A DNA stretch of 64,000 nucleotides from contig NZ_JQKD01000008.1 of NCBI RefSeq assembly GCF_000745855.1, positions 62,001-126,000 of the forward strand. Direction: 5' to 3'. The notes under the pieces are model-generated. The model was given only the letters and a program-made list of their open reading frames with translations, had not been told where the DNA came from and did not search any database. Numbering within the stretch: the stretch's first letter is position 1; each line of letters begins with the position of its first letter. The DNA is from Xenophilus azovorans DSM 13620 (GTDB lineage: Bacteria > Pseudomonadota > Gammaproteobacteria > Burkholderiales > Burkholderiaceae_C). This document shows positions 1-64,000 of this stretch, one piece after another. The position numbers and the translations under genes were made by a program.

Positions 1-609
1 ATGCTGCCGCTGCTGCGCCTGCCGCACACCCGCGGCATCCTGTGCTTCGCCGCCGTGTCGTACGCCGCCTTCATCACGCTGCGCGGCCTGTGGCTCGGGC
101 CGATGCTGCACGACCGGCATGCGCTGTCGCTGGTGGCCAGCGGCAACGTCGCGCTGGCGATGACGCTGACGGGCATCGTCGGCCCCTCGCTGTTCGGCCG
201 GCTCGACCCGGGGCGTACCCGCCGGCCGCGCTGGATGGCGGCCTGCGCCACGCTCGCCGCCGCCCTGTTCGCCGTCATGGCGCTGACGGGGCAGCTGTGG
301 ATCGACATCGTCCTGCCCGTCTTCTACGGCCTGCTGTCGGGCTACAACGTGCTGCAGTACGCCTACGTCAAGTCCTCCTATCCGGCGGCCGTCACCGGGC
401 GCGCCATCGCGCTGCTCAACACCGCCATGTTCCTCGGCGTGGCGCTGATGCAGTGGCTCACCGGCGCGGTCGCCACCTGGGCCGCGCAGCAGGGCATCGA
501 GCCGCTGCGCGCCGCCTTCCTCACCGTGGCGGCGATGCTGGCCGCTGGCGCCCTGGCCTTCGCGCGGATGCCGCAGGCGCGCACGGCGCCCGCGATGCCG
601 GCGCCTTGA
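1..609 (+). CDS. MFS transporter, C-terminal half (partial at window start)
   Basis: The 202 visible residues form about six hydrophobic helices, for example around residues 13-36, 42-66, 78-97 and 99-122. Six helices equal the C-terminal half of a 12-helix major facilitator transporter of the inner membrane. The first visible codon is ATG, but it is almost certainly internal because a whole MFS protein has about 400 residues; the true start lies outside the window. No substrate motif can be read. The gene ends 21 bases before the convergent DUF2917 gene. MFS membership is inferred from the helix pattern and small-residue-rich helices, so another 12-helix carrier is possible. Confidence 0.75.
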   Translation: MLPLLRLPHTRGILCFAAVSYAAFITLRGLWLGPMLHDRHALSLVASGNVALAMTLTGIVGPSLFGRLDPGRTRRPRWMAACATLAAALFAVMALTGQLWIDIVLPVFYGLLSGYNVLQYAYVKSSYPAAVTGRAIALLNTAMFLGVALMQWLTGAVATWAAQQGIEPLRAAFLTVAAMLAAGALAFARMPQARTAPAMPAP

Positions 610-630
610 GGCCGGCGCGCCGCCCGCGGC

Positions 631-939
631 TCAGGCCGGGCACAGCCCCTGTTGTTCGGGCCGCCAGGGCGCCGCGGCCGGCGCGGCCAGTGGCAGCGCG
701 GCGGGGCGCGTGCCCGAGACGCTGATGCACGACGCCTCGAGCGCCGACACCAGCATGCGCCGGTGCTCGCGGCCCTCGAAGCGCTCGCCCGGCGCAAGCA
801 CGATGTCGCGCGGGTCGCGGTCCATCGTCACCCACACGCTGCCGCTGCGGCAGGTGATGCCGACGCCGGCGCCGTCGGGCAGCGTGAAGATCGCCCGGGC
901 GGGCAGGCCGAGCTGGAAGCGGTTCGGGTCGGTCGCCAT
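631..939 (-). CDS. DUF2917 domain protein
   Basis: A 102-residue protein, probably cytoplasmic. The reading frame stays open further upstream, but the start at 939 is preferred because an AGGAG box lies a few bases upstream. The core is a single small beta-rich domain of the DUF2917 type, seen as the run around residues 19-40 where a glycine-rich stretch leads into a W-V-T-M-D-x-D-P-R-D sequence, followed by an L-x-P-G-E segment. That arrangement resembles a small cupin-like or barrel fold. The function of DUF2917 proteins is not established. The gene is divergent from the LysR gene starting at 1023, which could control it. Confidence 0.7.
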   Translation of the reverse strand: MATDPNRFQLGLPARAIFTLPDGAGVGITCRSGSVWVTMDRDPRDIVLAPGERFEGREHRRMLVSALEASCISVSGTRPAALPLAAPAAAPWRPEQQGLCPA

Positions 940-1022
940 GGGGTGCTCCTTTTGCATTCGCAATGGGAATGAATATAGTGAGCAGGGCGCCACTGTTCAC
1001 GCGGTCATTCGGAACTCGTTGC

Positions 1023-1952
1023 ATGCGTAGAGAGAATGCGAACAGCGAGCATGCGCTGCCTCCCCTGGAACTGCTCAGGAGCTTCGAGGCGGCCGCGCGC
1101 ACGCTCAGCTTCACGCAGGCGGCCGGCGAGCTCAGCCTCACCCAGTCGGCCGTCAGCCGCCAGATCCAGCAGTTGGAGGCCAGCCTGGGCGTGCTGCTGT
1201 TCGAGCGCCGCCACCGCGCGCTGGCGCTCACCGAGGCCGGCCGCGTGCTGCAGCGCGCGGTGGTCGACAGCCTGGAACGCCTGCGCGACGCCACCGCGCG
1301 GCTGCGCGCGGTGCCGCCGCCGCGGCAGGTGGCGCTGACCTGCACGCCGGGCTTCGCGACGCTGTGGCTCATTCCCCGGCTGGCGCGCTTCACCGCCACG
1401 CGGCCGCAGGTCGACGTGCGCCTGTCCGCCACGCTCGAGGTGCAGGACCTCGAGCGCAACCGCCTCGACCTCGCGGTGCGCTTCGTGCCAATCGCGCGCG
1501 GCGCGGGGCCGGCGCTGTTCGAGGAGTCGGTGATGCCGCTGTGTGCGCCGGCGCTGGCCGGGACGCTGCGCACGCCGGCCGACCTGGCCCGGCACACGCT
1601 GCTGGCCATCGAGATGCCGAACCACGCCGAGGCCCCGACCTCCGACTGGGAGCCCTGGCTGCAGGTGATGGGCCTGCCCGAGCTGCGGATGAAGAACTCG
1701 CTGCGCTTCAGCCAATACGCCGACGCGGTCGCCGCCGCCGTGGCGGGCCAGGGCGTGGTGATCGGGCGGCTGCCGCTGCTGCACGAGCTGGTGCACGGCG
1801 GCCGGTTGGTGGCGCCCTTCGGCGCCGGCGCGGCATCGCAGCGCGGCTACTTCATCGAGAGCGCGCGCCGCGCCGCCGGCAATGCCGACGCGCAGGACTT
1901 CGTGCGCTGGCTGCGCGCGGAGGCCGAGGCGGTGCCGGCTACTGGGCCTTGA
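1023..1952 (+). CDS. LysR-family transcriptional regulator (GcvA-like)
   Basis: A 309-residue LysR-type regulator. The N-terminal winged helix-turn-helix spans roughly residues 10-70 and contains the typical segments FEAAARTLSFTQAA and LTQSAVSRQIQQLE, followed by the effector-binding domain. The sequence around the end of the DNA-binding domain (LFERRHRALALTEAG) is typical of the GcvA/AmpR subgroup. An upstream ATG at 963 is in frame, but the region before 1023 lacks LysR homology, so 1023 is chosen. The gene is divergent from the DUF2917 gene and runs into the convergent Bug gene, overlapping its end by 14 bases. Its target may be the divergent gene or itself; the effector is unknown. Confidence 0.88.
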   Translation: MRRENANSEHALPPLELLRSFEAAARTLSFTQAAGELSLTQSAVSRQIQQLEASLGVLLFERRHRALALTEAGRVLQRAVVDSLERLRDATARLRAVPPPRQVALTCTPGFATLWLIPRLARFTATRPQVDVRLSATLEVQDLERNRLDLAVRFVPIARGAGPALFEESVMPLCAPALAGTLRTPADLARHTLLAIEMPNHAEAPTSDWEPWLQVMGLPELRMKNSLRFSQYADAVAAAVAGQGVVIGRLPLLHELVHGGRLVAPFGAGAASQRGYFIESARRAAGNADAQDFVRWLRAEAEAVPATGP

Positions 1953-2916
1953 GGCCGGCGCTCTTCACCAGCTTCGACCAGTAGGCCAGCTCGCTGCCGA
2001 TGAGGGTGCCGAACGCCGCGGGCGTGTCCGGTTCGGCGGCGGTCATGCCCAGGTCCAGCAGCCGGTCCTTGACCTCCTGCTGCGACATGATGCGCGCGAG
2101 GGCGCGGCTCCATCTGTCGACCAGCGCGGCAGGCAGGCCGGCGGGGGCGACGATGCCTTCCCATTCGCGGATCTCGAAGCCGGTGATGCCGCTCTCGGCG
2201 ATGGTGGGCACCTCCGGCAGCGCCGCCAGCCGCGCCGGGCTGGTCACGGCCAGGGGCCGCAGCTTGCCGCCGCGCACCATCGGCACGGCCACCGAGGTGG
2301 TGGCGAACATCGCGTCCACCTGCCCGCCCAGCAGGCCCTGGACGGATTCGGAAGGCCCCTTGAAGGGCACGTGCAGCATCCGGGTGCCGGTGGTCTGGCA
2401 GAAGGCCGCGCCCAGCAGGTGCGCCGGCGAGCCGATGCCGCCCGAGCCGTAGGTGAGCGCGTCGGGCTGCGCGCCGGCCCGCTGCACCAGGTCGCGCACG
2501 GAGCGCGCCGGCGAGTTGGCCGGCACCACCAGCACGTTGTACAGCCAGGCCAGGTTGGCCAGCGGCGCCAGGTCGCGCTGCGTGTCGTAGGGCGTGCGGC
2601 CGAACAGCGCGGGCAGCACCGTGTGCGTGAGGAACATGATGCCCACGGTGTAGCCGTCGGGCGGCGCCTTGGCGACCGCGTCCAGGCCGATCATCCCGGT
2701 GGCGCCGGGGCGGTTCTCGACCACGACCGGCTGCTTCCATTCGTGCTGCAGGCGCTCGCCGACCACGCGCGCCAGCACGTCCGGCGGGCTGCCCGGCGGC
2801 AGCGGGACGATGATGCGGATGGGGCGGTTCGGGTAGTCGGCCTGGGCGGCGGCGGGTTGCGCGAGCGCGCAGGCGCCGAGGGCGCCCAGCAGCGCGCGGC
2901 GGTTCATCATCATCAT
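1939..2916 (-). CDS. Bug-family tripartite tricarboxylate transporter substrate-binding protein
   Basis: A 325-residue periplasmic binding protein. The N-terminus is a signal peptide (several Met, Arg-Arg, then a hydrophobic stretch ending in AQPAAAQA). The mature start YPNRPIRIIVPLPPGSPPD is the hallmark of the Bug/TctC family, whose large numbers are typical of Burkholderiales. GGAG lies seven bases before the first of four clustered ATG-rich codons, so 2916 is used. No TctA or TctB membrane genes are nearby, so this is an orphan receptor, which is common for Bug proteins. It is the last gene of a reverse-strand group with the cupin and the sulfatase, suggesting that it binds a related carboxylate or organosulfur/phosphorus acid. 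The ligand is not known. Confidence 0.92.
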   Translation of the reverse strand: MMMMNRRALLGALGACALAQPAAAQADYPNRPIRIIVPLPPGSPPDVLARVVGERLQHEWKQPVVVENRPGATGMIGLDAVAKAPPDGYTVGIMFLTHTVLPALFGRTPYDTQRDLAPLANLAWLYNVLVVPANSPARSVRDLVQRAGAQPDALTYGSGGIGSPAHLLGAAFCQTTGTRMLHVPFKGPSESVQGLLGGQVDAMFATTSVAVPMVRGGKLRPLAVTSPARLAALPEVPTIAESGITGFEIREWEGIVAPAGLPAALVDRWSRALARIMSQQEVKDRLLDLGMTAAEPDTPAAFGTLIGSELAYWSKLVKSAGLKAQ

Positions 2917-2961
2917 GGGTCGTCTCCGTTGTTGTGGTGTGCCTTGCCTGCCCGTGCGCGC

Positions 2962-3411
2962 TCAGGCCGCGGAGGACACCGGCGGGAAGAAATGGACGCC
3001 GTACTCGCCGGCCACGCGCACCACCTCGGCCGGGCTGGCCATGTTGTGGATGCGCTGGTACAGCTCCACCAGCCGGCCGGCCGGCGCGGCCCAGAACAGG
3101 GCGGTCACGGGCTTGCCCGAGTTGTTGAAGAAGGCATGCGGCAGGCCGCGCGGCATGCGCACCAGGTCGCCCGCGGACGCCGAACTCGTGCGCCCGTCCA
3201 GCAGCAGGTCGATGCGTCCGTCCAGCACGTAGATGTACTCGTCCTGCTCGGGATGCACGTGCGGCGGCACGAAGGTCTCCTCGGGGAAGGTGGCGTGCCA
3301 GGCGAAGCTGTCGTCGGTCATCTGCTTGGGCACGTACACCTGGCCCAGGATGTTCCAGGACACGCCGTCCATGCCGGTGTGCGCGCGCGTGATGTCGGGG
3401 CTTTCATTCAT
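2962..3411 (-). CDS. Cupin domain protein
   Basis: A 149-residue single-domain cupin. Motif 1 is visible as PPHVHPEQDEYIYVLDG, with the H-x-H and downstream Glu metal ligands; motif 2 is the P-R-G-L-P-H-A-F segment, whose His supplies the last ligand. This supports a mononuclear metal centre in a small beta barrel, either an enzyme (isomerase, dioxygenase or lyase) or a ligand sensor. The start codon overlaps the end of the sulfatase gene by eight bases, so the two are translationally coupled and probably handle the same compound. The specific reaction cannot be read from the sequence. Confidence 0.85.
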   Translation of the reverse strand: MNESPDITRAHTGMDGVSWNILGQVYVPKQMTDDSFAWHATFPEETFVPPHVHPEQDEYIYVLDGRIDLLLDGRTSSASAGDLVRMPRGLPHAFFNNSGKPVTALFWAAPAGRLVELYQRIHNMASPAEVVRVAGEYGVHFFPPVSSAA

Positions 3412-5146
3412 GGGTGGGGGCTCCTTGGGGCGAGGTCAGGCGGTCCAGGGTGGACTTGACCAGCGGGTTGGTGGATGCGAAGCGGGGCTTGAAGTGGCGG
3501 CGCGCCTCGGCCAGGTCCTGCTCGTCCCAGTAGCCGATCAGGATGCCGCCCTCGGTGATGCGCGGCTGCACCTCGACCGACTCGATGGTGCCGTCGGCCA
3601 CCGTGGTGCGCTGGCGCGGCGCGCGCGCCCAGCGGAACAGCGCCTCGTGCAGCCGCGCGCGCGCGGCCGCGTGCTCGGGCGCCTCGGAGGCGCCCAGGTC
3701 CTCGAACTCGTTCGGGTCGGCGGCCAGGTCGAACAGCATCGGGCGGAAGTGCTCGAACAGCACGTACTTCCAGCGGCCGTCGAAGATCATGCGCATCCAG
3801 GCGTCGCGCGGCTTCACGCCCAGCTCGATGCGCGACTCCTGGAACGAGAAGTCGTACTCGCACACCACGTGCTCGCGCCAGTCGGCCGGCCGCTGGCCGA
3901 ACAGCAGCGGCCGCAGCGAGCGCCCGTCCATCGCGTGCGGCAGCGCGGTGCCGCCGTACACGTCCAGGAAGGTGGGCGCCAGGTCGATCGCCTCCACCAG
4001 CGCGTCGCATCGCGTGCCGCGCGCGGCGTCGGCGCGCGGGTCCGGGTCGTAGACGATCAGCGGCGTGCGGATCACCGGCTCGTGGAACAGGTCCTTCTCG
4101 CCCATCCAGTGGTCGCCCAGGTAGTCGCCGTGGTCGGCGCAGAAGACGATCATGGTCTCGTCCATCAGGCCGTGCTCCTCCAGGAAGGCGAACAGCACGC
4201 CCATCTGGTCGTCGATCTGCTTGATCAGCGCCATGTAGCCCGGCATGACCGCCTCGCGCACGCCTTCCTTCGAGAAGGTGCGCGAGACGCGGTGGTTCAT
4301 CATGGCCCGGAAGACCGGGTGCGGATCGGCGCGCTCGCGCTCGCTGCGCACGGCCGGCAGCGCGTCCTCGGGGCCGTACATGCTGGCGTAGGGCTCGGGT
4401 GCGATGTAGGGCCAGTGCGGCTTGATGTACGACAGGTGCAGGCACCACGGCTGCTCGCCGGCCTCGCGGATGAAGTCCATTGCGCGGCGCGTGATGTAGG
4501 GCGTCTCGGAGTGCTCGTCCGGGATGCGCGCGGCGCGGTTGGAGTACTTGAGGAACCAGCCCGAGCGCAGGCGCCCCTCCTCGTCGACGGTGGCGTTGGC
4601 CCACTCCTCCCACGGGTTCTCGCCGTCGAAGCCGTTGGCGCGCAGGTAGTCGCTGTAGCTCGGGTCGGGGTCGTGGCCGGAGTAGGGATGGATGCCGTCG
4701 TCGCGCTCGTAGGGGTCGAAGCCGCACTCGGCGATGCGTACGCCGACGGTCGACTGCGGGTCGATGCCCAGCCGCGACATGCCGGCCAGGTCGGCGCGCA
4801 TGTGCGTCTTGCCCACCAGCACCGAGCGCACGCCCAGCGGGCGCAGGTGGTCGCCGATGGTCGGCTCGCCGGCCTTGAGCGGCACGAAGTTCCAGCTCGC
4901 GCCGTGGCACTGCACGTAGCGGCCGGTGTAGTAGCTCATGCGCGAGGGGCCGCACACCGGCGACTGCACGTAGGCGCGGTCGAAGATCACGCCGCGCGCG
5001 GCCAGCGCGTCGAGATGGGGCGTGTGCAGCCGCGGGTGGCCGTAGCAGGACAGGTGGTCCGCTCGGAGCTGGTCGCACATGATGAAGAGGATGTTCCTGG
5101 CGCGTCGTGGGGACATGGGTTCCGCCGTGGTCTTGAGGTCGTGCAT
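3404..5146 (-). CDS. Sulfatase / phosphonate monoester hydrolase-like enzyme
   Basis: A 580-residue member of the alkaline phosphatase superfamily. The N-terminus has the metal-binding D-Q-L-R-A-D segment. The motif SPVCGPSRMSYYTGR contains the C-x-P-S-R signature whose Cys is converted to formylglycine. The C-terminal half has FCADHGDYLGDHWMGEKDLF, giving the Asp-His metal ligands and a conserved Lys. The internal layout (LSYIKPHWPY, then IDDQMGVLFAFLEE) resembles phosphonate monoester hydrolases more than arylsulfatases. There is no signal peptide, so it is probably cytoplasmic. A second Met ten codons in (5116) could be the true start. It needs a formylglycine-generating enzyme encoded elsewhere. 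It is divergent from the LysR gene at 5230 and coupled to the cupin gene. Confidence 0.88.
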   Translation of the reverse strand: MHDLKTTAEPMSPRRARNILFIMCDQLRADHLSCYGHPRLHTPHLDALAARGVIFDRAYVQSPVCGPSRMSYYTGRYVQCHGASWNFVPLKAGEPTIGDHLRPLGVRSVLVGKTHMRADLAGMSRLGIDPQSTVGVRIAECGFDPYERDDGIHPYSGHDPDPSYSDYLRANGFDGENPWEEWANATVDEEGRLRSGWFLKYSNRAARIPDEHSETPYITRRAMDFIREAGEQPWCLHLSYIKPHWPYIAPEPYASMYGPEDALPAVRSERERADPHPVFRAMMNHRVSRTFSKEGVREAVMPGYMALIKQIDDQMGVLFAFLEEHGLMDETMIVFCADHGDYLGDHWMGEKDLFHEPVIRTPLIVYDPDPRADAARGTRCDALVEAIDLAPTFLDVYGGTALPHAMDGRSLRPLLFGQRPADWREHVVCEYDFSFQESRIELGVKPRDAWMRMIFDGRWKYVLFEHFRPMLFDLAADPNEFEDLGASEAPEHAAARARLHEALFRWARAPRQRTTVADGTIESVEVQPRITEGGILIGYWDEQDLAEARRHFKPRFASTNPLVKSTLDRLTSPQGAPTHE

Positions 5147-5229
5147 GGATGCTAGGCAGTGCCCCTGCGGCCGTGCTTCGCCATTTCTGATGCTGATAAC
5201 CTCCGGTTATTGCGATGGAGGCACCCCCG

Positions 5230-6141
5230 ATGCGGATGCAACAGCTGCACCTGCTGCTGGCCCTGGCCGAGACCGGCAGCCTGCGCGCGGCGGCCGAGAC
5301 GCTGCACGTCAGCCAGCCGGCGCTGACCAAGGCGCTGCGGCAGCTCGAGGAAGAGTTCGGCGCCACCCTGGTGCAGCGCTCGCCCAAGGGGGCCCGCCTG
5401 GCGCCCGCCGGCGAGCTGCTGGCCGCGCGCGCCGCCTCCGCGCTGCGCGAGCTCGCCCGGGCGCGCGAGGAGGTGGCCTGGCACGTCGAGCGCACGCATG
5501 CCTCGATCGGCGTCGGCGTGTCGCCGGCGGCCGCGGCGCTGCTGGTGCCGGGCGCGGTGGCGCGCTTTTCCGCGCGCTGGCCGCAGGTGCACATCCGGCT
5601 GGTGGACACGCTCTATCCGCGCGCCTTCGCGCAACTGCGGGCCGGCGAGCTGGACCTGGCGATCGGCCCCCTGCCCGGCGAGGGTGGCGGCCGCGACATC
5701 CTGATGCAGCCGCTGTTCGACAGCGACCTGGTGGTGGCCGCGCGCAAGGGCCACCCGCTGCAGCACGCGCGCCGCCTGGCACAGCTGGCGGACGCCGCCT
5801 GGGTGCTGACCGGGCCGGCCGGCGGACCGGGCGACCCGGCGCACCTGGGCCTCTGGCCCGCGGGCACGGCGGCGCCGGCCACGCCGCTGGTGTGCGAGTC
5901 CTTCTCCACCTTGCTGGCCGTGCTGTGCGAACTCGACTGCGTGGGCCTGATGCCGCACGGCTTCTTCGACTACTACGGCCCGCGCATGGGGCTGGTGCGG
6001 CTGCCGATCCGCGAGCCGCTACCTGCCACGACGGTGCACGTGATGTGGCGCGCCGACGCTCCGCTCACCGTGCCGGCGCAGCGCCTGCTGGACGCCCTGC
6101 TGGAAGAAGCGCGCCGGCTGGCGCGGCCGGCCTCGGGCTGA
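5230..6141 (+). CDS. LysR-family transcriptional regulator (CbbR/CbnR-like)
   Basis: A 303-residue LysR regulator with the N-terminal helix-turn-helix visible as LLLALAETGSLRAAAETLHV and SQPALTKALRQLEEEFG, followed by a periplasmic-binding-like effector domain. ATG at 5215 is also in frame, but a GGAGG box eight bases before 5230 decides the start. The gene is divergent from the sulfatase gene with 83 bases between them, which is the classic geometry for a LysR protein activating a neighbouring catabolic operon. It is therefore the likely regulator of the sulfatase-cupin-Bug cluster. The effector is not identifiable. Confidence 0.9.
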   Translation: MRMQQLHLLLALAETGSLRAAAETLHVSQPALTKALRQLEEEFGATLVQRSPKGARLAPAGELLAARAASALRELARAREEVAWHVERTHASIGVGVSPAAAALLVPGAVARFSARWPQVHIRLVDTLYPRAFAQLRAGELDLAIGPLPGEGGGRDILMQPLFDSDLVVAARKGHPLQHARRLAQLADAAWVLTGPAGGPGDPAHLGLWPAGTAAPATPLVCESFSTLLAVLCELDCVGLMPHGFFDYYGPRMGLVRLPIREPLPATTVHVMWRADAPLTVPAQRLLDALLEEARRLARPASG

Positions 6142-6144
6142 GGC

Positions 6145-6975
6145 TCAGCGGGCGGGGCAGGCGCGCTCGATCAGCGCGCGCGTGTGCCGGTGCAGCGCCG
6201 CATCCGGCGAGATCCAGGTGCGCAGCAGGCTGAAGTGGTCGTCGCCGTCCGGCGCGATACAGGTGCCGGCATTGCCCGCTGCCTGCCAGGCCGCGTGCAT
6301 GTCCCGGTTCTGTTCGAGGAAGGCTGGCGTCTCGTCGCCGCCGACGGCGAACAGCGCCGGCGGCAGGCCGCCGCGCACGCGCCGCACGGGGGAGCGGCGG
6401 GCCGCGGCGGCGGCGTCCAGCCGCAGGTTGGCGTTGAGCGTGGTGTCGACCAGCGGCGTGAGTTCATAGATGCCGCTGAGCGCGATCACCGCCGCGATCG
6501 GGCTGGCCGGCAGGCCGCGTGCCGGCCAGTCGGTCAGCGCAAGCTCCACCGCCAGGTGCGCGCCGGCCGAATGGCCGGCGACCACCAGCGGCAGCGCGCC
6601 GCCGGTCTCGCGCAGCACCGCCGGCACGGCCTCGCGCACCGCCTCGGTCAGCGCGTCCAGCGTGACCGACGGGCACAGCGGGTAGTTGGCCAGCGCCACG
6701 TGCAGCCCGAGCGCCGCCAGGCCCGGCGCCAGGAAGCGGAACAGCGCCTTGTCGCGCGACTGCCAGTAGCCGGCATGCAGGTAGAGCAGGGCGCCGCGCG
6801 CCGGCCCGGTTGCGGCGAACAGGTCGAGCGTCTGGCGCGGCTGCGTGCCGTAGGGCACGTCCAGCCGCGGCGCGCACTGCGCCACGGCCGCCCGGCCGTC
6901 GGCTTCGTAGCCGGCCAGCAGGGCCGCAAAGCCGGGGCGGGCCTGGCCTTCGACGTACTGGAACTGCGCGCTCAC
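6145..6975 (-). CDS. Alpha/beta hydrolase (kynurenine formamidase/esterase-like)
   Basis: A 276-residue alpha/beta hydrolase. Visible motifs are LYLHAGYWQSRDK, which corresponds to the HGGYW oxyanion-hole motif of kynurenine formamidase-like esterases with one Gly replaced by Ala, and the nucleophile elbow VVAGHSAGAH (Ser in G-x-S-x-G). A conserved D-D-H near the C-terminus gives the catalytic His. Probable reaction: hydrolysis of a small amide or ester. No tryptophan-degradation genes are adjacent, so formamidase activity is only one possibility. The start codon is GTG. The gene begins 13 bases after the malate synthase stop codon and may be cotranscribed with it. Confidence 0.82.
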   Translation of the reverse strand: MSAQFQYVEGQARPGFAALLAGYEADGRAAVAQCAPRLDVPYGTQPRQTLDLFAATGPARGALLYLHAGYWQSRDKALFRFLAPGLAALGLHVALANYPLCPSVTLDALTEAVREAVPAVLRETGGALPLVVAGHSAGAHLAVELALTDWPARGLPASPIAAVIALSGIYELTPLVDTTLNANLRLDAAAAARRSPVRRVRGGLPPALFAVGGDETPAFLEQNRDMHAAWQAAGNAGTCIAPDGDDHFSLLRTWISPDAALHRHTRALIERACPAR

Positions 6976-6988
6976 GGCGCCACGTGCC

Positions 6989-9181
6989 TCAGCCCGCGGC
7001 CTTGACCTTCAGCCGCCACGCATGCAGCAGCGGCTCGGTGTAGCCGCTGGGCTGCTCGATGCCCTTGAACACGAGGTCCTGCGCGGCCTGGTAGGCGGCG
7101 CTGGCCTTGAAGTTGCCGGCCATGTTCCGGTACAGCGGGTCGCCGGCGTTCTGCTTGTCCACCACCGCGGCCATGCGCTCGAAGGTGGCGTTCACCTGCT
7201 CCTTCGTCACCACGCCGTGCAGCAGCCAGTTGGCGATGTGCTGGCTGCTGATGCGCAGCGTCGCGCGGTCTTCCATCAGTCCCACGTCGTGGATGTCGGG
7301 CACCTTCGAGCAGCCCACGCCCTGGTCGATCCAGCGCACCACGTAGCCCAGGATGCCCTGCACGTTGTTGTCCAGCTCGGCCTGCTTCTCGGCGTCGCTC
7401 CAATTCGGCGTGGCGGTGATGGGCGGCTGCAGCAGGTCGGCCAGGATGTTGTCGCGCTCGGCCTCGGCGTCGATCTTCTCCAGCGCCTTCTGCACGTCGG
7501 CCACGTTGACCTGGTGGTAGTGCAGCGCGTGCAGCGTGGCGGCGGTGGGCGAGGGCACCCAGGCGGTGTTGGCGCCGGCCTTGGGGTGCGCGATCTTCTG
7601 CTTGAGCATGTCGGCCATCAGGTCGGGCATGGCCCACATGCCCTTGCCGATCTGCGCCTTGCCGCGCAGGCCGCAGTTCAGGCCGGTCAGCACGTTGTTC
7701 TTCTCGTAGGCGGCGATCCACTTGGTGTTCTTGATGTCGCCCTTGCGCAGCATCGGGCCGCCCTGCATGGCGGTGTGCATCTCGTCGCCGGTGCGGTCGA
7801 GGAAGCCGGTGTTGATGAAGGCCACGCGCGCCGGCGCGGCGGCGATGCAGGCCTGCAGGTTCACGCTGGTGCGGCGCTCCTCGTCCATGATGCCCAGCTT
7901 GACGGTGTCGGCCGGCAGGCCCAGCAGTTGCTCGACGCGGCCGAACAGCTCGTTGGCGAAGGCGACTTCCGCCGGGCCGTGCATCTTGGGCTTGACGATG
8001 TAGATGCTGCCGGTGCGCGAGTTGCGCAGGCCGTCGGCGCCCTTGCCCTGCAGGTCGGCCATGGCGATGGCGGTGGTGATCACCGCATCCATGATGCCTT
8101 CCGGAATCTCCTTGCCCTCGCCCCAGAGGATGGCGGGGTTGGTCATCAGGTGGCCCACGTTGCGCACGAACATGAGCGAGCGGCCGTGCAGCTTCACTTC
8201 ACCCTTGCCGTCGGGCGCGGTGTAGACGCGATCGGCGTTCAGGCGGCGGGTGAAGGTCTTGCCGCCCTTGCTCACCTCCTCGGTCAGCGTGCCCAGCTGG
8301 ATGCCGAGCCAGTTGCCGTAGGCCAGCACCTTGTCCTGCGCGTCCACCACGGCCACGGAGTCTTCCAGGTCGAGGATGGTGGACAGAGCCGCCTCGACGA
8401 TCACGTCGCTCACGCCGGCCGGGTCGGTCTTGCCGATGGGCGTGCTGCGGTCGATCCGGATGTCGAGGTGGATGCCGTTGTGCTTCAGCAGCACCGACGA
8501 GGGATTCGCCGCGTCGCCTTGGTAGCCGGCGAAGGCGGCCGGGTCCTGCAGGCGCGTGCTGCTGCTGTGCAGTGCGACGACGAGCTGGCCGTCCTTGACG
8601 CTGTAGCCGGTCGCGTCCTTGTGCGAGCCGTTCTCCAGCGGCGCGGCCTGGTCGAGCACTTCGCGCGCGAAGGCGATCACCTTGGCGCCGCGCACCGGGT
8701 TGTAGCCCTTGCCCTTCTCGGCGCCGTCTGTCTCGGGAATGGCGTCGGTGCCGTACAGCGCGTCGTACAGCGAGCCCCAGCGCGCGTTGGCGGCGTTGAG
8801 CGCGTAGCGGGCGTTGAGGATCGGCACCACCAGCTGCGGGCCGGCCTGCAGGGCCAGCTCGGCGTCGACGTTCGCGGTGGTGGTCTTCACGCCCTTCGGC
8901 TGCGGCAGCAGGTAGCCGATCTTCTCCAGATGCGCGCGGTAGGCGGGCATGTCCGTGACGGGGCCCGGGTGGGCCTTGTGCCAGGCGTCCATCTCGGCCT
9001 GGATGCGGTCGCGCTCGGCCAGCAGGGCGGCGTTCTTGGGCGCGAGGTCGTGGACGATGGCATCGAAGCCCTTCCAGAAGGGCTCGCTTTGCAGGCCGAC
9101 CGTGGGCAGCACCTTGTCTTCGATGAAGCGGTACAGCTCGGTCGCCACCTGCAGGCGCTGGGTCGTGGTGCGTTCGGTCAT
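6989..9181 (-). CDS. glcB: Malate synthase G
   Basis: A 730-residue cytoplasmic enzyme condensing glyoxylate and acetyl-CoA to malate in the glyoxylate bypass and glycolate use. The length matches isoform G. Catalytic elements are clear: the Arg in [16 protein letters not shown], the Mg-binding Glu in [13 protein letters not shown], the Asp in [14 protein letters not shown], and the C-terminal Cys/Asp region [20 protein letters not shown] followed by EDRATLR. The open frame continues upstream to 10759, but homology begins at the Met at 9181 (MTERTTTQ), which is taken as the start. No isocitrate lyase or glycolate oxidase gene is adjacent. A short palindrome lies upstream at 9284. Confidence 0.97.
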
Positions 9182-9283
9182 GGGGACTCTCGGACGGGAG
9201 GGCGGCGGGGCCGCCGGAAGGTTGCTAGAAAACAGGGGATCGCGTGCGCGCGACAAGCATGACGCCGACGCTCGAACCACACT

Positions 9284-9294
9284 GTATTTGATAC
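9284..9294. promoter_or_regulatory. Short palindrome between glcB and the racemase gene, possible operator
   Basis: The 159-base divergent gap is clearly AT-richer than its surroundings and must hold both promoters. Within it is GTAT-TTG-ATAC, an inverted repeat with a three-base centre. FCD-type GntR regulators bind short GT/AC palindromes of similar size, and glcB is commonly under such a regulator, so this is a candidate site. The match is short and no regulator gene is adjacent, so the evidence is weak. No convincing -35/-10 pair was picked out. Confidence 0.25.
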
Positions 9295-9340
9295 CACGGC
9301 AAAGATTAATGGCCGGGTAATCCAATAATTTGTGACTTAA

Positions 9341-10057
9341 ATGAATGTAATCAAGCCCCTGCACATCGGCATCGTCGGCTGCTCCGCCGAGGGCGCCGCC
9401 CTGTGCTACCGCACGATCTGCGCCGAGGCCCCGGCGCTGCTCGGGCCGCACGCGCATCCGGAGGTGTCGGTGCACACGCCCTCGCTGGCCGGCTACGTCG
9501 CCTGCCTGGAGCGCGGCGACCTGCAGGGCGTGGGCGAGCTGATGCTCGACTCGGCCCGCAAGCTGGCGGCCATCGGCGCGGACTTCCTGGTCTGCCCGGA
9601 CAACACCATCCACCAGGCCTTCGGCCACGTCGCGCCGCGCTCGCCGAAGCCGTGGCTGCACATCGCCGAGGTGGTGGCCGACGAGGCCGCGCGCCGGGGC
9701 TTGCGGCGCATCGGCATCAGCGGCACGCGCTGGCTGGTCGACAGCGAGGTCTACCCGGCCGCCTTCGATGCGCGCGGGCTGGCGTGGCTGCGGCCTTCCG
9801 AGGCGGAGCGCGACGAGATCCAGCACGCGATCATGGACGTGCTGGTGCCCGGGCTGGAAGGGCCGCCGCGCGAGACGGCCGTCGCCTGCTTCCAGCGCGT
9901 CTTCGCCGGCATGAAGGAGGCCGGCTGCGACGCGGTGGTGCTGGGCTGCACCGAGATCCCGCTGGTGATGAGCGACGCCAACTCGCCGCTGCCCACGCTC
10001 GACTCCACGCGGCTGCTGGCGCGCGCGGCGCTGCGGCGGTCGGTCGGCGCCGGCTGA
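9341..10057 (+). CDS. Aspartate/glutamate racemase family protein
   Basis: A 238-residue cytoplasmic protein of the cofactor-independent Asp/Glu/hydantoin racemase family. The two catalytic cysteines are in place: the first in [11 protein letters not shown] and the second in [10 protein letters not shown]. The N-terminal [11 protein letters not shown] is the substrate carboxylate loop. The family interconverts L- and D-amino acids, most often aspartate; arylmalonate decarboxylases and maleate isomerases share the fold. It is divergent from glcB. The next gene starts 39 bases downstream on the same strand, so it could lead the following cluster, although the products look unrelated. Confidence 0.9.
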
Positions 10058-10096
10058 TTTGCGCGATCCGTCCGGGTGCGCCAGACTGCGCCGGCC

Positions 10097-10978
10097 ATGA
10101 GCCTCCCGCCGCCGGCCGCCCTCGACGCGCTCACCGACGTCAACCTCGCCGACCTGCTGGACTCGGCCGGCCTCTCGCGCCTGCACGGCACGCCGTTCGG
10201 CCGCCTGCTGCGGCCCCCGGCGCGCCGCTTCGCCCGGGTGGCGCACGAGTTCGACCAGCGGGTGGGGGCGCACGGTCTGTCGCAAGGCAGCGCCTGGCTG
10301 ATGGCGCAGATGACGGCGGGCCTGCGCACGACGGGTGCCGAGCGGGTCCCGGCGCACGGCCCGGTGGTCATCCTGGCGAACCATCCGGGCATGACGGACA
10401 CCGTCGCGCTGTTCTCCAGCCTGCCGCACCGGCCCGACCTGCGGGTGATCGCGCTGGATCGGCCCTTCCTGCGCGCCCTGCCGCACGTGGCGCGGCAGCT
10501 GATCTTCCTGCCCGGGGACGCGTCCGGCCGCATGGCGGCGCTGCGCGCCGGCGCCCGGCACCTGCAGGACGGCGGCGCGCTGCTGACCTTCCCCGCGGGG
10601 GAGATCGAGCCCGACCCGGCCGCCTTCGGCCTGGAACGCGCGCTGGCCTCGCTGGAGAGCTGGTCCGACAGCTACCGCCTGTTCGCCCGCCTGGTGCCCG
10701 GCACACGCTTCGTGCCGGCGCTGGTGAGCCATGTCATCTCGCCCGCCGCGCAGCGCCATCCGCTCACCCTGCTGCGGCGCACGCCGCCCAACCGCGAGAA
10801 GCTGGCGGCGGCGCTGCAGATCACGCTGCCGCGCTACCGCAACGGCGTGGCCCGGGTGCGCTTCGGCACGTCACACCTGGCGGACAGGCAGGGACTGCCG
10901 CAACTGGGCGCCGGCATGGCCGCGCAGATGCGGCAGCTCCTGCTCGCGCACGACGCGGAGGCGGCCGGATGTCCGTGA
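10097..10978 (+). CDS. PlsC-like lysophospholipid acyltransferase family protein
   Basis: A 293-residue acyltransferase-like protein. The motif [14 protein letters not shown] has the catalytic N-H-x4-D of the PlsC/LPLAT family, about 85-95 residues in, and [10 protein letters not shown] stands for the F-P-E-G-T-R block, with the Glu changed to Ala-Gly-Glu. The family moves acyl chains from acyl-CoA or acyl-ACP to a hydroxyl, usually at the membrane. The start at 10097 is preferred over the in-frame ATG at 10076. The gene overlaps the downstream dehydrogenase by ten bases, so it belongs with the five-gene forward unit that follows, perhaps acylating its final product. The acceptor is unknown. 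Confidence 0.8.
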
Positions 10979-11949
10979 TCCAGGCGCGCTCGTGCTGGCT
11001 GGCCGAGCCCGGCCGCGCCGAATTGCGCACCGAGGCCCTGCCGGCGCCCGGCCCCGGCGAGGTGCGGGTGCGCGCCCTGCACAGCGGCATCAGCCGGGGG
11101 ACCGAGACGCTGGTGTTCCGCGGCGAGGTGCCCGAAAGCGAGTTCGACCGCATGCGCGCGCCCTTCCAGCAGGGCGCGTTCCCGGCGCCGGTGAAGTACG
11201 GCTACAGCAGCGTGGGCGTCGTCGAGGAGGGGCCGCCCGAATTGCAGGGCCGCACGGTGTTCTGCCTGCACCCGCACCAGTCGCACTACGTGGTGCCGGC
11301 CGAGGCGGTGCACCCGCTGCCGGACGGCGTGCCGCCCGAACGCGCGGTGCTGGCGGCCAACCTGGAGACGGCGGTCAACGCCCTGTGGGACGCCGCGCCG
11401 CGCGTGGGCGACCGGATCGCCGTGGTGGGTGGTGGCACGGTCGGCCTGCTGGTGGCATGGCTGGCGGCGCGGTTGCCGGGCAGCAGGGTGCAGGTGGTGG
11501 ACACGCAGGCCGGCAAGGGCGGTGTCGCGGAGCGGCTGGGCGCGGACTTCGCCGTGCCCGCGGTGGCGCGGCGCGAGGCCGATCTCGTGATCCACGCCAG
11601 CGGCCACCCCGAGGGCCTCGCCACCGCGCTGGACCTCGCCGCGTTCGAGGCCACCGTGCTGGAACTGAGCTGGTACGGCTCGCGCCCGGTGAGCGTGCCG
11701 CTGGGCGCGGCTTTCCACGCGCGCCGGCTGGTGCTGAAAAGCTCGCAGGTCGGCCACGTCGCCGCCGCGCAGCGCGCGCGATGGAGCCATCGCCGGCGCT
11801 TCGAGCTGGCGCTGTCCCTGCTGGCCGATCCCGCGCTCGACGCGCTGGTCACCGGCGCATCGCCCTTCGACGAACTGCCCTCGGTGCTGTCCCGGCTCGC
11901 CGCATCCGGCGTCGACGGCACCCTCTGCCACCGCATCGACTACCCCTGA
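10969..11949 (+). CDS. MDR-family dehydrogenase without zinc ligands (BchC-like)
   Basis: A 326-residue medium-chain dehydrogenase/reductase. The Rossmann nucleotide motif is [15 protein letters not shown]. In the catalytic domain, the usual C-G-T-D zinc segment is replaced by [18 protein letters not shown], and the G-H-E block by [11 protein letters not shown]. This resembles the bacteriochlorophyllide dehydrogenase BchC branch rather than zinc alcohol dehydrogenases. It probably oxidises or reduces a hydroxyl or keto group on a larger substrate with NAD(P). It overlaps the acyltransferase upstream and lies 11 bases before the PTPS-like gene, which ties it to that cluster. A longer open frame upstream (from 9403) is a shadow of other genes; 10969 has the family start. 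Confidence 0.85.
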
Positions 11950-11960
11950 TCCGCAAGCCC

Positions 11961-12377
11961 ATGTACAGCGTCAACGTCCGCGACCACTTCATGATCGCCC
12001 ACAGCTTCCGCGGCGAGGTCTTCGGCCCCGCGCAGCGCCTGCACGGCGCCACCTACGTGGTGGACCTGGAACTGCGCCGGCCCGAACTCGACCCCGATGG
12101 CATCGTGGCCGACATCGGCCTGCTCACCGCGATGCTGCGCACCGTGCTGGCCGAGCTGAACTTCCGCAACCTCGACGAGGAAGCGGTCTTCCACGGCCGC
12201 AACACCACGACCGAGTTCCTGGCCCGCGCCGTCTTCGACCGCGTGGCCGCGCGGATCGACGCGGGCGAGCTGGGGCCGCACGCCGGCGGCCTCTGCGCGA
12301 TGAAGGTGACGCTGCACGAATCACACGTCGCCTGGGCCGCCTACGAGGGCGAGCTGCCGGCGGCGCCGCGGCCCTGA
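11961..12377 (+). CDS. Degenerate 6-pyruvoyltetrahydropterin synthase / QueD homologue
   Basis: A 138-residue protein with the PTPS/QueD fold pattern. Zinc ligand His14 (in MIAHSF) and His28 (in QRLHGATY) are kept, but the third ligand of the H-G-H motif is Ala30. The catalytic Cys of C-G-R-x-H-G-H is Ala24, and the L-D-H-x-x-L-N block reads LNFRNLD, so the catalytic Asp-His pair is gone as well. The pterin-binding Glu in the C-terminal VTLHESH is kept, as is a Glu in NTTTEFLA. The fold and perhaps pterin or pyrimidine binding are likely retained, but the usual lyase chemistry is unlikely. It is the centre of the cluster running from 10097 to 15355. Confidence 0.85.
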
Positions 12378-12390
12378 AGGCGGAGGCACC

Positions 12391-13437
12391 GTGCCGTCCG
12401 TGGTCTTCGTGGTGCCGGGCGACCTGGACACCTGCACGGGCGGCTATGCCTACGACCGGCACATCATCGGCGGCCTGCGCGACGCGGGCTGGACGGTGGA
12501 CGTCCTGGCGCTGGCCGACGGCTTCCCCTGGCCCGATGCGGCCGCGCTGGCCGATGCGGCCGAACGGATCGCGGGCCTGCCCGGCGGCAGCCTGGTGGTC
12601 GTCGATGGCCTGGCCTTCGGCGCGCTGCCCGAACTCGCCGCCCGCCATGCGCAGCGGCTGGCTTGGGTGGCGCTGGTGCATCACCCGCTGGCGCTGGAAA
12701 CGGGGCTGGGCGAGGCGCAACGCCGGCAGCTTCTCGACAGCGAGCGGCGCGCCCTGGCGGCGGCGCGCCGGGTGATCGTCACGAGCCACGCGACGGCGCG
12801 CGCGCTGCAGCGCGACTACGGCGTGCCGCCGGCGCGCATCCACGTGGTGGAGCCGGGGACCGTGCCCGCCGCTGCGCATGAACGCCCGGCCGGCGACGGC
12901 CTGTCGCTGCTGTGCGTGGCCGCCGTGACGCCGCGCAAGGGACACGGCGTCCTGATCGACGCCCTGGCCGGACTTCAGGACCGCGCCTGGACGCTGCGCT
13001 GCGTCGGCAGCCTTGCGCGCAGCCCGGACACGGTCCATGCACTGCGCCACGCCATCGCGGCGCACGGCATGGCGCAGCGCGTGCATCTGGATGGCGAAGT
13101 GGACGCGGACCGGCTGGCCCGGCACTACGCGCAGGCCGATGCCTTCGTCCTGCCGTCCTTCCACGAGGGCTACGGCATGGCGCTGGCCGAGGCGATGGCG
13201 CACGGCCTGCCCGTCGTGAGCACGACAGCCGGCGCCATCCCCGACACCGTGCCGGCCGGGGCCGGCGTGCTGGTGCCGCCCGGCGACGTGCCGGCGCTGC
13301 GCGCCGCGCTGGCCCGCCTGCTGGACGATCCCGCCTGGCGGGCGTCGCTGGCCCGCGGCGCGCGGGCCGCCGGCGCGCGCCTGCCCGGCTGGCGCGAGGC
13401 GGCCGCGCGCTTCGCCGAGGCATTGCGGCTGCCATGA
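12391..13437 (+). CDS. GT4-family glycosyltransferase
   Basis: A 348-residue GT-B glycosyltransferase. The C-terminal nucleotide-sugar site is clear: FHEGYGMALAEAMAHGLPVV carries the E-x7-E motif of family GT4, and AAVTPRKGHGVLIDAL is the usual start of the second Rossmann domain. It transfers a sugar, with retention of configuration, from a nucleotide-sugar donor. Start is GTG with GGAGG four bases upstream. The gene overlaps the methyltransferase by four bases (ATGA), so the two are translationally coupled. There are no capsule or lipopolysaccharide genes around, and the neighbours are pterin- and pyrimidine-type enzymes, so a small-molecule acceptor is more likely than a polysaccharide. 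That part is inference. Confidence 0.9.
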   Translation: MPSVVFVVPGDLDTCTGGYAYDRHIIGGLRDAGWTVDVLALADGFPWPDAAALADAAERIAGLPGGSLVVVDGLAFGALPELAARHAQRLAWVALVHHPLALETGLGEAQRRQLLDSERRALAAARRVIVTSHATARALQRDYGVPPARIHVVEPGTVPAAAHERPAGDGLSLLCVAAVTPRKGHGVLIDALAGLQDRAWTLRCVGSLARSPDTVHALRHAIAAHGMAQRVHLDGEVDADRLARHYAQADAFVLPSFHEGYGMALAEAMAHGLPVVSTTAGAIPDTVPAGAGVLVPPGDVPALRAALARLLDDPAWRASLARGARAAGARLPGWREAAARFAEALRLP

Positions 13438-14321
13438 GCGGATTCAGCGCCGACTGGCTGGCCCTGCGCGAGCCCTTCGACCGCCGGGCGCGCGCAGCGG
13501 CCATCGACGCCTTCGCGCTGCCTGCGTTGGCGCAGCGGTGGCGTGCGGCGCATGGCGGCGCGGGGCCGTCGGTGCTCGATCTGGCCTGCGGCAGCGGCGC
13601 GAACTTCCGGGCGCTTGCGCCGCGGCTCGGGCCGGGCCAGCGCTGGCGGCTGGTCGATCACGACCCCGCCCTGCTGGCGGCCGTGCCCGGGGCGCTGGCG
13701 GCATGGGCGGAACACCAGGGCTACACGCTGCGCGGGATCGGCGCGGACGCCATCGGCATTGACGGGCCCGGTTTCGGCGCCGAGGTCACATTGGAAGCGC
13801 TGGACCTGGCGCACGACCTGCACCGCCTCGAGTTGGCGGACACGCAACTGGTGACGGCCTCCGCGCTGCTCGACCTCGTGTCGGCCTCCTGGCTGGAGGC
13901 GCTGGTCGGGCACGCACGCGACGCGCAGGCGGCGATGCTGTTCGCGCTGAGCGTCGATGGGCGCGTGGGCTGGACGCCCGCCGATCCGGCGGACGCCGCC
14001 ATCGACCGCCTGTTCGCCGCGCACCAGCGGCGCGACAAGGGCTTCGGCCCCGCGCTGGGCGCGCAGGCGCCGGCCGTGGCCGGCCGCCTCATCGGCGATG
14101 CCGGCTACGTGGTGCAGCAGGTGTCCAGCGACTGGGACATCGAAGGCGACGACGCCATGCTGGCCGCGATGGTCGATGGCATGGCGCAGGCCGCCAGGGA
14201 ACAGGCCGGGGCCGCCGACAGGGCGCTCGTCGACGCCTGGCAGGCGCGGCGCCACGCGATGCGGCGCTCCACTTGCCTGAATGTCGGTCACATCGACCTT
14301 TTCGCGAAAGTGCGCCCATGA
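13434..14321 (+). CDS. Class I SAM-dependent methyltransferase
   Basis: A 295-residue protein. Motif I of a class I methyltransferase is visible as VLDLACGSGANFRAL near residue 48, followed by the acidic strand-2 end WRLVDHDPALLA. The C-terminus LNVGHIDLFAKVRP is well formed. It is therefore a soluble SAM-dependent methyltransferase of unknown substrate. The ATG at 13434 overlaps the glycosyltransferase stop. The gene ends the forward five-gene unit and converges on the RibD-like gene, with a dispersed palindromic repeat between them. Given its coupling, it probably methylates the same molecule that the glycosyltransferase glycosylates. Confidence 0.88.
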   Translation: MSGFSADWLALREPFDRRARAAAIDAFALPALAQRWRAAHGGAGPSVLDLACGSGANFRALAPRLGPGQRWRLVDHDPALLAAVPGALAAWAEHQGYTLRGIGADAIGIDGPGFGAEVTLEALDLAHDLHRLELADTQLVTASALLDLVSASWLEALVGHARDAQAAMLFALSVDGRVGWTPADPADAAIDRLFAAHQRRDKGFGPALGAQAPAVAGRLIGDAGYVVQQVSSDWDIEGDDAMLAAMVDGMAQAAREQAGAADRALVDAWQARRHAMRRSTCLNVGHIDLFAKVRP

Positions 14322-14330
14322 GCATCCACC

Positions 14331-14418
14331 AACCGTTCACGCTGAGCCTGTCGAAGCGCCGCACCCGGCTTCGACCCTTCGGCAAGCTCAGGACAGGCCA
14401 AGCTCAGCCCGAACGGTT
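14331..14418. repeat. Dispersed palindromic intergenic repeat (REP-like)
   Basis: The element begins AACCGTTC and ends GAACGGTT, and contains pieces reading gctgagcctgtcgaag and cttcggcaagctcagga in opposite orientation, so it folds into a long imperfect hairpin. The words tcgaag, gctcag and gaacgg are those of the REP-like palindromes often scattered between genes in betaproteobacteria and xanthomonads. It fills the gap between two convergent genes, where it may also act as a bidirectional terminator. No transposase is near; such elements are usually mobilised in trans. Only one copy is visible in this window. Confidence 0.7.
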
Positions 14419-14443
14419 GTCGTTGATCGAACGCCGATCCGCA

Positions 14444-15355
14444 CTAGCCGCGCAGGTCCAGGTCCCAGAGCTGATCGACCCCCATCGGGTGCACCCGGTG
14501 CGCCGGCCGCGCGCAGTCGGCCAGCCGCGCCGGGCCGTCGAAGCGCAGCCCCGGCCGGCCGTTGCCGACCAGCAGCGGCGCCACCGACAGGTGCAGCCGG
14601 TCGAGGCAGCCCTGCGCGAGAAAGCGCGACACCGTCACCCCGCCACCCTCGACGAAGATGCGCCGCAGGCCGCGCGAGCGCAGCGCGGCCACCGCGCGCG
14701 CCGCGTCCGGCGTGCCGTCGTCGTCGCGCAGCAGGCCCGGCACCGCCAGCACCCGGCCGGCGCCCGCCTGTTCCTCGGCCTGCGATCGCCAGCGGGCATC
14801 GCACAGCCACAGCGTGGGCGCGCTGCGGTCCACGAACACCTGCGCGGAGGCGGCGCGCTCCGCCAGGCCGGCGCGCGGGTCCAGCAGCACCCGCGTCGGG
14901 TTGGGGCCCGGCACCTTGCGCGTGGTCAGCAGCGGGTTGTCGGCCGCCACCGAGCCGGCGCCCAGCAGCACCACCTCGCTCAGCGCGCGCAGGCGGTGCA
15001 GGTGGACGATGTTCTCCGGCCCGTTGATGAAGCGGGATTCGCCGGTGCGCGTCGCCACGCAGCCGTCCAGGCTCTGCCCGAGCTGGCCGACCACCCAGCC
15101 CCCCGTGCGCGCCTGGATGTCCAGCAGCGGCTTGAAAAGCGCGAACAGCGCACGCGCCGCGTCCGCCCAGGCGCCGCGCAGCGCCCAGCCCGCGTCGGGC
15201 TGCCAGTCCAGCGCCTCGCCGGAAGAGGCGGAGCGCGCGCCGTGGGCCTGGCACAGCAGCAGCGCCCACAGCGCCTCGGCCGAGCCCGGCTGCGCGTGCG
15301 CAGGCCGCTCCGCCGAAGCGGCGGACGCGTGCAGGGGGGATGGATCGGCTGGCAA
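14444..15355 (-). CDS. RibD C-terminal domain (pyrimidine reductase/DHFR-like) protein
   Basis: A 303-residue protein. From about residue 88 to the end it matches the reductase half of RibD: VGQLGQSLDGCVAT, then INGPENIVHLHRLRAL, VLLGAGSVAADNPLLTTR, and IFVEGGGVTVSRFLAQG near the C-terminus. RibD_C proteins use NADPH to reduce a ribosylamino-pyrimidine. The deaminase half of bifunctional RibD is absent; the first 85 residues show no recognised domain. The apparent start is TTG at 15355 without a clear ribosome-binding site, so the N-terminus is uncertain. It converges on the PTPS-like/glycosyltransferase unit, and the substrate class fits that group better than a second riboflavin pathway. 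Confidence 0.85.
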   Translation of the reverse strand: MPADPSPLHASAASAERPAHAQPGSAEALWALLLCQAHGARSASSGEALDWQPDAGWALRGAWADAARALFALFKPLLDIQARTGGWVVGQLGQSLDGCVATRTGESRFINGPENIVHLHRLRALSEVVLLGAGSVAADNPLLTTRKVPGPNPTRVLLDPRAGLAERAASAQVFVDRSAPTLWLCDARWRSQAEEQAGAGRVLAVPGLLRDDDGTPDAARAVAALRSRGLRRIFVEGGGVTVSRFLAQGCLDRLHLSVAPLLVGNGRPGLRFDGPARLADCARPAHRVHPMGVDQLWDLDLRG

Positions 15356-15426
15356 CCGTGCCGACTGTGACGGCTCGGCCCGAAACGCGCAATCCTTCGC
15401 GCGGCGCCGTCGCGGACAATCGCCGC

Positions 15427-16365
15427 ATGTCTCTTCCCGCTCCCGCCGTCCTGATCAGCGAGGTCGGCCCGCGCGACGGCCTGCAGTCGGTGAAGGCCAC
15501 CATGCCCACGGCCGACAAGCTGCGCTGGATCGACGCGCTGCACGCCGCCGGCCTGCGCGAGATCGAGGTCGCCTCCTTCGTCCCCGCGAAGCTGCTGCCG
15601 CAGATGGCCGACGCCGCCGAGGTGGTGCGCCACGCCGCCGCGCTGCCCGGCCTGACCGCGATGGCGCTGGTGCCCAACCGCAAGGGCGCGCAGGCGGCGC
15701 TGGCGGCCGGCGCGCACAAGCTCACCATGCCGGTGTCGGCCAGCCGCGCCCACTCGCTGGCCAACGTGCGCAAGACGCCCGAGGAGATGGTCGAGGAGGT
15801 GCGCGCCATCGACGCGCTGCGCCGCGAACTCGCGCCCGGCGCAGGCCTGGAGGCCGGCATCTCCACCGCCTTCGGCTGCACGCTGCAGGGCGCGGTCGAC
15901 GAGGACGACGTGATCCGCCTGGCCGTGCTGTGCGCCGAGGCGGGCGCCGACGAGGTCGGCCTGTCGGACACCGTCGGCTACGCCAACCCGGCGCAGGTGC
16001 GCCGCCTGTTCCGCCGCCTGCGCAGCGAGCTGGGCGGCAAGGCCGGTGCGGCCCACATGCACAACACCCGCGGCCTGGGCCTGGCCAACTGCCTGGCGGC
16101 GTGGGAGGAGGGCGTCACCACCTTCGACGCCTCGCTCGGCGGCTTGGGCGGCTGCCCCTATGCGCCCGGCGCCTCCGGCAACGTGGTGACGGAAGACCTG
16201 GTCTTCATGTTCGAGGCGATGGGCGTGCCGACCGGTGTCGATCTGCAGCGCCTCCTGGCCGCGCGCCAGCCGCTGATGGCCGGCCTGCCCGGCGAGCCGG
16301 TCTACGGCATGACGCCCGAGGCCGGGCTGCCCAAGGGCTTCGTTCAACGAGGAATCCAGCCATGA
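15427..16365 (+). CDS. Hydroxymethylglutaryl-CoA lyase family enzyme
   Basis: A 312-residue TIM-barrel lyase of the HMGL-like family. The metal/substrate strand is ISEVGPRDGLQSVK near the N-terminus, HMHNTRGLG gives the metal-binding His pair, and GLGGCPYAPGASGN is the signature loop with the catalytic Cys, around residue 230. The known reaction is cleavage of HMG-CoA to acetyl-CoA and acetoacetate in leucine breakdown. The next gene, overlapping by four bases, is a class III CoA-transferase, not leucine-pathway genes, so a related branched 3-hydroxyacyl-CoA (for example citramalyl- or another methylated hydroxydiacid CoA) is also possible. An upstream in-frame ATG at 15340 lies before the homology. 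Confidence 0.9.
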   Translation: MSLPAPAVLISEVGPRDGLQSVKATMPTADKLRWIDALHAAGLREIEVASFVPAKLLPQMADAAEVVRHAAALPGLTAMALVPNRKGAQAALAAGAHKLTMPVSASRAHSLANVRKTPEEMVEEVRAIDALRRELAPGAGLEAGISTAFGCTLQGAVDEDDVIRLAVLCAEAGADEVGLSDTVGYANPAQVRRLFRRLRSELGGKAGAAHMHNTRGLGLANCLAAWEEGVTTFDASLGGLGGCPYAPGASGNVVTEDLVFMFEAMGVPTGVDLQRLLAARQPLMAGLPGEPVYGMTPEAGLPKGFVQRGIQP

Positions 16366-17552
16366 CAGACAGCACTGCCGCCCCGCTGCCCTACGCGGGC
16401 ATCCGCGTGGTCGAGTTCACCCACATGGTCATGGGGCCCACCTGCGGCCTGCTGCTGGGCGACCTGGGTGCAGAGGTCATCAAGGTCGAGCCGGTGGAAG
16501 GCGACGCCACGCGCCGCCTGCTGGGCTCCGGCGCGGGCTTCTTCCCCGCCTTCAACCGCAACAAGAAGAGCATCGCGCTGGACCTGAAGTCGCCCGAGGG
16601 CATCGCGGCCGCCAGGAAGCTCATCGCCACCGCCGACGTCGTGAGCGAGAACTTCAAGCCCGGCACCATGAAGAAGCTGGGCCTGGACTACGACAGCCTG
16701 AAGGCCGACCACCCGCGCCTGGTCTATGTGAGCCACAAGGGCTTCCTGCCCGGCCCCTACGAGCACCGCACCGCGCTGGACGAGGTGGTGCAGATGATGG
16801 GCGGCCTGGCCTACATGACCGGCCGCGCCGGCGATCCGCTGCGCGCCGGCACCAGCGTCAACGACATCATGGGCGGGCTGTTCGGCGCCATCGGCGCGAT
16901 GGCCGCGCTGCGCCAGCGCGAGCAGACGGGCCGCGGCTGCGAGGTGCAGTCGGCACTGTTCGAGAACAACGTCTTCCTGGTGGCGCAGCACATGATGCAG
17001 TTCGCCGCCACCGGCAAGGCGGCCGACCCGATGCCCGGCCGCATCTCGGCCTGGGGCATCTACGACGTCTTCACCGTGAAGGACGGCGAGCAGATCTTCC
17101 TGGCGGTCGTCAGCGACAAGCAGTGGCAGATCTTCTGCAAGGCCTTCGGACTGGACGAACTGCTGGCCGATCCGCGCCTGTCCACCAACAACGACCGGGT
17201 GCGCGCCCGCGAGTGGATGATGCCGCTCTTGCGCTCGCACCTGGCCGGCCGCAGCGCCGGCGAACTGGCGGCCGTGTTCGAGGCGAACGAGCTGCCCTTC
17301 GCGCCCATCACCCGGCCGCAGGAACTCTTCGACGACCCGCACCTGAACGCCAGCGGCGGCCTGGCGCCGGTGCGCATGAACGACGGCCACATGGCGAAGG
17401 TGCCGCTCCTGCCCTTCACCCTGGGCGGCGAGCGGCCCGGCATCCGGCTGCAGCCGCCGGCCATCGGCGAGTCCACCGATGCGCTGCTGCGCGAGCTGGG
17501 CTACGGCGAGGACGAGATCGCGCGGCTGCGCGCGGGCGGCGCCGTGCGCTGA
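16362..17552 (+). CDS. CaiB/BaiF (class III) CoA-transferase
   Basis: A 396-residue family III CoA-transferase. The N-terminus RVVEFTHMVMGPTCGLLLGDLGAEVIKVE fits the family and is given here only as the key pattern V-E, G-P, D-L-G-A-E-V-I-K-V-E. The catalytic Asp lies in SVNDIMGGLFG, about residue 168, where the acyl-aspartyl intermediate forms. It moves CoA between carboxylic acids without ATP. A GGA box sits before the ATG, which overlaps the lyase stop, so this enzyme probably makes the CoA thioester that the lyase cleaves. The LysR gene follows 12 bases downstream on the same strand. The acid handled is unknown. Confidence 0.93.
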   Translation: MTDSTAAPLPYAGIRVVEFTHMVMGPTCGLLLGDLGAEVIKVEPVEGDATRRLLGSGAGFFPAFNRNKKSIALDLKSPEGIAAARKLIATADVVSENFKPGTMKKLGLDYDSLKADHPRLVYVSHKGFLPGPYEHRTALDEVVQMMGGLAYMTGRAGDPLRAGTSVNDIMGGLFGAIGAMAALRQREQTGRGCEVQSALFENNVFLVAQHMMQFAATGKAADPMPGRISAWGIYDVFTVKDGEQIFLAVVSDKQWQIFCKAFGLDELLADPRLSTNNDRVRAREWMMPLLRSHLAGRSAGELAAVFEANELPFAPITRPQELFDDPHLNASGGLAPVRMNDGHMAKVPLLPFTLGGERPGIRLQPPAIGESTDALLRELGYGEDEIARLRAGGAVR

Positions 17553-17564
17553 AGGTCCGCGCCG

Positions 17565-18497
17565 TTGGACCGCCTGACCCAGCTCGAGACCTTCGTCGCC
17601 GTCGCCGCGCGCGGCAGCCTCACCGCCGCCGCCAAGGCCGAGGGCGTGGCGCCGGCCGTCATCGGCCGCCGGCTCGACGCGCTGGAGGAACGCCTGGGCG
17701 TGCGGCTGATGCTGCGCACCACGCGGCGCCTGACGCTCACGCACGAGGGCAGCGCCTTCCTGGAGGACTGCCAGCGCCTGCTGACCGAGCTGGCCAACGC
17801 CGAGGCCAGCGTCAGCGCCGGCCGCGTCAAGGCCAGCGGCCACCTGCGCGTGACGGCGCCGGCCGGCTTCGGCCGCCGGCACGTGGCGCCGCTGGTGCCG
17901 CGCTTCCACGAGCTGCATCCGGAAGTGACGATCTCGCTGAACCTGAGCGACCGCGTCATCGACATGGCCGGCGAGCACTTCGACTGCGCCGTGCGCGTGG
18001 GCGACCTGCCCGATTCCTCGCTGGTGAGCATGCGGCTGGCCGACAACCGCCGCCGCTGCGTCGCCACGCCCGACTTCCTGCGCCGCCACGGCGTGCCCCG
18101 GCATCCGACGGACCTGGCGCGCTTCGCCTGCCTCACCCTCAGCAGCGACGCCTCGCAGACCCGCGGATGGGCATTCAGCGTCCCGCAGGAGGGCGGCGAG
18201 GGCCATGAGGTGATCCACCTCAAGCCCGTCGGCCCCCTGGACTGCTCCGACGGCCAGGTGCTGCACGACTGGTGCCTGGCCGGCCACGGCATCGCCTGGC
18301 GTAGCACCTGGGAGGTCGAGGCCGAGATCGACGCCGGCCTGCTGGTGCCGGTGCTGGATGAATTCGCGGCGCCGCCCAACGGCATCTACGCCGTGTTCCC
18401 TCACGCCAAGCACCTGCCGCTGCGGGTGCGGCTGTGGCTGGACTTCCTCAAGGCGCACTACGCGCGGCCGGACTACTGGGGCAGCGGCGGCCGCTGA
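17565..18497 (+). CDS. LysR-family transcriptional regulator
   Basis: A 310-residue LysR protein with helix-turn-helix segment LETFVAVAARGSLTAAAKAEG and VAPAVIGRRLDALEERLG at residues 7-46. The pattern GHLRVTAPAGFGRRHVAPLV and the LSDRVIDM region fit the broad CrgA/DsdC-like subgroup that binds aromatic or organic acids. The start is TTG at 17565, with AAGG upstream; no ATG near the N-terminus would keep the whole helix-turn-helix. It follows the CoA-transferase by 12 bases on the same strand, so it is cotranscribed and probably regulates the lyase-transferase pair, an unusual but common arrangement in this family. Confidence 0.9.
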   Translation: MDRLTQLETFVAVAARGSLTAAAKAEGVAPAVIGRRLDALEERLGVRLMLRTTRRLTLTHEGSAFLEDCQRLLTELANAEASVSAGRVKASGHLRVTAPAGFGRRHVAPLVPRFHELHPEVTISLNLSDRVIDMAGEHFDCAVRVGDLPDSSLVSMRLADNRRRCVATPDFLRRHGVPRHPTDLARFACLTLSSDASQTRGWAFSVPQEGGEGHEVIHLKPVGPLDCSDGQVLHDWCLAGHGIAWRSTWEVEAEIDAGLLVPVLDEFAAPPNGIYAVFPHAKHLPLRVRLWLDFLKAHYARPDYWGSGGR

Positions 18498-18627
18498 ACG
18501 GCCGGCGCCGCCCTGGCGCGTTCCGCGCCGCCGCCTGGACATTTCGTCGCATGCCCACCCGGGCCGCGGGGCGGGCGCGGCACAATGCCCGCCTCCCCAC
18601 GACACACTTCCCTGCGAGGACCGTCCG

Positions 18628-19077
18628 ATGACCCTCGAAGCCATCCTGGCCTACCTGCACATCCTTGCCATCCTGACGATGGTGGTCTTCCTCTCCAGCG
18701 AGGCGGCGCTGTGCCGCATGGAGTGGATGAACGCCAAGGTCGTCGAGCGCCTGGCGCGGGTCGACATGGTCTACGGCATCGCCGCCGTGACCGTGCTGGC
18801 CACCGGCATCGCGCGCACCGTCTGGGGCATCAAGGGCTCGGCCTGGTACTGGACCAACCCGCTGCTGCACGTGAAGCTCACGCTCTTCATCATCGTGGGC
18901 GTGATGTCGATCTTCCCCACGATCAGCTACCTGCGCTGGCGCCGGCGGCTGCGCGCCGACGGCACGCTGCCCGCCGAGGCCGAGGTGCGCAAGACGCGCC
19001 GGCTGGTGATGATCCAGGCGCACCTGGTGGCGCTCATCCCGCTGTTCGCCGTCTTCCTGGCGCGCGGCTTCGGATAG
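18628..19077 (+). CDS. DUF2214 family inner-membrane protein
   Basis: A 149-residue membrane protein with four predicted helices: ILAYLHILAILTMVVFLSSE near the N-terminus, a segment around residues 50-65, LLHVKLTLFIIVGVMSIF in the middle, and AHLVALIPLFAVFLARGF at the end. His residues at the helix borders (YLHILA, LLHVKL, QAHLVA) resemble those of heme- or quinone-linked membrane proteins, but the DUF2214 family has no proven role. GAGGA lies before the ATG. It is followed by a strong terminator hairpin and a convergent PsiF-like gene, so it is probably transcribed alone. Confidence 0.82.
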   Translation: MTLEAILAYLHILAILTMVVFLSSEAALCRMEWMNAKVVERLARVDMVYGIAAVTVLATGIARTVWGIKGSAWYWTNPLLHVKLTLFIIVGVMSIFPTISYLRWRRRLRADGTLPAEAEVRKTRRLVMIQAHLVALIPLFAVFLARGFG

Positions 19078-19092
19078 AAGACGGGCGAAAAA

Positions 19093-19112
19093 GGCCCCGC
19101 ACCGGCGGGGCC
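19093..19112. terminator. Bidirectional intrinsic terminator
   Basis: GGCCCCGC, loop ACCG, GCGGGGCC form a perfect eight-base-pair stem. AAAAA precedes it on the forward strand, which reads as a T-run on the reverse strand, so it suits the convergent PsiF-like gene best and can also stop the DUF2214 transcript. It sits midway between the two stop codons. Confidence 0.8.
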
Positions 19113-19145
19113 TCGTCCTTCGGGCCGCTGCGCGGGGCCGGCTTG

Positions 19146-19442
19146 TCAGGCGGCCTTGTTGCTGAGGCATTCCTTCATGAAGGCCTTGCGTTCGTCGCCC
19201 TTGAGCGCCTTGGCCTTGGGGTCGGCGTTGCAGGACTTCATCCTGTCCTGCTGCGTCTGCTTGGCGGCCGAGAGGCACTGCTTCATGAAGGCCTTGCGCT
19301 CGTCGCCCTTCTTGTCGCCGGCCTCGGCGTTGCAGGTCTTCATCTTGTTCTGCTGTGCCGTCGGGGCCTTGTCCTGCGCATGGGCGGCGGTGCCGAAGGC
19401 CAGGCAGGCACCGAGGGCGGCGAGGGAGAGGAGCTTCTTCAT
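19146..19442 (-). CDS. psiF: PsiF-repeat secreted protein
   Basis: A 98-residue protein with a signal peptide (MKKLLSLAALGACLAFG through AHAQ, cut after residue 23). The mature part has two copies of the PsiF repeat, each of the form M-K-x-C-N followed by L/G-D-E-R-K-A-F-M-K-x-C-L-S, giving four cysteines. E. coli psiF is phosphate-starvation-inducible and lies downstream of phoA; no phoA or Pho box was recognised here, so regulation by phosphate is not shown. The biochemical role is unknown. The two repeats are also close at the DNA level (gccttgcgttcgtcgccc and gccttgcgctcgtcgccc). Confidence 0.88.
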   Translation of the reverse strand: MKKLLSLAALGACLAFGTAAHAQDKAPTAQQNKMKTCNAEAGDKKGDERKAFMKQCLSAAKQTQQDRMKSCNADPKAKALKGDERKAFMKECLSNKAA

Positions 19443-19594
19443 GGTGTGTGGTCTTCCTGAGCAGTGAATGGAAGGTGGCCGGGCCTTGCCGGCCGGGCCG
19501 GATTCTCCGGGCCCGGGCCCTCAACGTCCACCCTGCCGCATCGGCTGACCTGAGTCCACCCGTCCGGCGAGTTTGCCCCCCATAAAATCCCGCG

Positions 19595-21271
19595 ATGCTT
19601 ACCGTCAAACAGGACCTGCTGGCCGCCCTGGCCGACGCGCTGGAGGCGCTGTCGCCCGGCGCGGGCGCGCGGGCCGCCTTCGAATCCCCCAAGGTCGCCG
19701 CGCATGGCGACCTGGCCTGCACGGCCGCCATGCAGCTGGCCAAGCCCTTGAAGAAGAACCCGCGCCAGCTCGGCGAGGAGCTGCGCACGGCCCTGCTGGC
19801 CGCGCCCGCCTTCGCGCAGTGGGCCGATGCGGTCGAGCTCGCCGGCCCGGGCTTCCTCAACATCCGGCTGAAACCCGCCGCCAAGCAGCAGGTGGTGCGT
19901 GAGGTGCTCGAGGCCGGCGAGGCCTTCGGCCGCAAGCCGGAGGCGAGCGGCGAGAAGGTGCTGGTCGAGTTCGTCTCGGCCAACCCCACCGGCCCGCTGC
20001 ACGTGGGCCACGGCCGCCAGGCCGCGCTGGGCGACGCCATCTGCAACTTGCTGGCAACGCAGGGCCGGCCGGTGTGGCGCGAGTTCTACTACAACGACGC
20101 CGGCGTGCAGATCCAGACCCTGGCCACCAGCACGCAACTGCGCGCCAAGGGCTTCAGGCCGGGCGACGCCGAGTGGCCCGAGGCCGCCTACAACGGCGAG
20201 TACATCCAGGACATCGCCAACGACTTCCTGGCGAAGAAGACGGTGAAGTCCGACGACCGCGAATACACCGCCAGCGGCGACCCGGACGACCTGGACTCGA
20301 TCCGCCAGTTCGCCGTCGCCTACCTGCGCCACGAGCAGGACCTGGACCTCAAGGCCTTCCAGGTGCGCTTCGACCACTACTACCTCGAATCGAGCCTGTA
20401 CGCCAGCGGCCGGGTCGAGGCCGCGGTGAAGAAGCTGGTCGAGGCCGGCAAGACCTACGAGCAGGACGGCGCCCTGTGGCTGAAGACCACCGACTACGGC
20501 GACGACAAGGACCGCGTCATGCGCAAGCAGGACGGTACCTACACCTACTTCGTGCCCGACGTCGCCTACCACCTCGCCAAGTGGGAGCGCGGCTTCCACC
20601 AGGTGGTCAACATCCAGGGCACCGACCACCACGGCACCATCGCGCGCGTGCGCGCCGGGCTGCAGGCGGTGGGCGAGGGCATCCCCGAGGGCTACCCCGA
20701 CTACGTGCTGCACACCATGGTGCGCGTGATGCGCGGCGGCCAGGAGGTCAAGATCAGCAAGCGCGCCGGCAGCTACGTCACGCTGCGAGACCTGATCGAG
20801 TGGACCAGCAAGGACGCGGTGCGCTTCTTCCTGCTCAGCCGCAAGCCCGACACCGAATACACCTTCGACGTCGACCTCGCGCTGGCGCAGAACAACGACA
20901 ACCCGGTGTACTACGTGCAGTACGCCCATGCGCGCATCTGCTCGGTGCTCGACAAGGAGGGCACCGACCCCGCTGCGCTGAAGGGCGTGGACCTCTCGCC
21001 CCTGGCGACCGAGGCCGCCCAGCCGCTGATGCTGCTGCTGGCCAGGTACCCCGACATGCTGGCCGCCGCCGCGCGCGACTTCGCGCCGCACGACGTCGCC
21101 TTCTACCTGCGCGAGCTGGCCGCGGCCTACCACAGCTACTACGACGCCGAACGCATCCTGGTCGACGACGAAGCCGTGAAGAAAGCCCGCCTCGCCCTCG
21201 TCGCCGCCTGTGCGCAGGTGCTGCACAATGGCTTGGCTGTGCTCGGCGTGAGCGCTCCGCGCAAGATGTAG
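19595..21271 (+). CDS. argS: Arginyl-tRNA synthetase
   Basis: A 558-residue class I aminoacyl-tRNA synthetase that charges tRNA-Arg in the cytoplasm. The N-terminal additional domain is followed by [18 protein letters not shown], which contains the HIGH-type motif (HVGH), and the KMSKS-equivalent [12 protein letters not shown]. The C-terminal anticodon-binding domain ends in the conserved [14 protein letters not shown] and [19 protein letters not shown]. The length is normal. The SPOR gene begins only seven bases after the stop, so the two are probably cotranscribed, a pairing that is common in this bacterial group. Confidence 0.98.
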
Positions 21272-21277
21272 AGAAAC

Positions 21278-21967
21278 ATGGGACCCATGAGAAGCAGACA
21301 ACGAGGGAACACCGTCATCGGCCTGATCGTGGGCCTGGTGCTCGGGCTGGGCATCGCGCTGGGCGTGGCGGTGTACGTCACCAAGGTGCCGGTGCCCTTC
21401 CTCGCCAAGAACCAGCCGCGCGGCGCCGAGCAGGACGAGGCCGAGGCGCGCAAGAACCGCGACTGGGACCCCAATTCGCCGCTGGCCAGCAAGCCGCAGG
21501 CCCCGCGCACGCCGGCGCCCACCGCCAGCGGCACCGTGGCGCCGCCGGGCGACGCGGCCACGGCGGCGGCCGGCCAGCTCAATTCGCCGGTGCCCGCCCC
21601 GGTGGTGGTGGCGCCGGCACGGCCGGCGGCCCCCGCGTCCGGCGATCCGCTCGGCGATTTCGCCCGCTCGCGGGCCGGCAGCGGCGCCGGGACGCAGGTG
21701 GCTACGGCGCCCGAAGCGACGGGGCCGGACCCCTTCGTCTACTTCGTTCAGGCTGGCGCCTTCCGCGGCACCGACGAGGCCGAGGCCCAGCGCGCCAAGC
21801 TCTCGCTGATGGGGGTGGAGGCCAAGATCACCGAGCGCGAGCAGGCCGGCCGCACCGTCTACCGCGTCCGTGCCGGCCCCTTCAACAAGAAGGACGACGC
21901 CGACCGCCTGAAGGACCGGCTGAGCACCGGCGGCTTCGACGCCGCGCTCGTGCGCGTGCAGCGCTGA
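21278..21967 (+). CDS. SPOR-domain cell-division/peptidoglycan-binding protein
   Basis: A 229-residue bitopic membrane protein. A short cytoplasmic head is followed by one transmembrane helix (GLIVGLVLGLGIALGVAVYV, residues 13-32), a long Pro/Ala-rich periplasmic linker, and a C-terminal SPOR domain from about residue 150 (VYFVQAGAFRGTDEAEAQRA, then VYRVRAGPFNKKDDADRLKD). SPOR domains bind denuded septal glycan, so this is FtsN-like in build. The start at 21278 has an AGAGAAAC leader; the ATG at 21287 is an alternative. It follows argS by seven bases. Confidence 0.9.
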   Translation: MGPMRSRQRGNTVIGLIVGLVLGLGIALGVAVYVTKVPVPFLAKNQPRGAEQDEAEARKNRDWDPNSPLASKPQAPRTPAPTASGTVAPPGDAATAAAGQLNSPVPAPVVVAPARPAAPASGDPLGDFARSRAGSGAGTQVATAPEATGPDPFVYFVQAGAFRGTDEAEAQRAKLSLMGVEAKITEREQAGRTVYRVRAGPFNKKDDADRLKDRLSTGGFDAALVRVQR

Positions 21968-21976
21968 ATGCCCCCC

Positions 21977-21994
21977 GCCGGGGAACTCCCCGGC
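21977..21994 (+). terminator. Perfect hairpin between the SPOR gene and dsbA
   Basis: GCCGGGGA, loop AC, TCCCCGGC form a perfect eight-base-pair stem nine bases after the SPOR stop codon. No T-run follows, so it may be a pause site, a 3-prime-end stabiliser or a weak terminator rather than a full intrinsic terminator. Confidence 0.4.
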
Positions 21995-22031
21995 CCACGC
22001 GCCGCTCTGTCCGCGGCACAGGAGAAACACC

Positions 22032-22682
22032 TTGAACATGAACCGACGTGACTTTTCGCTCGCCACCGCCGCCGCGGCGGCCCTGATGCCGCTGGCCGGC
22101 ACCGCCCAGGCCCAGGGCGCCTTCGCCCCCGGCAAGGACTACGTGGTGCTGGGCAAGCCGGCCCCGGTCGATGCGCCGGCGGGCAAGATCGAGGTGGTCG
22201 AGTTCTTCTCGTACAACTGCCCGCACTGCGCCGCCTTCGAGCCGCAGCTGGAAGCCTGGGTCAAGAAGCTGCCCGCGAACGTGGTCTTCCGCCGCATCCC
22301 CGTGCCCTTCGTGGGCAACGACGTGCAGGCCAAGCAGAAGCTCTACTACACGCTGGAAGCGCTGGGCAAGATCGACGCGTTCCAGATGAAGGTCTTCCAG
22401 GCCATCCACCAGGAGCGCCAGCGCCTGTTCGGCGACGAGGCCATCCTCGCCTGGGCCGGCCAGCAGAGCGGCCTGGACGCCAAGCAGTTCGCCGACACCT
22501 ACAAGTCCTTCAGCGTGGCCGGCAAGGTCAAGCGCGCCACGCAGATGACCGACGCCTACAAGGTGGCCGGCGTGCCGGCGCTGGGCGTGGCCGGCCGCTG
22601 GTACGTGGACGGCGAACTGGCCGGCTCGCTCGGCCGTGCGCTGCAGATCACGGACTCCCTCATCGGCCAGGCCAGAAAGTGA
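22032..22682 (+). CDS. dsbA: Thiol:disulfide interchange protein DsbA
   Basis: A 216-residue periplasmic oxidoreductase that inserts disulfide bonds into exported proteins. The N-terminus has a Tat-like signal (MNRRDFSLATAAAAALMPLAG, ending in AQAQG), the active site is the canonical FSYNCPHCAAFEPQL (C-P-H-C), and the cis-Pro loop is VAGVPALGVAGRWYV. AGGAG lies seven bases before the TTG at 22032 and 13 before the ATG at 22038; spacing favours TTG, but the two differ by only two residues. A clear terminator follows at 22826. The twin-arginine-like signal is slightly unusual for DsbA, which usually uses Sec/SRP. Confidence 0.95.
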   Translation: MNMNRRDFSLATAAAAALMPLAGTAQAQGAFAPGKDYVVLGKPAPVDAPAGKIEVVEFFSYNCPHCAAFEPQLEAWVKKLPANVVFRRIPVPFVGNDVQAKQKLYYTLEALGKIDAFQMKVFQAIHQERQRLFGDEAILAWAGQQSGLDAKQFADTYKSFSVAGKVKRATQMTDAYKVAGVPALGVAGRWYVDGELAGSLGRALQITDSLIGQARK

Positions 22683-22684
22683 AC

Positions 22685-22800
22685 CACCCCCAGTCTTCGC
22701 GGACTTCGTTCCGCTTCGCCAACCCCCTTGAGGGGGCACACGCGACGGCCCGGCGGAGCCGGTTCCGTGCGTGTTCCCGCATGGCCTGCTCCGCGGCCTC
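22685..22800. repeat. Comamonadaceae-type intergenic repeat-like sequence
   Basis: After dsbA comes a noncoding stretch containing ccacccccagtcttcgcgga, an AACCCCCTTGAGGGGGCA hairpin and a gacggcccggcggagccggt inverted segment. Intergenic blocks built from such ccccc/ggggg hairpins with ttcgc words recur between genes in Acidovorax- and Variovorax-like genomes. A similar ccccc/ggggg hairpin occurs near 30287 in this window. No reading frame here looks coding. Confidence 0.45.
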
Positions 22801-22825
22801 CTGATCGGAGGCAACGCCCCTGCCC

Positions 22826-22848
22826 AAAGCCCGCGCTCGCGGGCTTTT
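22826..22848 (+). terminator. Intrinsic terminator downstream of dsbA
   Basis: AAAGCCCGCG followed almost at once by CGCGGGCTTT gives a ten-base-pair GC-rich stem with a short loop, and the 3-prime arm runs into TTTTGTCC. It separates dsbA from the lptA-lptB-rpoN unit, so those genes need their own promoter in the 66 bases before 22914. Confidence 0.85.
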
Positions 22849-22913
22849 GTCCTTGAGGGCCGTCCGTTCCGTGAAAGGTCGCGGCATACAATGCCAGCAA
22901 GTTTCGTGCCTTT

Positions 22914-23606
22914 ATGACATTCCCCTTGATGCACCTCCCCGCCGCCTCCTTCCGCCGCCTGGCCCGCCTGCTGTTCCTGGGCACGGCCCTGGCCCTGGCC
23001 GGCGGCGCCGTCCAGGCCGAGAAGGCCGACCGCACCAAGCCGATGAACATCGAGGCCGACAACATGCGCTACGACGACCTCAAGCAGACCAGCGTGTTCA
23101 CCGGCCGGGTGGTCGTCACCAAGGGCACCATCATCATCCGCGGCGCCCGCATCGACGTGCGGCAGGACCCGGACGGCTACCAGTACGGCGTGGTCACCGC
23201 CGCGCCCGGCCAGCGCGCCTACTACAAGCAGAAGCGCGACGCCGGCACCGACGAGTGGATCGAGGGCGAGTCGGAGGTCATCGAGTACGACGGCCGCGCC
23301 GACAACGTGAAGTTCATCCGCCGCGCCGTCATGCGCCGGCTGGTCGGCGCCAGGGTCAACGACGAGACCACCGGCCCGCTGATCGTCTACGACCAGAGCA
23401 ACGACACCTTCACCGTCAACGGCGCGCCGCTGCCGCCGGACGCCAGCGTCTCCGCCGGCCAGCCCGGCGGCCGGGTGCGCGCGATCCTGACGCCGCGCGC
23501 GGCCAGCGAGCCCGGCAAGGGGGCGCCGGCCGCCCCCGCCGCGCCCGAGGGCGAACGGGGCCTGCGCCCCAGCACCACCCTGGACGGCCAGGGGGCGCGC
23601 CCGTGA
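22914..23606 (+). CDS. lptA: Lipopolysaccharide transport periplasmic protein LptA
   Basis: A 230-residue periplasmic protein. A signal peptide (hydrophobic residues 12-35 ending in VQAEK) precedes an OstA-like beta-jellyroll: [20 protein letters not shown] and [20 protein letters not shown] are the classic LptA strands. It bridges LptC and LptD and carries lipopolysaccharide across the periplasm. The Pro/Ala-rich tail after residue 195 is longer than in E. coli. Start at 22914; a Met six codons in is an alternative. GTGA overlap with lptB marks an operon. No lptC gene lies upstream; dsbA and its terminator are there instead. Confidence 0.93.
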
Positions 23607-24394
23607 TCGAGGCCGCCAACCCCGCGGCCGAGTCCGCCCCCGGCAGCCGGCTGGAGGCGCGCGGCCTGCAGAAGAGCTACGGCAGCCGCCGGGTGGTGCG
23701 CGACGTCTCGCTGGACGTGCGCAAGGGCGAGGTGGTCGGCCTGCTGGGGCCCAACGGCGCCGGCAAGACCACCTCCTTCTACATGATCGTCGGGCTGGTG
23801 CGCGCCGACGCCGGCGACATCAGCATCGACGGCGAGCAGATCGCCCACATGCCCATCCACCGCCGCGCGCGCATGGGCCTGTCGTACCTGCCGCAGGAGG
23901 CCTCGATCTTCCGCAAGCTCAATGTCGAGGACAACGTGCGCGCCGTGCTGGAGCTGCAGCGCGAGCCCGACGCGAACGGCCGCATGGTGCCGCTGTCGAA
24001 GGCGCGCATGGACGAGCGCCTGACCGAGCTGCTGACCGACCTGCGCGTGGACCACCTGCGCGATTCGCCGGCGCTGGCCCTGTCGGGCGGCGAGCGGCGC
24101 CGGGTGGAGATCGCCCGCGCCCTGGCCACCCAGCCGCGCTTCATCCTGCTGGACGAGCCCTTCGCCGGCATCGACCCGATCGCGGTGATCGAGATCCAGC
24201 GCATCATCAGCTTCCTCAAGGAGCGCGGCATCGGCGTGCTCATCACCGACCACAACGTGCGTGAGACGCTGGGCATCTGCGACCACGCCTACATCATCAG
24301 CGACGGGCATGTGCTGGCACAAGGCACGCCATCGGAGATCGTCGACAACGTCGAAGTGCGCCGCGTGTACCTGGGCGAGCACTTCCGCATGTGA
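23603..24394 (+). CDS. lptB: Lipopolysaccharide export ABC transporter ATP-binding protein LptB
   Basis: A 263-residue ABC ATPase that powers lipopolysaccharide extraction with LptFG. Walker A is [15 protein letters not shown], the signature is [17 protein letters not shown], and Walker B is [16 protein letters not shown]; the downstream switch His is in [15 protein letters not shown]. The start is GTG, overlapping the lptA stop by four bases, and about 15 residues are longer than the E. coli protein at the N-terminus. rpoN follows 16 bases after. Gene order lptA-lptB-rpoN is the usual proteobacterial one. Confidence 0.97.
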
Positions 24395-24410
24395 ACGAGG
24401 ACCGCACGGC

Positions 24411-25985
24411 ATGAAGCAGGGCCTGTCGCTGCGGGTTTCGCAGCACCTGGCGCTCACGCCGCAGCTGCAGCAGTCGATCCGCCTGCTGCAGTTGTCCACC
24501 CTGGAGCTGGCGCAGGAGGTCGAGCAGATGCTCGACGACAACCCCTTCCTGGAGCGCCAGACCGAGGAGGCGCAGCGCGAGGAGTTCGGCCTGGACAGCG
24601 CCGACGCGCCGCCGCCGCGCGAGGAGCGCGAGGACGCCGAGCCGTCCCTCGCCGTGCCGGGGTCCGACGGCGCCGTCGCCGGCGGCGATGCCGACGCGCC
24701 CGTGGCCGATGCCGTCGACGCCGAGCCCGACTGGGAGGGCGACGGCAGCGTCGACCTGGCGCCCGATGACAGCGAATGGGGCGGCGACGCACTGCCGCGC
24801 AGCAGCGGCAGCGGCGACGACGACGAGCGCGCCGACGCCACCGAGCTGGCGCGCAGCCACGAGTCGCTGCAGGAGCACCTGCACCGCCAGGCCCTGTCCC
24901 TGCGACTGTCGCCGGAGGACTCGGCCGCGCTGCGCTTCCTGATCGAGTCGCTCGACGACGACGGCTACCTGGAGGACTCGCTGCCCGCCCTGGCCTCGGC
25001 GCTGGCCGGCGACGACAACGACCAGTTCGACGAGCTGGTGCACCACTTCCAGGTCGCGCTGGGCCTGCTGCAGAGCCTGGAGCCGGTGGGCGTGGGCGCG
25101 CGCGACCTGGGCGAGTGCCTGGCCATCCAGCTGCGCGCCGGCGCCGCCGACGACGAAGGCGACGAGGACGCGATGGAGGTGCGCAAGATCGCGCTGGCCA
25201 TCTGCAAGCAGCCGATGGAGCTGCTGGCGCGGCGCGACTTCCGCCGCCTGGCCGCGCTCACCCGCGGCAGCGAGGACGAGGTGCGCCAGGCGATGCAGCT
25301 CATCGCGAAGCTGGAGCCCAAGCCGGGCCGGCGCTTCGTCGACGTCGAGCGCAACGTCATCGTGCCCGACGTCATCGTCACCCGCAGCGGCCGCGGCGCG
25401 AACATGAAGCTGCGCGTGCAGCTCAACCCCGACGTGATGCCGCGCCTGCGCGTGCACGACATCTACGCCGGCGCGCTGAAGGCGCACAAGGGCGAGGGCG
25501 GGCAGGCGCTGTCGCAGCGGTTGCAGGAGGCGCGCTGGTTCATCAAGAACATCCAGCAGCGCTTCGACACCATCCTGCGCGTGTCCAACGCCATCGTCGA
25601 GCGGCAGAAGAACTTCTTCGTGCACGGCGAGCTGGCGATGCGCCCGCTGGTGCTGCGCGAGATCGCCGACGAGCTGGGCCTGCACGAGTCCACCATCAGC
25701 CGCGTGACGACGGCCAAGTACATGGCCACGCCCTTCGGCACGGTGGAGCTGAAGTACTTCTTCGGCTCGGCCCTGGGCACCGAGACCGGCGGCAACGCCT
25801 CCAGCACCGCGGTGCGCGCCCTCATCAAGCAGTTCGTCGGCGCCGAAAGCGCCAAGAAGCCGCTGTCGGACAGCCAGATCTCCGAGATGCTCAAGGAGCA
25901 GGGCATCGAGTGCGCGCGCCGCACCGTCGCCAAATACCGCGAGGCGCTGCGCATCGCGCCGGCGAACCTGCGCAAGGCGCTGTAG
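24411..25985 (+). CDS. rpoN: RNA polymerase sigma-54 factor
   Basis: A 524-residue sigma-54. Region I (residues 1-50) is Gln/Leu-rich: LRVSQHLALTPQLQQSIRLL followed by LSTLELAQEVEQML. Region II is a long acidic linker (about 60-145). Region III contains the core-binding part and the helix-turn-helix, and the RpoN box ARRTVAKYREAL lies near the C-terminus. It recognises GG/GC promoters at -24/-12 and needs AAA+ activators; one such activator, NorR, and a matching promoter lie 6 kb away in this window. Usually hpf and ptsN follow rpoN; here a convergent map paralogue does. Confidence 0.98.
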   Translation: MKQGLSLRVSQHLALTPQLQQSIRLLQLSTLELAQEVEQMLDDNPFLERQTEEAQREEFGLDSADAPPPREEREDAEPSLAVPGSDGAVAGGDADAPVADAVDAEPDWEGDGSVDLAPDDSEWGGDALPRSSGSGDDDERADATELARSHESLQEHLHRQALSLRLSPEDSAALRFLIESLDDDGYLEDSLPALASALAGDDNDQFDELVHHFQVALGLLQSLEPVGVGARDLGECLAIQLRAGAADDEGDEDAMEVRKIALAICKQPMELLARRDFRRLAALTRGSEDEVRQAMQLIAKLEPKPGRRFVDVERNVIVPDVIVTRSGRGANMKLRVQLNPDVMPRLRVHDIYAGALKAHKGEGGQALSQRLQEARWFIKNIQQRFDTILRVSNAIVERQKNFFVHGELAMRPLVLREIADELGLHESTISRVTTAKYMATPFGTVELKYFFGSALGTETGGNASSTAVRALIKQFVGAESAKKPLSDSQISEMLKEQGIECARRTVAKYREALRIAPANLRKAL

Positions 25986-26009
25986 GGCCTGCCCTCCGCC
26001 CGCGCGCCG

Positions 26010-26756
26010 TCAGTGCTGCGTGACGACGATGGGCGCGCCCTTCGTGATGATCATCGTGTGCTCGTACTGCGCGGACAGGTTCCCGCGGGCGCCGGCCAGC
26101 GTCCAGCCGTCGGAGGTCTCGGTGACGGTGCGGCTCTTGGTCGACAGGAAGGGCTCGATGGTGATGACCATGCCTTCCTGCAGGATGCGCCGGTCCGCGG
26201 GGTCGAAGTAGCCTGCGATGTGGTCCGGCGCCTCGTGCAGTGCGCGCCCGACGCCGTGGCTTCCGAGGTTCTCGATGACCTTGAAGCCGTACGCCTTCGC
26301 GGTGCGCTCGATGGCCCCGCCGATGCCGTTGACCGGCTGCCCCGCCCGGGCGCGCTTCATGGCCTCGGCGAGCGCCGCGCGGGTGGCATGGCACAGGCGC
26401 GTCTTCTGCGCCGTGGAGGGCGGCACGACCGTCGTTCCGCCGGTGTCGGCGAAATAGCCGCCGAGCTCCGCCGACACGTCGACGTTCAGGACGTCGCCGG
26501 CCCGGATGACCCGGTCCCCGGGAATGCCGTGCGCCGCCTGCTCGTTGATGCTGATGCACGTCGCGCCCGGGAAGCCGTAGGTCAGCCTCGGCGCCGACTG
26601 CGCGCCGTGCTCCTCCAGGAGCCGTTCGCCGAGCCGGTCGAGTTCGCGGGTGGTCATGCCGGGTTCCGCGGCATCGAGCATCCGCTGCAGCGTCAGCGAG
26701 ACGATCCTGCCGATGCGTTTCAGTGCGACGACGTCGTCTTGGGTTTCGATAGTCAT
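26010..26756 (-). CDS. map: Type I methionine aminopeptidase (paralogue)
   Basis: A 248-residue cytoplasmic pita-bread metallopeptidase removing N-terminal Met. Metal ligands are visible: Asp in VLNVDVSAELGG, Asp in YFADTGGTTV, His in LGSHGVGRALHEAP, Glu in MVITIEPFLS and Glu in SAQYEHTMII; the substrate His is in QAAHGIPGD. It lies outside the usual map site next to rpsB/tsf, so it is probably a second copy. It is downstream of fdxA on the same strand, but a hairpin at 26816 separates them, and it converges on rpoN. A link to the nitric oxide genes is not evident. Confidence 0.93.
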   Translation of the reverse strand: MTIETQDDVVALKRIGRIVSLTLQRMLDAAEPGMTTRELDRLGERLLEEHGAQSAPRLTYGFPGATCISINEQAAHGIPGDRVIRAGDVLNVDVSAELGGYFADTGGTTVVPPSTAQKTRLCHATRAALAEAMKRARAGQPVNGIGGAIERTAKAYGFKVIENLGSHGVGRALHEAPDHIAGYFDPADRRILQEGMVITIEPFLSTKSRTVTETSDGWTLAGARGNLSAQYEHTMIITKGAPIVVTQH

Positions 26757-26815
26757 GAAGGGTCCTGTTGCGTCGGGGCCGATTCTGACCCGATGCCGGC
26801 GCCGTGAAAACAGCG

Positions 26816-26849
26816 CCGCCGGGCCGAGGTCGAAACTCGCGCCCGGCGG
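26816..26849 (-). terminator. Hairpin between fdxA and map
   Basis: CCGCCGGGC and GCCCGGCGG, 16 bases apart, form a perfect nine-base-pair stem just after the fdxA stop codon. Read on the reverse strand it is followed by gcgctgttttc, a modest T-run. It probably terminates or attenuates the nirK-fdxA transcript before map. Confidence 0.5.
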
Positions 26850-26867
26850 TGGCTGGGATGGGACGCC

Positions 26868-27194
26868 TCAGCCTTCGTCCAGCAGATGGCGCTTGTCGAC
26901 CACGTCGGCCCAGGCATCGGCATCGGGCAGGGCCTCGTGGCCGCGGACGATCAACGGCCAGACCTTGGCGAGCTGCGCGTTCAGCGGCAGGAAGTCGCGC
27001 TGGTCCGGCGGCGTGTCCTCGTCGAAGAAGATCGCGTGCACTGGGCACTCGGGCACGCACAGGGCGCAGTCGATGCAGTCGTCGGGGTCGATCGCCAGCA
27101 TGTTCGGCCCCTCGCGGAAGGCGTCGACGGGGCAGACCTCGACGCAGTCCGTGTACTTGCAGCGGATGCAGGCCTCGGTGACGACGTGGGTCAT
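26868..27194 (-). CDS. fdxA: Ferredoxin FdxA ([3Fe-4S][4Fe-4S] type)
   Basis: A 108-residue seven-iron ferredoxin. Cluster motifs are [19 protein letters not shown] (Cys 9, 12, 17 and 21) and [19 protein letters not shown] (Cys 40, 43, 46 and 50). The C-terminal tail of about 50 residues, ending in KRHLLDEG, is typical of the FdxA family of proteobacteria. It begins 19 bases after the NO reductase stop codon, so it belongs to that operon. It could supply electrons to the Fe-S or di-iron proteins handling nitrosative damage. Its partner is not known. Confidence 0.94.
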
Positions 27195-27213
27195 CGCGCG
27201 GGCCTGCCCCGAA

Positions 27214-29508
27214 TCAGCGGACCGCCGGCTGCAGCAGCGGGTCGGCGTGTCCCGCCGCGCTGCGCCCGGCCAGGCCCAGCACCACCTGCCAGGCCATCGC
27301 GACCGCGCCGACGATGAACACCACGTCGCCGAAGGTGCGCACCCAGCGCAGCGTCACCAGGATCGGCTGCTGCATGAAGGCCTCGCTGCGGGCGTACCAC
27401 AGGCCCTCGGTCACGCTGGCGTGGAACTGGATGAAGCCGATCGGCAGCAGGCTGGTGGCGATCATCAGCACCAGGCCGGCGTTCAGGCCCCAGAAGGCGG
27501 TCTTCATCAGCCCCTCGCTGAACACGAACTGCGGCCGCACGTAGCGCAGCACCAGCAGCGTGAAGCCCAGCGCCAGGAAGCCGTAGACGCCGAACAGGGC
27601 CGAGTGCGCGTGCACGGGCGTGGTGTTCAGGCCCTGGATGTAGTACAGCGAGATCGGCGGGTTGATCATGAAGCCGAAGACGCCCGCGCCCAGCATGTTC
27701 CAGAAGGCCACGGCGACGAAGCAGGCCAGCGGCCACTTGAGGTTCGCCATCCACGGCGCGCGGGTCTTCAGGCGCGAGTTCTCCCAGGCCTCGTGGCCCA
27801 GCACGATCAGCGGCACCACCTCCAGCGCGCTGAAGGCCGCGCCCACCGCCATCACCGGCGTGGTGGTGCCGGCGAAGTACAGGTGGTGGAAGGTGCCCGG
27901 GATGCCGCCCAGCAGGAACAGCGACGCGGAGGCCAGGCTGGCCGAGGTGGCCATCGACCGCGACACCAGCCCCATGCTGCTGAAGACGAAGGCCAGCGCG
28001 GTGGTGGCGAAGACCTCGAAGAAGCCCTCCACCCACAGGTGCACCACCCACCAGCGCCAGTACTCCATCACCGACAGGCTGGTGCGCTCGCCGTAGAACA
28101 GGCCCGCGCCGTAGAACAGGCCGATCGCGCCCACCGAGGCGGTGAGCAGGGCCAGCAGGTTCTTGTCTTCCTTCTTGCCCGATGTGCTGCGGGCGAACAG
28201 CGCCGGCAGCACGCCGCGCAGCATCAGCACCAGCCACAGCAGGATGCCGACCCACTTGAGGATCTGCCAGATGCGGCCCAGGTCCACGTACTCGTAGCCC
28301 TGGTGGCCGAGCCAGAAGTTCCATTCGGCCGGCATCCTGTGCGCGATGGCCAGCCAGTTGCCGACGAAGGAGCCGACGCACACGAACACCAGCGCCCAGA
28401 ACAGCACGTCCACGCCCAGCTTCTGGAACTTCGGGTCCTTGCCGCCGTTGATGACGGGCGCGAGGAACAGGCCCACGGCGAGGAAACCGGTGGCGATCCA
28501 GAACAGCGCGCTCTGGATGTGCCAGGTGCGCGTGAGCGAGTAGGGGAACCACTGCGACACGTCGATGCCGTAGAACTGCTGTCCCTCCAGCGTGTAGTGC
28601 GCCGTGAAGCCGCCGATGAACACCTGGAAGACGAACAGCGCCACCACCAGGAACAGGTACTTGCCCAAGGCGCGCTGCGAGGGCGTGAGGGCGAAGGTTG
28701 TGAGCGGGTCGCGCGCGGGGGCGGCGGGCTGCGGCTCGTCGTGCCGGCGCAGGAAGGACCAGCCCCACACCAGGAAGCCCACGCCCGCCAGCAGCACCAC
28801 CACGCTGGCGATCGACCAGACCACGTTCTCGCTGCTGGGCACGTTGCCGATCAGCGGCTCGTGCGGCCAGTTGTTGGTGTAGGTCACCTTGCTGTTCGGG
28901 CGCTCGGTGGCGGCGGCCCAGGCGGTCCAGAAGAAGAACTGCGTGAGATGCTGGCGCCGCTCGGCGCTGGGCAGCGTGTTCTCCTTCATGGCGAAGTTCT
29001 CGCGGCTCTTCTTCAGCGCGGGCGCGTCGGAGAAGAGCTGGTCGTAGTAGGCGGCGACCTGGGCGATGGCCTCGGCGCGGCGCTCGCTCACCACCAGCCT
29101 GTTCTCGCCGTCGACGCGGTTGCCGCGGTACTCGGCGCGCAGCTCGGCGCGCAGCGCGCCCTGGCGGCTGTCGTCCAGCTCGGCATAGGGCTTGCCGTGG
29201 CGCTCCTGCGCCGCCAGGTCGAGCCAGGCGCTCAGCTCGCGGTGCAGCCAGTCGGCCGTCCAGTCGGGCGCCTGGTAGGCGCCGTGGCCCCAGATGGAGC
29301 CGAGCTGCATGCCGCCCACCGACTGCCAGGCGGTCTGGCCGTCGAGGATGTCCTTCTCGGTGAACAGCGCCTTGCCGCTGCTGCTGGCCACCTGCGCGGG
29401 GATCGGCGGCGCCGAACGGTAGATGTCCGCGCCGAAGTAGCCCAGCAGCGAGAACATGACGATGCACAGGCCGATCAGCGTGTACCAGTGCTTCTTGTAG
29501 GGACCCAT
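27214..29508 (-). CDS. norZ: Quinol-dependent nitric oxide reductase (qNor)
   Basis: A 764-residue inner-membrane enzyme reducing 2 NO to N2O with quinol. The length and N-terminal extension (one helix, then a hydrophilic periplasmic domain to about residue 215) mark the single-subunit qNor type, which needs no NorC cytochrome. Twelve catalytic-core helices follow. Metal ligands are visible: VWSIASVV and [17 protein letters not shown] (Glu), [14 protein letters not shown] (two FeB His) and [16 protein letters not shown] (heme His). It is 22 bases after ytfE and 19 before fdxA. The symbol norB is also used for this protein. Confidence 0.97.
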
Positions 29509-29530
29509 GGTGTCTTCTCCTCGTGGGGGT

Positions 29531-30208
29531 TCAGTGCACCTGCGCGGGCGCGAAGCGCTCGAACAGGATGTTGTTCTCGGTGTGGATGTGCGCCATCAGG
29601 TCCTCGCGGAAGGTGCGCAGGCCGGCGTACAGCGCGCGCCAGGTGGTGCAGGCGCCCTGCGGCGCGGCGATGTCGTTCGTCAGCTCGGCCAGGCGGCGCA
29701 GCTCGGCGCCGTGGCTGTCGTGCTCCGCGCGCATGACGCCGATGGGCATGCCCGCCATGCGGCCCTGGCCGCGGGCGAACATGGGGAACAGCACCGCCTC
29801 CTCCTTGCGCATGTGGCTCTCCAGCTCCTGCGCCATGGCCTCCAGGTGGTCGGCCAGGCCGTGCGGGCAGTCGGCGCGCTCGCCGTGCACCTGCTCGACC
29901 TTGCGCGCCAGGCGGATCAGCTCGGGCAGCTGCTCGCGGTGCACCGCGTGGTAGCGCGCCAGGATGTGGTCGACCAGCTCGGTGTCGGTGGCTGCGCTCC
30001 AGTCCTGCGCAGCGCCGGCCTCGGTGCGCTGCTGCAGCGCCTGCAGCTCGGCGGCGATCGGCTCGGCCGCGATGCCGAGGTCCTGAGCCGCCGTGCGCAG
30101 CGTGCGGTTGCCCGCGCAGCAGAAGTCCAGGTGGTGCTGGTCGAACAGGCGCGTCGCGCCCGGGATGCGGCGGGCCAGCTGGCCCAGCGATTGATCGAGA
30201 TAGTCCAT
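29531..30208 (-). CDS. ytfE: Iron-sulfur cluster repair di-iron protein (YtfE/RIC/ScdA)
   Basis: A 225-residue cytoplasmic hemerythrin-like protein that repairs Fe-S clusters damaged by NO and can act on nitrosylated iron. The short N-terminal ScdA domain has HHLDFCCAGNRTLRTAA with the Cys-Cys pair; the four-helix part carries di-iron ligands in RYHAVHREQLPEL, HLEAMAQELESHMRKEE, RAEHDSHGAEL and HIHTENNILF. It sits between nirK and the NO reductase gene, the expected place for a nitrosative stress protein. ATG with a GGAG box upstream. Confidence 0.95.
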   Translation of the reverse strand: MDYLDQSLGQLARRIPGATRLFDQHHLDFCCAGNRTLRTAAQDLGIAAEPIAAELQALQQRTEAGAAQDWSAATDTELVDHILARYHAVHREQLPELIRLARKVEQVHGERADCPHGLADHLEAMAQELESHMRKEEAVLFPMFARGQGRMAGMPIGVMRAEHDSHGAELRRLAELTNDIAAPQGACTTWRALYAGLRTFREDLMAHIHTENNILFERFAPAQVH

Positions 30209-30255
30209 GGGGGTCTCCTTGGTGGGGTGGGTACGTGGGGCGCCGGCCTGCTCAC

Positions 30256-30318
30256 AAGAAAACGCCGGGCCGCCCCAAGTTTTCTTGCCCCCCTCGGGGG
30301 GCGGGCTGGGCGCAGCCC
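30256..30318 (-). terminator. Stacked hairpins between nirK and ytfE
   Basis: Three inverted repeats follow one another: AAGAAAAC/GTTTTCTT (30256-30263 with 30279-30286), GCCCCCC/GGGGGGC (30287-30302) and GGGCTG/CAGCCC (30303-30318). Read on the reverse strand, the first ends in GTTTTCTT, so it can act as an intrinsic terminator after nirK. The ccccc/ggggg hairpin resembles the one after dsbA. No promoter was seen between here and ytfE, so read-through from nirK is expected, with attenuation. Confidence 0.55.
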
Positions 30319-30332
30319 GGCCCTGGGGGCAC

Positions 30333-31772
30333 TCAGAGCCTCCCGGGCCGGTAGACGCCGGGCACGCCCTCGCCGGTGACTTCGAGCACGCCGACCGCGC
30401 CCTTGCCGGTGCGCGAGAGCGCGTGGTCCACCAGCAGGTAGCTGCCGGGGTGCTCGACCTTGAGCTCGACGATGGTGGCGCCGCCCGGGGCCACCAGCGT
30501 GGTCTGCACGTCGTTCTTCAGGCCGGTGAGCGAGGCCTCGCCGTGGACCTTGTCGAAGATCTCGCCGATGACGTGGAAGGACGCCACCTTGTTCGGGCCG
30601 CCCACGCCGAAGTAGATGCGCACCGTCTCGCCCACCCTGGCCTGCAGCTTGTGCGTCTTGCTGAGCGCGCCGACGGCGCCGTTGAAGACGTAGTAGTCGG
30701 GCAGCTCGTTGGACATCTTGTCCAGGTCGGGCTCCTGGTGCACCTTGGCGCCGAAGGGCCGGTGCGTGTACATGTCGCCCTGCATCACGTAGTACTCGCG
30801 GTCCACCCTGGCCAGGCCCGCCTCGGGCTCGACCAGGATCATTCCGTACATGCCGGCCGCGATGTGCTGCGGCACCAGCGGCGTGGCGCAGTGGTAGACG
30901 TACAGGCCCGGATTGAGCGCCTTGAAGGTGATGGTCTTCTCGGTGCCCGGCGCCACCTGCGTGTGCTCGCCGCCGCCGTGGCCGCCGGTCACGGCGTGCA
31001 GGTCGATGGAGTGGATGGCCTTGCTGTCCCTGGCGTTGGCCAGCGTCAGCTCGATGGTGTCGCCGACGCGGGCGCGCAGCATCGGGCCGGGCACCTGGCG
31101 GTCGAAGGTCCAGTAGGTGAAGCTGGTGCCGTCGTCGAGCTTGCCGGCCAGCTCCACCGTCTCCAGGCGCACCTTCTGCGTCTGCGGCGCGCGCGCGCCG
31201 ATGGCCGGCGGCACCTTGGCGGGGTCGGCGGAGACGTCCACCGCCGCCGGGTCGGCCCCGCGCTGCGGCACCGGCGCGGGCGTGTACAGCGCCAGCGCCG
31301 CGTCGGTGGAGGCGCGGGCCGGGCTGGCGGCCACGGCCTCGCCCGTCACGCGCAGCCTGCCCTCCATGCCGATCTGCCGGTGGCCGGGCACCGAGCAGAA
31401 GTAGGTGAACTCGCCCGGCTGCGTCACCTGGAAGCGCACGCTCTGGCGGCCGGTGCCCGCGCTGAACTTGGGCGAGGCCACGTTCAGCTCGGTGATGACC
31501 AGGTCGTGCTCGGCGCCCTCGCCGCTGTCGAGCAGGATCTCGACCGTGTCGCCCACCGCCGCGTTCAGCGTGGGGTTGACGGCGCCCTTGTCGTCCACGT
31601 AGACCATCTTGCCGTCCACGATGTTGGTGTGCAGCACGAAGCGCTTGGCGGCGGCCTGCGCGGCCTGCGCCGGGGTGCCGGCGGGCGCGCCCGCCTGCTG
31701 GGCCGGGACCGCCGTCGCGCACACCAGTGCGGCGATGGCCACGGCGATGGGGAGAAGACGTCGCGGGGACAT
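30333..31772 (-). CDS. nirK: Copper nitrite reductase with extra N-terminal cupredoxin domain
   Basis: A 479-residue periplasmic enzyme reducing nitrite to NO. A signal peptide ends near AVPAQQA (about residue 26). Residues 45-145 form an extra cupredoxin domain with a full type 1 copper set: His89, Cys126, His131 and Met136. The two-domain NirK core starts near 200: type 1 ligands His254, Cys295, His303, Met308; type 2 ligands His259, His294, His400; catalytic Asp257. The usual two-domain enzyme has about 340-380 residues. The open frame extends to 31862, but MSPRRLL at 31772, with AGAGG eight bases before it, begins the signal peptide. A sigma-54-type promoter lies upstream. Confidence 0.95.
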   Translation of the reverse strand: MSPRRLLPIAVAIAALVCATAVPAQQAGAPAGTPAQAAQAAAKRFVLHTNIVDGKMVYVDDKGAVNPTLNAAVGDTVEILLDSGEGAEHDLVITELNVASPKFSAGTGRQSVRFQVTQPGEFTYFCSVPGHRQIGMEGRLRVTGEAVAASPARASTDAALALYTPAPVPQRGADPAAVDVSADPAKVPPAIGARAPQTQKVRLETVELAGKLDDGTSFTYWTFDRQVPGPMLRARVGDTIELTLANARDSKAIHSIDLHAVTGGHGGGEHTQVAPGTEKTITFKALNPGLYVYHCATPLVPQHIAAGMYGMILVEPEAGLARVDREYYVMQGDMYTHRPFGAKVHQEPDLDKMSNELPDYYVFNGAVGALSKTHKLQARVGETVRIYFGVGGPNKVASFHVIGEIFDKVHGEASLTGLKNDVQTTLVAPGGATIVELKVEHPGSYLLVDHALSRTGKGAVGVLEVTGEGVPGVYRPGRL

Positions 31773-31814
31773 GATGAAAACCTCTCTCGGTCGGTTGTGT
31801 GATGCCTGCCTTCT

Positions 31815-31830
31815 TGCATGGCCCGCGCCA
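31815..31830 (-). promoter_or_regulatory. Sigma-54 (-24/-12) promoter of nirK
   Basis: On the reverse strand the sequence is TGGCGCGGGCCATGCA. It fits the sigma-54 consensus TGGCACG-N4-TTGC with the invariant GG at 31829-31828, GC at 31817-31816 and exactly ten bases between them; two positions differ. Transcription would begin near 31804, giving a leader of about 32 bases before the nirK ATG. The activator gene norR is divergent and three NorR-type sites lie just upstream. Confidence 0.75.
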
Positions 31831-31867
31831 GAAAAAATTCCTTTCCCTTCAACGGGTTGCAAAAGTG

Positions 31868-31884
31868 ATGGTTAAAATGACCAT
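31868..31884. promoter_or_regulatory. NorR-type enhancer site 1
   Basis: ATGGT-TAAAATG-ACCAT is a perfect five-base-pair inverted repeat with the GT-N7-AC core known for NorR binding sites. It is the site closest to the sigma-54 promoter, centred about 72 bases upstream of the predicted nirK start of transcription. Confidence 0.72.
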
Positions 31885-31892
31885 TGCTTGAG

Positions 31893-31909
31893 AGGGTTAA
31901 AAAAACCCT
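31893..31909. promoter_or_regulatory. NorR-type enhancer site 2
   Basis: AGGGT-TAAAAAA-ACCCT, again a perfect five-base-pair inverted repeat with GT-N7-AC, centred 25 bases from site 1. Confidence 0.72.
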
Positions 31910-31913
31910 GAAA

Positions 31914-31926
31914 GGTATTAATTACC
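31914..31926. promoter_or_regulatory. NorR-type enhancer site 3, overlapping the norR leader
   Basis: GGT-ATTAATT-ACC with the GT-N7-AC core, centred 19 bases from site 2 and ending on the base before the norR ATG. It covers the AAAGG that could be the norR ribosome-binding region, so NorR bound here would be expected to repress its own gene. Three sites also occur at the E. coli norR-norVW promoter. Confidence 0.7.
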
Positions 31927-33519
31927 ATGAACCCCGTCCACGCCCTGCTGCTGGCCGACCTGGCGGCCGACCTGCCGGTGGCCGTGCGCTCGCAGCGGTT
32001 GGTCGAGACCCTGCGCCTGCACTTCGGCTGTGGCGCGGTGGCCCTGCTGCGGCTGGACGGCGAGGGCGAGCTGCTGCGCCCCGTGGCGGTGGACGGCCTG
32101 ACCAGCGACGCGCTGGGCCGGCGCTTCGCGATCAAGGAGCACCCGCGCCTGGCGGCCATCCTGCAGCGGCGCGAGGTCACCTGCTTCCACCACGACAGCG
32201 GCCTGCCCGACCCCTACGACGGCCTGGTGATCGAGCGCGCCGGCGAGCCGCTGCACGTGCACGACTGCATGGGCGTGGCGCTGGACCTGGAAGGCCAGCG
32301 CTGGGGCGTGCTGACGCTGGACGCGCTGACCGTGGGCACCTTCGACGAGGCCATGCAGCTCGAACTGGCGCAGTTGCAGCCGCTGGTGGAGGCGGCCGTG
32401 CGCGTGTCGCGGCTGGAGCTGGCGCTGCGCGCGGCCGCGCAGCAGTCGGCCGGCGCGCTGGCGGCCGGCGGCGCGGCCTCGCGCGAGGAGGGCGAGATCG
32501 TCGGCCAGAGCGAGGCCATCGCCCACCTGCTGCACGAGCTGCAGGTGGTGGCCGACTCCGAGCTGCCCGTGCTGCTGCTGGGCGAGACGGGCGTGGGCAA
32601 GGAGCTGTTCGCGCACCGGCTGCACCGCCTGTCGCGGCGCGCGCGCGGGCCGATGGTGCACGTCAACTGCGCGGCGCTGCCCGAGTCGCTGGCCGAAAGC
32701 GAGCTGTTCGGCCACGTGCGCGGCGCCTTCTCCGGCGCCGTGGGCGACCGGCCCGGCCGCTTCGAGGCGGCCGAGGGCGGCACGTTGTTCCTCGACGAGG
32801 TGGGCGAGCTGCCGCTGGCGATCCAGGCCAAGCTGCTGCGCACGCTGCAGAACGGCGAGATCCAGCGCCTGGGCGCCGACCAGCCGCGCAAGGTGAACGT
32901 GCGCGTGATCGCCGCCACCAACCGCAGCCTGCGCGAGCAGGTGCGCGACGGCGCCTTCCGCGCCGACCTGTACCACCGCCTGTCGGTCTACCCGATCCCC
33001 ATCCCGCCGCTGCGCGAGCGCGGCAGCGACGTGCTGCTGCTGGCGGGCCGTTTCCTCGAACTCAACCGCGCGCGGCTGGGGCTGCGCAGCCTGCGGCTGT
33101 CGGCGGCCGCCGAGGAGGCGCTGCGCAGCTACCCCTGGCCGGGCAACGTGCGCGAGCTGGAGCACGTGATCAGCCGCGCCGCGCTCAAGGCCGTCAGCCG
33201 CGGCGCGGCGCGCACCGACATCGTGACCCTGGCGCCGGAGCTGCTGGACCTGGACCCGTCGGTGCTGCCGTCCGCGCCGCCGGGTGCGGCGCCGCTGCCG
33301 CCCGCCGCCGCCGGCAGCCTGCGCCAGCAGGTCGAGGCCTGCCAGCGCCAGGCGATCCACGAGGCGCTGGCCGCCCACCAGGGGCACTGGGCCGCCGCCG
33401 CGCGCGCGCTCGGGCTGGACGCCAGCAACCTGCACAAGCTGGCGCGCCGGCTCGGCCTGAAGGCCGCCGGCCGGCCCGCGGCGACAATCACCACCCCGCC
33501 GACCGCCGCCGCTTCGTGA
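31927..33519 (+). CDS. norR: Nitric oxide-responsive sigma-54 activator NorR
   Basis: A 530-residue enhancer-binding protein. An N-terminal GAF domain (about 20-160) senses NO with a mononuclear iron; candidate ligands Asp95, Asp98, Cys114 and Asp132 match those of E. coli NorR. The AAA+ domain has Walker A GETGVGKE at 219-226, and a C-terminal Fis-type helix-turn-helix ends in [17 protein letters not shown]. The sigma-54 contact loop reads GAFSGA (266-271) instead of GAFTGA. The gene is divergent from nirK with three putative binding sites between. Its stop overlaps the GTG of the methyltransferase gene. Confidence 0.95.
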
Positions 33520-34757
33520 ACGACCTTTCCCTTTTCCTGCCCTGCGCCGCCGGCGTGGAGGACTTCCTCGCGCAGGAGGTGCATGCCATCACCGGCCGCG
33601 CCGGCGCCGACCTGCAGGTGCTTCGCGCCGGCGTGCGCGTGCACGCCGCCTGGCGCGACGTGCTGGCGCTCAACCTCAAGAGCCGCCTCGCGCAGCGCGT
33701 GCTGGTGGAGCTGGCGCACGCCCCCTACCGCAGCGAGGACGACCTGTACGCGGCCGCCGGCGCGGTCGCCTGGGAGGCCTGGTTCACCCCGCGCCAGACC
33801 TTCAAGGTCGAGACCACCGCCGCCGGCAGCCCGCTCAAGAGCCTGAACTTCGCCACCCTGCGCATCAAGGACGCGGTCGCCGACCGCTTCCGCGCCCGGG
33901 CCGGTGGCGTGCGGCCCAGCATCGAGACGCGCAGCCCCGACGTGCGCGTGTTCGCGCATCTCGCGGCCGACCGGCTGAGCCTGTCGATCGACACCAGCGG
34001 CGAGGCCCTGTTCAAGCGCGGCTGGCGCACCGACAAGGGCGATGCGCCGCTCAAGGAAACGCTGGCCGCCGCCATGCTCGCCGCCAGCGGCTGGTGGGAC
34101 CCTGAGACCGGCGCCGTGGCCGACCTGCCCCTGTACGACCCCTGCTGCGGCAGCGGCACGCTGCCCATCGAGGCCGCGCAGATCGCCGCCGGCCTGCCCG
34201 CCGGCGGCCAGCGCCGCTTCGGCTTCGAGCGCCTGCTGCCGCACCGCGCCGAGCCGTGGGCCGCCCTGCGGGCCGAGGCGCAGGCCGCGGCCACCGCGGC
34301 GGCGATGCGCGAGGTGCCCATCTTCGGCAGCGACGTCTCGCACCGCATGGTCGACTTCGCGCAGCGCAACGCCGAGCGCGCGGGCGTGGCCGGCCGCGTG
34401 CAGTTGCGCGGCGGCGACGCGCTGCAGCGCATGCCGCCCTCGGAGCGGCCCGGCGTGATGCTGCTGAACCCGCCCTACGGCGAGCGCATCGCGCCCGGCG
34501 GCTTCGCCGGCGCGGGCCGCGGCGCGCGCGAGACGGCGCAGACCGGGGACGACGGCGGCGAGTTCTTCGTCCGCCTCGCCGCCCACTGGAAGAAGCACTA
34601 CGCCGGCTGGACCGCCTGGGTGCTCACGCCCGACATGAAGCTGCCGCAGCGCATGCGCCTGAAGGAATCGCGCCGCGTGCCGATGTGGAACGGCCCGATC
34701 GAATGCCGCCTGCTGCGCTTCGACATGGTGGCCGGCTCGGCGCGCGAGAAGCCGTGA
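33516..34757 (+). CDS. THUMP-domain class I SAM RNA methyltransferase (RlmL-like)
   Basis: A 413-residue cytoplasmic enzyme. The N-terminal THUMP RNA-binding region (about 40-160) is followed by a methyltransferase domain with [16 protein letters not shown] (SAM motif I) and [10 protein letters not shown] (the N-P-P-Y catalytic motif for guanine N2 methylation). It matches the first half of E. coli RlmKL, which makes m2G2445 in 23S rRNA; the RlmK half is absent. The GTG start overlaps the norR stop by four bases, but shared function is unlikely. The PIN gene follows with another four-base overlap. Confidence 0.9.
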
Positions 34758-35170
34758 CGCACGCGCCCGCCGTCGTCCTCGACACCAACATCGTGCTCGA
34801 CCTCTTCGTCTTCGCCGACGAGGCGGCGGCCGGCCTGCGCGCCGCGCTGGAAGCGGGCGCGCTGCACTGGATCGCCACCGCCGAGATGCGCGGCGAGCTG
34901 GCCCGGGTGCTGGCCTACCCGCAGATCGCGCCGCGCCTGGCGCACCACGCGCTCAGCGCCGAGGCGGTGCTGGCGCGCTTCGACCGCCATGCGCGCATCG
35001 CCGAGCCGGCGGCCAAGGCCCCCTTCACCTGCAAGGACCCGGACGACCAGCGCTTCGTCGACCTGGCCGCCGCGCACGGCGCCTGGCTGTTGAGCAAGGA
35101 CAAGGCCGTGCTCGCCCTGGCGCGCCGGCTGGCCCGCGTGGGCGCCACGGTGGCGCGGCGCTGGCCTTAG
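34754..35170 (+). CDS. PIN-domain protein (putative ribonuclease)
   Basis: A 138-residue single PIN domain. The acidic metal-binding residues are present: Asp in VVLDTNIVLDLF, Glu in TAEMRGELARVL, Asp in KDPDDQRFVDLA and Asp in LLSKDKAVL. The subgroup is often labelled toxin component, PIN family, but no antitoxin gene is adjacent: upstream is the RNA methyltransferase, whose stop it overlaps (GTGA), and downstream is a convergent aminotransferase gene. Coupling to an rRNA modification gene suggests a housekeeping RNase role. That is inference. Confidence 0.85.
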   Translation: MTHAPAVVLDTNIVLDLFVFADEAAAGLRAALEAGALHWIATAEMRGELARVLAYPQIAPRLAHHALSAEAVLARFDRHARIAEPAAKAPFTCKDPDDQRFVDLAAAHGAWLLSKDKAVLALARRLARVGATVARRWP

Positions 35171-35183
35171 AGACACTGAAGAC

Positions 35184-36101
35184 TTAACCGTAGTCCACCT
35201 CGTCGCGGTACGCCGGCTCCTTGCGCAGCGCCCAGTAGGCGTCGTGCAGGCGCTGCGTGACGGGGCCGGGAAAGCGCGGCAGCGGCACGCCGTCGAGCTT
35301 CGCGATGGGCAGCACGCCGCCGCCGGTGGAGCTGAGGAACACCTCGTCGGCCGCGCGCACCTCGGCCACCGGCAGCGGCGCCACCCGCAGCGGGAGGCCC
35401 AGCTTCCCGCACAGCTCGATCACCGTGCGGCGCGAGACGCCCTCCAGCACGCCGCGGTCGGCCGTGCGCACCTCGCCGTCCTTGACGATGAAGACGTTGA
35501 AGCCCGGCCCCTCGGCCACGTTGCCCTGCGCATCGACCACGCAGCTCGTGTCGCGGCCGCGGTCGTAGGCGTCGAACAGCGACTGCACGAGGTCGATCCA
35601 GTGGTAGTTCTTCACCGTCGGGTCGACCGACTCGGGCGCGATGCGCACGCGCTCGCTGATGTGCAGGTCGATGCCCTCGCGCTGCTTGTCGGGCGGGGCG
35701 ATCCACACGTAGGGCAGGGCGTAGGCGTAGAAGCGGTTCTCGGCCAGCCGCGGGTCGCGCGCGCCCTTGGGCGGCACGCCGCGCGTGCACACCATCGCGA
35801 CGTAGCAGTCCTTCAGGCCCGAGGCGCGCACGCAGCCGTGCAGGATGGCGCGCAGCGCCTCGCGGCTGTACGGGATCGACATGCGCATCTTCTCCAGGCT
35901 GGCGAAGAAGCGGTCCATGTGCGTGTCGAGCCGGAAGAAGGCGCCCTCCCAGGTGCTGGCCACGTCGTAGGTGGCGTCGGAGCGGGTGAAGCCCCAGTCG
36001 AACAGCGAGACCTTCGCTTCCGACAGCGGCACGTAGGCGCCGTCGGCGAAGGCGCAGCCGCCTTCGTGCAGGCCGGTGGGCGGGGAGGGAGGCAGGGTCA
36101 T
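35184..36101 (-). CDS. Class IV PLP aminotransferase (branched-chain / (R)-amine type)
   Basis: A 305-residue fold-type IV PLP enzyme. The Schiff-base Lys is in DPTVKNYHWIDLVQ; the N-terminal SLFDWGFTRSDATYDVAS and the phosphate-binding LEGVSRRTVIEL and SSTGGGVLPI segments are typical. Family members are branched-chain aminotransferase, D-amino acid transaminase, aminodeoxychorismate lyase and (R)-amine transaminases; the FTRSD segment after the first strand resembles the last group. The real substrate is not decided by the sequence. It is convergent with the PIN gene and 25 bases downstream of the kinase-like gene. Confidence 0.88.
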   Translation of the reverse strand: MTLPPSPPTGLHEGGCAFADGAYVPLSEAKVSLFDWGFTRSDATYDVASTWEGAFFRLDTHMDRFFASLEKMRMSIPYSREALRAILHGCVRASGLKDCYVAMVCTRGVPPKGARDPRLAENRFYAYALPYVWIAPPDKQREGIDLHISERVRIAPESVDPTVKNYHWIDLVQSLFDAYDRGRDTSCVVDAQGNVAEGPGFNVFIVKDGEVRTADRGVLEGVSRRTVIELCGKLGLPLRVAPLPVAEVRAADEVFLSSTGGGVLPIAKLDGVPLPRFPGPVTQRLHDAYWALRKEPAYRDEVDYG

Positions 36102-36126
36102 GGCGGATGTCCTCGGGGGCGTCGTG

Positions 36127-36975
36127 TCAGGAGCTGGATGCCGGGCTCAGATGCCACTGCGCCAGCAGCCGCGCCACCGCGCGCACGCGCTGGGTGTCGC
36201 GGCCCCAGCGGCGCCCGCGCGGCAGCCGGCGCAGCCAGCGCATGCGCTGTGCCGCGATGGCGATGCGGTGGCGCACCTCGGGGTCGGCCGGCGCCAGCGC
36301 GGCGTGCCAGTCGGCGCGCGCGGCCTGCGGCGCGGCAGCGTCGATCAGCAGCGCGGTGGAATGCAGGTAGCTCAGCCAGTCGCGCGCCTGGCATTCGGCC
36401 AGCGACAGCACCTCGCCCGGGTCGTCCTCGAAGTCGATGAAGCCGATCACCTCGTCCGGGCAGCGCATCAGGTTGCGCGCGAAGGCCTGGCTCAGGTAGC
36501 AGCCCTGCGCATGCACGGCGGCGATGGCGTCCAGCCCCTCGCGCCAGGCCACGCGCAGCGCGGCCGGGCCGCTGGCGGCGGCCTGGTCCAGCCGCTCGTT
36601 GAAGACCAGTGCGCCGCGCCCGCCTTCGCCCAGGTCGCTGATGAGCAGGCCGTCGGCCTGCTCGGCCAGCACGCGCGGCACGCGCACGCCGGCCTCGGCC
36701 AGCGCGCGCAGGCGCCGCGCCTCGGTGGCGATGGCCGCCTCGCCGCCCAGGTTGGGCACTGGCGTGAGCACGTCCAGCCGGAACACCCGCGCCAGCAGCG
36801 CCAGCAGCCGGTAGCGCAGCAGGCTGTGGCGCGGCCCGGCCTTCTTGAGCCACACCCGCTCCTCGCCCAGGCGGTGGGAGGCGACGCCGCGCGTCTGCCG
36901 CGGCAGCGTGGCGGCGAGGAACGCGGCGTAGTCGCCGGCGCGCACGTCCCGGGCCGTGGCCGCCATGTCCATCAT
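36127..36975 (-). CDS. Kinase-like fold protein with degenerate catalytic loop
   Basis: A 282-residue protein with weak kinase-like features: a VWLKKAG segment that could hold the ATP-binding Lys, a hinge-like LLISDLGEGGRGALVF, and IGFIDFEDDPGE in the place of the D-F-G metal loop. The catalytic loop, normally H-x-D-x4-N, reads LSQAFARN: Asn is kept, but the catalytic Asp and His are not. It may be a pseudokinase or a distant Kdo/aminoglycoside kinase relative. Start ATG overlaps the stop of the FMN glutamate-synthase-like gene (ATGA), so the two are translationally coupled. The assignment is tentative; no function is claimed. Confidence 0.6.
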   Translation of the reverse strand: MMDMAATARDVRAGDYAAFLAATLPRQTRGVASHRLGEERVWLKKAGPRHSLLRYRLLALLARVFRLDVLTPVPNLGGEAAIATEARRLRALAEAGVRVPRVLAEQADGLLISDLGEGGRGALVFNERLDQAAASGPAALRVAWREGLDAIAAVHAQGCYLSQAFARNLMRCPDEVIGFIDFEDDPGEVLSLAECQARDWLSYLHSTALLIDAAAPQAARADWHAALAPADPEVRHRIAIAAQRMRWLRRLPRGRRWGRDTQRVRAVARLLAQWHLSPASSS

Positions 36976-38594
36976 GCCGCCGCCACCGGCTGGAAGCTCT
37001 GCGCGCTGGCCATCGGCCAGTAGGTGCGGAACACGGTGTACAGCCCGTCCAGCGGGCCCAGCAGCGCGCCGGGCTGCACCTGCATGATCAGGTTGGACAG
37101 CAGGCGCACCTCGGTGTCGGAGATGCGCCGCACGATGTGGTGCGCGGTGATCTCGCGCGGGTGCGCCAGGCCGGCGGCCTGCACCAGCTCCTGCAGCGCG
37201 TGCAGCGTGCTCTGGTGGAAGTGGCGCACGCGCTCGGCCTTGTCGGGCACCACCAGCGCCTGCTGGCGCAGCGGGTCCTGCGTGGTCACGCCGGTGGGGC
37301 ACTTGCCGGTGTGGCAGGCCTGCGCGTGGATGCAGCCCAGCGCCATCATGAAGCCGCGCGCCGCGTTGCACCAGTCGGCGCCCAGCGCCATCATGCGCGC
37401 CAGGTCGAAGGCGGTGATCACCTTGCCGGCGCAGCCGAGCTTGATGCGATGGCGCAGGTTCACGCCGACCAGCGTGTTGTGCACCAGCTGCAGCCCTTCC
37501 TGCAGCGGGGTGCCCATGTGGTCGCTGAACTCCACCGGCGCCGCGCCGGTGCCGCCCTCGGCGCCGTCGACGACGATGAAGTCGGGCACGATGCCGGTGG
37601 CCAGCATCGCCTTGACGATGGCGAACCACTCCCACGGGTGCCCGATGCACAGCTTGATGCCGGTGGGCTTGCCGCCGGAGAGCTCGCGCAGCCGCGCGAC
37701 GAACGCCATCATCTCCAGCGGCGTCGCGAAGGCGCTGTGGGCGGCGGGCGAGATGCAGTCCACGCCCGCCGGCACGCCGCGCGCGGCGGAGATCTCCGCC
37801 GTCACCTTCGCGCCCGGCAGCATGCCGCCGTGGCCCGGCTTGGCGCCCTGGCTGAGCTTGATCTCGATCATCTTCACCTGCGGGTCGCGCGCGTTCTCGG
37901 TGAAGCGCGCCTCGCTGAAGCGGCCGTCCTCGTCGCGGCAGCCGAAGTAGCCGGAGGCCACCTGCCAGACCAGGTCACCGCCGTGCACGCGGTGGTGACG
38001 GCTGATCGAGCCCTCGCCCGTGTCGTGCGCGAAGCCGCCCAGCTTCGCGCCCCGGTTCAGCGCCATGATGGCGTTCGCCGACAGCGCGCCGAAGCTCATC
38101 GCCGAGATGTTGAACACGCTGGCGCTGTAGGGCTGGGCGCAGTCCTCGCCGATGACGATGCGGAAGTCGTGGCCGTCCAGCCGCGACGGCTGCAGCGAGT
38201 GGTTGATCCACTCGTAGCCGTGGCGGCCCACGTCCAGCTGCGTGCCGAAGGGCCGGTTGTCCGGTTCGCCCTTGGCGCGCTGGTAGACCAGCGAGCGCTG
38301 CGCGCGCGAGAAGGGCGCCGCCTCGGTGTCGCTCTCGATGAAGTACTGGCGCATCTCGGGGCGGATGTACTCCAGCAGGAAGCGCAGGTGCCCGATGACC
38401 GGGTAGTTGCGCAGCACCGCATGGCGCGTCTGCCGCAGGTCGTGCACGCCGGTGCCGGCGAGCACCGCGAACACCGCCAGCGCGAGCCAGGCGGCCCACA
38501 GGTGCGGAACCAGCAGCGCCGCGGCGAGGCTGGCCGCCAGGCCGGCCACGCACAGGGCGAAGCTCAGGTAGCGGAGGGGGGGCAGGGGGTTCAT
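36972..38594 (-). CDS. Membrane-anchored FMN-binding glutamate synthase family protein
   Basis: A 540-residue protein. Two N-terminal transmembrane helices (about residues 8-27 and 30-46) anchor a TIM-barrel domain related to the FMN/Fe-S synthase domain of GltB. FMN-site segments include GAKPGHGGMLPGAKV, IVVDGAEGGTGAAPVEF and KVITAFDLARMMALGAD; the cysteines in ALGCIHAQACHTGKCPTGV bind a [3Fe-4S] cluster in the parent family. There is no glutaminase domain, so it is not a complete glutamate synthase; the true reaction is unknown. It is coupled to the kinase-like gene and divergent from the SEC-C gene. Confidence 0.9.
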   Translation of the reverse strand: MNPLPPLRYLSFALCVAGLAASLAAALLVPHLWAAWLALAVFAVLAGTGVHDLRQTRHAVLRNYPVIGHLRFLLEYIRPEMRQYFIESDTEAAPFSRAQRSLVYQRAKGEPDNRPFGTQLDVGRHGYEWINHSLQPSRLDGHDFRIVIGEDCAQPYSASVFNISAMSFGALSANAIMALNRGAKLGGFAHDTGEGSISRHHRVHGGDLVWQVASGYFGCRDEDGRFSEARFTENARDPQVKMIEIKLSQGAKPGHGGMLPGAKVTAEISAARGVPAGVDCISPAAHSAFATPLEMMAFVARLRELSGGKPTGIKLCIGHPWEWFAIVKAMLATGIVPDFIVVDGAEGGTGAAPVEFSDHMGTPLQEGLQLVHNTLVGVNLRHRIKLGCAGKVITAFDLARMMALGADWCNAARGFMMALGCIHAQACHTGKCPTGVTTQDPLRQQALVVPDKAERVRHFHQSTLHALQELVQAAGLAHPREITAHHIVRRISDTEVRLLSNLIMQVQPGALLGPLDGLYTVFRTYWPMASAQSFQPVAAA

Positions 38595-38660
38595 CGGGCC
38601 ATCTTCTTTCGGGGCGTGGCTGCGTGCTGCATGATAGGGCGCTCATCTTCGAGCCTTCCC

Positions 38661-39437
<777 letters not shown>

Positions 39438-39521
39438 AAGGTCCACGGCGTTCCGGCAGGAAGCGTGGGGCCTTGGCATCGGGCGTTTGACAGCCTGCGT
39501 CCGCTGAGCCCCAATGGCCGC

Positions 39522-40322
39522 ATGGATCTTGAACTCGCAGGCAGGCATGTTCTCGTCACCGGCGGCAGCAAGGGCATCGGCCTGGCCTGCGCGCGCGGCT
39601 TTCTGCGCGAGGGCGCGCGCGTCAGCCTGGTGGCGCGCAACGAGGCCGCGCTGGCCGAGGCGGCGCTGTCGCTGGCCGACGCCCGGCCCGACGCCGCGCT
39701 GCAGGTGGCGACCTTCTCCGCCGACCTGAGCGACCCGCTGGCCGCCGTCGCGGTGCTCGACCGCATCGAGCAGGCGCACGGGCCGGTGGACGTGCTGGTC
39801 AATGCCGCCGGCGCCGCGCGGCGCACGCCGGCCGACGAACTGGACGCCGCCCGCTGGCACGCCGCCATGCAGGCCAAGTACTTCACCTACATCCACATGA
39901 TGGACCCGCTGGTCAAGCGCATGGCCGCGCGCGGCGCCGGCGCCATCGTCAATGTGGTGGGCGCGGGCGGCAAGGTCGCCAGCCCCATCCACCTGGCCGG
40001 CGGCGCCGCCAACGCGGCGCTGATGCTGGCCAGCGCCGGCCTCGCCAACGCGTACGCGCGCCGCGGCGTGCGGGTGAACGTGGTCAACCCCGGCCTCACC
40101 GCCACCGAGCGGCTGCAGGAAGGCCTGGCCGCCGAGGCCCGGCACCGCGGCGGCACGGTGGAGGAGGCGCTGGCCCGCGCCGCCGAGCGGCTGCCGCTGG
40201 GCCGCATCGCCGAGCCGGAGGAGATCGCCGACGCGGTGCTGTTCCTGGCCTCGGCGCGCGCCAGCTACGTCACGGGCGCGGTGCTGTCGATGGACGGCGC
40301 GGCGGTGCCGACGGTGGTGTGA
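39522..40322 (+). CDS. SDR-family oxidoreductase lacking the Y-x3-K motif
   Basis: A 266-residue short-chain dehydrogenase/reductase-like protein. The cofactor site is intact: VTGGSKGIGLACARGF at residues 12-27, and VLVNAAGAARR for the N-A-A-G block. At the catalytic site the usual S-x12-Y-x3-K reads G in VVGAGG and GGAAN, so Ser, Tyr and Lys are all missing; PG is present after it in VVNPGLTATE. It may be a catalytically changed subfamily rather than a broken gene, as the rest is intact. The start at 39522 follows an in-frame extension with no homology. Substrate unknown. Confidence 0.88.
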   Translation: MDLELAGRHVLVTGGSKGIGLACARGFLREGARVSLVARNEAALAEAALSLADARPDAALQVATFSADLSDPLAAVAVLDRIEQAHGPVDVLVNAAGAARRTPADELDAARWHAAMQAKYFTYIHMMDPLVKRMAARGAGAIVNVVGAGGKVASPIHLAGGAANAALMLASAGLANAYARRGVRVNVVNPGLTATERLQEGLAAEARHRGGTVEEALARAAERLPLGRIAEPEEIADAVLFLASARASYVTGAVLSMDGAAVPTVV

Positions 40323-40447
40323 GGATGAACGCCCGGCTTCGGCACTATTGCGCAAGGCCGGCTCCGGACTAACCCGGGTGGTGGATGCGCGCGGCGCGAT
40401 CAGTTGTTACTGTTCGCAACATCATCCCTCGACCTCGCACCACCACC

Positions 40448-40678
40448 ATGCTGTCCATCGCCCAGAAGGCCGACATCCTGCGCAAGGCTGGCATCGCGCA
40501 GGTGCCCCCGCCGCCCGCCGCCGCAGAGGCGTCAGCCGACGACGACTGGGAGCGCGCCATCGACGCGCTCTATGCCGAATACACCGCGGCCCGCGCCGCC
40601 CGCAGCCTGCGCGAGGCCGAGGCCGCGCGCCAGCAGGAGATGCTGCGCCGCATGGCGTGGACCACCGCAACGCATTGA
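40448..40678 (+). CDS. Small hypothetical protein
   Basis: A 76-residue reading frame. The N-terminal 20 residues form a likely helix (MLSIAQKADILRKAGIAQV), then a Pro/Ala linker, then a long amphipathic helix (WERAIDALYAEYTAARAARS) rich in Ala, Arg and Glu, possibly a short coiled coil. No signal peptide or known domain is seen. Codon use is like the neighbours. The AT-richer stretch before it (ttgttactgttcgcaacatc) could hold its promoter. It may be a real small gene, but there is no family evidence. Confidence 0.55.
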   Translation: MLSIAQKADILRKAGIAQVPPPPAAAEASADDDWERAIDALYAEYTAARAARSLREAEAARQQEMLRRMAWTTATH

Positions 40679-40689
40679 CGGCCGCGCCG

Positions 40690-41013
40690 TCAGATGTTGA
40701 AGGCGCGCTGGGTCTCGGGGCGCACGAGGTCGACGTACTCGCGGTGCTTGCGGATGTAGCCGGCGATGAACTGGCAGGCCGGGATGACCGGCTGGCCCTC
40801 GGCCCGCGCCGTGTCCAGCACATGGCGGGCGATGGCCGAGCCGATGCCGCGGCCCTCGAAGGCCGGCAGCACTTCCGTGTGGGAGAACAGCACCCCGTTG
40901 GCCAGCTGGCTGAATTCGACATACGCGGCCAGCGTGTCGCCGGCCCAGGCTTCGTGGCGGCTCTGGTCGGCGTTGAGGACGAAACGCAGGTCGTCGTTCG
41001 CGGGCGTGTTCAT
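40690..41013 (-). CDS. GNAT-type N-acetyltransferase (NATD1/YjdJ-like)
   Basis: A 107-residue minimal GNAT of the COG2388 type. The acetyl-CoA motif is VLPAFEGRGIGSAIARHVLD (R-G-x-G-S-A form), followed by IPACQFIAGYIRKHREY, the typical end segment. These small enzymes are shorter than ordinary GNATs and their acceptors are unknown. The gene is convergent with the small ORF at 40448 and has its own start; the next gene upstream, pncC, is on the same strand 50 bases away, so it may be cotranscribed. Confidence 0.85.
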   Translation of the reverse strand: MNTPANDDLRFVLNADQSRHEAWAGDTLAAYVEFSQLANGVLFSHTEVLPAFEGRGIGSAIARHVLDTARAEGQPVIPACQFIAGYIRKHREYVDLVRPETQRAFNI

Positions 41014-41063
41014 CGGGCAGTCTCCAGTCGGTTCGCGCGAGGTTCAGGGTAAGCCAGATGGCC

Positions 41064-41558
41064 TCAGCGTGCCAGCAACCCCGCGAGCACGCGCAGGGCA
41101 TGGTGCACGGTGGCGGCGCGCACGGCGGCGCGGTCGCCCTCGAAGCGGCGGCGGTCGGCCTGCACGGCGCCGTCCACGCTCCAGCCGAACCACACGGTGC
41201 CTACGGGCTTGTCGGGCGAGCCGCCCGCCGGCCCGGCGACGCCGGTGACGGCCACCGCCACCTGCGCCGCCGACCGGGCCACCGCCCCGGCAGCCATGGC
41301 GCGGGCCACCGGCTCGCTCACGGCGCCGTGCGCGGCGATGAGGCCCGCATCCACGCCCAGCAGTTCCGTCTTGGCGGCGTTGGAGTAGGTGACGAAGCCG
41401 CGCTCGAACCAGTTGCTGGAGCCGGCCAGGTCGGTGCAGGCGGCGGCGATCAGGCCGCCGGTGCAGCTCTCGGCCGTGGCCATCATGCGGCCCTGCGCCT
41501 GCAGCCGCTCGGCCAGGCGCGCCACCAGGGCGGGGGTGTCGAGTGCGTCCAGGTCCAT
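41064..41558 (-). CDS. pncC: Nicotinamide-nucleotide amidohydrolase PncC (CinA C-terminal domain)
   Basis: A 164-residue cytoplasmic enzyme that deamidates nicotinamide mononucleotide in NAD recycling. Motifs typical of the CinA C-terminal domain are ATAESCTGGLIAAACTDLAGSS (here the Ser-Cys-Thr-Gly-Gly part), FVTYSNAAKTELLGV and VAVTGVAGPAGGSPDKPVG. The N-terminal MoCF-like domain of full CinA is absent, as is usual in this group. It begins 13 bases after pgpA, giving the common pair pgpA-pncC. Confidence 0.94.
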   Translation of the reverse strand: MDLDALDTPALVARLAERLQAQGRMMATAESCTGGLIAAACTDLAGSSNWFERGFVTYSNAAKTELLGVDAGLIAAHGAVSEPVARAMAAGAVARSAAQVAVAVTGVAGPAGGSPDKPVGTVWFGWSVDGAVQADRRRFEGDRAAVRAATVHHALRVLAGLLAR

Positions 41559-41571
41559 CGCCGGGTCCTCG

Positions 41572-42165
41572 TCAGAAGAAGAAAAAGCGCCACGCCGCGA
41601 TCGTCAGCAGCGTGCAGAAGGCCGCCGCCAGGTCGTCGAACAGGATGCCGAAGCCGGCCCAGCCCCAGCCCTCGTGCGGCGCGGCGCCGGCCGGGCGCTT
41701 GCACAGCCGGTCGGCCCAGCCCACCGGGCCGGGCTTGACGGCGTCGTAGAAGCGGAACAGCCCGAAGGCGACGGCCTGGGCCCAGAAGCCGGCCGGCATC
41801 ACCAGCCACAGCACGATCCAGAAGGCGACCACCTCGTCCCACACGACGCTGGACGGATCGGCCACGTCCATGTGCCGCGCGGTGAGGGTGCAGGCCCACC
41901 AGCCGACCACCAGCGAGACGGCGATGACCGTGGCGATCGCCGCCGCCGACAGCGCCTGGCCCAGCAGCGCATACGCGGCCCAGGCCCACAGCGTACCGAC
42001 CGTGCCCGGCGCCCAGCGCGAGAGGCCGGCGCCGAAGCCCAGGGCGATGGCGTGGGCCGGATGCGACCAGGCGAAGTGGAAGGTGGGGCGCGGGGATGGC
42101 AAGGAGGAGGAGGAAGAGGGAGGCGGGACAGGCGTGGCCTGGGGCGGGGGAGCGGACTGGGTCAT
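41572..42165 (-). CDS. pgpA: Phosphatidylglycerophosphatase A
   Basis: A 197-residue inner-membrane enzyme removing phosphate from phosphatidylglycerophosphate. Conserved blocks are GFGAGLSRWAPGTVGTLWAW near residue 38, the acidic SSVVWDEVVAFWIVL, FRFYDAVKPGPVGWAD and GWAGFGILFDDLAAA. The Pro/Ser-rich first 28 residues are a poorly conserved extension. It is directly upstream of pncC. In related bacteria thiL normally lies just upstream; here thiL is at 54822-55799, with the 42281-54796 block between. Confidence 0.94.
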   Translation of the reverse strand: MTQSAPPPQATPVPPPSSSSSLPSPRPTFHFAWSHPAHAIALGFGAGLSRWAPGTVGTLWAWAAYALLGQALSAAAIATVIAVSLVVGWWACTLTARHMDVADPSSVVWDEVVAFWIVLWLVMPAGFWAQAVAFGLFRFYDAVKPGPVGWADRLCKRPAGAAPHEGWGWAGFGILFDDLAAAFCTLLTIAAWRFFFF

Positions 42166-42280
42166 GCGGGGCGCCGCGCTGGGGTGGGCCGGTATCGGAC
42201 ACGCGTTTGCGCCATGGAATGGTATCGGCTCGCGCCTGGCTGTCACGGGCCTTCCCGCGCGGGGACGGAGCGACGGGCCG

Positions 42281-43105
42281 CTATCTCGGCCTGTGCTTCC
42301 TCGCGTGGCGCGGCGCGGCCTCGGCGGCCGGCTCGGACGGCTGCGCGACGTGCACCGCCGTCTTGCTGCCCTGCAGGGCGGCCAGCAGGCCGGCAGGCGG
42401 CGGGATGTCGGTGAAGAACGCATCGATGTCGCGCAGTTCGCCGAGGCGCACGAGGGCGGGGCGGCCGAACTTGGAGTGGTCGGCCACCAGGAACACCTGC
42501 CGGGCCTGCGCCATGACCTCCTGCGTCACCCGGACCTCGCGGTAGTCATAGTCCCGCAGGGTGCCGTCCAGGTCGATGCTCGAAATGCCGATGACCGCGT
42601 AGTCGACGTTGAACTGGCGGATCAGGTCGATGGCGACCTCGCCCGTCACCCCGCGGTCGCGCGGCCGCACCACGCCGCCCACCACCGTGACTTCCGCCTC
42701 GGGGTAGTCGCACGTCGTCATGGCGACATTCAGGTTGTTGGTGAGGATGCGCAGCCCGCTGTGCCGGTGCAGCGCCTTGGCGACCTCTTCCGTCGTGGTG
42801 CCGAGGTTGATGAAGAGCGACGAGCGATCCGGGATGTGCTGCGCCACCAGCTCGGCGATGAGCCGCTTTTCGGTGGACAGCAGCGTCTGTCGCGTCGTGT
42901 AGGCCAGGTTGTCGGCGCCGCCGGGGAGGGTCACCCCGCCGTGATAGCGCCGCAGCAGGCCGAGCTGTTCGAGCTGGAGGATGTCGCGCCGGATCGTCTG
43001 CGGCGTGACCTCGAACGCGGCCGCCAGGGATTCGACGGAGCAGCTTCTTTCGCGCTTGACGCGCTCGACCAGCGCCTGCTGCCTGGGGTTCAGTCGCTCC
43101 GACAC
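42281..43105 (-). CDS. DeoR/GlpR-family transcriptional regulator
   Basis: A 274-residue DeoR-family repressor. The N-terminal helix-turn-helix is RQQALVERVKRERSCSVESL through FEVTPQTIRRDILQLEQLG, with LRRYHGGVTLP after it; the effector domain has LFINLGTTTEEVAKAL and ILTNNLNVAM, the sugar-phosphate isomerase-like sensor. Effectors are usually phosphorylated sugars. The start is GTG at 43105 and the ribosome-binding site is weak. It is divergent from the aldehyde dehydrogenase-led operon with 262 bases between and is its likely regulator; a DeoR protein over an acyl-CoA operon is unusual. Confidence 0.93.
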   Translation of the reverse strand: MSERLNPRQQALVERVKRERSCSVESLAAAFEVTPQTIRRDILQLEQLGLLRRYHGGVTLPGGADNLAYTTRQTLLSTEKRLIAELVAQHIPDRSSLFINLGTTTEEVAKALHRHSGLRILTNNLNVAMTTCDYPEAEVTVVGGVVRPRDRGVTGEVAIDLIRQFNVDYAVIGISSIDLDGTLRDYDYREVRVTQEVMAQARQVFLVADHSKFGRPALVRLGELRDIDAFFTDIPPPAGLLAALQGSKTAVHVAQPSEPAAEAAPRHARKHRPR

Positions 43106-43234
43106 GGGGATTTACGGCCTTCTCTCGCTCTCAGCGGGTTGCATGCGGCTGCAGCTCCTCCCGAAAGGAGGAGGGCCGGGGGGCGCCGAATTCTACGAGG
43201 GGCCACTTTGGCGCGTTGATCGCTTGTTTTCGGA

Positions 43235-43263
43235 TTGAACAATCAAGGGATTTCACTTAGAAA
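43235..43263 (+). promoter_or_regulatory. Predicted sigma-70 promoter of the aldehyde dehydrogenase operon
   Basis: TTGAAC (43235-43240) and TAGAAA (43258-43263) are 17 bases apart and each matches four of six consensus positions. The region is much AT-richer than the neighbouring genes, as expected of a promoter. Transcription would start near 43270, leaving a leader of about 98 bases before the ATG at 43368. Confidence 0.5.
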
Positions 43264-43268
43264 ATTAA

Positions 43269-43280
43269 CGAACATGTTCG
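43269..43280. promoter_or_regulatory. Palindromic operator candidate for the DeoR regulator
   Basis: CGAACATGTTCG is a perfect 12-base palindrome and is followed by TTTTGTTCAT, a third half-site like TGTTCG. The words ATGTTCG and CGAACAT are those of the GlpR operator of the same regulator family. It covers the predicted start of transcription of the dehydrogenase operon, a position suited to repression. Confidence 0.55.
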
Positions 43281-43367
43281 CTTTTGTTCATTTACGATTT
43301 TGGCAACGGTTCGATTCGGTGCTCGTGGATGACGTCCACGGCCGGTCCGGCCGGTCGTGGAGAGCAC

Positions 43368-44810
<1,443 letters not shown>

Positions 44811-44821
44811 GCCGCAGCGCG

Positions 44822-45634
44822 ATGACGACGATGCAAACCGACACACGGGCCCCGCGGGCCGCGCTGCTGACCCTCGACGGCGTCAGGAAGGTCTTCGGCG
44901 GCGTGACGGCGCTCAAGGGCGTGAGCTTCGACGTGGGCGCACGCGAGGTGGTCGGCCTGATCGGGCCCAACGGCTCCGGCAAGTCGACCTGCGTGAACGT
45001 GATCTCCGGAACGATGCCGCCGACGGCCGGCGAGATCCGCCTCGGGGGCACCCCCATCCATGGCCTGCCGGCGAACCGCGTGGTGGCGCAGGGGCTGGCG
45101 CGCACCTTCCAGACCACGCAGATGTTCGAGGAGTTCACCGCGCTCGACAGCGTCCTGGTGGGCGCCAACCTGCGCTACCAGGGCAGCGTGGCCACCAACG
45201 TCCTCGGCCTGGCGGGGGCCCGCGCCGACGCGCAGCGGGTGCGCGGCGAGGCGCTCGAGCTGCTGGACTTCGTCGGCCTCGGCGGGCGCGGCGACGTGCG
45301 CGTGTCGATGCTCAGCGTGTGCGAGCAGCGCCTGCTCATGGTGGCCTGCGCGCTCGCCAGCCGCCCGGCGGTGCTGCTGATGGACGAGCCGGCCGCCGGC
45401 ATGGTGGCGAGCGAGCGCCGCGTGCTGTCCGCGCTGATCAGGCGGCTGCCCGAGCGCGACGTGAGCGTGATGGTGATCGAGCACCACATGGGCCTGATCA
45501 TGGAGGTGTGCCAGCGCATCGTCGTGCTCAACTTCGGGGAAAAGATCGCCGAAGGCACCCCGGCCGAAATCCGCAACAACCCGGCCGTGATCGAGGCCTA
45601 CCTGGGACACCACGGCGATGCTGCAAGTCACTGA
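44822..45634 (+). CDS. Branched-chain-type ABC transporter ATP-binding protein (LivG-like)
   Basis: A 270-residue ATPase of the HAAT family. Walker A is LIGPNGSGKSTCVNVI and Walker B VLLMDEPAAGMVASE, with the switch His in VIEHHMGLIM. The signature motif, expected as L-S-G-G-Q or the LivG form L-x-Y-G-x-Q, reads LSVCEQRLLMVACAL, so both glycines are replaced. The frame is otherwise intact. The heterodimer partner LivF has a normal signature, so one ATP site would be altered. Start ATG at 44822; 44831 is an alternative. It overlaps the livF-like gene by 17 bases. Confidence 0.92.
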   Translation: MTTMQTDTRAPRAALLTLDGVRKVFGGVTALKGVSFDVGAREVVGLIGPNGSGKSTCVNVISGTMPPTAGEIRLGGTPIHGLPANRVVAQGLARTFQTTQMFEEFTALDSVLVGANLRYQGSVATNVLGLAGARADAQRVRGEALELLDFVGLGGRGDVRVSMLSVCEQRLLMVACALASRPAVLLMDEPAAGMVASERRVLSALIRRLPERDVSVMVIEHHMGLIMEVCQRIVVLNFGEKIAEGTPAEIRNNPAVIEAYLGHHGDAASH

Positions 45635-46322
45635 TCTGGTCGTCGCCTACGGCAGCATCGAAGCGGTGCACGGCGTCTCCTTCGAGGTCGGGCAGGGCGA
45701 GTGCGTCGCCCTGATCGGACCGAACGGCGCCGGCAAGTCGACCACGCTGAAGGCGGTCTGCGGGCTCGTTCCCATCAAGGGCGGCGACGTGCGGTTCGAG
45801 GGCCGTTCGCTGCGTTCGCTGCCCGGCCACGAGATCGCGCACCTGGGCATCAGCATGTGCCCCGAGGGCCGCCAGGTCTTCGGCGAGATGAGCGTGCTCG
45901 AGAACCTGCGGATGGGGGCCTACAGCCGCCGCCGCGCCGGAGGCTGGCAGTCGGATCTCGACGAGATGCTCGGCCTCTTTCCGCGGCTGCGGGAGCGCAT
46001 CGGCCAGAAGGCCGGCACCCTGTCGGGCGGCGAGCAGGAGATGGTCGCCATCGCACGCGCGCTCATGGCGCGTCCGCGGCTGTGCATCCTGGACGAGCCC
46101 TCGCTCGGCCTGGCGCCCAAGATCGTCGACGAGGTCGAGCAGATCCTGCTGGCGATCAAGGCCCGCGGCGTGACGATGCTGCTCGTGGAGCAGACCGTCT
46201 CCATGGCCCTGCGCGTGGCCGACCGCGGCTACGTGCTGGAGGCGGGGACCGTGCGCCTCGAAGGCGACAGCCCGAGCCTTCGCGGCAATCCCGAAATCAG
46301 CAACGCCTACCTCGGGCACTGA
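45618..46322 (+). CDS. Branched-chain-type ABC transporter ATP-binding protein (LivF-like)
   Basis: A 234-residue ATPase, the second of the pair. Walker A is LIGPNGAGKSTTLKAV, the Q-loop region CPEGRQVFGEMSVLENL is typical of LivF, the signature is TLSGGEQEMVAIARAL, Walker B is LCILDEPSLGLAPKIV, and the switch residue is Gln in LLVEQTVSMAL, as usual for LivF. Overlap with the gene before implies coupled translation. Together with the permeases and binding protein it makes a complete importer of the amino acid/amide/aromatic acid type. Confidence 0.95.
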   Translation: MLQVTDLVVAYGSIEAVHGVSFEVGQGECVALIGPNGAGKSTTLKAVCGLVPIKGGDVRFEGRSLRSLPGHEIAHLGISMCPEGRQVFGEMSVLENLRMGAYSRRRAGGWQSDLDEMLGLFPRLRERIGQKAGTLSGGEQEMVAIARALMARPRLCILDEPSLGLAPKIVDEVEQILLAIKARGVTMLLVEQTVSMALRVADRGYVLEAGTVRLEGDSPSLRGNPEISNAYLGH

Positions 46323-46366
46323 CCGGCGCGAGCCACCCGTTTCGTCAACAGGAAAGAGAGACAAAC

Positions 46367-47599
46367 ATGACATCCAAGCATCCGAACCGCACACTGCGCG
46401 CCGCCTGCGCAGCCGCCGCCCTGGCCCTGGCGTCGCTGGGCGCCCAGGCGGCCGACAAGACACTGACCGTCGGCATCAGCGACGCGCTCTCCGGCGGCGG
46501 CGCCGTGTACGGCCTGCCGCAGCAGCGGGCGATCGAGCTCGCCGTCGAGGAGATCAATGCGGCGGGCGGCATCGCGGTGGGCGGCGACACCTACCGCATC
46601 AAGACCATCGCCTACGACGACAAGGCCGACCCGACCGAGGCGACCAACGTCGTGCGCAAGCTGATCGACCGCGACAACGTCAAGGTGCTCCTGGGCTTCT
46701 GCTGCTCGGCCTCCGGCGGCGCGGTGGCGTCCTTCATCGGCCGCGAGGACGTGCTGATGCTCGTGGGCACGGCCGGCGCGCGCGACATCACCGCCGCCGG
46801 CAACGCCAACGTGTTCCGCACCCGGCCGCCGGGCGACTACACGGGCGCCGCGGCCGGCCGCTACCTGTACGAGAAGGGCGTGCGCAACCTGGGCGTGCTG
46901 GCCGTGCGCGACGTGGCCCTGTTCACGCAGTACCGCGAGGAGCTCATCAAGGCCTTCACCGAGGCGGGCGGCAAGGTGGCCGCGGTCGAGACCTTCGGCG
47001 GCCACGACCGCGACATGAGCTCGCAGCTGACCAAGCTGCGCGCGCTCAAGCCCGACGCGGTGTTCATCTCCGGCTATGTCGAGCAGGCGGCCTTCGCCTA
47101 TCGCCAGTCGAAGGAGCTGGGCATGAAGATGCCGCGCTACGGCTTCAGCGGCGGCAGCGAGGCGCAGTTCCTCAAGGTCGCGACCAACGACCAGATGGAA
47201 GGCGTGACCGACCTGCTGGCGGTCGAGTTCTCGGTGCAGGCCCTGGGCAGCCAGAACGCCAGGCGATTCGCCGAAGCCTACAAGGCCAAGTACAAGGAAG
47301 AGCCGACGCCCAACACGGCGTACGCCTACGACCAGGTGTACGTGCTGCGCGACGCGATCAGGAAGGCGCAGAGCGTGGACGACGTGAAGAAGCTGATCGC
47401 GGCGGTCCGCTCCCTGCCGGTGCCTTCGGACGCGCTGCTGAAGTACATCCCGATCGACGGCAGGATGTTCGACGAGAACGGCCAGGCCTACATCTCCAAC
47501 GGCGCCTTCGTGTGGAAAGGAGGCAAGTGGACCTTCGCCGGCGAACTGCCGTCGGACGCCAAGGCCTACTCCGCCTACCTGCGTTCGCTGCGCAAGTGA
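46367..47599 (+). CDS. Branched-chain-type ABC transporter substrate-binding protein (LivK-like)
   Basis: A 410-residue periplasmic receptor. The signal peptide ends in LASLGAQAAD (about residue 30). The mature protein has the type I periplasmic-binding fold: VGISDALSGGGAVYGLPQQR, IAYDDKADPTEATNVVRKLI and FGGHDRDMSSQLTKL are typical of the LivK/UrtA-like superfamily. Given the acyl-CoA genes, the ligand is likelier an organic acid than an amino acid; this is inference. GGAAAGAGAG precedes the ATG. A hairpin follows the stop, which would let this gene be more highly expressed than the permeases downstream. Confidence 0.94.
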   Translation: MTSKHPNRTLRAACAAAALALASLGAQAADKTLTVGISDALSGGGAVYGLPQQRAIELAVEEINAAGGIAVGGDTYRIKTIAYDDKADPTEATNVVRKLIDRDNVKVLLGFCCSASGGAVASFIGREDVLMLVGTAGARDITAAGNANVFRTRPPGDYTGAAAGRYLYEKGVRNLGVLAVRDVALFTQYREELIKAFTEAGGKVAAVETFGGHDRDMSSQLTKLRALKPDAVFISGYVEQAAFAYRQSKELGMKMPRYGFSGGSEAQFLKVATNDQMEGVTDLLAVEFSVQALGSQNARRFAEAYKAKYKEEPTPNTAYAYDQVYVLRDAIRKAQSVDDVKKLIAAVRSLPVPSDALLKYIPIDGRMFDENGQAYISNGAFVWKGGKWTFAGELPSDAKAYSAYLRSLRK

Positions 47600-47604
47600 C
47601 TCGC

Positions 47605-47638
47605 GGGCCATCGGGCTGCGCGGTGCGGTCCATGGCCC
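47605..47638 (+). terminator. Hairpin with T-rich tail between the binding protein and permease genes
   Basis: GGGCCAT and ATGGCCC pair across a 20-base loop and are followed by cttgtttttcttcttcttc. It lies in the 120-base gap after the livK-like stop. It may be a partial terminator that lowers permease expression relative to binding protein. Confidence 0.5.
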
Positions 47639-47719
47639 CTTGTTTTTCTTCTTCTTCCCGCAGCCCGCACGCGCCGTGCGGCGGGTGCGGCTCATCCTCC
47701 TGAACGGGGCCTGGCGGCG

Positions 47720-48580
47720 ATGACCGAACTCATCCAGCAAGTATTGAACGGCCTGGTGGTGGGCAGCGTGTACACGCTGATCGCCCTGGGCCTGACCATC
47801 ATCTTCGGCATCCTGGGCATCGCTCACTTCGCCCACGGCAGCGTGGCGATGTTCGGCGGCTACCTGACGTACTGGCTGATGCAGACGCTGGGCGTGAACA
47901 TGCTGGCCGCCATGCCGCTGGCCATGGTCGCCGGCGCCGCGCTCGGCGTGCTGATCGAGAGGCTCGCCTACCACCCGGTGCGCAACGACGCGCCCATCAA
48001 CGCCTTCATCATCGCGCTCGGCCTGACGATGCTGATCGAGAAGCTCAACCTGCTGATGTTCGGGCCCGACCAGGTGATCGTGCCCAGCCCCTTCGGCGAC
48101 GTGTTCGAGTTCGGCGACGTCGTCATCCCCGAGCTGCGCGCCTATGTCTTCATCATCGCCGTCGTGCTGGTCGTCGCGATGACGCTGTTCATCAACAAGT
48201 CGTGGATGGGCTCGGCGATCCGGGCCGTGGCCCAGAACCGGCCGGCGGCCATCCTGATGGGAGTGAACGTGAACCGCGTCTCGATGATCGTCTTCGCGCT
48301 CAGCTCGGCGCTCGCCGTGGCGGCGGGCGCCCTGGTCGGCGCGCTCTTCGCCGTGGCGCCCGGCGTGAGCGGCGGCCTGGTCATCAAGGGCTTCGCCGTG
48401 CTCATCCTGGGCGGACTGGGCTCCATCCCGGGCGCGATCGTCGGCGGGCTGATCCTCGGCGTCAGCGAGTCGCTGTCGGCCGGCTTCCTGTCGTCGGCGT
48501 ACAAGGACGTGATCTCCTTCGTGATCATGATCGGGGTGCTGCTGCTGCGCCCCGAGGGCCTCATGAGAAAGAAGGGATGA
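47720..48580 (+). CDS. Branched-chain-type ABC transporter permease (LivH-like)
   Basis: A 286-residue inner-membrane permease. It has about eight hydrophobic helices; the N-terminus LIQQVLNGLVVGSVYTLIALG and the following IFGILGIAHFAHGSVAMFG are the family hallmarks, and the cytoplasmic coupling loop is SAIRAVAQNRPAAILMGVNV. ATG at 47720. The LivM-like gene starts ten bases after the stop. Confidence 0.95.
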   Translation: MTELIQQVLNGLVVGSVYTLIALGLTIIFGILGIAHFAHGSVAMFGGYLTYWLMQTLGVNMLAAMPLAMVAGAALGVLIERLAYHPVRNDAPINAFIIALGLTMLIEKLNLLMFGPDQVIVPSPFGDVFEFGDVVIPELRAYVFIIAVVLVVAMTLFINKSWMGSAIRAVAQNRPAAILMGVNVNRVSMIVFALSSALAVAAGALVGALFAVAPGVSGGLVIKGFAVLILGGLGSIPGAIVGGLILGVSESLSAGFLSSAYKDVISFVIMIGVLLLRPEGLMRKKG

Positions 48581-48590
48581 GGAGACCGAT

Positions 48591-49547
48591 ATGATGAAGA
48601 AGCTGCCTGTTCTCCTGCTCGTCGTCCTGGCCGCGTTGCTGCCGCTGGTGCTCGACGTCAAGTACTACATCCACCTGGCGGTGCTCGCGATGGTCTGGGC
48701 CATCGTGGCGCAGGGTGCCAACTTCATCCAGGGCTACACCGGCTACGTCTCGATCGTGCAGGGCGGCTTCATGGGCGTCGGCGCCTACGCCTCGGCCCTG
48801 CTGAGCATGCGGCTGGGCCTGCCGGTGTGGGCCTCGCTGCTGGTGGCGCCGCTGCTCACCGGCGCGGTGGCGCTGGTGGCGGGCTATCCGTCCCTGCGCG
48901 TGAAGGGGCACTACTTCGCGATCGTGACCATGGCCTACAACATGGTGATCTTCATCGTGCTGATCAACGCGATCGACATCACGGGCGGCGAGTCGGGCCT
49001 GAGCCGGATCCCCGTGCCGGCCGGCTTTCACCTGGCCGGCCGCGAGATCGACTTCAGCAACCGTTCGCACTACTACTATCTCGTGCTGGCCGCGCTCGTC
49101 ATGACCAGCGTGGCGGCGGCATGGCTGGTGCGCTCGCGCGTCGGGCGCACCTGGCAGGCGACCCGGCAGAACGAGAACTATGCCGAGGCACTGGGCATCT
49201 CGTGCGCGCGCTACAAGCTGGCTGCGTTCATCGGCAGCGCGCTGTATGCGGGCTTCGCGGGCGCCCTGTACGCGCACTACGTGGGATTCATCAACCCCTC
49301 GCCCTTCTCGGTGGACGCATCGATGAACGCCATCCTCGCCGTGATCCTGGGCGGCAGCGGCACGCTGGCGGGGCCGCTGGTCGGCGCCGGGCTCGTCGTC
49401 GCGCTTCCCGAGGTCCTGCGCGTGGCGGAAACTTTCCGGTTCATCGCCTACGGCGTGCTGCTCATCGTGGCGATGATCTTCTTCCCGCGCGGCCTGGTGC
49501 CCATGATCGGCGGCCTGTTCCGCCGCCGCCGGGGCGCCGGGCGCTGA
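48591..49547 (+). CDS. Branched-chain-type ABC transporter permease (LivM-like)
   Basis: A 318-residue inner-membrane permease with eight or nine helices. Family features are GYTGYVSIVQGGFMGVGAYA, RVKGHYFAIVTMAYNMVIF and the coupling loop RQNENYAEALGISCARYKLAA. It pairs with the LivH-like protein. GAGGAGACC lies before two adjacent ATGs. The acyl-CoA synthetase gene starts 31 bases downstream. Confidence 0.95.
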   Translation: MMKKLPVLLLVVLAALLPLVLDVKYYIHLAVLAMVWAIVAQGANFIQGYTGYVSIVQGGFMGVGAYASALLSMRLGLPVWASLLVAPLLTGAVALVAGYPSLRVKGHYFAIVTMAYNMVIFIVLINAIDITGGESGLSRIPVPAGFHLAGREIDFSNRSHYYYLVLAALVMTSVAAAWLVRSRVGRTWQATRQNENYAEALGISCARYKLAAFIGSALYAGFAGALYAHYVGFINPSPFSVDASMNAILAVILGGSGTLAGPLVGAGLVVALPEVLRVAETFRFIAYGVLLIVAMIFFPRGLVPMIGGLFRRRRGAGR

Positions 49548-49578
49548 ATCACTACACGAACAAAGAGGAATCCGAGAA

Positions 49579-51081
49579 ATGGCCCTGAACATTGCCGAGT
49601 CGGTGCGCTGGCACGCCCGGACGCGGCCCCACGCGGTCGCGCTGACGGAAGGCGACCGCAACGTCACCTACGGCGAACTCGACCTGATGGCCGCGGGCTG
49701 CGCCAACGCGCTGCGCGTGATGGGGGTGAAGCCGCGCGAGCGCGTGGTGATCGCGCTGCCGAACTCGATCGCCTGGGTGGTGATCTACCAGGGCGTCCTG
49801 CAGAGCGGGGCGATCCCGGTGCCGGTCAATCCGCTGCTGGTCACCCCGGAAATCGCCGCGATCGCGCGCGACTGCAGCCCGGCGCTGATCATCGACGACG
49901 GACGCCATGCCGCCGAGCTGCGCGAGGCACTGCCCGAGTTCAACGCGCGCGGCACCATCATCGACGTGGGCGTGGAGGCCGCGGGGCTCACCCTGATGCC
50001 CGGCAAGCTGGCGTTCCCGTTTCCGGAGTTCGAGCCCGGCGAGACGGCGGTCATCCTCTACTCCTCCGGCTCGACGGGCCGGCCCAAGGGCGTGGAGCTG
50101 TCGCACTTCAACCTGCTGTGGAACATCCAGGCCTTCGCCAACGACCTGCTGAAGCTCACGCCGCAGGACGTCGGCTATGGCGTGCTGCCCTTCGCGCACG
50201 TCTACGCGCACACCTGCCTGTTCTCGACCTTCCTGCACGTGGGGGGGCGGCTGGTCCTCGCGCCGAAGTTCGATGCGCAGACGGCGCTGCGGACCATCGA
50301 GCGCGAGAAGGTCAGCGTCTTCATGGGCGTGCCCACCATGTACTGGACCCTGCTGGAGGCACCCGTGCCCGAGGGCCTCGACCTGTCGACGCTTCGCGCC
50401 TGCGTGTCCGGCGGCCAGGCGCTGCCCGAGCAGGTCCACCGGCGCTTCGAGGAGAAGTACGGCGTGCTGATCTCGGAGGGCTACGGCATGACCGAGGCGA
50501 GCCCGTCCATCGTCGGCAACCGCTTCGACCCCGAGGGCCGGCGCATGGGCTCGGCCGGCAAGCCCTACTGGGGCGTCGAGCTGCGCATCTGCGACGACGA
50601 CGGGAAAGAGGTGCCGGTCGGCGAGCATGGCGAAGTCATCATCCGCACGCCGGGCATGGCGCGCGGCTACTGGGGGCAACCCGAGATGACGGCCGCCACC
50701 TTCAAGGACGGCTGGATCCACAGCGGCGACATCGGCTACGTCGACGCGGACGGCTTCCTGTACATCGTGGACCGCAAGAAGGAACTGATCATCACCGGCG
50801 GCTACAACATCTATCCGCGCGAGATCGAGGAAGTGCTCTACGGCATCCCGGGTGTGCTCGAGGCCGCGGCCATCGGCGTGCCGGATTCGCGGCTCGGCGA
50901 GCGCGTGGTCGCGTACGTCAGGGCTTCCGCGGCACTGACCGACAGGGACATCCTGGGTGTCTGCGAGACGCAGCTCGCCCGCTACAAGGTGCCGCGCGAA
51001 GTCCGCTTCGTCGATTCGCTGCCGCACAACGCCACCGGAAAGATCGACCGGGCGCGGCTGCGCCTGAAGGCGAACGCCTGA
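49579..51081 (+). CDS. Acyl-CoA synthetase (AMP-forming, class I adenylating)
   Basis: A 500-residue cytoplasmic ligase that activates a carboxylic acid to its CoA ester. The ATP loop is ILYSSGSTGRPKGVELSH (about residue 157), then YGMTEASPSIVGN, the hinge region YIVDRKKELIITGGYNIYP and the C-terminal catalytic Lys in HNATGKIDRARL. Size and motifs match the medium-chain/aromatic acid and long-chain CoA ligase superfamily, but the substrate cannot be read. Next to the importer, it probably traps the imported acid. GAGGAA box before the ATG. Confidence 0.94.
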   Translation: MALNIAESVRWHARTRPHAVALTEGDRNVTYGELDLMAAGCANALRVMGVKPRERVVIALPNSIAWVVIYQGVLQSGAIPVPVNPLLVTPEIAAIARDCSPALIIDDGRHAAELREALPEFNARGTIIDVGVEAAGLTLMPGKLAFPFPEFEPGETAVILYSSGSTGRPKGVELSHFNLLWNIQAFANDLLKLTPQDVGYGVLPFAHVYAHTCLFSTFLHVGGRLVLAPKFDAQTALRTIEREKVSVFMGVPTMYWTLLEAPVPEGLDLSTLRACVSGGQALPEQVHRRFEEKYGVLISEGYGMTEASPSIVGNRFDPEGRRMGSAGKPYWGVELRICDDDGKEVPVGEHGEVIIRTPGMARGYWGQPEMTAATFKDGWIHSGDIGYVDADGFLYIVDRKKELIITGGYNIYPREIEEVLYGIPGVLEAAAIGVPDSRLGERVVAYVRASAALTDRDILGVCETQLARYKVPREVRFVDSLPHNATGKIDRARLRLKANA

Positions 51082-51115
51082 AGTCTTCCCCTTCCCCTCC
51101 ACAGGACCGGATCCC

Positions 51116-51619
51116 ATGACCCAAGACGAGTTCTGCGCGCTCCTGCAGCGCTTCACGGCCGCCGCCGAGGCCGGCGATGGCGAGGCCTTCGCCGCCTGCT
51201 TCACGCCCGACGGCGTCTACCACGACTACATCTACGGCGACCACACCGGCCGTGCCGACATCGCGCACATGATGTCCGGGCTCTTCCACCGCGACGCCGG
51301 GCCGGACTACCGGTGGGAGATGTTCGACCCCGTCTGCAACGGCAACCTGGCCTACGCCTGGTCGCTGTCGAGCTTCACCTCGCGTGTGCCTGATTTCGCC
51401 GGGAAGTTCGTCGTCATCGACGGCATCAGCCGCTTCGAGCTGCGCGACGGCCTGATCAGCGACTACCGCGAATCCGTCAACGGCGGCGTCGCGATGGCGC
51501 AGCTCGGCGTCGCCGCGCCGCGCATCGAGAAGGTGCTCGGCCGCTGGGCGCGTGAACTGCGCGAACGGCCCGAGACGCAGGCCTATCTCGTCCGCCCCAG
51601 GCAGAACAGCGCCGCGTGA
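51116..51619 (+). CDS. NTF2-like/SnoaL-type protein
   Basis: A 167-residue protein with the cone-shaped NTF2/SnoaL fold pattern: an N-terminal helix (EFCALLQRFTAAAEAGDGEA), FTPDGVYHDYIYGDHTGR, and C-terminal strands ending FELRDGLISDYRESVNGG. Family members include ketosteroid isomerase, epoxide hydrolases and polyketide cyclases. Its place between a CoA ligase and a hydratase suggests that it acts on the same acyl-CoA or on its ring. A catalytic function is not proven by the sequence. It follows the ligase by 34 bases. Confidence 0.85.
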   Translation: MTQDEFCALLQRFTAAAEAGDGEAFAACFTPDGVYHDYIYGDHTGRADIAHMMSGLFHRDAGPDYRWEMFDPVCNGNLAYAWSLSSFTSRVPDFAGKFVVIDGISRFELRDGLISDYRESVNGGVAMAQLGVAAPRIEKVLGRWARELRERPETQAYLVRPRQNSAA

Positions 51620-51645
51620 CGGGCGCCCATCCATCGAGGAACGCC

Positions 51646-52458
51646 ATGAGCTACCAGGACATTCTCTACACCGTCGAGCACCGCGTTGCGACCATCACGC
51701 TGAACCGCCCCGAGCGCCTGAACGCGTGGACGCAGACCATGGAGCGCGAAGTGCGCGACGCGATGGAACAGGCCGCGCAGGACAAAGGCGTCGGCGCCAT
51801 CGTGCTGACCGGCGCGGGCCGCGGCTTCTGCGCCGGCGCCGACATGGACGAGTTGAAGGACCTCGACCCGAACGACATCAGGAGCGATTCGTGGATGCGT
51901 CCGTTCGACATGAACCGCCGTCCCGACTACCAGACGCGCTATTCGTTCTACCCCGCCGTGCCCAAGCCGGTGATCGGCATGCTCAACGGCGCGACGGCCG
52001 GCATCGGGCTGGTCCACGCGCTGTACTGCGACATCCGTTTCGCGGCCGACACCGCCGTGTTCTCGACCTCGTTCGCGCGCCGCGGCCTCATCGCCGAGCA
52101 TGGGCTGAGCTGGATGCTGCCGCTGATCGTCGGGCACGCGAACGCGCTCGACCTGCTGCTGTCCGCCCGCAAGTTCCGCGCGGACGAGGCGCTGTCGATG
52201 GGGCTGGTCAACAAGCTGCATCCGCCCGAGAAGCTCGCCGAGGCCACCTACGCCTACGCGCGCGACCTGGTCGACAACGTGTCGCCGCGCTCCATGCGCG
52301 TCATCAAGCGGCAGCAGTACGAGGTGCCGTTCCAGACCCTGGCCGAGGCCACCATCGACGCGAACCGCGAGATGTCGGAAAGCGTGAAGAGCGAGGACTT
52401 CCGCGAGGGCGTCGCGCACTTCGTCGAGAAGCGGGCGCCGCGCTTCACCGGCAACTGA
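51646..52458 (+). CDS. Enoyl-CoA hydratase/isomerase family protein
   Basis: A 270-residue crotonase-fold enzyme. Oxyanion-hole segments are GAGRGFCAGADMDEL and NGATAGIGLVHALYCDIRFA; the active-site Glu is in RRGLIAEHGLSWMLP. Only one of the two glutamates of classical enoyl-CoA hydratase is seen (the other position is not Glu), so isomerase or another crotonase activity is possible. GAGGAA lies before the ATG at 51646; an ATG at 51616 is upstream of the homology. It probably acts after the fused dehydrogenase in beta-oxidation of the imported acid. Confidence 0.92.
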   Translation: MSYQDILYTVEHRVATITLNRPERLNAWTQTMEREVRDAMEQAAQDKGVGAIVLTGAGRGFCAGADMDELKDLDPNDIRSDSWMRPFDMNRRPDYQTRYSFYPAVPKPVIGMLNGATAGIGLVHALYCDIRFAADTAVFSTSFARRGLIAEHGLSWMLPLIVGHANALDLLLSARKFRADEALSMGLVNKLHPPEKLAEATYAYARDLVDNVSPRSMRVIKRQQYEVPFQTLAEATIDANREMSESVKSEDFREGVAHFVEKRAPRFTGN

Positions 52459-52480
52459 TCCGGCGCACGAGGACGGATCG

Positions 52481-54796
<2,316 letters not shown>

Positions 54797-54821
54797 AAGC
54801 TGCCGGCGCGCCGCCGATGCT

Positions 54822-55799
54822 TCAGGAGAAGTGGTCGAATGAAGCGAAGCGCTGCGCCACCGGCGCACCCTGCGCATCGACGATGCGCAGGCCGGGCTCG
54901 GCCTCGATGCGGCCGATGCGCGTGACCGGCGTGCCGGCGGCGCGCCCCGCCGCCTCGACGGCGGCGCGCGCCGCGGCGGGCGCGGTGAAGGCCAGCTCGT
55001 AGTCGTCGCCGCCGGCCAGCGCGAGGCTGCGCCACGCCGGCGCATCGAAGGCCTCCATGCCGGGCGCGCCGCGCGCGGCCACGCGCGCGGCCGCGGCGTC
55101 GGCATCCAGCGTCGCGCCCACGCCGCTGGCGCGCAGCACGTGGCCCAGGTCGCCGGCCAGGCCGTCGCTGACGTCGATGGCGCTGGTGGCGGTGCCGCGC
55201 AGCGCCTGGCCGAGCGCGACGCGGGGCGTGGGCCGTTCCATGCGCGCGCGGGCGGCGGCGAAGACCTCCGCCGGCACGGCCAGCGTGCCGCGGAACACCT
55301 CCAGCGCCAGCCGCGCGTCGCCCAGCGTGCCGCTCACCCACAGGTCGTCGCCGGCCCGGGCACCGGAGCGCAGCAGCGCGCCGCCGGCGGGCACCTCGCC
55401 GAACACGGTGACGCAGATCGTGAGCGGGCCGCGCGTGGTGTCGCCGCCGGCCAGCGTGCAGCCGTGCGCGTCGGCCAGCGCGAACAGGCCGCGCGCGAAG
55501 CCGGCCAGCCAGGCGTCGTCGACCGACGGCAGCGCCAGCGCGAGCGTGAAGGCCAGCGGCTTCGCGCCGGCGGCGGCCAGATCGCTCAGGTTGACGGCCA
55601 GCGCCTTGTGGCCGAGTGCGGCCGGATCGACGGTGGCGAGGAAGTGCCGCCCCTCCACCAGCATGTCGGACGAGACGGCCAGCTGCATGCCGGGCGCCGG
55701 CGCCAGCAGCGCGCAGTCGTCGCCCACGCCCAGCGCCACGCTGCCGCCCGGCGGGACCGGGCGCGTGAAGTGGCGCGCGATCAGCTCGAACTCGCCCAT
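54822..55799 (-). CDS. thiL: Thiamine-monophosphate kinase
   Basis: A 325-residue cytoplasmic enzyme phosphorylating thiamine monophosphate to the diphosphate, the last step of cofactor synthesis. Motifs: VALGVGDDCALLAP, VSSDMLVEGRHF, LAVNLSDLAAAGAKPLAF, LAGGDTTRGP and IDVSDGLAGDLGHV, all metal- and ATP-binding in the AIR-synthase-like fold. The Lys-rich and Ala-rich C-terminus is normal. It sits just downstream of the YbdK-type ligase gene (seven-base gap). Its usual downstream partner pgpA is 12.6 kb away. Confidence 0.97.
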   Translation of the reverse strand: MGEFELIARHFTRPVPPGGSVALGVGDDCALLAPAPGMQLAVSSDMLVEGRHFLATVDPAALGHKALAVNLSDLAAAGAKPLAFTLALALPSVDDAWLAGFARGLFALADAHGCTLAGGDTTRGPLTICVTVFGEVPAGGALLRSGARAGDDLWVSGTLGDARLALEVFRGTLAVPAEVFAAARARMERPTPRVALGQALRGTATSAIDVSDGLAGDLGHVLRASGVGATLDADAAAARVAARGAPGMEAFDAPAWRSLALAGGDDYELAFTAPAAARAAVEAAGRAAGTPVTRIGRIEAEPGLRIVDAQGAPVAQRFASFDHFS

Positions 55800-55806
55800 C
55801 GCGTCC

Positions 55807-57015
55807 TCAGGCCGCCGGGGTGCGGAAGCGCTGCGCCGCCTGCCGCACCACCTCGGCCAGCAGGCGTTCCCTGCCCTGGCGCTCGCGCAGCCAGCGCGCG
55901 TCGTTGTGGCTGGCCTCCACGTCGGTGCGCAGGCGCGCGAAGGCGCGCGTGGCGTCGAGCGTGTTGGCGTGCGATTCGAGCATGGTCATGGTGCGCAGGA
56001 TGTGCTCGCGCAGCGGCAGGTGGTCGCCGGTGGCCGGGTCCACGTACACGGCGTCGAGGCCGAAGCGGCAGGCCTGGAAGCGGTTGTAGGTGTAGACGAG
56101 GTAGTCGTCCTCGCTCGGCACGAAGGGCTGCTCCTGCAGGAAGTACGAGGCCAGCGTCTGCACGTAGCCGGCCAGCGCGGCGGCGCGCTCCACCGTCAGC
56201 GGCGTGTCGAAGACGCGGATCTCGATGGTACCGAACTCGGGCTTGGGGCGGATGTCCCAGTAGAAGTCCTTCATGCTGCGCACGACGCCGGTGCGCGTCA
56301 TGCGCTCGAAGTAGTCGCCGAACTCGCGCCAGCTCAGCGTGAAGGGCGCGCGGCCCGACAGCGGGAAGGCGAACACCGAGTTCAGCCGCGCCGAGTCGAA
56401 GGCCGTGTCCTGCCCCTGCACGAAGGGCGAGGAGGCCGACAGCGCGATGAAGTGCGGGATGTAGCGGCTCATGCGGTGCAGCATGAGCAGCGCCGCGTCG
56501 GCGTCGGGGCAGCCCACGTGCACGTGCTGGCCGAAGATGGTGAACTGCTTGCTCAGGTAGCCGTACAGCTCCGACAGCTCCCGGAAGCGCGGCTTGTCGT
56601 AGATGCGCCGCTCGTGCCACTGCTGGAAGGCGTGCGTGCCGCCGCCCAGCACCGCGATGTTGAGGCGGTCGGCCGTCTTCACCAGCGCGTCGCGGATGGG
56701 CGTGAGCTGCCTGAGCACGTCCTCGGCCGAGTGGCAGATGTCGGTCGAGATCTCGATCATGCTCGAGGTCATCTCCGGCACCACGCTGCCCGGCAGCTTG
56801 AACTGCGCCATGCCGCGCAGCATGTCCTCGGCGTAGGGCGCCAGGTCGTAGTCGTGCGTGTTGACGAGCTGCAGCTCCAGCTCCACGCCCAGCGACAGCG
56901 CCTTGGAGCTGCTGAAGGGCTCCAGCGGCACCATGCGGCGGTCCGCCTGGCTCTTGAGCGCCTCCGGCACGTGCACCGCCTCGGCGGGTGCGTCGGAAAA
57001 GATCGAGGGCGTCAT
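55807..57015 (-). CDS. YbdK-type carboxylate-amine ligase (GCS2 family)
   Basis: A 402-residue ATP-dependent ligase of the glutamate-cysteine ligase type 2 superfamily. Visible blocks are [53 protein letters not shown], and [18 protein letters not shown], with acidic metal ligands. E. coli YbdK has weak gamma-glutamylcysteine synthetase activity; the physiological product is not known. The start ATG overlaps the Kef-type antiporter stop by four bases. The N-terminal 40 residues are an extension. Confidence 0.9.
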
Positions 57016-58289
57016 CGTTGTGTATCCCGTTGCGTTTCTTCCGCGGGCGGGAAGGCCTCCGGCCGCCAGGGGCGCGAGCTCTCGCCGGCGGCGTGGATGG
57101 CCACCGTGGCCAGCACCGCGCCCACCACCTCCATCACCAGGATGGCCGGCAGCGCCACCTGCGTGACCAGGTGACCCAGCAGCGGCGACGCGGTGACGAA
57201 GCTGGAGGCGATCAGGAGCGCGATGGACGACAGCGGCGACATCGCGCAGCCCACCCACACCGCCTGCCGCCAGCTCGCGCCGCTGCCCGGGTTGGCCAGC
57301 GCCACGCCGGCGATCTTGGCGATGGTGCGTACCACGATCAGCGCCAGCACGGTGGTGGCCACCGGCCGGCTCCACTCGGCCTGCGCCGCCACCATCGAGA
57401 CCAGCACGAACATCAGCATCGTCACCAGCGAGGAGGCCGTGCCCAGCTGCTGCGGCCACGCCCACGGCCGCGGGTTCAGCAGCTTGAGCAGCACGCCGCC
57501 GATCAGCGCCGCCAGCGGCGCGGCGCCGCCGAAGTGCGTCGCCACCGCCGCGCCGGCGCCGATGATGGCCAGCAGCAGGATCGAGGTGTTCTCGCTGGTC
57601 GGGCTCATCACCCGCAGCGCCGAGCGCAGCGCCAGCGCCATCAGCGCGCCCACCACGAAGGACAGCCCCAGCACCACCAGCACCGGGTAGAAGCGGTCGA
57701 ACAGGCCCAGCGGCGTGCGCTCCACCAGGCTGGCCTGCGCATAGCCCAGCACCAGCGCGTAGAAGGTGCCCAGCGTGGCCAGCGCCATCGCGCGCTCGGT
57801 CACCGGGCCCGAGGCGCGGGTGTCGATGGCCACGCGCATCAGCACCGCCGGCGAGGCCGCCAGGGCGATGGTGGCCAGCGGCCCCGCCACCGGCTCCGGC
57901 ACGTCCAGCCAGGTCAGCAACTGCCACACCGCGGCATAGGTCAGCAGCGACTCGACCACGCTCTGCGCCAGCACCATCGGGTTGTGGCGGAACCAGCCCA
58001 GCGGCAGGCGCCCGCCCGCCTCGAACAGCACGATGGCCACGCCCAGCTCGAGCAGGAACAGGGCCGTGCCCCGCAGCGGCCAGACCGCGCCGCCGAAGCC
58101 GGCCAGGCCGACCACCGTGCCCACCAGCGCGTAGCCCACCACCTTGGGCAGCCCCATGTAGCGCTGCACCAGGTGGCCGGCGGCGGCCGCGGCGGCCACC
58201 AGCAGCGCCCAGCCCACGGTGGGCAGCCCGGCCGTGGGGCGCACCCATTCGGCCCAGAAGCCCAGCAGTTCGGAAGTGAAGAAATTCAT
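57012..58289 (-). CDS. Kef-type cation/proton antiporter
   Basis: A 425-residue inner-membrane CPA2-family antiporter with about 12 helices. [37 protein letters not shown] and a central [14 protein letters not shown] match the Na+/H+ exchanger domain. There is no C-terminal KTN/RCK nucleotide-binding domain, so ligand gating of the classic KefB/C type is not encoded in this polypeptide. The downstream overlapping gene is a glutamate-cysteine-ligase-like enzyme, an interesting match to glutathione-gated Kef systems. ATG start; a long hairpin lies upstream at 58308. Confidence 0.9.
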
Positions 58290-58307
58290 CGGCAGGACAA
58301 GACGGAT

Positions 58308-58330
58308 GCGCCGGCCCGGGGGGCCGGCGC
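58308..58330 (-). terminator. Ten-base-pair perfect hairpin between apaG and the antiporter gene
   Basis: GCGCCGGCCC, loop GGG, GGGCCGGCGC. It lies in the gap after the apaG stop on the reverse strand and 18 bases before the antiporter start. No T-run follows on either strand, so it may slow ribosomes or polymerase rather than terminate outright. Confidence 0.4.
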
Positions 58331-58364
58331 CGGAATTCTCTGGACGCCTGCGGGCCGGCGCCCG

Positions 58365-58778
58365 CTAGTGCAGGACGCGCGGCACGCCGGCGGCGTGCGG
58401 ATCACTGCCGCCTTCGGCGGACAGCACGAACAGCGGGATGGGCACGTCGAAGCGCTCGCCCTTCTCGCTCACCACGAAATAGCTCCCCTGCATGGTGCCG
58501 CGCGGCGCCCGCAGCCGGCATCCGCTGGTGTAGCGGAAGGATTCGCCCGGCGCGAGCAGCGGCTGCTGCCCGACCACCCCCAGGCCCTTGACCTCCTGCG
58601 TGTGGCCGGAGGCGTCATCGATCAGCCAGTGGCGCGCGATGAGCTGGATGGCGAAGTCCGCCACGTTGCTCACCGTGATCGTGTAGGCGAAGGTATACAC
58701 GCCTTCCACGGGGGAAGACTGGTCCGCAAGGTACTGCGGCTCCACTTCCACGGTCATCGGGTGCTCGGGGCGCGGCAT
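58365..58778 (-). CDS. apaG: ApaG/DUF525 domain protein
   Basis: A 137-residue protein with the immunoglobulin-like ApaG (DUF525) fold: [58 protein letters not shown] and [21 protein letters not shown]. coli ApaG is linked to cobalt resistance and magnesium efflux, but its chemistry is unknown. An internal ATG at 58757 is a possible start seven codons later. It is divergent from rpe with 78 bases between; this pair is a known arrangement in betaproteobacteria. Confidence 0.94.
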
Positions 58779-58856
58779 GCCGCCGATGTTAGCAACCGGC
58801 CGCCGGCCGCCCGTCTGCGGGCAATCCCCGGGGCAATCCCGCGACAATGCGCGCCC

Positions 58857-59543
58857 ATGAGCCGCCCCACGCACCGCATCGCCCCTTCCATCCTGTCCGC
58901 CGACTTCGCCCGCCTGGGCGCCGAGGTGGCCGACGTCATCGCCGCCGGCGCCGACTGGATCCATTTCGACGTGATGGACAACCACTACGTGCCCAACCTC
59001 ACCTTCGGCCCGATGGTGTGCGAGGCGCTCAAGCCGCACGCGAAGACACCTGCCGGCCAGGCGGTGCCGATCGACGTGCACCTGATGGTCGAGCCGGTGG
59101 ACGCGCTGGCGGCGGCCTTCGCCAAGGCCGGCGCCGACTACATCAGCTTCCACCCCGACGCCTCGACCCACGTGCACCGCAGCATCCAGGCCATCCGCGC
59201 GGCGGGCTGCAGGCCGGGGCTGGTGTTCAACCCCGGCGCCGGGCTGGAGGTGCTGGACTGGGTGATCGAGGACATCGACCTGATCCTGATCATGAGCGTC
59301 AACCCCGGCTTCGGCGGCCAGGGCTTCATCGACTCGGCCCTGCGCAAGATCGAACAGGCGCGCAAGCGCATCGACGCCAGCGGCCGCGACATCCGGCTGG
59401 AGGTGGACGGCGGCATCAAGGCCGACAACATCGCCCGCGTGGCCGCGGCCGGCGCCGACACCTTCGTGGCCGGCAGCGCGATCTTCAACGCGCCGGACTA
59501 CGCGGCGGTGATCGCCGCGATGCGGGCGCAGCTCGCCGGCTGA
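58857..59543 (+). CDS. rpe: Ribulose-phosphate 3-epimerase
   Basis: A 228-residue TIM-barrel enzyme interconverting ribulose 5-phosphate and xylulose 5-phosphate in the pentose phosphate and Calvin pathways. Signature blocks: [60 protein letters not shown] and [11 protein letters not shown], carrying the metal ligands and catalytic aspartates. The next gene starts 16 bases downstream. No phosphoglycolate phosphatase gene (gph) follows, although it often does in proteobacteria. Confidence 0.97.
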
Positions 59544-59559
59544 CGCCCGCCCTTCGCCC

Positions 59560-60534
59560 ATGCCCGCCACCCCCGCCGACGACACCCTGCGCATCCACGG
59601 CTTCGCCGCCCTGCGCCCAGGGCCGCGGCTGCTGGTGATGGGCGGGGTGCACGGCGACGAGACCTGCGGCACGGCTGGCATCGAGCGCGTGCTCGGCGAA
59701 CTGGCGGACGGCACGCTCGCGCTGCAGCGCGGCCAGCTCACGCTGGTGCCGATCGCCAACCCGCTGGCGCGGCGGCGCCTGGCGCGCGAGGGCGAGCGCA
59801 ACCTCAACCGCGCCTTCATGCCGCGCACCGTGCCGGTGGACAACGAGGACCGCCTGGCCAACCTGCTGTGCCCGCTGATCGAGCGGCACGAGGTGCTGCT
59901 GGACCTGCACTCCTTCGAGAGCCGCGGCGAGGCCTTCGCCATGATCGGCCCGCGCGACAACGACGGCCCGCTGGAGCCCTTCGCCCGCGCGGCGGAAGAA
60001 GGCCGCCTGGCGCTGCACCTGCGCACGCCCACCGTGGTCGAGGGCTGGCTGGACATCTACGCCGCCGGCCTGGCGCAGCGCGCCGGCGGCGCGGCGCCGG
60101 GGGCCGAGGCGCTGGGCTACGGCTGCGGCACCAACGAATACATCCGCAGCCGCGGCGGCTACGGCGTGACGCTGGAATGCGGCCAGCACCGCGACCCGGT
60201 CGCGCCCGAGGTGGCGTGGCGCGCCATCCGCCGCACGCTGGCGCTGCTGGGCATGGCGCCGCTGCCGCCCGAACTGGCCGGCGAAGGGCCGCCGCCGGCG
60301 CCGCGCCTGCTGCGCCTGGCCGGCGTGTCCGACCGCCTGCACCAGGGCGACCGCTTCGTGCGCGACTGGGCCACCTTCGACGCCGTGCGCGCCGGCGAGC
60401 CGGTCGGCCTGCGCCACGACGGCGCCGTGGTGGCGGCGCCGGGAGACGGCTTCATCGTCTTCCCCAACGCGCGTGCGCTGCCGGGCAGCGAGTGGTTCTA
60501 CTTCGCCACGCGCAGCGAGCGCGTGCTGGGCTGA
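59560..60534 (+). CDS. Succinylglutamate desuccinylase/aspartoacylase family protein
   Basis: A 324-residue zinc carboxypeptidase-like (M14) protein. Zinc ligands are His and Glu in MGGVHGDETCGTAGI and His in LLDLHSFESRGE; GERNLNRAFM supplies the substrate Arg/Asn block, and LECGQHRDP has the catalytic Glu. A C-terminal beta domain starts near residue 240. The family removes acyl groups from N-acyl amino acids; AstE and aspartoacylase are named members, but the substrate here is not decided. It follows rpe closely and is 82 bases from Ku. Confidence 0.9.
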   Translation: MPATPADDTLRIHGFAALRPGPRLLVMGGVHGDETCGTAGIERVLGELADGTLALQRGQLTLVPIANPLARRRLAREGERNLNRAFMPRTVPVDNEDRLANLLCPLIERHEVLLDLHSFESRGEAFAMIGPRDNDGPLEPFARAAEEGRLALHLRTPTVVEGWLDIYAAGLAQRAGGAAPGAEALGYGCGTNEYIRSRGGYGVTLECGQHRDPVAPEVAWRAIRRTLALLGMAPLPPELAGEGPPPAPRLLRLAGVSDRLHQGDRFVRDWATFDAVRAGEPVGLRHDGAVVAAPGDGFIVFPNARALPGSEWFYFATRSERVLG

Positions 60535-60616
60535 CAACAGACGGGCGCGCCTCCTGCGCGCCTACACCGCCCGCCGGGCGGGTTGCCTAGAGTGGAGGAT
60601 CGAAGGAGTCTTCGCC

Positions 60617-61636
60617 ATGGCTTCCAAATCCGCTTCTTCTTCCTCCCGCACCGCCCCCGCGCCGCGCGTCCTCTGGAAAGGCGCCATCAGCTTCGGCCTC
60701 GTCCACATCCCGGTGGCGCTGTACTCGGCCACGCGCGACAGCGGCATCGACTTCGACTGGCTCGACAAGCGCAGCATGGACCCGGTGGGCTACAAGCGCA
60801 TCAACAAGAAGACCGGCAAGGAGATCGCGCGCGAGCACATCGTGCGCGGCGTGCAGTACGAGAGCGGCCAGTACGTGGTGCTGAGCGACAAGGAGATCGC
60901 CGACGCCTACCCGCGCACCACGCAGACCATCGAGATCGAGAGCTTCGTGCCGGCCGACGGCATCCCCTTCGTCTACCTGGAGCGGCCCTACTACGTGGCC
61001 CCGATCAACCGCGGCGCCAAGGTGTACGCGCTGCTGCGCGAGACCCTGCAGCGCAGCCGCCGCATCGGCGTGGCGCGGGTGGTGATCCAGACCAAGCAGC
61101 ACCTGGCCGCGCTGGTGCCTGCCGGGCCGGGCCTGGTGCTCAACCTGCTGCGCTGGGGCTCGGACATCCGCTCCTGGGAAGACCTGCCGCTGCCCGACGC
61201 CGATGCGAAGAAGGCCGGCCTCACCGAGCGCGAGCTGCGCATGGCCGGGCAACTGGTGGACGACATGAGCACCGCCTGGAACCCCGAGGACTACCGCGAC
61301 GAGTTCAGCGAGCAGATCATGAAGCTGGTGGACCGCAAGGTGGCGGCCGGCCAGACCGAGGAGGTCGCCAGGCTGGCGCCGGTGGAGCGCGGCGAGACCG
61401 GCGGTGGCGCCAAGATCCTGGACCTGACCGAGCTGCTGCAGCGCAGCCTGCGCGGCCGCGGGCGCGGCGCATCCGCACAACAGGACGACGGGGAGGACGG
61501 CGACGAAGCCCGGCCGCCCAAACGCAAGCCGGCGGCCAAGGCGCGCAGCGGCGGCCGCGCGCCGGCGAAGGCGGCGCGAAAGACGGCGCCGCGCAAGTCC
61601 GCCGCCCGGGCCACGCCGTCGCGCCGCGCCGCCTGA
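60617..61636 (+). CDS. ku: Non-homologous end joining protein Ku
   Basis: A 339-residue bacterial Ku that forms a ring dimer on DNA ends and recruits LigD. Conserved blocks: VLWKGAISFGLVHIPVALYS at the start, DWLDKRSMDPVGYKRINKKT and YYVAPINRGAKVYALLRETL. After about residue 265 comes a long Lys/Arg/Ala-rich tail (PPKRKPAAKARSGGRAPAKA), an unfolded DNA-binding extension found in many bacterial Ku proteins. GAAGGAG lies before the ATG. ligD begins 13 bases downstream, so both form a two-gene repair operon. Confidence 0.97.
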   Translation: MASKSASSSSRTAPAPRVLWKGAISFGLVHIPVALYSATRDSGIDFDWLDKRSMDPVGYKRINKKTGKEIAREHIVRGVQYESGQYVVLSDKEIADAYPRTTQTIEIESFVPADGIPFVYLERPYYVAPINRGAKVYALLRETLQRSRRIGVARVVIQTKQHLAALVPAGPGLVLNLLRWGSDIRSWEDLPLPDADAKKAGLTERELRMAGQLVDDMSTAWNPEDYRDEFSEQIMKLVDRKVAAGQTEEVARLAPVERGETGGGAKILDLTELLQRSLRGRGRGASAQQDDGEDGDEARPPKRKPAAKARSGGRAPAKAARKTAPRKSAARATPSRRAA

Positions 61637-61649
61637 GCCTCCGCCCGCC

Positions 61650-64000
61650 ATGGCCGAGAAGACCCGCTCCCGACGCGCTTCCGCCGGCACCGCCCGCCGC
61701 GCCCTCGGCGACTACCGCCGCAAGCGCGACTTCAGCGCCACGCCCGAGCCCACCGGCGGCGCGCCCTCCGCCGCCGGCGCCCTGGCCTTCGTGGTGCAGA
61801 AGCACCATGCCTCGCACCTGCACTACGACTTCCGGCTCGAGTTGGACGGCACGCTGAAGAGCTGGGCCGTGCCCAAGGGCCCGTGCCTGGACCCGGCCGT
61901 CAAGCGCATGGCGGTGCAGGTGGAGGACCACCCGCTGGACTACGCCGGCTTCGAGGGCACCATCCCCGAGGGCCACTACGGCGCCGGCACCGTCATCGTG
62001 TGGGACAACGGCATCTGGACGCCCGAGGGCGACGCGCGCCGCGCGCTGAAGGCGGGCAAGCTCAAGTTCACGCTCCACGGCCGCAAGCTGCGCGGCGGCT
62101 GGACGCTGGTGCGGATGCGCCCGCGCTCCGCCGCCGACGAGAAGAAGCCCGCCTGGCTGCTGATCAAGGAGGACGACGCCGAGGCCCGGCCGCTGGACGA
62201 CTACGACGTGGAGCAGGCCGAGCCGGACAGCGTGCTCGGCGCACCGCCCGCCGCGCCGGCCGCCGCGAGTCGCCCGGCGCGGCCGCGGGCACGCGGCAAG
62301 GGGCATGACGCCCTGCCCGACACCCTCGCCCCCGAACTCGCCACCCTGGTCGCCTCGCCGCCGGCCGATCCGGCCCAGTGGCTGTGGGAGCTGAAGTTCG
62401 ACGGCTACCGCCTGCTGACCCGCGTCGATGCGAAGGGCCGGGTGCGCTGCCTCACCCGCAACGGGCACGACTGGACGGCGCGCCTGCCCGAGCTGGCGCG
62501 CGCGCTGGACGCGCTGAAGCTGCGCTCGGCCTGGCTCGACGGCGAGATCGGCGTGGAAGGCGAGCGCGGCGCACCGGACTTCCAGGCGCTGCAGAACGCC
62601 TTCGACCGGCAGGCGACGTCCCGCATCGTCTACTGGCTGTTCGACGCGCCCTTCCTCGGCGGCCGCGACCTGCGCGATGCGCCGGTGACCGAGCGCCGCG
62701 CCGCGCTGCGCGAGGCGCTGGGCACGCGGCCGCCGGGCATGCTGCGCTTCTCGGAGGACTTCGACGCGCCGCCGGCCGACCTGCTGGCCTCCGCCGCGCG
62801 CCTGGGTTTCGAGGGCATCGTCGGCAAGCGGCGCGACTCGCCCTACGTCAGCCGGCGCAGCGCGGACTGGATCAAGCTCAAGCACCACCTGCGGCAGGAG
62901 TTCGTCATCGGCGGCTACACCGCGCCGCAGGGCAGCCGCGCCGGCTTCGGCGCGCTGCTGCTGGGCGTGCATGACGAGGCGGGCCGCCTGCGCCACGCGG
63001 GCAACGTCGGCACCGGCTTCGACGCGCGCCTGCTCGCCGGCATCCATGCCGCCTTGCGCAAGCTGCACACCGACGCCTGCCCCTTCGAGCCGCGCCCGGC
63101 CGGCCTGCGCGCATCGCGCGTGCAGTGGGTGCGGCCGCAACTGGTGGCCGAGGTGTCCTTCGGCGAGTGGACGCAGGGCGGCCACGTGCGCCAGGCGGTG
63201 TTCCACGGCCTGCGCACCGACAAGCCACCGCACGAGATCGTGCGCGAGCGCGCCGCCTCCGCCCCACCGAAGGAGAACGCCGCCATGCCTGCCCGCACGC
63301 CCCGCGCCGCCGACTTGCGGATCTCGCATGCCGACCGGGTGATCGACCGCGCCAGCGGCGCCACCAAGGGCGACGTGGCGGCCTACTACGCCGAGGCCGC
63401 GCCGCTGATGCTGCCGCACCTGAAGGGCCGGCCGGTCTCGCTGGTGCGCGCGCCGGAGGGCGTGGGCGGCGAGCTGTTCTTCCAGAAGCACGCGCAGCAG
63501 GCCGAGCTGCCCGGCGTGAAGCGGCTCGATCCTGCGCTGGACCCGGGCCACGAGCCGCTGCTGCAGATCGATACCGCGCGGGCCCTCGTCGCCGCGGCGC
63601 AGATGAACGTGCTGGAGCTGCACACCTGGAACGCCACCTCCGGCGCCATCGCACAGCCCGACCGCATGACCTTCGACCTGGACCCCGGCGAGGGCGTCGC
63701 CTGGGCGCAGGTGCAGGAGGCCGCGCTGCTGGTACGCACGCTGCTGCAGGAGCTGGGCCTCGTTGGCTTTCTCAAGACCAGCGGCGGCAAGGGCCTGCAC
63801 GTGGTCGTGCCGCTGCGGCGCGAGCATGGGTGGGACACCGTCAAGGCCTTCTCACGCGCGGTGGTGGAACACCTTGCGCAGACGATCCCTGCACGCTTCG
63901 TCGCCAAGAGCGGGCCGAAGAACCGCGTCGGCAAGGTGTTCGTCGACTACCTGCGCAACGGCTTCGGCGCCACCACCGTGAGCGCCTGGTCGCTGCGCGC
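61650..64000 (+). CDS. ligD: ATP-dependent DNA ligase LigD, partial (cut by window end)
   Basis: 783 codons are visible and the frame runs open to the window end. The domain order is phosphoesterase, ligase, polymerase. The 3-prime phosphoesterase domain (about 45-190) has HHASHLHYDFRLELDG and YEGTIPEGHYGAGTV-like sequence. The ligase domain holds the nucleotidyl Lys in LWELKFDGYRLL (residue about 250) and IVGKRRDSPYVSRRSADWIK. The polymerase/primase domain begins near 550 with the D-x-D in TFDLDPGEGV and LKTSGGKGLHVVVPL. The C-terminal end lies outside the window. It joins ends with Ku. Note that no stop is reached, so an ORF search limited to closed frames would miss it. Confidence 0.97.
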   Translation, partial: MAEKTRSRRASAGTARRALGDYRRKRDFSATPEPTGGAPSAAGALAFVVQKHHASHLHYDFRLELDGTLKSWAVPKGPCLDPAVKRMAVQVEDHPLDYAGFEGTIPEGHYGAGTVIVWDNGIWTPEGDARRALKAGKLKFTLHGRKLRGGWTLVRMRPRSAADEKKPAWLLIKEDDAEARPLDDYDVEQAEPDSVLGAPPAAPAAASRPARPRARGKGHDALPDTLAPELATLVASPPADPAQWLWELKFDGYRLLTRVDAKGRVRCLTRNGHDWTARLPELARALDALKLRSAWLDGEIGVEGERGAPDFQALQNAFDRQATSRIVYWLFDAPFLGGRDLRDAPVTERRAALREALGTRPPGMLRFSEDFDAPPADLLASAARLGFEGIVGKRRDSPYVSRRSADWIKLKHHLRQEFVIGGYTAPQGSRAGFGALLLGVHDEAGRLRHAGNVGTGFDARLLAGIHAALRKLHTDACPFEPRPAGLRASRVQWVRPQLVAEVSFGEWTQGGHVRQAVFHGLRTDKPPHEIVRERAASAPPKENAAMPARTPRAADLRISHADRVIDRASGATKGDVAAYYAEAAPLMLPHLKGRPVSLVRAPEGVGGELFFQKHAQQAELPGVKRLDPALDPGHEPLLQIDTARALVAAAQMNVLELHTWNATSGAIAQPDRMTFDLDPGEGVAWAQVQEAALLVRTLLQELGLVGFLKTSGGKGLHVVVPLRREHGWDTVKAFSRAVVEHLAQTIPARFVAKSGPKNRVGKVFVDYLRNGFGATTVSAWSLR

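Follow-up and report, generated by a model that had tools for sequence, protein, structure and literature searches.

What compound is made by the six genes that stand together at positions 10097 to 15355 of the window, the 64,000-nucleotide stretch of Xenophilus azovorans DSM 13620 DNA analysed here? Five of them run head to tail on the forward strand: a PlsC-type acyltransferase (AT; 10097..10978, 293 aa), a zinc-less, BchC-like medium-chain dehydrogenase (ADH; 10969..11949, 326 aa), a PTPS homologue of the FGPAQ (PTPS-IV) subfamily (11961..12377, 138 aa), a GT4 glycosyltransferase (12391..13437, 348 aa) and a class I SAM methyltransferase (MT; 13434..14321, 295 aa). A stand-alone pyrimidine reductase domain (RibD_C; 14444..15355, 303 aa) converges on them from the reverse strand. 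AT and ADH overlap by 10 bases and GT4 and MT by 4, with gaps of 11 bases between ADH and PTPS and 13 between PTPS and GT4; re-reading of the sequence bore out, to the base, the order, overlaps, gaps and convergent RibD reductase-domain gene described in the initial annotation. We propose, with about even confidence, that this cluster is the local form of a widespread orphan PTPS-IV pathway, in which a GTP-derived 2-amino-4-oxopyrimidine would be turned into a glycosylated, methylated and lipid-linked compound.

The cluster and its relatives

Third-position GC is 0.90-0.95 in the AT, ADH, GT4, MT and RibD_C frames, a strong codon-position bias. AT matches PF01553 (Acyltransferase; 24.9 bits, cut-off 23) and scores 44.9 bits against the OlsF model, whose cut-off is 620. 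ADH resembles BchC (TIGR01202; 55 bits, far under the cut-off of 291) and ADH_zinc_N (27.2 bits, under the 31.8 cut-off), and in the consensus of its relatives a conserved SRGTE replaces the zinc Cys site of classical medium-chain dehydrogenases, at what we take to be the matching position. GT4 matches PF13692 (108.4 bits), with EpsE (104.2 bits) and MshA (73.6 bits) both under those models' cut-offs. At E 0.001, neither Pfam nor NCBIfam gave a match for MT; its AlphaFold2 model (pLDDT 96.2) gave the methyltransferase 3mgg as top Foldseek match (TM 0.53-0.64), and most of the 50 structures listed for it are titled methyltransferases, of generic types. Residues 87-270 of RibD_C match PF01872 (106.2 bits), following an N-terminal extension of about 85 residues in a protein with no deaminase-domain match by Pfam. 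It scores 93.1 bits against RibD_Cterm and 72.9 bits against the archaeal DARPP reductase TIGR01508, both under cut-off, and does not have the form of the RibD deaminase-reductase fusion of riboflavin biosynthesis.

The grouping of these genes is not due to chance, because two gene types that flank the set, racemase and HMG-CoA-lyase-like, are found again in 0 of 91 related loci (E 1e-6), against 88-91 for ADH, GT and MT. The 91 loci are the best 80 of at least 589 matches together with 11 other loci, in records titled Proteobacteria, Actinomycetota genera, Acidobacteria and Gemmatimonadota. ADH adjoins the PTPS gene in all 91, GT in 90, MT in 88 and RibD_C in 74, and 86 of 92 loci keep the order ADH-PTPS-GT-MT with all four genes on the same strand. 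Similarly, an evenly drawn sample of the class holds the PTPS-IV subfamily in 21 of 370 genomes (all score 127 bits or more, and the next-best match 56); among the 20 carriers other than the window genome, GT adjoins the PTPS gene in 20 and ADH in 18, the two remaining genomes having no ADH near it. GT or ADH neighbours were found beside 0 of 9 lower-scoring PTPS-family control genes. The recurrence at 91 loci and in 21 class genomes rules out a cluster unique to this strain, a possibility that the initial annotation had allowed, and establishes the membership, order, breadth and co-occurrence of the set.

Other genes recur in the relatives' loci, namely GTP cyclohydrolase II (RibA), a creatininase-family protein, a CDP-alcohol phosphatidyltransferase (CDP-AP) and a flippase-like protein. 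A divergent form of the cluster occurs on haloarchaeal plasmids; in Haloarcula pelagica, an annotated GTP cyclohydrolase IIa sits in the operon between CDP-AP and ADH. On two Streptomyces plasmids that were inspected, the PTPS gene is present but ADH, GT and MT are missing. Of 25 plasmid records in one listing, 11 were inspected. Among the plasmid loci examined, L013 (which lacks PTPS), L016 and L022 (which have only PTPS) and the archaeal L023 stand outside the 91- and 92-locus counts. A Salipiger plasmid match was discarded, its similarity being limited to a short GT stretch, as were CDP-AP matches antisense to ADH, which stem from over-long seed sequences. A scan of viral contigs with the PTPS protein alone gave no pattern match. 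MdoGH, betaine-transporter and YceI neighbours in some loci hint at other envelope roles.

The PTPS homologue

Is the PTPS homologue a pterin-type enzyme, as the initial annotation had it? The window protein matches PF01242 (87 bits) and carries the signature F21-G22-P23-A24-Q25, whose residues are conserved, in order, in 94, 94, 92, 94 and 91 of 94 aligned sequences. Residue roles are those of the catalytically competent PTPS enzymes. At the position of the catalytic Cys, all 94 PTPS-IV sequences have Ala; the third zinc His is Ala in 93 and Val in one, turning HGH into HGA or HGV; and none has His at the triad position, so the Asp-His pair is lost. Glu120, the expected ring binder, is kept in 94 of 94. 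In all five lower-scoring PTPS-family controls that were aligned, the Cys, the Asp-His pair and the three zinc His residues are present. Judged by these established residue losses, the window protein is not a catalytically competent PTPS/QueD of the PTPS-I to III type, and ordinary pterin-synthase chemistry is unlikely.

The subfamily itself has been described before. A 2017 neighbourhood paper, taken here in excerpt, named the FGPAQ signature for the PTPS-IV subfamily of COG0720, gave 561 sequences, and reported PF00925 (there called FolE2) and RibD_C as neighbours of FGPAQ-type PTPS genes (PMC5445326). A member, SCO6650, has a solved structure (PDB 3d7j), to which our PTPS-IV profile gives 218.9 bits, against at most 33 bits to three other PTPS structures. 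Our finding is therefore partly known, since the neighbourhood of PTPS-IV with RibD_C and PF00925 had already been published. The initial annotation knew of no described pathway with this combination of genes: this stands insofar as we found no product or characterised pathway for the cluster in open-licence papers, and gives way as to the printed neighbourhood and the solved structure.

Proposed route and alternative products

How would such a locus act on GTP? The enzyme families suggest the first two steps. GTP would be opened by GTP cyclohydrolase II to give DARPP. RibA (PF00925) is found in 44 of 92 loci, with the CxC of its metal site intact in 44 of 44, a count that covers CxC without the first Cys of the site. 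It is absent from the window cluster, which has PF01872, and the window strain probably relies on the housekeeping riboflavin enzyme. A variant enzyme, or the archaeal GTP cyclohydrolase IIa, probably halts at the formyl intermediate in some of the relatives, and a putative creatininase-family formamidase would then strip the formyl group from it to give DARPP. A creatininase-family gene is present in 32 of 92 loci and absent from the window cluster, and a formamidase of this family, BrbF of S. meliloti, has been shown experimentally to act on the formyl intermediate (PMC9478397, in excerpt). At the position of E. coli Tyr105, Actinomycetota RibA is non-Tyr with a creatininase in 10 loci and Tyr without one in 14; every non-Tyr RibA locus has the creatininase (10/10). 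However, 16 of 34 Tyr-type loci, all outside Actinomycetota, have it too, so the formamidase reasoning does not hold everywhere. In the second step, RibD_C would convert the ribosyl side chain into a polyol by reduction. The 2-amino group presumably stays, because the window RibD_C gene showed no deaminase domain. RibD_C is absent from 17 of 92 loci, including all seven with a His- or Gln-type RibA.

The later steps and the product are a matter of conjecture. Third, the zinc-less ADH may oxidise a side-chain hydroxyl, and the PTPS homologue, with its kept Glu, may hold the ring and aid closure or rearrangement to a pterin-like bicycle. Fourth, GT4 and MT would decorate the ring compound. Fifth, the lipid would be made by CDP-AP in most relatives or by the PlsC-type AT in the window strain (unlinked in congeners); a flippase of the UPF0104 type would move it in many relatives. 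The product is most likely a pyrimidine or pterin that is glycosylated, methylated and lipid-linked.

The lipid-type genes carry the final step of this proposal. CDP-AP occurs in 67 of 92 loci and AT in three, never both in one locus (70 in all); a flippase-like gene occurs in 47. The CDP-AP motif is intact in 66 of 67 relatives, and the two relatives scanned match PgsA best and cardiolipin, inositol-phosphate-lipid and serine-lipid synthases more weakly, all under cut-off. CDP-AP is absent from the window cluster, and a relative from locus L033 matched nothing in the window genome, in a search run without a positive control. AT sits directly upstream of ADH, the position of CDP-AP in many relatives. 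Seven genomes of the genus carry both AT (E 1e-30) and PTPS, and the remaining eight of the 15 carry neither; AT is unlinked to the PTPS cluster in the five congeners inspected. AT is not simply a replacement for CDP-AP, because one of these five, G890, has an unlinked AT and a CDP-AP inside its cluster. The initial annotation suspected a pathway to a decorated, perhaps membrane-associated small molecule, with enzymes that normally act on GTP-derived rings, and suggested looking for an associated GTP cyclohydrolase or lipid gene; the relatives supply both, and the RibA, CDP-AP and flippase counts support a dedicated small-molecule pathway that starts from a GTP-derived ring, probably with a membrane end.

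Could the lipid genes be mere neighbours? The product might then be soluble, a cofactor or secondary metabolite derived from GTP (a glycosylated, methylated pterin or ribitylpyrimidine), which we consider possible though clearly short of an even chance. Cyanobacteria have glycosylated pterins, the part of the locus that hardly varies consists of ADH-PTPS-GT-MT and RibD_C, and CDP-AP and AT are both missing from 22 of 92 loci, some ending at contig ends; in the 10 of these 22 that were checked, the genes upstream of ADH were heterogeneous and included no common lipid enzyme. Against a soluble product stand the frequencies of CDP-AP and the flippase, the retention of both beside the core in three genomes of about 1 Mb, and the co-occurrence of AT with PTPS across the genus, albeit unlinked in five congeners.

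It is improbable that the locus, with its GT4, CDP-AP, sulfatase-like, MdoGH and flippase genes, serves instead to make a surface glycolipid or periplasmic glucan, with PTPS and RibD_C repurposed and no GTP-derived substrate used. Such a role would fit the presence of MdoH at 14 of the 92 loci and of sulfatase-family genes at 28, as well as the lost PTPS catalytic residues, but the locus can hold two kinds of cyclohydrolase (RibA and, in one archaeon, the annotated GTP cyclohydrolase IIa), and both the RibA CxC and the ring-binding Glu are preserved throughout.

Membership in coenzyme F420/FO biosynthesis is far less probable again. GTP, an archaeal GTP cyclohydrolase and ribitylpyrimidines are chemistry common to that route, and such a role for archaeal PTPS-IV has been stated from unpublished data (PMC5041015, in excerpt). 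However, the FO synthase CofH passed its cut-off (374.1 bits) in only one of 30 bacterial carrier genomes; 19 gave weak matches of 18-26 bits (the window genome 23.1) and 10 none, while three of 14 control genomes passed. We reject the F420 role for the 29 bacterial carriers without CofH over cut-off, and with it the deazaflavin-like option of the initial annotation. Finally, that the gene is merely the strain's queuosine enzyme QueD among coincidental neighbours is scarcely credible and is rejected: it is the sole PF01242 match found in its genome, and plasmid records label its relatives 6-carboxytetrahydropterin synthase, but it scores 43.6 bits against a QueD cut-off of 89.25, the subfamily has lost the catalytic residues, and several class genomes hold a PTPS-IV gene alongside a lower-scoring PTPS-family gene.

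If the proposed lipid-linked pathway is real, a family of GTP-derived compounds in probably hundreds of species (at least 589 matching stretches), some with genomes of about 1 Mb, has been overlooked while its genes bore queuosine, riboflavin and alcohol-dehydrogenase annotations, and the solved orphan structure 3d7j would gain a function. It is now possible to name a likely precursor (DARPP), a core of genes that hardly varies and the lipid-type genes that accompany it, and the bacterial carriers examined speak against the published F420 role. More tentatively, the products may form a new class of membrane lipid common to bacteria and haloarchaea, in which a glycosylated, methylated, GTP-derived pterin or ribitylpyrimidine head group, its ring shaped by a T-fold protein without the pterin-synthase site, would be carried on diacylglycerol via CDP-AP or, in the window strain, be acylated directly.

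Comparison with known systems

By signature and profile score, SCO6650 belongs to the same subfamily as the window PTPS; in the excerpted 2017 account of PTPS-IV, ADH, GT4, MT, CDP-AP/AT, flippase, creatininase and cyclohydrolase IIa do not appear as one pathway (PMC5445326). The archaeal-type opening of riboflavin biosynthesis (GTP cyclohydrolase III, ArfB/BrbF formamidase, RibD_C-type reductase) is similar in that some loci combine a cyclohydrolase, a creatininase-family protein and a stand-alone reductase. It differs in that the partners here are GT, MT and lipid-type genes, and the conserved neighbour families that were identified include neither lumazine synthase nor riboflavin synthase. 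The mycobacterial phosphatidylinositol mannoside genes combine CDP-AP, an acyltransferase and GT4, the same enzyme classes as in the relatives' loci. There, however, CDP-AP and AT occur together, which they do in none of the 92 loci, and instead of an inositol gene, none being seen here, we find a cyclohydrolase, a reductase, a PTPS homologue and ADH. Likewise, the glycosylated pterins of cyanobacteria arise by the PTPS-II pathway, which shares with our cluster a PTPS-family protein and a sugar transferase. Whereas PTPS-II keeps CxxxxxHGH (PMC5445326, in excerpt), PTPS-IV has lost the Cys and the last His, and its partner in the relatives is GTP cyclohydrolase II rather than I.

Genes of the cluster and the PTPS homologue

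What does the six-gene cluster make? We propose that it very probably encodes a dedicated pathway that starts from a pyrimidine derived from GTP. Re-reading of the window sequence bore out the six genes of the initial annotation, with their strands, gaps and overlaps. By family search, the forward strand encodes a PlsC-type acyltransferase (AT; 10097-10978), a zinc-less, BchC-like dehydrogenase (ADH; 10969-11949), the PTPS homologue (11961-12377), a GT4 glycosyltransferase (GT; 12391-13437) and a class I methyltransferase that neither Pfam nor NCBIfam covers (MT; 13434-14321), and the opposite strand encodes a stand-alone RibD reductase domain (RibD_C; 14444-15355). The predicted MT structure (pLDDT 96.2) matches methyltransferase structures. 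Between MT and RibD_C, the stretch 14322-14416 contains the core TTCGACAGGCTCAG as an exact copy at 14342-14355; one near copy lies at 33975-33988, against an expectation of 0.02. A 95-base stretch from this interval matches a Variovorax plasmid at 90.6% identity.

The PTPS-homologue profile scores 218.9 bits against PDB 3d7j (SCO6650, 'uncharacterized') and at most 33 bits against three other PTPS structures; the 2008 structure paper reportedly found neither zinc nor PTPS activity in SCO6650. Across the alignment of 94 relatives, the catalytic Cys is always Ala, the HGH motif is HGA in 93 and HGV in one, and the triad His is found in none. The Glu that anchors the pterin ring in PTPS is kept in all 94. 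Each of these four features is present in all five lower-scoring controls aligned. Because the window protein carries the FGPAQ motif, which PMC5445326 gives as the mark of 'PTPS-IV', we assign it to that subfamily.

Conservation of the gene order

A PTPS-profile scan of one genome per species returned at least 595 matching stretches, at least 589 of them confirmed. The best 80 of the latter, eight plasmid loci and three loci from the same order were queried with the window proteins. PTPS is present in these 91 loci by construction; ADH was matched in 91, GT in 90, MT in 88, RibD_C in 74, AT in two, and the flanking racemase and HMG-CoA-lyase-like genes in none (0/91 each). With the window included, 86 of 92 loci have ADH, PTPS, GT and MT in this order on the same strand. 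Since the 80 loci are the closest relatives, and possession of this block had guided the choice of plasmid loci, an even draw of class genomes was made. The subfamily occurs in 21 of these 370 genomes, the window's own included, at 127 bits or more, the next best match scoring 56 bits. In the 20 other carriers, GT adjoins PTPS in every case and ADH does so in 18; the remaining two lack ADH within 18-19 kb as well. ADH, GT and MT were absent from the 1.5 kb flanks of nine lower-scoring PTPS-family controls (0/9). Four carriers among the 370 have genomes of about 1 Mb, and the three of these that were opened (29-31% GC) keep a CDP-alcohol phosphatidyltransferase (CDP-AP), ADH, PTPS, GT, MT, flippase and RibD_C. 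Two of the opened Streptomyces plasmids (L016, L022) have PTPS-IV without ADH, GT or MT relatives nearby, the neighbours being cupin, MBL-fold and BTAD-regulator genes. At locus L027 (G140:C105, 7416-8513), a GT4 match directly follows the first 28 residues of a PTPS-IV protein, which suggests that the remainder of the PTPS gene is absent.

A divergent second PTPS form, found in one genome of the window's order and on haloarchaeal plasmids, keeps the zinc His pair HxH and replaces the Cys by Glu in both of the sequences inspected (L023, L154). It was detected in one of 398 phylum genomes (E 1e-15), and the L154 genome is not among the hits listed for that draw. In the genome of the window's order, searches found relatives of RibD_C, ADH and GT, and inspection by eye added MT- and CDP-AP-like frames. 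Six haloarchaeal records (L023 and five others) were read from annotation. ADH lies immediately upstream of PTPS in five and one gene off in the sixth; PTPS is followed by an annotated methyltransferase in five (a hypothetical gene in the sixth) and by a GT in four, with a GT4 gene about 4.4 kb off in a fifth; three carry a CDP-AP gene no more than about 5 kb away. The annotated order in Haloarcula pelagica is CDP-AP, GTP cyclohydrolase IIa, ADH, PTPS, MT. The cyclohydrolase gene there (L160, 7172-7954), inside the PTPS operon, is plasmid-borne; GTP cyclohydrolase IIa is unrelated to GTP cyclohydrolase II.

Putative entry compound

GTP cyclohydrolase II (RibA) is encoded in 44 of the 92 loci and a creatininase-family protein in 32. 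The RibA metal-site CxC is intact in all 44, and the residue at E. coli Tyr105, located by alignment with 2bz0, is Tyr in 34, His in six, Met in three and Gln in one. Creatininase is present in 10/10 loci with non-Tyr RibA and in 16/34 with Tyr; within Actinomycetota the split is without exception, 10 non-Tyr loci with creatininase versus 14 Tyr loci without (Fisher 5e-7, ignoring relatedness). The reaction of the Met-type cyclohydrolase in S. coelicolor ends at the formyl compound. This RibA-creatininase pattern, together with the S. meliloti creatininase-family formamidase proven to convert the formyl compound to DARPP (PMC9478397), points to DARPP as the putative entry compound.

The window genome has two RibA-family (PF00925) matches, both outside the cluster. 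About 1.6 kb from the stronger one lies a RibD-type match; the second (G000:C21:38984-39406) is divergent, scores 57 bits and lies on a different contig.

Possible lipid link and comparison with known pathways

We give a lipid-linked glycoside an even chance of being the end product. CDP-AP (67 of 92 loci) and AT (three) never share a locus, so that 70 loci have either. Of 15 genomes from the window's genus, seven have both PTPS (E 1e-20) and an AT orthologue (E 1e-30) and eight have neither; because AT lies apart from the cluster in all five congeners opened, this co-occurrence, in counts uncorrected for relatedness, goes beyond mere adjacency. Against a lipid link, however, one of these five (G890) has a cluster CDP-AP plus an unlinked AT, and 22 of the 92 loci lack both genes; in 10 of these that were sampled, what lies upstream is mixed. 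In two opened congeners (L172, L173) AT adjoins a gene for a glycine-betaine-type ABC transporter; L173 also has a cardiolipin-synthase-like gene nearby.

Other partners across the 92 loci are flippase-like (PF03706; 47), sulfatase (28), FkbM methyltransferase (24), YceI (18) and cytochrome b561 (five) genes, as well as the periplasmic-glucan genes MdoH (14) and MdoG (10). Several groups (L059, L080, L086, L097, L098, L100, L104, L107 and others) have one or both of the latter close to the cluster, a possible osmotic or envelope link.

FO/F420 synthesis is not the general role in the bacterial carriers tested, because the FO synthase CofH passes the cut-off in one of 30 carrier genomes. QueD, folate or riboflavin chemistry finds no support in the gene set. 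Finally, no description of the full gene set was found in open-licence papers; earlier publications already cover the PTPS-IV subfamily, its structure and two neighbouring genes.
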